This document shows positions 1 through 32,615 of a DNA stretch of 32,615 nt, piece by piece. The notes beneath the pieces were generated by a model, which did not search any database, was not told the DNA's origin, and saw nothing but the letters and a program-made list of their open reading frames with translations. Source of the stretch: a bacterium (GTDB lineage Bacteria; Krumholzibacteriota; Krumholzibacteriia; JACNKJ01); contig VGXI01000015.1 of the NCBI GenBank assembly GCA_016873475.1, positions 1-32,615 on the forward strand, written 5' to 3'. How positions within the stretch are numbered: position 1 is the first letter of the stretch; every line of letters begins with the position of its first letter. Both the position numbers and the translations under genes were made by a program.

Positions 1-893
1 GGCTCCCAACAGGAGCGGGGCATCACCGTTACGTCCTCGAACTCCACGTGGGCGTTCTTGGGGCGATCCCCACCGCGGAGCGTCTGAACGAGGCGGATGA
101 TCTCACCCCGCTTCTCAAAGCCGGCTTCAATCAGCGCCACATAGACGATCTGGGAGAGCAGTGGATTCGTGGCGATGAACACGTGTCCACCGGGCACGAG
201 AACACGCAGGGCCGCTCGAGCCCACGAGAGGAAGAAGTGGCCAAGCTGCCGCTTCTCCTTTCCGCCAAGTACGGTGAAGCGCGGCAGCGGACTTCGTTCG
301 CAGCCATCCAGCGAAGGCGGGATCCTCCAGACGCCACCCTTTCCGCTGCGCAGCTTGGCCTTTTCCTCTTGCGTATACTCTCTGAGGCCATAGGGCGGAT
401 CCGTAACGATCGCGTGGATGGAATTCGGTCGCCGTTGCGCCAGCCACTCGAAGCAATCCGACCGCACGAGATCGTAGGAGGCCGGGGGAGTGATACCGAG
501 TAAGGGCTGGTCCCTCGGGCTGCGGTCGCTGGTGCCCTGGGCTACTCCGGTTGCAGCCCCCCCCTCCCCAAGGGCCTGCTTGAGAACGGCAAGGGCCGCT
601 TCGGGGTGACGAACCAGGATCTCTTGCAGCTCAGCGGGAACGTGCCCCGCCAGGATCAGCAGCGAGCTAGCTTCTGTCCGATAGGCCGCCGCGAGGCGCT
701 TGACCATCCCCGCGGCAGGCCTCGCCTTGCCTGCCTCCAACCTGCAGATGTAACCCTTGGTGACGCCAAGCTGTCCAGCAAGGTAATCCTGTGTCCAGCC
801 TCTGGCCGTGCGCTCGCGCTTGATCGCTGGGCCGAACTCGCCCACGTTTTCCAGCAACTCGCCCTTGCACTCGCGCTTCATGGCCTGCTTCAT
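1..893 (-). CDS. Xre HTH-DNA methyltransferase fusion (3' end beyond window)
   Basis: The minus-strand frame is open from an ATG at 893 to the window edge, giving 297 codons. Residues about 17-75 form an Xre/Cro-type helix-turn-helix (TARGWTQDYLAGQLGVTKG, then ICRLEAGKARP). After a linker, residues about 140-297 are an amino-methyltransferase (N6-adenine or N4-cytosine) with VTDPPYG as the catalytic motif and PGGHVFIATNPLLS in the Rossmann fold. The catalytic motif lies N-terminal to most of the domain, which suggests the beta-like order, but the missing C-terminus prevents a firm class. The protein should methylate DNA, and the HTH probably autoregulates transcription through the palindrome at 908-934. 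A second ATG (879-881) is a possible start, and neither start has a good ribosome binding site. Whether a restriction enzyme follows cannot be seen. Confidence 0.85.
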   Translation of the reverse strand, partial: MKQAMKRECKGELLENVGEFGPAIKRERTARGWTQDYLAGQLGVTKGYICRLEAGKARPAAGMVKRLAAAYRTEASSLLILAGHVPAELQEILVRHPEAALAVLKQALGEGGAATGVAQGTSDRSPRDQPLLGITPPASYDLVRSDCFEWLAQRRPNSIHAIVTDPPYGLREYTQEEKAKLRSGKGGVWRIPPSLDGCERSPLPRFTVLGGKEKRQLGHFFLSWARAALRVLVPGGHVFIATNPLLSQIVYVALIEAGFEKRGEIIRLVQTLRGGDRPKNAHVEFEDVTVMPRSCWE

Positions 894-900
894 GGCTCGC

Positions 901-929
901 AACCTATCATGGTTTACCAATCGGGTCAA
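901..929 (-). promoter_or_regulatory. Promoter of the HTH-methyltransferase gene
   Basis: On the minus strand TTGACC (924-929) is followed by a 17-nt spacer and TAGGTT (901-906). Transcription would begin within a few bases of the ATG at 893, so the mRNA may be almost leaderless, which fits the lack of a ribosome binding site. Confidence 0.5.
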
Positions 930-934
930 CCATG
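908..934. promoter_or_regulatory. 27-bp dyad operator over the promoter
   Basis: CATGGTT and AACCATG form a perfect 7-bp inverted repeat. With the inner bases, 10 of 13 symmetric pairs match around a single central base. The dyad spans the -35 hexamer and the spacer of the methyltransferase promoter. I infer it is the binding site of the protein's own HTH domain. Confidence 0.55.
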
Positions 935-1002
935 TTCTGGGAAGCCTACCCGCGTAGCATGAGGAGTGCCCTCCTGGCCCCTAGCTTCTGGGGGAGTGCT
1001 GC

Positions 1003-1278
1003 CTAGGAGGCGCGCGGCCGCGGCGGCCAGAGGCGCCCGCCGAGCAGCTGTCCCGCCACGGCGAAGACCAGCGACAGCAGCACGAAGCCGATGGACAGCC
1101 CGAGCAAGCGCCGCAGCAGGAAGGCGAAGGGAATCGGCGCGTGGATGGCGGCAAGCCAGCTCAGGCTGCCCTTGCGCGAGCGCGCGCGCCAGGCGCCCGC
1201 GGGCAGATTGAGCGCAAAGGCGCTGAGGGCGAGCAGGGTTGCGCGCAGCGCGAGCGGCAGGGCAGTCGCCGCGCTCAC
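1003..1278 (-). CDS. Small membrane protein coupled to selD
   Basis: A 91-aa protein with two hydrophobic stretches, about residues 5-28 and 53-82. They flank a basic, aromatic loop (AWRARSRKGSLSWLAAIHAP) that probably sits at the membrane face. Its ATG overlaps the selD stop codon (ATGA, 1275-1278), so translation is very likely coupled and the two genes share a transcript. I do not recognise a named family. The loop is more conserved in style than random hydrophobic sequence, and the coupling suggests a role linked to selenium use or a conserved selD neighbour. The function is unknown. Confidence 0.7.
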   Translation of the reverse strand: MSAATALPLALRATLLALSAFALNLPAGAWRARSRKGSLSWLAAIHAPIPFAFLLRRLLGLSIGFVLLSLVFAVAGQLLGGRLWPPRPRAS

Positions 1279-2369
1279 GCGATCTCCAGGGTGCCGGGCT
1301 CGCCGCGCTCGACGCTGCCGATGAGCGCGGCGTCCGCCACGCCGCCCGCGCGCAGCGCGGCCAGCAGAGCCGCCGCCTCCGCCTCGGCAACCGCGATCAG
1401 CAGACCGCCGCTGGTCTGCGCGTCGCAGGCGAGCCAGAGCCGCGCCTCGCCGACGCCTGCGCCGAGCGTGAGCAGCGGCTCAACCGCGCGGCGATTCGCG
1501 CGGCTGCCGCCGCAGAGCTGCTCCTTCCCCAGCATCGCCAGGGCGTGCGGGTAGGCGGGCAGCGCCGCGGCCTCGAGGCGCAGGCACAGTCCCGCGCCGC
1601 GGGCCATCTCGAGCGCGTGGCCGGCGAGCCCGTAACCGGTCACGTCGGTGAGCGCGTGCACGCCGCGCGTGGCCGGGCCCGCGCGATCGGCGGCGCCGTC
1701 CTCGACGAAGGCGTCCAGGATCTCCGCCGCGCGCTTGTTCAGCGTGCCCATGCCGGCGACGGCAGGCGCGACGTCGTCATCCGTCAGCTCGCCCTTGCCG
1801 CGGCCGGTGAAGAGCGTTGCCGTGCCCAGCGGCTTGGTGAGAATGAGCCGGTCGCCGACCCGCGCGCCGGCGTTCGTGAGGATGCGGCGCGGGTGGACCA
1901 CACCGGTCACCGAGAGGCCGTACTTCAGCTCGGCGTCCTTGATCGTGTGCCCGCCGGCAAGGGCCGCGCCCGCTTCGCGGATCGCGTCGTAGCCGCCCTC
2001 GAGGATGCGCGCCAGCTCGCTCTTCGGCAGGCCCTTGGCCGGGAAGCAGCAGATGTTGAGCGCGGTGAGCGGCCGGCCGCCCATCGCGTAGACATCGCTC
2101 AGCGAGTTGGCGGCGGCGATGCGGCCGAAGGCGAAGGGGTCCTGGACGATCGGCGTGATGAAGTCCAGGGTCTGCACGAGCGCCAGCTCCAGCGAGAGAC
2201 GATAAACCCCCGCGTCGTCCGAGGTCTCGAGACCCACGAGCAGGTTCTCGGCACGCTCGGCCTGGAAGTGGCGGATGATCTCGCGCAGGTCCTCCGGACC
2301 CATCTTGGCGCTTCAGCCACCGGCCGAAGCGAAGTCCGTGAGGCTGCAGCGCAGCCCCTCGTCGCTCAC
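1275..2369 (-). CDS. selD: Selenide, water dikinase SelD, selenocysteine-containing
   Basis: SelD makes selenophosphate from selenide and ATP, the selenium donor for selenocysteine and selenouridine. The true start is a GTG at 2369 behind GGAGG, giving 364 residues, the usual family length. Codon 19 is TGA (2313-2315) in the context GG-U-SAK-MGPEDL. This aligns with the catalytic Cys/Sec and the following Lys of the family (E. coli Cys17 and Lys20). Other family motifs follow: ETSDDAGVY, TPIVQDPFAFGRIAA, DVYAMGGRP, GGHTIKDAEL, DVTGYGLAGH and DAQTSGGLL. A hairpin behind the TGA looks like a bacterial SECIS. If TGA is read as stop, the gene would be mis-called from the ATG at 2303 and lose its catalytic residues. 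The overlap with the small membrane gene downstream indicates an operon. Confidence 0.95.
2282..2312 (-). promoter_or_regulatory. bSECIS-like hairpin in selD mRNA
   Basis: Directly after the TGA at 2313-2315 the mRNA can form GGUCC-GGA-GGACC (2288-2300), with a lower GCGC/GCGC helix (2308-2311 with 2283-2286). The apical loop GGA starts 17 nt after the UGA and has G at its first two positions. This fits the known bacterial SECIS rules (short apical loop with an early G, 16-37 nt after UGA). Confidence 0.75.
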
Positions 2370-2400
2370 GGGCCCTCCTTCCCATTGCCTGTCACTGCGC

Positions 2401-2428
2401 AAGATACCGCAGCCGCCGGGCCTGTCAA
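2401..2428 (-). promoter_or_regulatory. selD promoter
   Basis: On the minus strand a perfect TTGACA (2423-2428) is followed by a 16-nt spacer and TATCTT (2401-2406). The -35 lies inside the palindrome at 2419-2446, so a protein bound there would block it. Confidence 0.5.
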
Positions 2429-2446
2429 TCGGGGCATTGACAGGCC
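2419..2446. promoter_or_regulatory. Palindromic operator between selD and rex
   Basis: A perfect 11-bp inverted repeat, GGCCTGTCAAT-N6-ATTGACAGGCC. Each arm carries a TTGACA hexamer, one on each strand, aimed at selD and rex. The core TGTCAAT-N6-ATTGACA resembles Rex operators (TTGTGAA-like arms around a short spacer) but is not a canonical match. I infer a shared operator, most simply for Rex. Confidence 0.6.
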
Positions 2447-2521
2447 GCCGGCTCGGCCTTTCTTGTTTTCCAGATTCGGCGCTCCTTTTTCCAGGCCGGC
2501 AGAGGCGGGCGAGGATGGGCC

Positions 2522-3178
2522 ATGGGCATTGAGCAGGACAGGATTCCCGAGGCCACGCTGCAGCGCCTGCCGCTCTATCTTTACCGCCTGCAGACCCTGC
2601 AGGCGGTGGGCGTGGGGCGGGTGAGCAGCCGGGCGCTCGCCGCCGAGCTGCGCATCAACTCCTCGCGGCTCAGGCAGGACTTCCACCACTTCGGCGGCTT
2701 CAGCCGTCCGGGCCAGACCTACGCGGTGGACCACCTTGTCGCCCGCCTGCGCGAGATCCTCGCCCTCGGCGCCCCCGTACAGTACGTGATCGCCGGGGCG
2801 GGCTACCTCGGCCAGGCGATCGCGGCCTATCCGCGCTTCGAGGAGGACGGCTTCCGCCTCGCGGGCATTTTCGACATCAATCCCAAGCTGATCGGCCTGC
2901 GCTTTCGCGGCGTGCCCGTGCAGGACATCGAGCTGCTGCCCGAGCTCGTCGCGCAGATGGGCGTGCGCCTGGGCGTCATCACTACCTCACCCGAGGCTGC
3001 GCAGAACGTGGCCGGGCTGATGGTGCGCGCGGGCATCACGGGCATCTGGAACTTCGCGCCTGTGAGCCTGCAACTGCCCGGCGGCGTGACCCTGCAGGAT
3101 GAGTTCCTCACGGCGGGGCTGATGGCCCTTCACTACCGCATGCACGAGGCGGAGCGCCAGGGCGAGGAGTCGACCTGA
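2522..3178 (+). CDS. rex: Redox-sensing transcriptional repressor Rex
   Basis: The 218-aa length is typical of Rex, a cytoplasmic dimer that represses fermentative and respiratory genes and is released by NADH. Residues about 10-75 form the winged helix, with LPLYLYRLQTL, VSSRALAAELRINSSRLRQD and FHHFGGF. Residues about 82-205 form the Rossmann domain, with GAGYLGQAI as the NAD(H) glycine motif, GFRLAGIFDINPKLIG, and the family signature GITGIWNFAPVSLQLP. The ATG at 2522 has a GAGG-like site a few bases upstream. It diverges from selD over the palindrome at 2419-2446, so autoregulation and joint control of selD are likely. No redox target gene other than selD is visible nearby. Confidence 0.93.
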   Translation: MGIEQDRIPEATLQRLPLYLYRLQTLQAVGVGRVSSRALAAELRINSSRLRQDFHHFGGFSRPGQTYAVDHLVARLREILALGAPVQYVIAGAGYLGQAIAAYPRFEEDGFRLAGIFDINPKLIGLRFRGVPVQDIELLPELVAQMGVRLGVITTSPEAAQNVAGLMVRAGITGIWNFAPVSLQLPGGVTLQDEFLTAGLMALHYRMHEAERQGEEST

Positions 3179-3181
3179 ACG

Positions 3182-3297
3182 AAAACCCCGGGGCAATCGC
3201 CCCGGGGCCGCCTTGCTACCCTTTGTGATCCTTGCCACAGGAGGAGCGGAATCCCTTCCGCTATACTCGCCTCCACCCGCTCGACTTGCTTCCCACG
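3182..3297 (-). ncRNA. Candidate small RNA antiparallel to rex 3' region
   Basis: On the minus strand TTGCCC (3328-3333), an 18-nt spacer and TATACT (3304-3309) form a promoter. About 116 nt further the sequence ends in a GC-rich hairpin plus TTTT. Between them 3240-3274 can fold into a 12-bp stem (GGAGG and AGCGGAA arms, 4-nt loop, 7-nt bulge). No reading frame of note exists here. It matches no RNA family I recognise, so this is a prediction from structure and signals only. Confidence 0.4.
3186..3207. terminator. Hairpin terminator after rex / of the candidate RNA
   Basis: CCCCGGGGC-AATC-GCCCCGGGG is a perfect 9-bp stem with a 4-nt loop. On the minus strand it is followed by TTTT (3182-3185) and looks like an intrinsic terminator. 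On the plus strand it lies 7 nt after the rex stop but has no T run, so it may only be a 3' stabiliser for rex. Confidence 0.5.
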
Positions 3298-3460
3298 CCT
3301 GCGAGTATAGCAGGCCCGGGGCGAACAGGGCAAGCCGACTGCCCGCCCATCGTTTTCAATAGCAACGGGTTATGTTTCCGGTTCTTCCTCGGGGTTTCCC
3401 GTTGCGGTGCCCGCCGTGATGGCAGCCCTGCGCAGGGCCCCGGCCGGCGCCGCCGGCGCC

Positions 3461-6451
3461 CTACCTCACGAGCTCGACCCTGCGGTTCTTCGCCCTGCTC
3501 GCTTGGCTGCTGTTGTCGGCAATGGGCTTCGTCTGCCCGTAGCCGATCGCGCTCAGGCGCTTGGCCTCGATCCCCTGCGCGACCCCGGCGGCAACGACGG
3601 CCTTGGCCCGGCTCTCGGAGAGCTTCTGATTGGATGCGGCCGGCCTTGGCGAGCGCGTCCCGCATGGCGCCCGCCACCACTTGACCAGAGGGTCGTCCAA
3701 GATGATGTCCACTACCTGTTCATCGAGCAGCGGGATCTGCGCGGGCGCCACCTGGACGGTGATCTGGTGATCGTAGTCGTCGCCATACCAGTAGTGGAGC
3801 CAGATCGCATCGGTCCAGGGCTGGTTGAACGGCGGTTGGTTCTCCGCGTCCGGGCAGCCGAGGTCGGGCGTCAGCGTGAAGCGCAGCATGTCACCGACCG
3901 CGGGGCCACTGTCGCTGAAGTAGGAGTACGCATGGCTGAGGTTCGACCAGTTCCAGCGCAGCATCCCGTTCCAGTGGACCTGCATGACCGTGCAGTACTT
4001 CTGTAGCCACCCGTTGGGGTAGGGCGGCGTCCCGCCCTGATGTGGAGTCGAGCGCCGGTCGACGAGGTAGTTCATCGGCCCCACGAAGCCGACGCGCACC
4101 GTGTCGGCGGCGCTTCCGAACTGGGCAATGACGGTCGCGATGCCCGCCTCGTCGCTGGCCATCTGCACGATCGCCTGCCCGTCCCCATTGGTCATCGCAT
4201 CGTTCGCCCCGACAAAGTGCCCGAGGTCCGCGCTGAAGAACACGGTCACTCCTACGAGGGGGTCGCCCGTCGGCTCGGTGGTGTCGTAGGTGGTCCATTC
4301 GCGCACCGTGGCCGTGAGGGTGACGTTCTCCCAGCCGACGTGCGCCTGCTCCGGATCCGCCGTCAGGATGACGCCCGCGGTGTCGAAGTCGATCAGGACC
4401 TCGTTCTCGCCGCAGTCGACGAAGCTCTCGATGAGGTGCGCGCTGAGTAGATCACCCGCTCCATCGTAGGCCAGCGCGGTCAGGAGCGGTCGGTCGAAGG
4501 TCTGGAAGCCATACCATGGCGTCGATCCTGTCGGGGGAATCGAGATCGGATCGGGCGTCGCGCCCGCGCCGGCCGCCGAGATGTCGATGCGCGCGGTCCC
4601 GACTGGCACCTCGATCGGCACGAGCTTCAGCCAGCCGAAGCCGATCGCGGTGGTGCCGCCTTCGCAGTGCAGCTCGAGGCTATCCGCGGCGTAAACGCCC
4701 AGCGCCTGCCCGCCGCCGGCGGCCTCCACGCGCAGGGACGCGATACCGGGAACCAGCTCCGTGAAGCTCATGTCCGCCAGCCAGCGCAGCTCGTGCACCG
4801 GCACAATGGTGGGATCCTCGTAGACGAAGTCGCAGAACGCGTGCGTGGCGCCCGGCGGTGTGCAGCCCGCGAGCACGGTCAAGGTGATAGCGGCAGCGCA
4901 GGGGCAGAGCGCGAGTTCCGTCGGCCCGCCACCCAGTTCCAGGTCGTAGTACCCGGCGGCGAGGGTTGTGCTGGCGGCATCGCGGGCCTTGAGCGAGATC
5001 TCGCCGCCGTAGGGAGGCAGGGGCGGCAACACCAACTCCCCCCCGGGGAAGAAGTCGAAGGTCTGGTCGTAGGCGGGACAGTCGTCGAAGGTGATCGACA
5101 CGTCGTAGTAGAGGGTGCCCGGCGGCAGGCAGTCGAAGGGCGCGCTGACGGAGGCCACGGCGGGCAGGTAGACATTCGCCTTCTCGCTGCCGCCGAAGTA
5201 GGAGTCGTAACCAAGGTACACGGTCTCGGCCAGACCCTGGTCGCGGAGCAGCGCCACCGCATCCGCGTCGGACCGCGCGCCCTCCTCGCCCATCAGGTTC
5301 GCGATGAGTTGCACGAGCGCCTGGCGGACGTCCCAGGGATTGACGAGACTGGACCAACCGCCAACAGTGCCCGCACCGGCGGCGTCGATGCCCTGAACGA
5401 CCTCATCGTGCCGACTCACTTGGGCGATGAAGTGGACGATGGCGCCTTCGTCCACCTGGATCTTCTCGGCGAGGAGATCGCCCCGGATGAAGACCTGCGG
5501 CTGGTATTCGCCGGTCACGAAGTTGTAGTACTCGCTGTTGATCAGGCGACCGGCGGCCAACCAGTCCTCGTACTCCGCCCAGCGCGCCGGCGTCACGTAC
5601 GTCTGGTAGCCGTCCGTGTAGTTGCCGCCGCGGAAGCACTGGAGCATGAAGTGCCGGACCCCGGCGGCGTCCTTGACGTACCCGCCATTGCCGATGAAGA
5701 CGACGATGCCGTAGCCGCGCTGGTCGAGGATGCTCTCCGGCGTGAAGCTGGGATCGACGGGGCCGGCAGGCAGGCTGATGTCGATGTCCGCCGCGTCCCA
5801 CCCGAGAGCAACGAGCTCCGCCTCGATCTCCTGGGTAAGCGGCTGCATGGCGTCGTTGGTGGCGTTGCTCGGCGCTACGACGTGGATGCGCAGGGTGGGC
5901 GGGAACTCGATGCTGCCGCAGCTCGTCCGCGCGGTCATTCCATCGCCGCCGCCGGCACCGATTCGCGGTACGCGCGCTGGCGCGCCGGGAGCGGCACTAC
6001 CGGGAGCGGCCGCGGCCCGCTGGCCGACGGACCGGCCCGCGCTCGCGGCGGCCGCCCGCGGAGCGATCTTGGGGGGGGCCGCGTCGAACACCTCGTCGGT
6101 GATCAGCAGCGCCGGCGCGCCATCCACGAAGCGAACCTGCACCGTGCTGCTGTCGTCGTTCAGCCAGGCCGCATCCACGCGGGGCCAGTTCGCGTTCAGT
6201 TCCGCGAGCAGCGCGAGCCGGGCCGCCTGCGCGTCCCCCGCCTGGCGCAGCTCGGCGTAGCGCATCGCCGCCGAATCGAGGGCTGCCGCATCGAGGGGTG
6301 GCAGCGCGATCGCGCCGTCCGGCCAGGCGGGCTCCTCGTCGGGATTCCCGTCATCGCCCGGCCCCGTCGAGCTGCCCCCGCACCCGAAGGGCGCCGCGAG
6401 CGCCGCCCAGAGCCCCAGCACTGTCGCCGCCAAGACGCACCATCGCCGCAT
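3461..6451 (-). CDS. Large lipoprotein with Ig-like domain and OmpA C-terminal half
   Basis: The start is the ATG at 6451, behind a GGGAGGTG site, giving 996 residues. A lipoprotein signal (hydrophobic core, then APFGC, Cys24) is followed by the linker GGSSTGPGDDG. The middle contains a region with YGIVVFIGNGGYV and several beta-rich stretches that I do not recognise. Around residues 700-800 is a Big-1/invasin-type Ig domain (GVTVFFSADLGHF, NGDGQAIVQMASDEAG). The last 56 residues (941-996) match the second half of a peptidoglycan-binding OmpA domain (NQKLSESRAKAV, SAIGYGQTKPIADN, NRRVELVR). The first half, with its usual GHTD motif, is absent, and the sequence just before it is out of character (RAPCGTRSPRP). 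The protein is probably anchored in the outer membrane. Whether the OmpA half binds peptidoglycan is doubtful. Confidence 0.8.
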   Translation of the reverse strand: MRRWCVLAATVLGLWAALAAPFGCGGSSTGPGDDGNPDEEPAWPDGAIALPPLDAAALDSAAMRYAELRQAGDAQAARLALLAELNANWPRVDAAWLNDDSSTVQVRFVDGAPALLITDEVFDAAPPKIAPRAAAASAGRSVGQRAAAAPGSAAPGAPARVPRIGAGGGDGMTARTSCGSIEFPPTLRIHVVAPSNATNDAMQPLTQEIEAELVALGWDAADIDISLPAGPVDPSFTPESILDQRGYGIVVFIGNGGYVKDAAGVRHFMLQCFRGGNYTDGYQTYVTPARWAEYEDWLAAGRLINSEYYNFVTGEYQPQVFIRGDLLAEKIQVDEGAIVHFIAQVSRHDEVVQGIDAAGAGTVGGWSSLVNPWDVRQALVQLIANLMGEEGARSDADAVALLRDQGLAETVYLGYDSYFGGSEKANVYLPAVASVSAPFDCLPPGTLYYDVSITFDDCPAYDQTFDFFPGGELVLPPLPPYGGEISLKARDAASTTLAAGYYDLELGGGPTELALCPCAAAITLTVLAGCTPPGATHAFCDFVYEDPTIVPVHELRWLADMSFTELVPGIASLRVEAAGGGQALGVYAADSLELHCEGGTTAIGFGWLKLVPIEVPVGTARIDISAAGAGATPDPISIPPTGSTPWYGFQTFDRPLLTALAYDGAGDLLSAHLIESFVDCGENEVLIDFDTAGVILTADPEQAHVGWENVTLTATVREWTTYDTTEPTGDPLVGVTVFFSADLGHFVGANDAMTNGDGQAIVQMASDEAGIATVIAQFGSAADTVRVGFVGPMNYLVDRRSTPHQGGTPPYPNGWLQKYCTVMQVHWNGMLRWNWSNLSHAYSYFSDSGPAVGDMLRFTLTPDLGCPDAENQPPFNQPWTDAIWLHYWYGDDYDHQITVQVAPAQIPLLDEQVVDIILDDPLVKWWRAPCGTRSPRPAASNQKLSESRAKAVVAAGVAQGIEAKRLSAIGYGQTKPIADNSSQASRAKNRRVELVR

Positions 6452-6497
6452 CTCGCACCTCCCTCTCGAAAGCCCCTCGCCACATCTCAACGGCAGC

Positions 6498-6531
6498 AGT
6501 CTAGGCGGTGGGTGTTACGCGCCCGTTACGC
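6498..6531 (-). promoter_or_regulatory. Lipoprotein promoter with paired CGTAAC sites
   Basis: Read on the minus strand, two CGTAAC copies lie 11 bp apart (their complements start at 6525 and 6514). Exactly 10 nt follow before TAGACT (6498-6503), a plausible -10. The repeats cover the -35 position, which suggests an activator site. The same layout precedes the lipoprotein gene that starts at 17048. Confidence 0.5.
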
Positions 6532-6661
6532 GGCGCCGGCCATGCGCGGACGCTGCTGCACGCGCCGGTTTCCAGCTCGGGCGCGGCAATGCCGAGGTCA
6601 CGCGGGCGACTGCCCAGGGTCGATTCGGCGTTGCGGGCCTGCGCGCAGCCTGTCCGAATCG

Positions 6662-7173
6662 TCACCGCGTCAGCACCAGCTTGCGCACCCGGCGCTCGCC
6701 CCCGGCCCGCAGCTCGCAGAGGTAGAGCCCGCTGGACAGCTCGCGGCCGGCCGCGTCCCGGCCGTTGAAGGTATGCCCGGCAGGTTACCGGTCATTCGGC
6801 AGCGCTCTACGATGGGATCGGCGCCACCGTTGATGTCCAGGCCACCGCCGTAGCCGTTGCTGGGATCGCCCTCGCTCGTGGCGTCGCCGCCGCTGAGCGT
6901 GAAGCCGCGCAGGGTCGTGGCTGCCGTGACCGCGCTGCCCGTGATCGTCATCACCCGGCAGGTGGCGTCGGCGGCGATGATGCACTGGCTCGAATCCGGC
7001 AGCGCCGTATCCCAGCTCGTGTGCGTGCCGTCGTCCGAACCTAGGCAGCGATTGCCGTTCAGCCCCAGGTCGTCGGTGACGAGGTAGAGGCCGTACTTCA
7101 CCAGGATGGTGTCGCCCGCCGCCGCGTCGGCACTGGCGCTCGCCAAAGATGGGAACCGCGAGAGGCGCCGCCG
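6662..7173 (-). pseudogene. Remnant of a secreted beta-helix protein with sorting tail
   Basis: Two parts of one kind of protein lie here in different frames. From about 7140 to 6790 one frame reads AAAGDTILVKYGLYLV, LRGFTLSGGDA and GGGLDINGGADPIVERCRM, typical of secreted right-handed beta-helix proteins of FCB bacteria. From about 6785 to the stop at 6662 another frame reads HTFNGRDAAGRELSSGLYL and RKLVLTR, a FlgD/Por-secretion-like C-terminal tail. The central region is missing, and a stop (TGA, 7174-7176) with no signal peptide lies upstream. The simplest reading is an internal deletion plus loss of the 5' end. It is not expected to make a working protein. Confidence 0.7.
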
Positions 7174-7238
7174 TCACAATTCGCCGGGAACCGACTTGAG
7201 AATGCGGACCTAGAGGGTTCATACTATGGAGGTCTCCC

Positions 7239-7769
7239 GTGGCCGCACCTGGGCCGCGGGCTGCGAGCCCCTCCAGCGCCACCCGGACGCCATTGATGCC
7301 GATCTACCGCCTCGCCATCCGGATCGCCCTCGGCGCCCTCGCCCTCTGGCTCGGCCTGTGGCCGGCCTGTGACGCCGTGACCGGCCTGGCCGCGCGCAGC
7401 CAAATCGCGCTGCCCCAGGTCGCCGCCGAGCCGAGCGGTTGCTGCAGCGAGGAGCCGCCTGCCGAGCCGACCTGTGCCGCGGCCGCGAGGCACTGCGCGG
7501 CTGCGGAAGCGGCGCCGCCCGGGGCGGGCTGCGCGCATGCCAAGACCACCGGTCCTGATGCCGAGGGTGCCTGCACCGGCACGAAGGCCGCGCGCTGCGG
7601 GCAGTGCTTCTGCCTTGGCGGGCTGGTCCTCTTCGCCACGGTCTGTTTGACCATCGATCCCGACCTTGCGCCCGTCGGCACCCTGCCCGCCGCCAGCGAG
7701 GCGAGCGCATCTCGTCATCCGCGACCCCTGCTGCGCCCGCCGATTGTCCCGCCTCCTATTGCCGCCTGA
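7239..7769 (+). CDS. Cysteine-rich membrane protein of unknown function
   Basis: A 176-aa protein from the GTG at 7239, which has GGAGG six bases upstream. A later ATG at 7296 is possible but has no such site. A hydrophobic segment (IALGALALWLGLWPA, about residues 30-45) suits a signal or anchor. It is followed by a stretch with about ten cysteines (SGCCSEE, CAAAARHC, RCGQCFCLGGLV), then a second hydrophobic stretch and a proline-rich tail. The cysteine spacing suggests metal binding or disulfides in the envelope. It lies 50 bp upstream of another exported cysteine-rich gene on the same strand, and the pair ends in a strong terminator. I cannot name a family. Confidence 0.65.
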   Translation: MAAPGPRAASPSSATRTPLMPIYRLAIRIALGALALWLGLWPACDAVTGLAARSQIALPQVAAEPSGCCSEEPPAEPTCAAAARHCAAAEAAPPGAGCAHAKTTGPDAEGACTGTKAARCGQCFCLGGLVLFATVCLTIDPDLAPVGTLPAASEASASRHPRPLLRPPIVPPPIAA

Positions 7770-7819
7770 TCCGCGTGCCCTGCACGCCACCCCAACACCC
7801 TTGAATCGGGAGATCGATC

Positions 7820-8362
7820 ATGATGAATCGGAAGACCCTGCTCGCCATCCTGGCAGCGCTGACTCTCACCCTGCTCGGCGCGTCCATTGGCCTGGCCGAC
7901 GAGAAGCCCACCCCGCCCGCTCAGGCCAAGGGCTGCAGTCCCGCCTGCGCGGCCAAGTGCGGGAGCGCGGCGGGTGCTACCGCGACCGTCGCGGCCGCCG
8001 AGCCCGTGTCCGGGCACGCGGCCCACGCGGAAGCCTGCGCCAAGGCCTGCGCCGAGGCTTGTGCCAAGCACTGCAAGGCTGGCGACGCCAAGGCCTGTGC
8101 CGAGGCCTGTGCCAAGGCTCACGCCGAGGCCTGCGCCAAGCACGGCATGACCGGCGATGCCAAGGCCTGCGCCGAGGCCTGCGCCAAGGCTCACGCCGAG
8201 AATTGCGCCAAGCTCTGCAAGACCGGCGACGCCCAGGCCTGCGCTGCCGCTTGCACCAAGGCGCATGCCAAGGCCTGCGGCAAGCACGGCATGGCAGGCA
8301 AGTCCGCCTGCGGCAAGCTCAGCCCGAAGGACAGGAGTGCCGGCCTGACGCCGAAGCGGTAG
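7820..8362 (+). CDS. Exported cysteine-repeat protein, candidate metal-binding helix bundle
   Basis: A 180-aa protein with a clear signal peptide (MMNRKTLLAILAALTLTLLG, cleavage near GLADE) and a site GGGAGATC before the double ATG. The mature part has 18 cysteines, mostly as C-x3-C on predicted alanine/lysine/glutamate helices: four cysteines in a row at 4-residue spacing (CAKACAEACAKHC), then repeated GDAKACAEACAKAHAE units with HG or LC variants. C-x3-C along helices is the way copper-storage (Csp) and related four-helix proteins bind Cu(I), but sequence identity to Csp is not obvious. The repeats are near-identical in DNA, so they expanded recently. I infer thiol-based metal sequestration in the periplasm, with the upstream cysteine-rich gene as partner. 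No metal regulator or pump is adjacent. Confidence 0.75.
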   Translation: MMNRKTLLAILAALTLTLLGASIGLADEKPTPPAQAKGCSPACAAKCGSAAGATATVAAAEPVSGHAAHAEACAKACAEACAKHCKAGDAKACAEACAKAHAEACAKHGMTGDAKACAEACAKAHAENCAKLCKTGDAQACAAACTKAHAKACGKHGMAGKSACGKLSPKDRSAGLTPKR

Positions 8363-8387
8363 CCGGAGGGCTCGCTGCGAATCAGTG

Positions 8388-8417
8388 GCGCCCGCGGGTC
8401 TCGCCCGCGGGCGCTTT
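8388..8417 (+). terminator. Intrinsic terminator after the cysteine-rich genes
   Basis: An 11-bp perfect stem (GCGCCCGCGGG / CCCGCGGGCGC) with a 5-nt loop, followed by TTT, 26 bp after the stop at 8362. It closes the two-gene cysteine-rich unit. Confidence 0.75.
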
Positions 8418-8488
8418 CCGTTGCGGAGTCCTCGGCTGGAAGGTCCTCGGCTTGCGACATGGCATGGGCTCGCCGGGAGGGGGCGAAG

Positions 8489-8767
8489 ATGGCCTGGACG
8501 AAGCCTGCCGTGCCGCTGCTCCTCGTCGCCTTCGCCATGGGCCTGTCCTCGGGGGCGCTGCCGACCTGTGAGCGCCGGCTCATCCCCGGCTCCTGCACGA
8601 TCTTCTGCGTCGCGAAAGGGCAGGCCGTCCTCTTCGGCAACAACGAGGACTGGCGCAATCCCAAGACCTTCGTCTGGCTGGTCCCGGCGTTTCCTACCGG
8701 ATCAAGGCCGGGCGCTGTGGCGCAGCTTACTGCGGCTTGCCCCGCACCTCCTACTTCTTGGCGGTGA
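8489..8767 (+). pseudogene. Truncated Ntn-hydrolase (linear amide C-N hydrolase type)
   Basis: The ATG at 8489 has a GGGAGG site. A signal-peptide-like stretch (PLLLVAFAMGLSSGA) leads to PGSCTIFCVAKGQAVLFG and NNEDW. This is the N-terminal catalytic strand of choloylglycine hydrolase/acyl-transferase type Ntn hydrolases, where the Cys after the Ser would become the nucleophile. Homology ends near residue 65 (about 8685), and the frame then runs into unrelated sequence and stops at 8767. The normal protein is some 300 residues longer, so this is a 5' fragment left by a deletion. Confidence 0.6.
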
Positions 8768-8921
8768 CGCAGGCCGGACAGGCAACCTGCCCCATGAGGT
8801 TGAACGCGATGGCGGACCGACAGCCCACCAGCCGGGCGCCCGCGCTCCCGTACCTCACGTTCACAAGGTCGCCTGGCGAGAGGCAGATTCGACGCGGCCG
8901 CTGCTTGACACGCCGAGCCGC
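8751..8921 (-). pseudogene. Short ORF or gene remnant with a CPAC motif
   Basis: A frame of 56 codons without an ATG reads CLSPGDLVNVRYGSAGAR, LVGCRSAIAFNLMG and QVACPACVTAKK before a TAG. It looks like genuine protein sequence (balanced composition, CxxC near the end), but it has no start except an internal GTG at about 8863 with no ribosome binding site. It lies 25 bp after the stop of the membrane/TPR gene on the same strand. I do not recognise it. It may be the 3' end of a lost gene. Confidence 0.3.
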
Positions 8922-8945
8922 TCACGGACGGCGCACAGGGGGGCC

Positions 8946-10841
8946 TCATCGCCGGAGCGCAGCCTCGATCGCGGCCCGCAGGTCGGGCGGGGGCGAGAGC
9001 GCGAGCGCCGCCTCGAGCGCCGCGCGGGCCTCCGTGTGGTCGCCCCGCGCAGCGAGCGCCTCGCCGAGCGCATAGGAAAGGAATGGATCGCCGGGATGGC
9101 GGCGCGCGGCGGCCCGACAGGCGGCGATCAGCGCCTCCGGATCGCGCTGCCGCGACAGCGCCTGCAGGTAGAAGTGCCGCGCCAGATCACCTCCGGGCGG
9201 CTGGGCCTGGGCGCGGGCGAAAGCCTCGAGGGCGCTTTCCAGGTTTCCGCTATCCATCTGCGCCAGAGCCTCGGAAACCAGGTAGCGTGGGTTCGGTGAG
9301 GCGGCATATGCGCTGCGCAGGGCAGCAATCTCCCCCTGCAGATCGCCGCGGCGACGGTGATGCATGGAGAGTAACTCATAGCAGTAGCCGGCGCCCATCT
9401 CGTCGTAGGCGAGTGAGCGCTCGTAGCGCTGCACCGATCGCTCGGCGTGCGCGTTCACGCCGATCCAGGGCAGAACGATGCCCGCGGCCAGCCCCAAGCT
9501 CGCAGCGGTGACGCGGCCCAGCGTTTCGCGGCTGGCCGGCTCTGCAGCCCGGCGGCGCAGCCAGGCGAGCGCGGGCGCTGCAAGGCCGAGTGCCGGTAGC
9601 GCAAAGAGGTCCCAATCGCGCGTCATGCCCAGCGCGGGCCGAAAGAGGAGCAAGAAGAGCAGGCAGGGCAGCGCAAGTGATCCGGTGAAAGACCCCAGGC
9701 GTCGCCAGGCCGCGACATCCGCGCCGTTCAGCGCTGGGCCAGCGGGTGAATCCGCAGTTCCGGCGCGCCGATGCAGCATGAGGCTGGCGCACATCAGCAC
9801 CGGCGCCCAGGGCAGGACGAGCAGGAGCTGATTGGCGACGTCGGCACCGTGCGCGGCCGAGAGGAGGCCGTACTCCGACTCCCCACCCTGGAGGCCCAGC
9901 AGGTGCTTGCTCGATGGAGAAGCCGAATAGAGCGCGGCGAGGGCCGCGAGAGACGCGGCCCCGACGGCGGCCTGCGCCCAGCGCAGGCCCCGGGGGCTGA
10001 GCCGCATGCGTGTTGCAGCGAAGAGGATCACTGCCGAAGGAAGCAGCAAGAGCGCCTGCAAGTGCATGCCGATCGCGAGCAGTACGGCGCCCAAAGCTGG
10101 CCAGGGCGATCCGCCTCCGCGTATCGCCTTCGCCGCGCTCACGGCGTAGACTGCCGCGCAGAGCAGCATCGCCGTGTAGGTCTCGACGTAGCCGCAGAAC
10201 AGCACGAGGGCTCCAGTGAGCGCCGTCGAGATCTGGATGCTTCCGCCTTCGTGTCCCGCCGCGGCGGCGCGGCGAGCCTCGGCAAGCAGCAGGGCGATGA
10301 GCAGTCCGCCGAGCAGCGCGTGCAGAGCCTGCCAGCCGAGGATCGCGTCGTCCAGACCCAGGAGCTGCGCGCCCTTGCCGGCGGCGTAGGCAAGGACCGT
10401 GGTCAGCGGAGCCAGCGAAGCGCGCAGCCCGTACTGGAGCGTGGAAAGGAGCGTCGTATCGGGGCTGCTGACGAGCTCCCGCAGCAGCGCCGCCTGGAAC
10501 TGCCCGTCGCCCAGCAGCAGCGTCGACGAGCGCAGGCTCCAGAAGAGCAGGGTGGCCGCGAGGGCTCCCAGGGGGACGATCGCGCGCCCCGCCAGCGGTC
10601 TTGCAGCGGAGAAGGACACCATGCGGTTCCAGGCAGCGGACAGCGCACGGCTTGCCCGTGGATGCATGAGCAGGGCGATCCCCACTAGCGTGGCAGCGCG
10701 AAGCCAGGGTGGATAGTAGGCGAGATGGTCGATCCCCCATAGCCGCGCCTCCGGCAGGAAGGACGCGACCGCGAGGATCGCCAGGAGCGTCGCCTGGGGA
10801 AGCAGGATGGACCGCGGCGGCGGATTGTGGGGCAGTCTCAC
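8946..10841 (-). CDS. Multi-pass membrane protein with C-terminal TPR domain
   Basis: I place the start at the GTG at 10841, giving 631 residues, because it overlaps the stop of a well-initiated 45-aa ORF (GTGA, 10838-10841). Upstream codons in this frame have no ribosome binding site and an implausible composition. About the first 450 residues hold ten or so hydrophobic segments (LATLLFWSLRSST, CGYVETYTAMLLCAAVY, LLFRPALGMTRDWDLF). The arrangement resembles GT-C/PMT-like or O-antigen-ligase-like membrane enzymes, but I see no decisive catalytic motif. From about 470 onward TPR-like repeats follow (AYDEMGAGYCYELL, ALAQMDSGNLESALEAFARA, ALGEALAARGDHTEAR), probably in the periplasm. The function is unknown. 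Confidence 0.75.
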   Translation of the reverse strand: MRLPHNPPPRSILLPQATLLAILAVASFLPEARLWGIDHLAYYPPWLRAATLVGIALLMHPRASRALSAAWNRMVSFSAARPLAGRAIVPLGALAATLLFWSLRSSTLLLGDGQFQAALLRELVSSPDTTLLSTLQYGLRASLAPLTTVLAYAAGKGAQLLGLDDAILGWQALHALLGGLLIALLLAEARRAAAAGHEGGSIQISTALTGALVLFCGYVETYTAMLLCAAVYAVSAAKAIRGGGSPWPALGAVLLAIGMHLQALLLLPSAVILFAATRMRLSPRGLRWAQAAVGAASLAALAALYSASPSSKHLLGLQGGESEYGLLSAAHGADVANQLLLVLPWAPVLMCASLMLHRRAGTADSPAGPALNGADVAAWRRLGSFTGSLALPCLLFLLLFRPALGMTRDWDLFALPALGLAAPALAWLRRRAAEPASRETLGRVTAASLGLAAGIVLPWIGVNAHAERSVQRYERSLAYDEMGAGYCYELLSMHHRRRGDLQGEIAALRSAYAASPNPRYLVSEALAQMDSGNLESALEAFARAQAQPPGGDLARHFYLQALSRQRDPEALIAACRAAARRHPGDPFLSYALGEALAARGDHTEARAALEAALALSPPPDLRAAIEAALRR

Positions 10842-10975
10842 GGCCAGTGGTGCGCTGCGCCAGAGACGCCATCGAAGCCCAGCGCCGCGAGAAGCGATTC
10901 GCGGTCCTCGCGCAGGATGCCGCGCAGCACGGATGAGCGCTTCAAAGCCACTGTCGGTGCCGTGTGCCGGGCCAT
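10838..10975 (-). CDS. 45-aa ORF translationally coupled to the membrane/TPR gene
   Basis: The ATG at 10975 has a purine-rich site (GGCGGAG) just upstream and follows the promoter at 11009-11037. The product begins MARHTAPTVALKRSSVLRG and continues ILREDRESLLAALGFDGVSG, with a plausible amphipathic helix. Its TGA overlaps the GTG start of the next gene, a usual sign of coupling. It could be a true small protein or only a leader that sets translation of the membrane protein. Confidence 0.5.
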   Translation of the reverse strand: MARHTAPTVALKRSSVLRGILREDRESLLAALGFDGVSGAAHHWP

Positions 10976-11008
10976 GACTCCGCCCTCTTGATCTCCTGGA
11001 TCGCTTCG

Positions 11009-11037
11009 ATGATGCGCCGGCCTCGCACACCTGTCAA
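11009..11037 (-). promoter_or_regulatory. Promoter of the 45-aa ORF and membrane/TPR gene
   Basis: A perfect TTGACA (minus strand, 11032-11037), a 17-nt spacer and CATCAT (11009-11014). It lies in the gap after the alcohol dehydrogenase stop, so this unit can be transcribed separately from the genes upstream. Confidence 0.5.
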
Positions 11038-11085
11038 CGCGAGCGGTGAGGCGAGCGTGCTGGCATGTGAGGGCCTCAGGCCGCT

Positions 11086-12132
11086 TCAGGCACCGCCGGC
11101 GCCGTCAGTGAGGGTGAGCAGGATCTCATCGCGACCCCGGAGCTCCAGCACGCCCGCGCCGCGCAGGGCACCCGCGGCCAAGTCGGCAAGCGCTTCGTTG
11201 GCGTCCGTCAACGGGTAGGCCTGCACGTCCGGCCGCAGGGGGATCGCCGCCGCCAGGGCGAGCAACTCGCGGGCGTCCTGCGCCGTGAAGTTGGCCACCG
11301 AGCGGAGAGCGCGCTCGCCGTAGAGCAGGCGATAGGGTAGCTCGGTGATCGGGCTCATGTGGATGCCCGCCAGGGCCTGCACGCCGCCGGGGCGCAGCAG
11401 CGCCAGCGCCGGCGCCACCGTGCCGCCGGCGGGCGTGAAGTTGATGAGCCCGTCCAGCGGCCAGGGCGGCTGCGCGCCGAATTCGCCGGCCCAGTCGGCG
11501 CCGAGCGCGAGCGCGTGCCGGCGCTGCGCCTCGCGCCGGCTGATCACCGCCACCTGCAGGCCCTGGTGCCGCGCGACCTGCAGCGTGAGATGTGCCGAGG
11601 CCCCGAAGCCGACCAGACCGAGCCGCCCGCCGCGTTCCACGCCGCTGAGCCTCAGCGCACGATAGCCGATGATCCCCGCGCAGAGCAGCGGCGCGGCGTG
11701 CAGATCGTCGAGCGCATCCGGCAGGGCGTGGCAGGCGACGGCCGGCACGACGAGCTGCTCGGCGAAGCCGCCGTCCAGGTGGAAGCCCGTGAAGCGCGCC
11801 GCCTCGCAGAGGTTCTCGCGGCCCGCGCGGCAGGCCTCACAGCGCCCGCAGTTCGCGGCCAGCCAGCCCACGCCCACACGGGCCCCGAGCGCAGGCGTCG
11901 TCACCCCCGGGGGGCGCGCCGCCAAGCGCCCAACCACCTGATGCCCCGGCACGAGCGGCAGCCGTGGCGGCGCGAGGTCGCCCTCGACGATGTGCAGATC
12001 CGTGTGACAGATCCCGCAGGCGCTCACCGCAATGGCGACCTCGCCGGGCCCCGGCGCGCGCAGCTCGCGCTCCTCCAGGCGCAACGGATGGCTCCCGATG
12101 GGCGCTTGCCGGTGCAGGACGAGCGCTTTCAC
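11086..12132 (-). CDS. Zinc-dependent alcohol dehydrogenase
   Basis: A 348-aa medium-chain dehydrogenase/reductase that oxidises alcohols or reduces aldehydes with NAD(P). The GroES-like domain carries the catalytic zinc ligands Cys39 (CGICHTDLHIVEGD) and His64 (VPGHQVVG). Structural zinc cysteines are at 95, 98, 101 and 109 (CGRCEACRAGRENLC). LLCAGIIGYRAL supplies the third catalytic Cys. The Rossmann motif is GFGASAHL, typical of the AdhA-like bacterial subgroup. The GTG start overlaps the stop of the upstream gene (GTGA, 12129-12132), so the two are in one operon. The substrate cannot be told from sequence. Confidence 0.9.
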   Translation of the reverse strand: MKALVLHRQAPIGSHPLRLEERELRAPGPGEVAIAVSACGICHTDLHIVEGDLAPPRLPLVPGHQVVGRLAARPPGVTTPALGARVGVGWLAANCGRCEACRAGRENLCEAARFTGFHLDGGFAEQLVVPAVACHALPDALDDLHAAPLLCAGIIGYRALRLSGVERGGRLGLVGFGASAHLTLQVARHQGLQVAVISRREAQRRHALALGADWAGEFGAQPPWPLDGLINFTPAGGTVAPALALLRPGGVQALAGIHMSPITELPYRLLYGERALRSVANFTAQDARELLALAAAIPLRPDVQAYPLTDANEALADLAAGALRGAGVLELRGRDEILLTLTDGAGGA

Positions 12133-12890
12133 GGCGACATCTTCCTGCGATCGGCGCCATCGGTGCGTTCGGTGCGGGCTGCCTCGACGTCGAAGGTCAG
12201 GTCGTGCCGGCCGATGCCGGTGGCGAGCTGCTGCAGGCGACCCGCCGGGTCGAAACGGAACTGGCCGAAGGCGCGGCGCTTGCGCTCGGCCTCGCCCGTG
12301 GTGACGGTCTCCAGGCGATAGCGATAGGTCCAGGTCTCGCTGTCCGCGTCCTGGACGCGCTCGGTCGGCGCGCCGAGGATGCTGTCCACCCCGGCGCGAT
12401 CGGGCAGGCCGGCGGCGAGCTGCTCGCGCGCCAGGCGCGCCCGCGCCCGCCGCTCACGGCGGTCGAGCTCGGCGCCGCCGAGCGCGCTGAGCAGGGCGCT
12501 CAGGCCGTCCTCCGGATAGAGTTGCGTGAACTGCGCCGGGAATTCGACGCGCGCGAGGCGATCCTCCGCAAAGCCCAGCCGGTAGACCAGCGGCGCCGAG
12601 CCGTCCGGCGGCTCCTTGTGGAAGGCGTAGACCCACCACTCGACCCCGGCCGTCTGCTCGCGGCGACTGGGCTCGACCTCCATCAGGCCGTCCACGTCCT
12701 CGTCGCTCAGCAGCGGGTGCAGGCTGACCAGGGTGTAGCTGCTGCCGCTCTCCACGCTGAAGTTGGCCGAGAAATCGCCGAGCTGCTGCTTGAACTGGAA
12801 AAGGCGCCAGTAGACGCAGCCGGCGATGGCCAGGACGCCGATCGCCAGGAGGGTTGCCAGTATCCGGCGCTGTCCGATCATGGTGGCCAA
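12129..12890 (-). CDS. Membrane-anchored protein with SmpA/BamE-like region
   Basis: A 253-aa protein with one N-terminal hydrophobic anchor (ILATLLAIGVLAIAGC, residues about 10-25). The Cys could be lipid-modified, but the residues before it (IAG) make a plain membrane anchor equally possible. The rest is soluble and charged. The segment VDSILGAPTERVQDADSE followed by TWTYRY resembles the SmpA/OmlA fold seen in BamE, in which a short helix and strands follow a G-x-P turn. It is the first gene before the alcohol dehydrogenase and overlaps it. Its function is unknown and no direct link to the enzyme is evident. Confidence 0.65.
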   Translation of the reverse strand: MATMIGQRRILATLLAIGVLAIAGCVYWRLFQFKQQLGDFSANFSVESGSSYTLVSLHPLLSDEDVDGLMEVEPSRREQTAGVEWWVYAFHKEPPDGSAPLVYRLGFAEDRLARVEFPAQFTQLYPEDGLSALLSALGGAELDRRERRARARLAREQLAAGLPDRAGVDSILGAPTERVQDADSETWTYRYRLETVTTGEAERKRRAFGQFRFDPAGRLQQLATGIGRHDLTFDVEAARTERTDGADRRKMSP

Positions 12891-13096
12891 GGGTGTATCG
12901 CTCCTTGGGCAGAGTAGCAGAGGCGTCCGGCGCCTGTCCAGGCGGCCCGCGACCGGCCTTCGCTAGCCCCGGTGGGGCCGGCGCCGGCGCCGGCGCCTTA
13001 GTCCTCAAGTTCTCCGGGCTTCCGGCCGATTATTGCGTTGCTGACAATCGCGCGCCGCCATGGACAGGGAGCGCCCCCCGGGGAGGCCCAGCAAGG

Positions 13097-15262
13097 ATGC
13101 CAAGGAAGGTCAAGGATACGGTAGGCGGCAAGGAAGTCGCTCGCGAGATCCTGCTTCAGCTCGCCGAGAGCACGGCGGGGCTTACCGGCGAGGCATTCTT
13201 CGAGGGGCTCACGCGGCAACTCGCCCAGGTGCTCGGCGTTCGCTACGCCTGCATCACCGAGCAACTGCTCGCCACTCCCGATACCCTGCGCACGCTCTCC
13301 TTCTGGGGCGGCGAGAGCTGGCTCACGAACTTCGACTACGCACTGCGCCTCACGCCCTGCGCTGAGGTGGTGTCCGCGGGCCGCTACTTCTGCCCCCGCA
13401 ACACGCAGGCCCGCTTCCCGGAAGACAGAGACCTCTCGCAACTGCACATCGAGTCCTACTTTGGCCTGCGCCTTTGCGCCCGCGACGGCAGCACGCTCGG
13501 CCACCTCTGCGTGATGGATGTACAGCCGATGGATGACGAGCGCTGGCTCACCTCCATCCTCGAGGTCTTCGCCGCGCGCGCGGCCGCCGAGATCGAGCGC
13601 CTGCGCGCGGACCATGCGATGCGCGAGAGCGAGCAGCGCTTCCGCCAGCTCGCCGAGAACCTGCCCGGCATCGTCTTCTCCTACCTCAAGGACGCTGCCG
13701 GCCATCGCCAGTTGCGCTACCTCGGCCCCGGCGCTCGCCGCCTGCTCGGCGAGGAGCTTCACGCGCAGGTCGCGACGAACATCGACATGCTCTTCGAGAG
13801 TATCCTTCCCGAGGATCGGGCGGCGCTGCTGGCGGAGTCCGACCTCGCCGCCGAGCAGCAGTTGCTGCTGCACCGCGAGTTCCGGGCCCAGCTGCCCGAC
13901 GGCAAGCATTGGTTCGAGGTCTTCGCGCGCTCCACGCCGCAGGACGAGGCCGGCCAGCTCTGGACCGGCACGGTATTCGACATCAGCGCGCGCAAGGAAG
14001 CCGAGGCGCAACTGCGCGAATACTCACGCGCGCTCGAGGAGAGCAACGCAACGCTGCAGGAAGTCAGCGAGAAGGCCCGCGCCGCCACGCGCACCAAGAC
14101 CGAGTTCCTCGCCAACATGAGCCACGAGATCCGCACGCCGATGACGGCGATCCTCGGCTATGCGGACATCCTCGGCGAGCGCATCGAGGACCCCGAGGAC
14201 CGCGAGGCGCTGGGCATCATCCGCGAGCACGGGCGCTACCTGCTGCAGATCATCAACGACATCCTCGACCTGTCGACGATCGAGGCCGGACGGCTCGAGC
14301 TGAACTTCCGTCGGGTCTCTGTCTTCCAGCTCCTCCACCACGTGCAGGAACTGATGCGCGTGCGCGCCCACGAGAAGGGCCTCTCGCTCACGGTCGAGTA
14401 CCCCGAGCGGATGCCGGCCGTCGTGCGCACCGATCCCGTGCGCCTGCGCCAGATCCTGATCAACCTGCTCAGCAATGCGATCAAGTTCACCGAGCGGGGC
14501 GGCGTGCGCATCCGGGTCGAGTACCACGACCATCCCGGCCTGCCCGTGCTGGAGTTCGAGATCCGCGACACGGGCGTCGGCATGAGCGAGGCCAAGCTCG
14601 CCGCGCTCTTCGAGCCCTTCACGCAGGTGGACGGCACCGCGCGCCGCCGCTACGGCGGCGCGGGCCTCGGCCTGTCGATCAGCCGTCGCCTGGCGGAGAT
14701 GCTCGGCGGGACGATCAGCGTCGAGAGCCAGGAGGGCAAGGGCAGCAGCTTCCGCGTCGTCGTGGCCACCGGGCTCATGGACGACCTGCGCATGATCAGT
14801 GCCGAGGAGGGCCTCGCCTTCCTGAAGGCGCCCGAGGAGCCGCTGATGGGCCCCGAGCGCCTGAACCTGCGCATCCTGCTCGCCGAGGACAACCGCACCA
14901 ACCAGCGCCTCGTGCGCCACGTGCTCGAGAAGCTGGGCGCCTGGGTGGGCGTCGCCGAGAACGGCCGCGAGGCCGTCGACACGGCGCTGGCCGCCCGCGA
15001 GCGCGGCGAGGCCTACGACATCATCCTCATGGACATCCAGATGCCGGGGATGGACGGGCACGCCGCCGCGCGCGAGCTGCGCCGCTGCGGCTACGAGGGC
15101 CCGATCATCGCGCTCACTGCGCACGCGATGGAGCGCGACCGCGAGGCCGCGCTCGAGGCCGGCTGCAACGACCACTGCACGAAGCCGATCGATCGCCATC
15201 AGCTGGTGGCGGCGATCCTCACGCAGGTTGCCCGCCAGAACGCGCCCCAGAAGCGCGCCTGA
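13097..15262 (+). CDS. Hybrid sensor histidine kinase (GAF-PAS-HisKA-HATPase-REC)
   Basis: The start is the ATG at 13097 (MPRKVKD), with GGGAGG about 10 bases upstream, giving 721 residues. No transmembrane segment is present, so it is cytoplasmic. Domains in order: GAF about 15-175, PAS about 180-305, a short coiled coil, HisKA with the phosphorylated His343 in FLANMSHEIRTPMTA, and HATPase_c with INLLSNAIKFTERGG, DTGVGMSE and RRYGGAGLGLSISRRLA. The C-terminal receiver has LLAEDN, the phospho-acceptor Asp646 in LMDIQMPGMDG, and the switch Thr and Lys (ALTAHAM, CTKPID). It has no adjacent response regulator or transfer protein, so the output partner is elsewhere. Its signal is unknown. Confidence 0.93.
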   Translation: MPRKVKDTVGGKEVAREILLQLAESTAGLTGEAFFEGLTRQLAQVLGVRYACITEQLLATPDTLRTLSFWGGESWLTNFDYALRLTPCAEVVSAGRYFCPRNTQARFPEDRDLSQLHIESYFGLRLCARDGSTLGHLCVMDVQPMDDERWLTSILEVFAARAAAEIERLRADHAMRESEQRFRQLAENLPGIVFSYLKDAAGHRQLRYLGPGARRLLGEELHAQVATNIDMLFESILPEDRAALLAESDLAAEQQLLLHREFRAQLPDGKHWFEVFARSTPQDEAGQLWTGTVFDISARKEAEAQLREYSRALEESNATLQEVSEKARAATRTKTEFLANMSHEIRTPMTAILGYADILGERIEDPEDREALGIIREHGRYLLQIINDILDLSTIEAGRLELNFRRVSVFQLLHHVQELMRVRAHEKGLSLTVEYPERMPAVVRTDPVRLRQILINLLSNAIKFTERGGVRIRVEYHDHPGLPVLEFEIRDTGVGMSEAKLAALFEPFTQVDGTARRRYGGAGLGLSISRRLAEMLGGTISVESQEGKGSSFRVVVATGLMDDLRMISAEEGLAFLKAPEEPLMGPERLNLRILLAEDNRTNQRLVRHVLEKLGAWVGVAENGREAVDTALAARERGEAYDIILMDIQMPGMDGHAAARELRRCGYEGPIIALTAHAMERDREAALEAGCNDHCTKPIDRHQLVAAILTQVARQNAPQKRA

Positions 15263-15271
15263 CGGGCCGGC

Positions 15272-15292
15272 GCCCGGCGCCCCGCGCCGGGC
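15272..15292. terminator. Hairpin between convergent kinase and lipoprotein genes
   Basis: GCCCGGCGC-CCC-GCGCCGGGC is a perfect 9-bp stem in the 40-bp gap between two converging stops. It has no T run on either side, so it may act as a bidirectional terminator of the GC-rich type or as an RNA 3' end. Confidence 0.5.
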
Positions 15293-15302
15293 TTCCCGCG
15301 GC

Positions 15303-17048
15303 TTAGTTCCCCGAGATCACCACTGCGCCACTGACCATGTCCTCTCCGCCGAGCGCCTCGAGCACCTCCCAGACGTGGGCGTTGCCCATGCAGCCTGGCG
15401 GGAAGCCGCAGTTGTTGGTGACGACAAAGAAGTTGCACAAGTAGCCGGTATCCGCACTGGGCTGCAGGCCGAGCAGCGGATTGAGGCTCTCGAGATTGTG
15501 GTTGTGGTCGATGACGATACCGCCATCGACGTGTCGCAGTGCCCCCAGCGCCTCGATGGACTCGAGGTTGTAGTTGTCTTCCAGACGCAAATCCGAACCG
15601 ATCGACACCAGGTTCTCCAGGCCGGCGAGGCTGACCAGGCCCGGGCAGACCTCGATGTCCAGGTGCGTGTCGAGGGTCTGTATGCTGCTGAGCGCCGTGA
15701 TGTCCGCGAGCTGAGGGCAGTCGTTGATGAAGATCCCACCGTTGGGCAACCCCGGAAGCGCCGCCAGCCCGTCCAGGCTCGTCAGCGCGTCGCAGTACTG
15801 GAAAGACAGCCCGCCGACGTAGACGAGGCTGCTCAGGCCCGTGAGGTTCGTGAGCCCTTGGTTGTTCTCGATCTGCAGATAGCCGTCCACGCGATGCAAG
15901 CGCTCGAGGCCGGTCAGGCTGGTCAGCCCTGCGTTGCCCCAGATCTGGCAGTGGCTGTGTACCTCGGTGAGGCCAAGGCCGGTCAGGCTGACGAGCGCAT
16001 TGCACTGAGTGATCGAGAAGCCCCGCTCGGCGATCGTGATGCCGCCCAGGCCGGCGATGCTGGTCAGGGCGTAGCAGTACTCGACGCCGACGGCGCCGAC
16101 CCGGCCGCCGATGCCCGCCAGGCCGTCCAGGTTATCGAGGTGCCAGTTGTGCACGAGGACGATCGCGCCGTAGTTAGTGAGATCGAGTGGGTTGAGCGTG
16201 CGGATGCCCGCCAGGTCGTCGAGGGTCGTCAGCGCCTGGCACTCGCGGATGACAATCGTGCCGACACGAGTGCATTGGGGCAACTCGACGGCGGCCAGGG
16301 ACAAGGGCGCGTCCAGGTTGAGACGCAGGCCGATCGAGCGCAGCTCGGGCAACGAGATGCGGGTGAAGGCGCCGTGGTAGACCGTGAGATCGCCGCCGAT
16401 GAACTCAAGCGCCGGCAACTCGACCTCCGTCAGTCCCCCCCCCTCGATGCGCAGACCACCTGTGATCCCCGTGTAGGCCAGGCAAGCATCGTAGGTCGCC
16501 TGGTCGTAGATCCTGTACTGGCCCTCGTAGATGGTGCCGCTCGCCGTGTCGAGCCCGACGGCGCCGTAGCCGCTGAAGCCGTCGATCGGCGCGCTGAGCG
16601 TGTTTGCCGTCGTGTCCACGGAGTAGCCCGGCACGACCGCCCACTCGTCGCCGACGATCTCGCAGAGCTCGAGCGAGGATTCGCCGACGCCGGCCGGCAG
16701 GGTAGCTTCATCATAGGCGATGGTCAGCGTGACCGGCGCCGCGAAGCTGAGCCCGTCGGGCGCGAACTCGAAGCAGGTGCCCGGAGCGTAGGCGTCGCTC
16801 GCCGGGTGGCTGCTGCGTGCGCTGACGCTGATCTCCGTGTCCGCCGCCAGCGCGCCCGCGGGGACGCTCAGCGTGACCGCGCCCGCCGCGAAACCGAAGG
16901 TGCCGCCGGCAGGCCCGACGACCGTGCCGTCCGGCGTACCGTCGTCGCCGGGGCCGCTGGGATCGCTGCCGCTGCAGCCGATCGTGCCCAGGCCCGCCAA
17001 CGCGCAAAGCATCGCTAGGGTACTGATCCCGGAAGTTGCTCGTCTCAC
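15303..17048 (-). CDS. Lipoprotein with receptor-L-like leucine-rich repeats
   Basis: The start is the GTG at 17048, with GAGG upstream, giving 581 residues. It places a compact lipoprotein signal first (MLCALAGLGTIGC, lipidated Cys near residue 25), followed by the linker SGSDPSGPGDDG. Residues about 40-160 resemble a ZU5/adhesin-like beta domain (GGTFGFAAGAVTLSVPAGAL). The rest is a run of short repeats of the kind LTSLTGLERLHRVDGYLQI, as in receptor L-domains and BspA-like surface proteins. It should sit on the cell envelope, possibly for binding or adhesion. Its promoter shares the paired CGTAAC sites with the lipoprotein gene that starts at 6451. Confidence 0.85.
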   Translation of the reverse strand: MRRATSGISTLAMLCALAGLGTIGCSGSDPSGPGDDGTPDGTVVGPAGGTFGFAAGAVTLSVPAGALAADTEISVSARSSHPASDAYAPGTCFEFAPDGLSFAAPVTLTIAYDEATLPAGVGESSLELCEIVGDEWAVVPGYSVDTTANTLSAPIDGFSGYGAVGLDTASGTIYEGQYRIYDQATYDACLAYTGITGGLRIEGGGLTEVELPALEFIGGDLTVYHGAFTRISLPELRSIGLRLNLDAPLSLAAVELPQCTRVGTIVIRECQALTTLDDLAGIRTLNPLDLTNYGAIVLVHNWHLDNLDGLAGIGGRVGAVGVEYCYALTSIAGLGGITIAERGFSITQCNALVSLTGLGLTEVHSHCQIWGNAGLTSLTGLERLHRVDGYLQIENNQGLTNLTGLSSLVYVGGLSFQYCDALTSLDGLAALPGLPNGGIFINDCPQLADITALSSIQTLDTHLDIEVCPGLVSLAGLENLVSIGSDLRLEDNYNLESIEALGALRHVDGGIVIDHNHNLESLNPLLGLQPSADTGYLCNFFVVTNNCGFPPGCMGNAHVWEVLEALGGEDMVSGAVVISGN

Positions 17049-17114
17049 CGTGCACCTCACCGCTAGGGGCCAGGCCCCAAACACCGAAGCGCCGCCCGTC
17101 TGGACGGCGCCTCG

Positions 17115-17147
17115 ATTCTCGGTGGAGGCCGTTACGCAGGCGTTACG
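17115..17147 (-). promoter_or_regulatory. Lipoprotein promoter with paired CGTAAC sites (second copy)
   Basis: On the minus strand CGTAAC-N5-CGTAAC (complements beginning at 17142 and 17131) is followed by exactly 10 nt and GAGAAT (17115-17120) as -10. Flanking bases (GCGCC before, CC-n-CCACC after) also match the copy at 6498-6531. Confidence 0.5.
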
Positions 17148-17162
17148 GCGCCCGGCGGCGGT

Positions 17163-19571
17163 TCAGCGGGTCAGCACCAGCTTGCGTTCCCAGCTCCCGG
17201 CCGGCGTGTGCAGCCGCACCAGGTAGAGGCCGCTGGCCAGCGGGTGGCCCTTGTCGTCGCGGCCGTCCCAGCTCAGGTTCTGCTCGCCGGCGGCCAGGGG
17301 CCCGTCGTGCAGCAGGCGCAGGCGGCGCCCCTTGAGGTCGTAGATCGCCAGGCGCGCGGGGCCTGGCGCACCCAGGCTGAGGCGCAGGGTGGTCTGCGGA
17401 TTGAAGGGGTTGGGATAGGCGTCGAGGCGGCCGGCCGCCAGCGCGGCGCCGCTCGCGGGCAGCGTGAGCGTGCGCAGCAGGGTTTCCTGGCCGTAGAGGT
17501 CGCGCTCGATGAGGCGATAGCTGAGCGCAGCCGCCGGCGCCTCGGCATCGAGGAAGCTGAAGCTCGGCCCACCGGTCAGTGGCAGCGAGGTCAGGCGACG
17601 CCAGGCGCCTTCGCCCTCGCGCCGCTCGATGAGGAAGCCCGCGCTCTCGGACTCCCAGGCCACCCCCCAGCGCAACCAGACGCCCGCGGCCGCGCGCTCG
17701 GCGCGGAACCAGGCGAGGAAAACAGGGATCGCCTCGTCGCCCAGAACAGCGACGCCGTTGCGGTCGTCGGCGACGAAGATGTGCGAGCCGGCGACCGCCG
17801 CGTCCAGGGCGCGCCCGCCGGTGTCGTAGTAGCCGGCTTCCGTCGGGTGCGCGGGATCGCTGACATCGATCACGCGCAGGCCGTCGCCGTAGTCGGAGAC
17901 GTAGGCGAAGGGCCCTGCGACGTTCACCTTGCGCGCCGAGTCGATGGTGTCGTAGTAGCCCACCTCCACTGGATTGGCCGCATCGCTGATGTCCACGATG
18001 CGCAGGCCGCGGCCGTAGGCGGCGACATAGGCATAGCTGCCGTTCACGTCCACGCCCCAGGCTGCGTCGACGAGCACGAGGCCACCCAGTTCGATCGGCG
18101 CGTCCGGATTGCTGATGTCGATGAGGCGCAGTCCCTGCGGGCCGTCGGCGACGCAGGCCAGGTTGCCCTGCACGGCGACGTCGTAGGCGTAGCCCGATGT
18201 GTTCACGCTGCCGCGGCGGACCGGCGCAGTGGGCGTGCTGACATCGACGAGAATTAGCCCCCCCTCCGAAGCCGCCACGCAGGCGATATTGCCGCTGAGC
18301 GCAATGGCGCGCGCGGCGGCGCTGCTCAGCGAGAGACTCGCGAGCAGGCTCGGGTGCGAGCGATCGCTGATGCTCACCACCTTGATGCCCGGCGTGTAGT
18401 CCGCCAGATAGGCGATATCGCCGGCGACGGCCACGTCGTGGACGTAGCCCGGCGTGTCCAGGCGCGCGATGCGCTGGACTGCGACTGGATTGCCGATGGA
18501 CAGCACGATCAGCCCCAGCCGATTGCCGGCAATGTAGGCGAACGCGCCGTCGGTGGCGATGCCCTGGCAGTAGTCGCCCGTTTCGAGGGTGGCCACCGTC
18601 ACCGGGTTGCTCGCGTTTGCAAGATCGATCGCCACGAGCCCCCCGCCCCAGTCGGCCACCCAGGCGTACCCGCCGCCGACATGCACACCGTAGGCCGCCA
18701 CGGGCGTGTTCTCCGTGCTCACCAGCGTGGGCGCGGCCGGGTTGCTGACGTTGATCACGACGAGGCCGTCGCTGTCGTCGGCCACGTAGGCCAGGGTGTC
18801 GACGACCTCGACTTCCCAGGCGAAGCTGACGGTGTCGTAGAAGCCGACCTCGTAGGGCGCCGTCGGATCGGCAACGCTGAGGATGCGCAGGCCCGCGTTC
18901 TGGTCGGCCACGTAGGCCAGGGTGTCGACGACCTCCACGCGGAAGGCGCCGCCCGGCGTGTCGTAGAAGCCGATCTCCACCGGCTGCGTGGGATCGCTGA
19001 TGTCGACGATGCGCAGGCCCGCGCTCCAGTCGGCCACGTAGGCCAGCGTGTCGACGGCGCAGACCCCGTGCGCGCGGTCGGGCGTGTTGAGCACTCCCAG
19101 CGTGACGGGATGCGCGGGATCGGCAACGCTCACGATGCGCAGGCCGTCGAAGTACTCGGCGAGCAGCACGAGCGTATCGCTCACGGCGACGTCGTAGGTG
19201 TACTGCACCGTCGCGGAGCGGCCGACCTCGACCGGCTGCATGGGATCGGAGACGTCGATGATGCGCAAACCGTCCGTCCATGCGCTCGTGTAGACGTAGT
19301 CGCCGGCCTGATCCATGCCGAGGGTCGGCCCCGGCACGGCGACCTGCCCGAGGGTCATCGGGCTCGCGGGATTGCTGACATCGGCGATCGAGAGCGAGCC
19401 GCCGTTGCCGTAGTAGAGGATCCCCGCGTCCCAGTTCGCGCCATAGCAGGGCCCGTCGGGCCAGCGCGAAAGCATCAGCAGGTTCGCGCTGTCGCCGGTG
19501 TCGCGCTCCTGGGCCGGGGCTGCGAGGGGAAGGCTGGCGAGCAAAACGAGGGCAAAGATGCTGCGCTTCAC
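17163..19571 (-). CDS. Secreted LVIVD-repeat propeller with FlgD-like sorting tail
   Basis: The start is the GTG at 19571, with GAGG six bases upstream, giving 802 residues. A signal peptide (MKRSIFALVLLASLPLAAPA) precedes about 14 LVIVD repeats of some 42 residues (pattern AYVADWSAGLRIVDISDP), expected to build a beta-propeller. Some neighbouring repeats are nearly identical in DNA at a 126-bp period (around 18781, 18907 and 19033). The last 90 residues form a FlgD/Por-secretion-like domain (LDAYPNPFNPQTTLRLSL, LSWDGRDDKGHPLASGLYL, KLVLTR). Such tails direct proteins of Bacteroidetes-related bacteria through type IX-like secretion. The protein should end up outside the cell. Its ligand is unknown. 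Confidence 0.88.
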   Translation of the reverse strand: MKRSIFALVLLASLPLAAPAQERDTGDSANLLMLSRWPDGPCYGANWDAGILYYGNGGSLSIADVSNPASPMTLGQVAVPGPTLGMDQAGDYVYTSAWTDGLRIIDVSDPMQPVEVGRSATVQYTYDVAVSDTLVLLAEYFDGLRIVSVADPAHPVTLGVLNTPDRAHGVCAVDTLAYVADWSAGLRIVDISDPTQPVEIGFYDTPGGAFRVEVVDTLAYVADQNAGLRILSVADPTAPYEVGFYDTVSFAWEVEVVDTLAYVADDSDGLVVINVSNPAAPTLVSTENTPVAAYGVHVGGGYAWVADWGGGLVAIDLANASNPVTVATLETGDYCQGIATDGAFAYIAGNRLGLIVLSIGNPVAVQRIARLDTPGYVHDVAVAGDIAYLADYTPGIKVVSISDRSHPSLLASLSLSSAAARAIALSGNIACVAASEGGLILVDVSTPTAPVRRGSVNTSGYAYDVAVQGNLACVADGPQGLRLIDISNPDAPIELGGLVLVDAAWGVDVNGSYAYVAAYGRGLRIVDISDAANPVEVGYYDTIDSARKVNVAGPFAYVSDYGDGLRVIDVSDPAHPTEAGYYDTGGRALDAAVAGSHIFVADDRNGVAVLGDEAIPVFLAWFRAERAAAGVWLRWGVAWESESAGFLIERREGEGAWRRLTSLPLTGGPSFSFLDAEAPAAALSYRLIERDLYGQETLLRTLTLPASGAALAAGRLDAYPNPFNPQTTLRLSLGAPGPARLAIYDLKGRRLRLLHDGPLAAGEQNLSWDGRDDKGHPLASGLYLVRLHTPAGSWERKLVLTR

Positions 19572-19827
19572 GCTGTACCTCAATGGTGTCGAGCTGCCGT
19601 CCGGCCGCAACTGCAAGAGGTATGCCCCGCTGGGCGGCGCCTGGCGTGCCTGGCGGCCCCCCTCAGCGAGTAATGATACACCATGCCGCACCCGTCTGGC
19701 CCCTGCTGCGGCCCCTCTTTCTGTGCGGACCCTGCGCCGGAAGCGGCGAAACATAGGTCCCGCCGGGCGTTCGTGCAATCCCCGGGCGCAGGGGCGCTGG
19801 CCGCGCCACCGCCTCTGGATTGCGGCC

Positions 19828-19856
19828 TTGATCTCCGGCCCCGCGCGGCCTAGACT
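19828..19856 (+). promoter_or_regulatory. Probable promoter of the dnaE-type gene; rest of gap featureless
   Basis: TTGATC (19828-19833), a 17-nt spacer and TAGACT (19851-19856) lie 90 bp before the GTG at 19946. The 374-bp gap 19572-19945 between two divergent genes holds no other reading frame I can support, and I see no LexA box in it. Confidence 0.4.
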
Positions 19857-19945
19857 GTACTCACCCTCCCGCGCCCGGTGGCTCCGGCTGCCTGGCGCTT
19901 TCCTTTGCCTCCCCCGCCGCCCTCCCCGCTGCGGCCGCGCCGCCC

Positions 19946-22900
19946 GTGACGCGCATGGACTTCGTGCACCTGAACGTCCACAGCGCCTACTCGCTGCTGG
20001 CCGGCACGCTGAAGCCCGAGGCGATCCCCGCCCTGGCGCGGCGCCGCGGCTTTGGCGCGCTGGCGCTCACCGACACGGACGGCCTCTTCGCCGCCGTGGC
20101 CTTCCAGCAGGCCTGCGCGCGCGAGGGCCTGCACGGCGTGCTCGGCGTCGAGCTCACGCGGCCGCGCCAGCGGCGCGAGGCCGCGCTGCCCGCGCCGCTG
20201 CTGCCCGAGTTGCCCGCGCCGGCCGTGGCCGACGGCGAGGAGGCGGAGTCCCCGCGCGAGCTGGGCGGCTTCGCGCGCGAGCGCCCCGCCGGGCCGGGCG
20301 ACGCGCGGCATCGCGCCACGCTGCTCGCCCGCAGCGAGGCCGGCTATCGCCTGCTCGGCGAGCTGATCAGCACGCGGCATCGCGATCCCGCCTTCGAGCT
20401 GGAGGCCGCGCTCGCCGCCGCGCTGGACTCGGGCGAGCTCTATCTGCTCTGTGCGGGCGAAGGGCTCCTGCGCGCGCTCGCGCCCCGCGAGCACGCGCGC
20501 GCGGTGCGCGGGGCGCGCCTCTTCGTGGAACTGCGGCCGGGGCGGGGCACGGCCGCACAGCTCGGGCTCCAGGCGCGCCTCGCCCTCGCCGAGGCGCTCG
20601 GCCTGCCGGCCGTGGTGACGGGCGGCGTCTTCTTCGCCGAGCCCGCCGACCACGAACTCCACCGCCTGCTCTCGGCGATGCGCATGAACTGCACGGAGCC
20701 CGCGCTGCCCACGGACGCCGCCGCGCCGGCCACGGCCTGGCTGATGGACGAGCCCGCCCTGCGCGGCGCGCTCGGCCTCGCCCCCGGGGGCGGGTTGCAG
20801 GGCGCGGCCGGGCGCGAGGCCGCCCCCGGGGGCGGGTTGCAGGGCGCGGCTGGGCGCGAGGCAGCCCCCGGGGGCGGGTCCCGCGCCCTCGCGGATCCGC
20901 GCCTGGAGCGCGCCCTCGCCGCCAGCGCGGCCATCGCCGCGGATTGCCAAGTGCGCATCCCCCTCGGCCGGCCGCGGCCGCCGCGCTTCAACTTGCCACC
21001 GGGGCCGGACGGCCGGCCCAGCCACCCCGACGCCTTCCTCTATCGCCTCGCGCACGAGGGCCTGCGCGAGCGGCTCGGCCTCGCCCCCGGCGACAGCGAC
21101 ACCCGCGCCCGCCGCACCCTGGCCGCGCTGCGCCGCGAGCTGCACGTGATCCGCCGCCGCGAAGTGTCGGCCTACTTCCTCATCGCCTGGGACCTGGTGC
21201 GCTACGGCAGCAGTCGCGGGCTCGCGAGCCTGGGTCGCGGCAGCGCGGCGGGCAGCCTGGTGTCCTTTGCGCTGGGCATCACGCACGTGAATCCGCTGGA
21301 GAACGGGCTCTACTTCGAGCGCTTCCTCAACCTGGAGCGCGCGGGGCTGCCCGACTTCGACATCGACTTCGGCTCGGCGGCCCGCTACGAGATCCTCGAC
21401 TACGCCTTCCGCCGCTACGGCCGCGAGTCCACGGCGATGATCGGCACCTACCAGACCTTCCGCCCCCGCGGCGCCTTCCGCCGGCTGGTGGCGGCCCTCG
21501 GCCTGGACGAGACGCTCTGGGACGCCCGCATCAAGCTGCTGCCGCACTGGGGCAGTTGCGCCACCCTGCGCCAGCAGCTCAAAGAGCACCCGAAGAGCCG
21601 CCACCTCGATCTCGCCACGGACGACTGGCCGCGCCTGCTCGATCTCGCCGCGCGCCTGGACGAGCTGCCCCAGCACCTGGGCACGCACCCCTGCGGCATC
21701 GTCATCGCGCCGGGGCCGATCGCGCACTTCGTGCCCGTGCAGCCGGGCGCGCAGGGCTTGGCGATCACGCAGTGGGACATGCACGGCGTCGAGGCGGCGG
21801 GCCTGATCAAGATGGACATCCTCGGCCAGCGCGGGCTGGCCGTGATCGACGCCACCAGCGCCCGCGTGCGCGAGAACTTCGGGCGCGCGCCGCGTCTGGC
21901 CGGCGACCCGCCCCCGGGGGCGGGTCCCACTGCCGTGCGGCGGGGGGCGCGCACGCAGCGCGGCGAGGCGGCGGACGCGGTGAACCCCTTCACCGATCCC
22001 GACACGCGCGCCCTGCTCGCGCGGGGCGCCAGCGAGGGCTGTTTCTATATAGAGAGCCCGATCATGATGCAGATCCTCCGTCAAGCCCGCTGCGAGGAGT
22101 TCGAGACGCTGACCGCGCTGTCCTCGATCATCCGTCCCGGCGTGAGCAACTACGGCGGCAAGCGCGACTACCTGATGCGCCACCGCGGCGAGGAGCCGGT
22201 CCGTTTGCTTCACCCGCTTCTCGAGCCGCTGCTGCGCGACACGCACGGCTGCCTCATCTACCAGGAGCAGGTGATGCGCGTGCTGCAAGTCATGGGCGGC
22301 ATGACGCTGGGCGAGGCCGACGCCTTTCGCAAGATCATGTCGGGCAAGGGCGGCGGCGACGCGAAGGCCTTCGAGGAGCGCTTCTTGGTTGGGGCGCTGA
22401 CGCGCTTGCAGCTGGCAGGCGAAACGGAGGAGGAGGCCGGGCGCATCGCGCGCGAGCTGGGCCGGCAGGTGGCCAGCTTCGCCGGCTACGCCTTCTGCAA
22501 GGCGCACAGCGCGAGCTTCGCGCGCGAGAGCTTCGAGAGCGCCTACTGGAAGGCGCACTACCCCGCCGAGTTCATGGCCTCGGTGATCGAGGAGCGCGGC
22601 GGCTACTACAGCACGGCCGAGTACGTGGAGGAGTCGCGTCGCCTCGGCCTCGCGCTGCTGCCGCCGCACGTGAACGCGGGCACGCTGCGCAGTCTCGGCA
22701 CCTCGAACGGCGCGCCGACCCGCGATCCTGCGGGCGACGCGGGACTCCCCCCGCGCGCGCCGCGCGACCCGGCCGTGCCGCGGGGGCGCCTGCGCATCGG
22801 GCTCTCATTTATGCAGGGCGTGCGCGAAGCGGCGCTCGCGTGGCTCGCCGAGGAAGGCGCGCGGCGGCCCTTCGTCGCCCTGCGCGAGCTGGTGGACCGC

Positions 22901-23635
22901 GCGCGGGCTGCGGGCGGCAACACGGCGCCGCGGCGCTACGAGCTGGCGCGGCTGGCGCGCGTGGGCGCGCTCGATGGCTTGGCGATTGGCGGCGCGCCCG
23001 AGCGCGCGGACGATCGCGGCAGCGCCGGCCGCGGCGCACCCGCCCCCGGGGGCGGGTCGGAGCGGGCTGCGTTGCTCGAGGCGCTCGCCGCGCTCTGGCC
23101 CGAGGCCACGGCGGCCAAGGCCAACACCGAGGCCTTTGCGCCGATCGATTGGCCCGCGGCCGGCGCCGACGCCGAGGCCATCCTGCGCGCGCGGGCCCGG
23201 CTCGAGCTGGGCGGGCTGGGCTTCACGCCGTCGCTGCACCCGCTCTTGCTGTCGCCGGTCTTCGCGGGCAACGGCAGCGGGCGCCTCACGGCCGCGGCGC
23301 TCACCGCCCGCGGGGCAGCGCTCGCTTCGCGCGAGCGCGTGGACCTGGGCCGCGTCGCGCTGCACGGCGTCAAGGTGGCCGGCAAGACGACGCGCACCGA
23401 GAAGGACCAGCGCCTGATGGCCTTCGTCACCTTCTCCGACGAGACGGGCATCTTCGAGACGGTCTTCTACCCCGAGGACTACGCGCGCCTCGCGCGGCGG
23501 CTGCGCGGGCTGGGGCCCTTTCGCGTGGAGGGGCGGGCGCTGGTCGAACTCGGCGAGCTGCTCGTGGAGGTGAAGGAGATCCGGATGCTTGAGGCGAGCA
23601 GTCAGAGAGCGGCGCCCGTTCACCTTCCGGCCTAG
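19946..23635 (+). CDS. DnaE-type DNA polymerase III alpha subunit (accessory/DnaE2-like)
   Basis: A 1229-aa C-family polymerase from the GTG at 19946. The ATG at 19955 gives the same protein less three residues. The PHP domain comes first (VHLNVHSAYSLLAG, ALTDTDGLF). The polymerase core has GRGSAAGS and the catalytic PDFDIDF with Asp472 and Asp474, then THPCGIVIAPGPIAHFVP, LIKMDILGQRGL and FAGYAFCKAHSASFA. A C-terminal OB fold follows (HGVKVAGKTTRTEKDQRLMA). The usual tau-binding tail of replicative DnaE is missing, which favours a lesion-bypass or accessory role, although imuA/imuB genes are not adjacent. Three loops have been extended by a GC-rich palindromic repeat. It converges on the DUF4143 ATPase gene and both stops share one CTAG. 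Confidence 0.9.
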   Translation: MTRMDFVHLNVHSAYSLLAGTLKPEAIPALARRRGFGALALTDTDGLFAAVAFQQACAREGLHGVLGVELTRPRQRREAALPAPLLPELPAPAVADGEEAESPRELGGFARERPAGPGDARHRATLLARSEAGYRLLGELISTRHRDPAFELEAALAAALDSGELYLLCAGEGLLRALAPREHARAVRGARLFVELRPGRGTAAQLGLQARLALAEALGLPAVVTGGVFFAEPADHELHRLLSAMRMNCTEPALPTDAAAPATAWLMDEPALRGALGLAPGGGLQGAAGREAAPGGGLQGAAGREAAPGGGSRALADPRLERALAASAAIAADCQVRIPLGRPRPPRFNLPPGPDGRPSHPDAFLYRLAHEGLRERLGLAPGDSDTRARRTLAALRRELHVIRRREVSAYFLIAWDLVRYGSSRGLASLGRGSAAGSLVSFALGITHVNPLENGLYFERFLNLERAGLPDFDIDFGSAARYEILDYAFRRYGRESTAMIGTYQTFRPRGAFRRLVAALGLDETLWDARIKLLPHWGSCATLRQQLKEHPKSRHLDLATDDWPRLLDLAARLDELPQHLGTHPCGIVIAPGPIAHFVPVQPGAQGLAITQWDMHGVEAAGLIKMDILGQRGLAVIDATSARVRENFGRAPRLAGDPPPGAGPTAVRRGARTQRGEAADAVNPFTDPDTRALLARGASEGCFYIESPIMMQILRQARCEEFETLTALSSIIRPGVSNYGGKRDYLMRHRGEEPVRLLHPLLEPLLRDTHGCLIYQEQVMRVLQVMGGMTLGEADAFRKIMSGKGGGDAKAFEERFLVGALTRLQLAGETEEEAGRIARELGRQVASFAGYAFCKAHSASFARESFESAYWKAHYPAEFMASVIEERGGYYSTAEYVEESRRLGLALLPPHVNAGTLRSLGTSNGAPTRDPAGDAGLPPRAPRDPAVPRGRLRIGLSFMQGVREAALAWLAEEGARRPFVALRELVDRARAAGGNTAPRRYELARLARVGALDGLAIGGAPERADDRGSAGRGAPAPGGGSERAALLEALAALWPEATAAKANTEAFAPIDWPAAGADAEAILRARARLELGGLGFTPSLHPLLLSPVFAGNGSGRLTAAALTARGAALASRERVDLGRVALHGVKVAGKTTRTEKDQRLMAFVTFSDETGIFETVFYPEDYARLARRLRGLGPFRVEGRALVELGELLVEVKEIRMLEASSQRAAPVHLPA
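20780..20879. repeat. 42-bp tandem repeat with GC-rich palindrome inside polymerase gene
   Basis: GCCCCCGGGGGCGGGT occurs at 20780, 20822 and 20864, with a near-identical 42-bp unit between copies. It encodes two and a half copies of a 14-residue unit (APGGGLQGAAGREA, residues 279-311) that looks like an unstructured insertion after the PHP domain. Confidence 0.85.
21906..21925. repeat. GC-rich palindrome, copy 4
   Basis: A perfect 20-bp palindrome, ACCCGCCCCCGGGGGCGGGT, read here in a different codon frame (DPPPGAGP) from the other copies. It sits in a loop that is poorly conserved in the family. Confidence 0.8.
23038..23057. repeat. GC-rich palindrome, copy 5
   Basis: The same perfect 20-bp palindrome as at 21906, encoding APAPGGGS near the C-terminal part of the polymerase. 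The flanks share nothing with the other copies. Confidence 0.8.
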
Positions 23636-24864
23636 AAGCTCCCGAAGGGCACCGCATCCACCGTCCGCGTCAGCGGGAAACGCTCGCGGCACAAGCAAAC
23701 CAGGAGACCCTTCTCGGCCCGCTCGCCGAAGAGTGCCTGGAATTCCTCGATGCCGCGGGCATGTGCCGCCGTGGGTGTGGCGGTGACCTTCGCCTCGATC
23801 GGGATCAGGCGGCGACCGGATTCGAGCACGAAGTCCACTTCGTGGCCGGCCGCCGTGCGCCAGAAGCTCAGGCCTGGCGAATCGCCGCGGTGATGGAAAA
23901 GCCGCAGCAGTTGCCCGCAAACCGCGGCCTCGAAGAGCGGGCCGGCCGACATGCCACTCAGGACCTGGTCCGCGTCGTTCAGCCCGAGCAGGAAGCTCAA
24001 GGTTCCGGTGTCCTGGAAGTAGAGCTTTGGCCGCTTGACCAGCCGTTTCCCCAGGTTCTCGAAGAAGGGCCGCAGAACATAGACCTGCCCGCTCGCCTCC
24101 AGCACGGAGACCCAGGCCTTGACGGTCTTGCCCGTCACGCCCAGGTCGCGGGCGAGGTCCTCGAAGTTGACCAGTGAGCCAGTGCGCGCCGCCAACAGGG
24201 CGAGCAGCCGCTGGAAGTCGCCGAGGTCCCCCACCGCGCGCAGCGAGCGAACGTCTCGCTCCAAGTAGGTGCTGACGTAGGAGGCGTGCCAGAGCTTGGC
24301 GTCCAGGTTCCCCCGCACGCTGAGCTCCGGGAAGCCGCCACGCAGGATGTGCTGTGCGATGCGCGCGGCGGAGCCCGGCGCGCCGGACGGAGCGGCCGAG
24401 AGCAGGCAATCGTGCCAGGCGGCACCTGCGTCGGGCTGCCCCTCCGCCTCGCGCAACGAGAGCGAGAGGAGCCGGAGAATCGCCGCGCGCCCGGCAAGGG
24501 ATTCCGTGACACCCTGCATCAGCGAAAAAGCCTGCGACCCGGTGAGGATGTAGCGACCCATCGCCGCGCGCTGCGCGTCGATCTCCATCTTGAGGTAGGA
24601 GAGCAGGCTCGGGGCGTACTGGATCTCGTCCAGGATCAGCGGCGGGGCAAAGCGCTCGAGGAAGAGCCGGGGATCGCGGCGAGCCTGCTCGCGGAGCTCA
24701 GGATCGTCGAGGCTCGCGTAGCGATGGCTCTCACCGAAGACGCGCCGGACCAAGGTCGTCTTCCCGGACTGGCGCGGGCCGGTCAGGACGACGCTCGGGA
24801 ACTCCTGGGCGGCCCGCTGGAGCACCAGCGTCAGAGTGCGCGTGAGGTAGCTCGCCGCAGCCAT
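23632..24864 (-). CDS. AAA ATPase with DUF4143 domain
   Basis: I choose the ATG at 24864 (MAAASYLTR), giving 410 residues, the normal family length. Longer starts would run through the operator-like dyad. The AAA_14 domain has Walker A GPRQSGKTTLV (Lys35) and Walker B LILDEIQ, with the sensor-like YILTGSQAF. After a winged-helix-like linker (LARDLGVTGKTVKAWVSVLE) comes DUF4143, with PKLYFQDTGTLSFLLG and the nuclease-like motif EVDFVLESGRRLIPIEAKV (D, E-x-K of the PD-(D/E)xK fold). Such proteins are common, often patchily distributed and of unclear function. A decayed piece of a second copy lies at 25305-25364, which suggests past gain or duplication here. Confidence 0.9.
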   Translation of the reverse strand: MAAASYLTRTLTLVLQRAAQEFPSVVLTGPRQSGKTTLVRRVFGESHRYASLDDPELREQARRDPRLFLERFAPPLILDEIQYAPSLLSYLKMEIDAQRAAMGRYILTGSQAFSLMQGVTESLAGRAAILRLLSLSLREAEGQPDAGAAWHDCLLSAAPSGAPGSAARIAQHILRGGFPELSVRGNLDAKLWHASYVSTYLERDVRSLRAVGDLGDFQRLLALLAARTGSLVNFEDLARDLGVTGKTVKAWVSVLEASGQVYVLRPFFENLGKRLVKRPKLYFQDTGTLSFLLGLNDADQVLSGMSAGPLFEAAVCGQLLRLFHHRGDSPGLSFWRTAAGHEVDFVLESGRRLIPIEAKVTATPTAAHARGIEEFQALFGERAEKGLLVCLCRERFPLTRTVDAVPFGSF

Positions 24865-24899
24865 GGGGATAGCCTGCCCTGCCCCATGCCGTTGGTCAA

Positions 24900-24928
24900 G
24901 CAAAATGGGAGTTGGATTCCAAGTTTGC
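24900..24928. promoter_or_regulatory. Dyad upstream of the DUF4143 ATPase
   Basis: TTGGA-T-TCCAA (24912-24922) is flanked by GCAAA (24900) and TTTGC (24924-24928). The whole lies 36 bp before the ATPase start in an AT-richer patch. It looks like an operator or a conserved promoter element. I see no conventional -10. Confidence 0.4.
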
Positions 24929-25048
24929 ACAACAATGCCCCGGGCTGGCGCGGCCGCGCTGCGCGAAGCAATCGCGCGGGAGTCTGGTACAAGCTCTCAT
25001 CAAGGTGGCCGATGGACCCTGCACCTCGGCTCCGCCAGCAGGCCGGCT

Positions 25049-25063
25049 GATTATTGCATAATC
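25049..25063. promoter_or_regulatory. Short AT-rich palindrome in the ATPase upstream gap
   Basis: GATTAT-TGC-ATAATC is a perfect 6-bp inverted repeat in otherwise GC-rich DNA. On the minus strand TTGTGC, a 17-nt spacer and TAATCA overlap it, so it may mark a weak promoter for the ATPase gene 190 bp further on. Confidence 0.3.
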
Positions 25064-25083
25064 GCTACATGCACAAGGCTTGA

Positions 25084-25260
25084 CTGCGCAGTCCCCATCG
25101 CATCGCCGCCGACTCAAGTTCCGCAGCGGCCTACCTGCTCCTGGGCAAGATCCACGCCGCGCAGGGCAACTGCGCGGAGGCGATCCCCGCTTTCGCGCGC
25201 GCCCTCGCGCTGTGCGACACCCTGGCTGCCGCCCGGGAGGGTCGCGAGGGTTGTCGCTGA
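25084..25260 (+). pseudogene. Remnant of a TPR protein
   Basis: A frame without a start codon, opened after a TGA at 25081, reads SAAAYLLLGKIHAAQGN, CAEAIPAFARALALC and a stop at 25258-25260. This is one nearly canonical TPR repeat with its capping helix and nothing else of a gene. It is the 3' end of a lost plus-strand TPR gene. No cut site or repeat marks its upstream border. Confidence 0.5.
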
Positions 25261-25304
25261 CCTCTGCGCGAGCAGGGAAGAATCGCCGCTGGGAGTAGAC
25301 AGGC

Positions 25305-25364
25305 GCGCAGCGAGAGCGCGAAGGGCTGGGCAATCACCGCGCGCCCGGAAAGGGACTCCGTGTA
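25305..25364 (-). pseudogene. Fragment of a second DUF4143 ATPase gene
   Basis: The minus strand reads YTESLSGRAVIAQPFALSLR, matching VTESLAGRAAILRLLSLSLR of the intact ATPase. The DNA is also clearly alike (compare the plus strand at 24475-24515 with 25330-25365). Only about 20 codons remain, directly after the DUF2207 stop. Confidence 0.6.
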
Positions 25365-25370
25365 AGCGCC

Positions 25371-27140
25371 CTACCAGCTCCCCCCGCCGCCGCCACCACC
25401 GCCGCCGCCCGAGAAGCCCCCGCCGCCGCTGCCGCTGGAGCCGCTCGAGCGCGGCGTCGCGGCCATCGCGCGGCCGGCGCTGGCCATCGCGGCGCTCAGG
25501 CTCTTCTCGAGGGACACCGTGGAGAAGCCCCCGTGCAGGCCGGGACCCCGGTACCAGCCGGGCGCTGGACCCTCGTCGTAGATGCCTTGGAAGCGCCGCG
25601 CCCAGGCGGCCGCCACGCCGAGGGCCATCGCGTAGGGCAGGAGCCGCTCGAAGGCCGCGCGCCGCGCGGCGGGATCGGCGAGCTCGCGCTCGATGCGGTC
25701 GGCCTCCACGCGCGTCGCGAACTCCTGGAAGCCCAGCGCCCACTCGCGGCCGGCCACGCCCTTCTTCGTGCGGCGCGGCATCGCAGGCGCGAAGGCGAAG
25801 AAGAGCACCATCGAGAGTACCGCCGCCACGATCGGCAGGGCCAAGGCCTGCGGGAAGAGGCCGCCCGTGATCCAGGACAGCAGCGCGCCGAGCCCGAAGG
25901 TCGCAAGCCCGGCGAGCACGCCGAAGCCGCCGTAGCGCGCGTAGACCGCCGTCGGCGCCGCCTCGAAGTAGCCGCCGCGCACGAGGCGCTGCACCACCGC
26001 CTCGCGGATCGGGGGGATCTCCTTGTAGAACTCCTGGCGCAGGTCGCTCGCGTCCACCTGCTCGCCGTGCTTGAAGATGCCGTTCCAGACCTGGGCCTCG
26101 TGCGGCAGCAGGTCGCCGGCGTCCGCCCGCCCGCGGCGCGCAAAGCGCGTTTCCTCGCGCTTGATGAGGCCGAGCAGCGAAGACTCCTCGCGCTCCTCGA
26201 TCGCGAGGCGGCCCTTCACGGCGAGGTCGACGATCGTCGCCGTGATATCGCCCAGGTCCACGCGCTCGTCAACTAGAGCCCCTAGTTCCGCAGCGCTCAG
26301 ACCTTCCGGCGGCTCGTAGCGCACGGTCACGCTGCCGGCCACGGCTGGGTCCTTGCCGCGCGCGCGGTACAGCCGGACGAGCAGCGCGAGCCACACGAAA
26401 GGCGCGAGCAGGATCAGGTTCGCGCCCACGAAGCGCGCCACCCTCACCGCGGCGCCGGGAAAGCGCAGATGCCCGCGCGGGAAGGCGACCACCACGGTGA
26501 GCCCCTCGAGCGGACCCAGCGCTCGCGTCGCCTCGAAGTGCACGCGGCCCGGCTCGGGGAACGCGATCGTCACTTCTTGCGCCGTCGCGCCGAAGCGCCC
26601 CGTGAAGCCGAGGGCGCGCAGCGAGTCGGCCGGCAGCGCCGCCGGCAGGCGCACGGTCGCCGTCGCGCGCCCGATGTCCGCCTGCCACTCGTGCCCCGTG
26701 GCGTTCCAGTACAGCTCGTCGTACTGCGGGAAGTGGCCGAGGGCGTCCTGCACGCGGTAGCGGATGCGGTAGATCACGCGCCCTGTTATCGTGCGGTCGG
26801 CGTCGCCGATGCGGATGCGGTAGTGATCGCCCTCGCGCGAGACCTTCGTCCCGTAGGGATTCCCGTGCTCGTCCACAACGCTCTCCAGGCGCAGGCGCAT
26901 GCGGTACTGGAAGCCGCGCGGGTCGGTGTACGCGTAGGGGATCAGCCGGTAGATGCCGTGCCGCGGCTCGCTGAAGTCCACGGCCAGGCGCTCCTCGACG
27001 AGCAGCTCGGCATCCGGCTCGACCGTGAGCTGCGTCTCGAACTCGGCGATCGTGTAGCCGCCGAGATCGGCCCGCGCCGCGCTCGCGACGACGAGGAGCG
27101 CGAGCAGCGCAAGGACCCCCCGCGCCGCGCGCCGCGTCAT
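25371..27140 (-). CDS. DUF2207 membrane protein
   Basis: A 589-aa protein with a signal peptide (VLALLALLVVASAARA) and an extracytoplasmic beta-rich domain of about 200 residues (VDFSEPRHGIYRLIPYAY, the family signature). A transmembrane segment lies near 232-252 (FVGANLILLAPFVWLALLV), and a winged-helix-like cytoplasmic region has VTVRYEPPEGLSAAELGAL. Two more membrane segments lie near 410-460. The C-terminus is nearly pure glycine (GGGGFSGGGGGGGGGGSW), as usual for the family. The ATG overlaps the lemA stop (ATGA, 27137-27140). LemA and DUF2207 proteins are paired in many bacteria; the role is unknown, perhaps in the envelope. Confidence 0.9.
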   Translation of the reverse strand: MTRRAARGVLALLALLVVASAARADLGGYTIAEFETQLTVEPDAELLVEERLAVDFSEPRHGIYRLIPYAYTDPRGFQYRMRLRLESVVDEHGNPYGTKVSREGDHYRIRIGDADRTITGRVIYRIRYRVQDALGHFPQYDELYWNATGHEWQADIGRATATVRLPAALPADSLRALGFTGRFGATAQEVTIAFPEPGRVHFEATRALGPLEGLTVVVAFPRGHLRFPGAAVRVARFVGANLILLAPFVWLALLVRLYRARGKDPAVAGSVTVRYEPPEGLSAAELGALVDERVDLGDITATIVDLAVKGRLAIEEREESSLLGLIKREETRFARRGRADAGDLLPHEAQVWNGIFKHGEQVDASDLRQEFYKEIPPIREAVVQRLVRGGYFEAAPTAVYARYGGFGVLAGLATFGLGALLSWITGGLFPQALALPIVAAVLSMVLFFAFAPAMPRRTKKGVAGREWALGFQEFATRVEADRIERELADPAARRAAFERLLPYAMALGVAAAWARRFQGIYDEGPAPGWYRGPGLHGGFSTVSLEKSLSAAMASAGRAMAATPRSSGSSGSGGGGFSGGGGGGGGGGSW

Positions 27141-27712
27141 GGCGTGAAGCTCACCTTGGGCGCCTCGGCCTCGCCCGGCTCGGTCAGCTCGAAGAACTTG
27201 CGCTCGCTGAAGCCGAACAGGTTGGCGAAGATGAGGTCGGGGAACATCTTCAGGCGCGTGTTGAAATCGCGCACGACGGCGTTGTAGTAGCGCCGCGCGT
27301 TCTGGATCGCCTCTTCCAGCTCCTGGAGCGCCCGCTGCAGGTCCTGGAAATTCTGGTTGGCCTTGAGGTCGGGATAGGCCTCGGCCAGCGCGAAGAGCTG
27401 CCGGAGCTGCTGCGTGAGGAAGCTCTCGGCGGCCGCGCTGCCCGCCGGATCGCCGCCGCGCCCGCCGACCGCCGCCGCCTGCTGGCGCGCCTTCGTCACC
27501 GCCTCGAGGGTAACGCGCTCGTGAGCCGCGTAGCCCTTCACCGTCTCGACGAGGTTGTCCACCAGATCGTGCCGCCGCTTGAGCTGCACGTCGATGTCCG
27601 ACCAGGCCCCCTCGGCGCGCACGCGCAGGCCGACGAGCCGGTTGTAGATGCCGATGCCGCCGAAGACGACGAGGGCGACGAGGGCGAGCAGGAGCAGGGT
27701 GGCGAAAGGCAT
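27137..27712 (-). CDS. lemA: LemA family protein
   Basis: The ATG at 27712 (MPFATLLLLALV) follows GGAGGTGATC directly, an unusually complete anti-Shine-Dalgarno match that settles the start and predicts strong translation. The protein has 191 residues. One N-terminal membrane helix (about 2-21, ending GGIGIYNRLVGLR) is followed by a long helical domain with the family motifs WSDIDVQLKRRHDLVDNLV, YPDLKANQNFQDLQ and YYNAVVRDFNTRLKMFPD. It is translationally coupled to the DUF2207 gene. Most of the protein should face the periplasm or cell surface. The molecular function is not established. Confidence 0.92.
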   Translation of the reverse strand: MPFATLLLLALVALVVFGGIGIYNRLVGLRVRAEGAWSDIDVQLKRRHDLVDNLVETVKGYAAHERVTLEAVTKARQQAAAVGGRGGDPAGSAAAESFLTQQLRQLFALAEAYPDLKANQNFQDLQRALQELEEAIQNARRYYNAVVRDFNTRLKMFPDLIFANLFGFSERKFFELTEPGEAEAPKVSFTP

Positions 27713-27769
27713 GATCACCTCCGGGCGTTCGGAATTCGGCGCGAGCATAGGCGCGCAGGGCGGCCGGGT

Positions 27770-28465
27770 CTAGAGATCCTTCAGGTAGGCCGGCCCGCCG
27801 AGCTGCTCCATCTGGCCGACGATCCAGCCCGCCCGCTGGCGGACGTAGCCGGACGGCCGGTCGGCGGAGAGACGCTTCGGGCTGGGGAGCACGGCGGCCA
27901 GGAGCGCCGCCTCGTAGCGGTCGAGCTGCGCGGCGGGCTTGTGGAAGTAGAGGCGGCTGGCCGCGCCCACGCCGTAGACCCCCGGCCCCATCTCCGCGAC
28001 GTTCAGGTAGACCTCGAGGATGCGCCGCTTCGGCCAGATGGTCTCGATCAGCACGGTGAGGTAGGCCTCCAGGCCCTTGCGCAAGTAGCTGCGCCCGGGC
28101 CAGAGGAAAAGGTTCTTCGCCACCTGCTGCGAGATCGTGCTCGCGCCGCGCAGGCGCCGGCCGCGCTCGTGCTCGGCGAGGGCCTTCTCGATCGCCTCAC
28201 GGTCGAAGCCGCCGTGGCGCGGGAAGTTCTGATCCTCGGCGGCGACCACCGCCAAGCGCGCCGCGGGCGCGATCTCGTCCCAGGGCGTCCAGGTGTAGGC
28301 GGGGCCGGCGCCTTGCCGCGTGCGCAGTCGCTCCTGGAGCATCATCGCGCTGGTGGGCGGCGGCAGCCAGCGCAGAGCGACGAGGCTCGCCACCGGCAAG
28401 CCGACAACGATCAGCGCGATCGCGACGAGGATTCGCAGCAGCCAGCGGCGCATGGCGGCGATCAT
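27770..28465 (-). CDS. mtgA: Monofunctional peptidoglycan glycosyltransferase
   Basis: A 231-aa inner-membrane enzyme that polymerises lipid II into glycan strands. One N-terminal membrane helix (LLRILVAIALIVVGLPVASL) is followed by the GT51 domain. The catalytic Glu is in VVAAEDQNFPRHGGFD, then come RGASTISQQVAKNLFLW, RKGLEAYLTVLIE with the second conserved Glu, and KRRILEVYLNVAEMG, all in the family order. There is no transpeptidase domain, and the length is that of MtgA. Starts at codon 1 or 5 are both possible. It lies 58 bp upstream of lemA on the same strand and may share a transcript with it. Confidence 0.93.
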   Translation of the reverse strand: MIAAMRRWLLRILVAIALIVVGLPVASLVALRWLPPPTSAMMLQERLRTRQGAGPAYTWTPWDEIAPAARLAVVAAEDQNFPRHGGFDREAIEKALAEHERGRRLRGASTISQQVAKNLFLWPGRSYLRKGLEAYLTVLIETIWPKRRILEVYLNVAEMGPGVYGVGAASRLYFHKPAAQLDRYEAALLAAVLPSPKRLSADRPSGYVRQRAGWIVGQMEQLGGPAYLKDL

Positions 28466-28495
28466 ACGCCCTCTTGCGAGCGGCGGGAAGCGCGA

Positions 28496-28524
28496 CCCTC
28501 GCCCCGCGGCGTGCCGGGCGAGGG
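28496..28524. terminator. GC-rich hairpin between secreted-protein gene and mtgA
   Basis: CCCTCGCCC / GGGCGAGGG is a perfect 9-bp stem with an 11-nt loop, 21 bp after the stop of the secreted-protein gene (minus strand) and before the start of mtgA. No T run follows on either strand. Confidence 0.4.
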
Positions 28525-28544
28525 CCGTCGCTCGGTCTAGCGGG

Positions 28545-29261
28545 CTACCAGGCGGACTTCACGGTGCTGAAGGCCTTGACGGCCACGGCCGTCGCCGTCC
28601 AGTCGGCCGTCACGCTCTGGATAAAGTAGTCCCCGATCAGGTCCGGGTCGTGGTCGAAGCCGAAGAGGATCGACCCCACGCCCGCGCCCGTGACGCCGGT
28701 GGACTCGGCGGGCACGATCACCACCCCGTCGAGCGAGACCGCGCAGGTACCGGCATCGAGGTCGAGGGTGATCACGAGTGTCAGGTCTTCGTCGAGGGTG
28801 TAGCTGCCCACCGGGAACATGCCGAAGTCGTCGGCATCGCCCTGGAGGACGACACCGCCCGCAGCGAAGGACAGGTTGAGAAAGCTATGCGCCGCGCCGG
28901 CCTGCTCGCGCACGTAGACGAGGTAGCGGTCGTCGACGACGAAGTGGAGCACGGCGCTCAGCGTGAGCACACCGGTCGTGATCTCGACGCTGTTCAGGAA
29001 CTCGAAGCGCACGGTCAGCGCTCCGAAGTCGACGCCGTCGACGATCTCGAGCGCCTGGCCGCCGGCCGGGCTGGTGCGGACAAAGGCATCGATGCCGCCG
29101 AGGTCCACGGGCTGGTGAGCAGCGGCGCCGCCCGTGCCGATGAGCTGATCGAGGGGCTGATCCTCGAAGTCGCAGTCGAGAATGCGCTCCGCCGTCGCGA
29201 GCTGGGCGAAGCCCGCCGACAGCAGGGCAATCAGGCCGAGAACCATCGCAGTGCGGCGCAT
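28545..29261 (-). CDS. Secreted protein, lectin/LamG-like beta sandwich
   Basis: A 238-aa protein from the ATG at 29261 behind GGAGGT. A signal peptide (MVLGLIALLSAGFAQLATA) precedes a beta-rich body: ILDCDFEDQPLDQLIGTGG, VRFEFLNSVEITTGVLTLSA and GSILFGFDHDPDLIGDYFIQ. The start (defined by a phrase like F-E-D-Q-P-G) and the alternating strands resemble concanavalin A-like/LamG domains that follow a signal peptide in FCB proteins, but no binding residues can be named. It has no sorting tail. It diverges from the operon at 29468 across a palindrome. Confidence 0.7.
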   Translation of the reverse strand: MRRTAMVLGLIALLSAGFAQLATAERILDCDFEDQPLDQLIGTGGAAAHQPVDLGGIDAFVRTSPAGGQALEIVDGVDFGALTVRFEFLNSVEITTGVLTLSAVLHFVVDDRYLVYVREQAGAAHSFLNLSFAAGGVVLQGDADDFGMFPVGSYTLDEDLTLVITLDLDAGTCAVSLDGVVIVPAESTGVTGAGVGSILFGFDHDPDLIGDYFIQSVTADWTATAVAVKAFSTVKSAW

Positions 29262-29303
29262 GGCGAACCTCCGTTGGAGAGCCGAAAGGCCGGTTTCGGG
29301 GCG

Positions 29304-29332
29304 ACCCTAGCCGAGTTCTTACAATTCCGCAA
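29304..29332 (-). promoter_or_regulatory. Promoter of the secreted-protein gene
   Basis: Minus strand TTGCGG (29327-29332), a 17-nt spacer and TAGGGT (29304-29309), 43 bp before the ATG. The palindrome at 29328-29344 overlaps the -35. Confidence 0.45.
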
Positions 29333-29344
29333 ACGGTGTTTGCG
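29328..29344. promoter_or_regulatory. 17-bp palindrome in the divergent region
   Basis: CGCAAAC-GGT-GTTTGCG is a perfect 7-bp inverted repeat with a 3-nt centre, placed over the -35 of the secreted-protein promoter and 124 bp upstream of the other gene. This is a typical position for a repressor. Confidence 0.5.
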
Positions 29345-29403
29345 AGGGGCGCCCAAGGGCGGCCCTGGCCGGAATGCTGCTATTGCCTTGCGGCAGGGCG
29401 CGC

Positions 29404-29446
29404 CGCTGCAAGGCAGCGCGTCCGCCCGGGCTCCGCGACGCGGAGC
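29404..29446 (+). promoter_or_regulatory. Two perfect hairpins in the leader of the 605-aa gene
   Basis: CGCTGC-AAG-GCAGCG (29404-29418) and GCTCCGC-GAC-GCGGAGC (29430-29446) lie just before the ribosome binding site (GGAAAGGAGC) and the ATG at 29468. They could shape translation or be ordinary GC-rich leader structure. I recognise no riboswitch. Confidence 0.35.
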
Positions 29447-29467
29447 GGAGGGAAAGGAGCGCGCCGC

Positions 29468-31285
29468 ATGCTGCCCGATCGGGAAGCATTGCCCGCGGGC
29501 CCGGCCGGCGAGGACGCCGGGCTCGCCATCGCAAGCCGAGACGAGGACTTGCTATATGCATGGGACCGTCTGCTGGCGATCGCGGCGCTGTATCCTCCGG
29601 ATAACACTCGCTTCCGGGGCAGCCTGGATGCCTGGCGCGAGACCCTGCGCCCGCTCGCGCGCTCCGACGGCAGCCTCTGCGTCGAGATCGGCCGCGACGG
29701 CCGCCTCGCCTGCGAGGGCCGCGTCCTGGCGCCCGCGCGCGTCGTGCAGAGCCGCTTCTATCCCCTGCTGCTGGGCATCGGCGTCGAGCACGTATTGATC
29801 TCGCTGGCCATCGCGCCCGCGGCGATGCACCGCCTCCTCGTCATCCTTCGCGACGCGCAGCGCACGGCCGAGCGCTCGATCGGCTTCCAGCACGCGGAGC
29901 TGCCGGCGCTCCCGGCCGGCGTGACGGTTGCGCTGCGCAGCTTCGGCAGCCCGGGCGAGACCCTGCTCCGCGCGGCAGACGGCGACCCGGCGCACGAACA
30001 GCAGCGCGGTGCCGAACTCTCCCCGGAGGTAACGGCGCCGGAGCACGCCGTCCCGGCCCCGGTCTTGAGCAATCCGCACGTCGGCCTTCAGGGCGAGACG
30101 ATACACGCGCTCGAGGATCGGCTAACCGAGAACGTGACCGCGCTGTACCGTTCGCTCACGCAGGACCTCGCGCCCGATCCGGTGCCGGCGACCGAGCCCA
30201 GCGCGCCGCCCGTTGCGGCGCCCGCACCGAAAGCGGCAACCCCGCCGCCGCTGCCCTTCGACGCCGACTCCTTCCAGGCGCGCCTCGGCCGTCTCGAAGG
30301 CGAGCTCCCCCTCGGCGCCGAGCAGCTCGGTCCCTCGCAGGCGGAGTGGCTGGCCTTCCTGCTTCAGCAGGCCCTCGCGCCCGAGGAGAGCGATGCGCGC
30401 GAGCGGGCCCGCGTGGATTTGGCCGCGCAGCTCGCACAGCCGGTCGGCCTGCAGGGGCTCCAGATGCTGCTCTCCGCCGGTGAGCAGCTCCTCGCCGGCG
30501 GCGACGCCGACGCGGTGGACGCCCAGCTCCCGCTGCTCCTCGCGCCCCTCGCCAAGCAGGCGCCGGCGCTGCAGAGCCTCTTCCCCGCCTGGGTGGATGG
30601 CGCGAGCGCCGTCGCGCGCGAGATGCTCTGGCCGCATCTGGCGGACGCCTTGCTCGGCGGTCTCGTCCCCGTCAGCCTCGCGCAGCTTCGCAGCGCCGAC
30701 GGCGAGACCGCGCTCGCCCTCGCCGAGGAGGATCGCCCGCGCCTGCTCGCCCGCCTCGAGCAGCGCCCGTCGCTTCTGGACGCAAGCCTCCCGGCCGCGA
30801 TCTTCCGGCCGCTGCGGCCAGAGCTACGCCCACTGCTACTGCTGCTCTTGCTGAGTTCGCGCAGCGTCATTGCCGGCGCGCAGCTCCACGCCGCGCTGCG
30901 CGAGTCGGGGCTGCCGCCGCCCTTCGCCGCCCTGCTCACCCTGCTCGGCGACTTCAAGCCCAGCCACCGCGAGCTCTATCGCCTCCTGCTCCGCGCCGAC
31001 GAGGAGGGCGCGGCCCTCGCGCGCGAGGCGGCCGGCCATGCGATCGGCGTCTTGCAGCGCCTGCCTCGCGCCGAGCGCGGGCGCCCGGAGGTCGCCGACT
31101 GCCTGCTCACGCTCGAAGCCGCCCCCGCCGGCGAGGCCGACGCGCTCCTGGACCGCGTGACCCTCGATCGACGCCTTCCATTTTGGCCCGCCTGGCCGCG
31201 TGCGGCGCGGCGCCAGGCGTCCACGCTCAAGGGCCGCCGTCGCCGCCACTTCGCTGCCGCACGCCGCGAGGGGCGGCAGCCATGA
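29468..31285 (+). CDS. Unknown helical protein paired with the HD-GYP protein
   Basis: I take the ATG at 29468, with GGAG upstream, giving 605 residues. The N-terminal region (about 20-165) has LLAIAALYPPDNTRFRGSL, CVEIGRDGRLACEGRVL and LLGIGVEHVLISLAIAP. This layout is repeated in the N-terminal region of the next protein (LYFPDHPNVQACSRELAA, LGTVEGRLIHEGRLLLG). A proline/alanine linker (about 235-260) leads to a long helical region, about 270-575, rich in Leu, Ala and Arg with a repeating pattern like HEAT or ARM repeats (PELRPLLLLLLLSSRSVIAG). The tail is highly basic (KGRRRRHFAAARREGRQP). It overlaps the next gene by ATGA. I infer a regulatory or scaffold partner of that enzyme, with no enzymatic activity visible. 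Confidence 0.7.
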   Translation: MLPDREALPAGPAGEDAGLAIASRDEDLLYAWDRLLAIAALYPPDNTRFRGSLDAWRETLRPLARSDGSLCVEIGRDGRLACEGRVLAPARVVQSRFYPLLLGIGVEHVLISLAIAPAAMHRLLVILRDAQRTAERSIGFQHAELPALPAGVTVALRSFGSPGETLLRAADGDPAHEQQRGAELSPEVTAPEHAVPAPVLSNPHVGLQGETIHALEDRLTENVTALYRSLTQDLAPDPVPATEPSAPPVAAPAPKAATPPPLPFDADSFQARLGRLEGELPLGAEQLGPSQAEWLAFLLQQALAPEESDARERARVDLAAQLAQPVGLQGLQMLLSAGEQLLAGGDADAVDAQLPLLLAPLAKQAPALQSLFPAWVDGASAVAREMLWPHLADALLGGLVPVSLAQLRSADGETALALAEEDRPRLLARLEQRPSLLDASLPAAIFRPLRPELRPLLLLLLLSSRSVIAGAQLHAALRESGLPPPFAALLTLLGDFKPSHRELYRLLLRADEEGAALAREAAGHAIGVLQRLPRAERGRPEVADCLLTLEAAPAGEADALLDRVTLDRRLPFWPAWPRAARRQASTLKGRRRRHFAAARREGRQP

Positions 31286-32615
31286 ACGCGCGCATCGACG
31301 ATCTGGTCACCCTGCTCAGCCGCGGCATCAGCCAGCGCGCGCTCTACTTTCCCGATCACCCCAACGTGCAGGCCTGCAGCCGCGAGCTTGCCGCGCGCCT
31401 CGAGACGGAGATCGCCGGCAGCGACGCGGGCTTCTTCCTCGGCACGGTCGAGGGGCGCTTGATCCACGAGGGCCGCTTGCTGCTCGGGGCGTCGATCATC
31501 GGGCACAAGGTGGCCACCTGCCTGGATCGCCTGGGCAGCGGCGGCTTTCGATTCCGGCGCGGCATCGCACCCATCGAGCTGGCGACGCTCTTCAGCATCG
31601 CCGTCGAGCAGAGCGAGCCGCTCGCCGGCGGCCTGCCGGAAGCGCGCCGCCTCTTCACGGTGCGCGGTCTGCGCAACATCGAGCTCTCGCCGCGCTACGG
31701 CGAGGAGGACTGGTTCGGCCGCCAGGGCGCACTCGCGAGCGATGAGATCGGCGAGGGCGGCGGCGATCTCGCCGCGCTGATCCCCGTCTACCAGTCGCTC
31801 TTTTCTGTGGTGGAGACGGCCCACGGGCGCGCGACTGGCGATCATGCGCTGGACATCGACGCCGCGTGCACGGCCAGCGAGCGCTTCCTCGACGCCTGCG
31901 CGGACGGCTTCAAGGACATGATGCAGCTCGTGCGCTACCAGGACGCCAACAGCTACACCGTCGGGCACTCGGTGCGCGTGGCGCTGCTGGGCGTGCTGGT
32001 CGGCCAGCATCTCGGCTTGCCGCGGCCGCGCCTGAAGGAGCTGGCCACGGCGGGCCTGCTGCACGACGTCGGCAAGGCCAAGGTCCCCGCCGAGATCCTC
32101 TACAAGACCGCCCGCCTGGATCCCGACGAGCTGCGGATCATGCGCATCCATCCCGAGGTCGGCGCGCAGATCCTGCTGGAGAGCGGAAACGCGAGCTCGA
32201 CCGCCGTCTGCGCGGCCTGGGGCCATCACCTGCGCAACGATCTGCATGGCTATCCCGCTGTGCCCGGCTGGGCGGTGCAGGGCGAAGCGACCGCGCTGCT
32301 CCAGGTCTGCGACGTCTTCGAGGCGCTCACCGCCGTACGCCCCTACAAGCCGGCCACCTCGCCCCTGCGCGCCTACGAGATCATGCTCGCCGATCCCGGC
32401 GCCTTCCACCCCGGCGCCCTGCGGGCGCTGATCGGCGCGCTCGGCCTCTACCCCCCCGGCAGCCGGGTCGCGCTGAACGACGGCTCGCGCGCCGTCGTGC
32501 TGAGCGCCGGCGCGCGCGCGGATCGGCCGCAACTGCGGCTCATCAGGGATAGGGCAGGCCGCCCCCTCGCGCGCGAGGACCAGTCGCTACTCGACCTGGA
32601 CGCGCCGGCGGCCGC
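31282..32615 (+). CDS. HD-GYP domain phosphodiesterase (3' end beyond window)
   Basis: From the ATG at 31282, overlapping the previous stop, the frame stays open to the window edge (444 codons). The N-terminal part (about 1-150) resembles the N-terminus of the partner protein. The HD-GYP domain spans about 205-380. The metal ligands include His261-Asp262 in AGLLHDVGKAKVPAEILYK, and the HHLRNDLHGYP motif holds Gly323-Tyr324-Pro325. Such domains hydrolyse cyclic di-GMP. The usual phrase before GYP has an altered residue pattern (LRNDLH in place of the common E-x-x-DG-x), so activity is likely but not certain. No receiver domain is seen in front, so the N-terminal domain must sense or bind something else. 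Confidence 0.9.
   Translation, partial: MNARIDDLVTLLSRGISQRALYFPDHPNVQACSRELAARLETEIAGSDAGFFLGTVEGRLIHEGRLLLGASIIGHKVATCLDRLGSGGFRFRRGIAPIELATLFSIAVEQSEPLAGGLPEARRLFTVRGLRNIELSPRYGEEDWFGRQGALASDEIGEGGGDLAALIPVYQSLFSVVETAHGRATGDHALDIDAACTASERFLDACADGFKDMMQLVRYQDANSYTVGHSVRVALLGVLVGQHLGLPRPRLKELATAGLLHDVGKAKVPAEILYKTARLDPDELRIMRIHPEVGAQILLESGNASSTAVCAAWGHHLRNDLHGYPAVPGWAVQGEATALLQVCDVFEALTAVRPYKPATSPLRAYEIMLADPGAFHPGALRALIGALGLYPPGSRVALNDGSRAVVLSAGARADRPQLRLIRDRAGRPLAREDQSLLDLDAPAA

Follow-up and report, generated by a model that had tools for sequence, protein, structure and literature searches.

A dispersed 12-bp GC-rich palindrome with an exact core and graded flanks in a Krumholzibacteriota genome and its dnaE2-type polymerase gene

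Rickettsia palindromic elements, roughly 100–150 bp long and present as decayed copies, are read as extra peptide inside proteins, and the Noc binding sites (NBS) and matS sites are likewise palindromic and located inside genes. NBS measure 16 bp (PMC8429893, PMC4331003), and matS, the site of MatP, is a 13-bp sequence with 23 copies in 800 kb (PMC3330122). The highly iterated palindromes (HIPs) of cyanobacteria have a 5–8-bp core and occur at about 500–2500 per Mb, and one-off sequences of HIP1 are reported to be common in many genomes (PMC4390886). REPs are 20–40-bp extragenic repeats that carry a GTAG or CGTC tag and are associated with RAYTs (PMC3733652).

The palindrome described here resembles each of these systems in part. 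With HIP1 and the alternate HIPs it shares a perfect GC-rich palindromic form, gross over-representation, genic as well as intergenic copies, palindromic extensions and lineage specificity. Like NBS and matS, it provides tens of short strict-motif sites scattered over the chromosome, and like the REP/RAYT repeats it is a small dispersed palindrome. As in the Rickettsia elements, palindromic DNA is translated as additional peptide at tolerant protein positions, although here the unit is 12 bp long and exact. In exact-string and topic searches of the literature, we found no description of the motif in bacteria.

Palindrome copies in the polymerase gene

The window, that is, the whole stretch of 32,615 nucleotides analysed here, is contig 15 of a 3.64-Mb genome in 425 contigs (completeness 95.6%, contamination 5%). 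It carries a dnaE2/dnaE-type error-prone DNA polymerase III alpha gene (19946..23635, + strand) that encodes 1229 aa from a GTG start (alternatively ATG at 19955). The product contains the Pfam domains PHP, DNA_pol3_alpha and DNA_pol3_finger, matches the NCBIfam polc superfamily model above that model's cut-off and has homologues in Krumholzibacteriota MAGs. All five palindrome copies lie inside this gene. The 16-mer GCCCCCGGGGGCGGGT starts at 20780, 20822, 20864, 21910 and 23042, an exact match at each of the five positions reported in a preliminary description of the locus, and the 12-mer GCCCCCGGGGGC has no further exact copy in the window, as had also been stated there. A single one-mismatch relative lies at 9986, so that matches with at most one mismatch number six in the window, versus a maximum of four in shuffled windows.

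Copies 1 (20780..20791, flanks CCTC and GGGT), 2 (20822..20833) and 3 (20864..20875, left flank GGCA) match GCCCCCGGGGGC exactly in phase 0, where copy 1 encodes APGG. They belong to one 42-bp tandem duplication (20779..20878), for which a repeat search returned a spacing of 42 and two full units 98% identical; copy 2 falls in the second unit and copy 3 in a partial third. The gene therefore holds three independent sites rather than five, and to speak of five insertions is an overstatement. Copy 4 (21905..21926, core 21910–21921) is a 22-bp perfect palindrome, GACCCGCCCCCGGGGGCGGGTC, in phase 2, and copy 5 (23038..23057, core 23042–23053) is a 20-bp perfect palindrome, ACCCGCCCCCGGGGGCGGGT, in phase 0, in agreement with the earlier account of the last two copies as full palindromes. 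Since the copies are read in two frames, four as APGG (phase 0) and one as PPPGA (phase 2), it is the DNA and not the protein that is repeated, as first proposed.

Abundance and form across the genome

Genome-wide, GCCCCCGGGGGC has 65 exact copies (~18 per Mb), versus one copy of a reversed-letter control and a chance expectation of about one to three when scaled to the whole genome. The comparison with chance that the preliminary description had called for thus came out in its favour at the level of the 12-mer. The exact 20-mer itself occurs only four times in the whole genome and is absent from viral contigs; invariance is limited to a 12-bp unit, around which the flanks are graded. The 12-mer was observed 38 times in an 801-kb sample versus 0.2–0.7 expected (Markov orders 1–6). 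This sample was partly chosen for site-bearing contigs, and the expectations rest on it whereas the count of 65 does not. GCCCCCGGGGGC is the commonest palindromic 12-mer of the sample and, together with its overlaps, ranks first among all 10-, 12- and 14-mers. We put the genuine motif copies at about 60 in 3.6 Mb.

Could the copies reflect chance, or a protein-level effect of APGG/PPPGA-rich linkers at 71% GC? A few fit this explanation: exact cores at conserved protein positions in Rnf (PPGAF, C41) and in an FeS-assembly protein (APGG, C25:21253) lack the flank consensus and are expected chance matches, explained by the conserved protein. However, the Markov expectations given above, the occurrence of neighbouring sequences such as GCCCCGGGGC at expected counts and the existence of intergenic copies all speak against it, and we regard it as scarcely credible. 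Chance and codon effects were ruled out by Markov models of order 0–7 together with the reversed control, and a scaffold-join artefact by the absence of N from any retrieved site locus.

The core behaves in an all-or-none manner. All 36 one-mismatch variants pooled were seen 15 times versus ~13 expected in the 801-kb sample (both strands: 30 versus 25.7), and the enrichment of such variants by which a DNA-uptake drive would be recognized was not observed. Along the G-C(a)-G(b)-C run-length series, clear enrichment was found at a=b=5 only, which rules out slippage in GC runs; no spacer variants of the core were enriched, which rules out a loop-bearing hairpin. Only one of the one-mismatch sequences, GCCACCGGGGGC at C19:395, has motif-like flanks on both sides, making it the sole plausible decayed copy. 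A decaying insert would lose core letters as well as flank letters, and core losses are practically absent.

The consensus around the core is RSYC-GCCCCCGGGGGC-GRSY, a 20-bp degenerate palindrome. Reading outward, the flank positions are G (91%), G/A (R, 92%), G/C (S, 90%) and T/C (Y, 76%), with composition near background past position 4; GRSY is found on 60% of arms versus 10% of the sequences that follow GGGGGC runs elsewhere. Variation in one arm of a site is nearly independent of that in the other, matches being in slight excess at positions 2–4 (P = 0.025). Outside the consensus the arms are not mirrored above chance (positions 5–12, P = 0.09), and inverted duplication of a half-site was rejected on this basis. 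Graded symmetric flanks with independent arms best fit the site of a dimeric factor; the all-or-none core best fits a very recent 12-bp insertion burst.

Other sequences were noticed in the same sample. A second exact palindrome, TTGCCACGTGGCAA, has five copies in 801 kb (L022:1536, which is contig 25:13374; L066:7084; L072:2952; L075:3716; L080:7710), with arms of up to 30 bp in all, and its 12-mer core TGCCACGTGGCA was observed five times versus about 0 expected. One copy lies 35 bp away from a GCCCCCGGGGGC site, and the centre, CACGTG, is reminiscent of parS. The enriched 12–14-mers GTTGAAGGGATT and TGGGACGGCCGCGA seem to be stretches that encode NPFNP and WDGRD, two motifs of the C-terminal FlgD-like sorting domains that abound in the genome (examples at L064 and in the window's FlgD-type gene near 17163–17300, − strand).

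Placement of the sites and comparison with relatives

At locus level, we examined 50 of the 65 sites. About half lie inside well-supported genes and the remainder in intergenic DNA or doubtful frames, a split that we made ourselves by judging frames, codon-position GC and Pfam domains. The genic sites occupy linkers or termini of functionally unrelated proteins: they are found before and after the oligomerisation domain of CarB, between the ATPase lid and the helix-turn-helix of an NtrC-type regulator, in the linker of an RpiB-DeoC fusion and at the C-terminus of a nucleoside phosphorylase. Some copies directly follow stop codons (C6:96, C33:21094). The sites are also clustered, 27 of 47 having a neighbour within 5 kb versus 7.0 expected and a maximum of 19 in 5000 simulations, which used interpolated lengths for some contigs. 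Contigs C25 and C106 have 83 bp in common at their ends; joined there, they would hold 11 sites within ~14 kb. Contig 6:1–108 (L017) and contig 33 near 21094 (L023) share 108 identical bases that end 1 bp past the palindrome; beyond them the two contigs diverge, then reach 90% similarity again ~90 and ~690 bp on. The pair may reflect either strain variation or gene duplication, an indel having arisen next to the palindrome.

The motif is restricted to this lineage, the 14-mer CGCCCCCGGGGGCG having 56 copies in this genome versus 0–2 in each of 79 other genomes of the phylum. One genome of the same class (G029) carries the 12-mer core at 21 places, with AAG/CTT flanks, and lacks the 14-mer; judging from the 15 copies read (L115, L140–L153), these look like a terminator hairpin family of G029 and a separate phenomenon.

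Alignment of polymerase homologues placed all five copies within family-variable loops, which bears out the preliminary description. The nearest DnaE2 homologue, from a same-family genome (G001), is 67% identical over its full length and has zero palindrome copies. It is too distant for a comparison of empty sites; loops 1 and 2 are present in it, but no palindrome lies in them. Loop 2 (copy 4) is only 2 aa shorter there, and part of the left arm of copy 4 codes for DPP, common to the G001 loop; loop 3 (copy 5) is 13 aa shorter. In more distant family members, the DnaE2 loops are mostly missing. Homologues with the same loops but no palindrome, named at the outset as evidence against the preliminary interpretation, are represented by G001 for two of the three. 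Because G001 has these two loops without it, the loops are older than the palindrome at no fewer than two of the three places, and the palindrome came to lie where the sequence was tolerant.

These lengths bear on a reading in which a tiny mobile or copied palindrome, of 12 bp or slightly more, burst recently into RSYC|GRSY-like targets; the symmetric flanks would then reflect target preference, the missing decayed copies youth, and the clusters local hopping. Consistent with it are the all-or-none core with its one plausible decayed copy in matching flanks, the position of the copies in loops, linkers, termini and intergenic DNA, the near absence of the motif from the nearest genomes, and the shorter homologues at DnaE2 loop 3 (13 aa), DnaE2 loop 1 (15 aa) and the CarB linker (11 aa). 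However, the small difference at loop 2 and its shared DPP do not agree with it, insert length is not fixed, and 91% G at the first flank position is strong for mere target preference. No Y1 transposase was found in the genome, and a direct-repeat scan of 46 sites for target-site duplication gave nothing above multiple-testing noise; we know of no mechanism that inserts 12 bp. We consider such a recent burst possible but unlikely. Somewhat more doubtful is the specific version in which the 12-bp palindrome recently copied itself as a unit into RSYC|GRSY targets, adding tetra- to pentapeptides (APGG or PPPGA). If true, a self-copying 12-bp palindrome would be a mobile DNA unit that adds peptides to the loops and linkers of many proteins and, to our knowledge, one much smaller than any described.

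Candidate machineries and a tentative recognition motif

A HIP1-type palindrome, arising and maintained through biased mismatch repair or methylation of the core, would account for a GC-rich palindrome that is over-represented, has palindromic extensions and occurs in genic and intergenic DNA of one lineage (cf. PMC4390886). The core contains no A, however, and so permits m5C or m4C only, and we found no C5-methyltransferase (PF00145) in this 95.6% complete genome. Three proteins match PF01555, two with DPPF/DPPY and the third partial and without a visible catalytic tetrapeptide; they look adenine-type, all matching such models only below cut-off, and adenine-type methyltransferases cannot act on a core that lacks A. 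In addition, the core measures 12 bp, one-off sequences are not enriched here, and the density of ~18 per Mb contrasts with about 500–2500 per Mb for HIPs, which makes this explanation improbable. On contig 113 (L172:1153–3952), a gene for a Type III-like DNA methyltransferase (DPPY) precedes another open frame, which may be TcmP-like; this locus is possibly a defence island.

The preliminary description regarded the palindrome as REP-like. REP/BIME-type repeats or intrinsic-terminator hairpins would match a palindrome that can fold into a stem capped by a CCGG loop and that in some copies lies right after a stop, and the core copies of G029 look terminator-like. Unlike REPs, however, the motif has a loop-less perfect 12-bp core and no tag, is often intragenic and is exact, with practically no decayed copies. 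It also lacks a T-run and target duplication, RNA folding around copies 1–3 was no better than in shuffles (z −0.6), and the Y1/RAYT transposase family (PF01797) has 0 matches in the 95.6% complete genome. We therefore abandon the REP-like designation, and hold the REP or terminator explanation to be very improbable.

The likeness to NBS and matS also has its limits: here the core is all G+C, and the genome has a single ParB_N match and no Noc-type ParB paralogue. A parS-like palindrome, ACGTTTCACGTGAAACGT (L060:13497, contig 24), lies ~1 kb from the sole parB gene (contig 24:12270–12548) and likely marks the origin region; no GCCCCCGGGGGC was found in the 20 kb of this region that were read. 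We thus file the palindrome under none of the three classes: not HIP, given methyltransferase content and density; not Noc/NBS, given the missing paralogue; and not REP, given transposase, location and form.

Our preferred reading, to which we tentatively assign a probability of roughly 45%, is that the palindrome is a recognition motif, dispersed and specific to this lineage, for a putative dimeric DNA-binding factor. Such a homodimeric factor would bind the 20-bp site and read each half-site independently, and the core would stay exact since the factor demands all 12 bp. As the sites are genic and intergenic, clustered and in unrelated genes, the factor would act at the scale of the whole chromosome, on its organisation or segregation, much like Noc–NBS or MatP–matS, rather than controlling single genes. 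Genic copies would survive where APGG or PPPGA does no harm to the protein, and hence in loops, linkers and termini. Copy number, exactness, flank pattern, clustering, restriction to the lineage and the tolerant positions are observed; the protein ligand, its dimeric nature and its chromosome-scale role are what we infer. We prefer the recognition motif to a recent 12-bp insertion, and the data do not separate the two.

A motif whose 12 bases are all exact, whose over-representation amounts to one to two orders of magnitude and which is confined to one lineage of the uncultured phylum Krumholzibacteriota points to a sequence-specific process that standard annotation misses, be it DNA binding at the scale of the chromosome or the copying of a minimal unit. 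Although it is a motif at the level of DNA, it leaves a trace in protein, in the form of APGG and PPPGA linkers.
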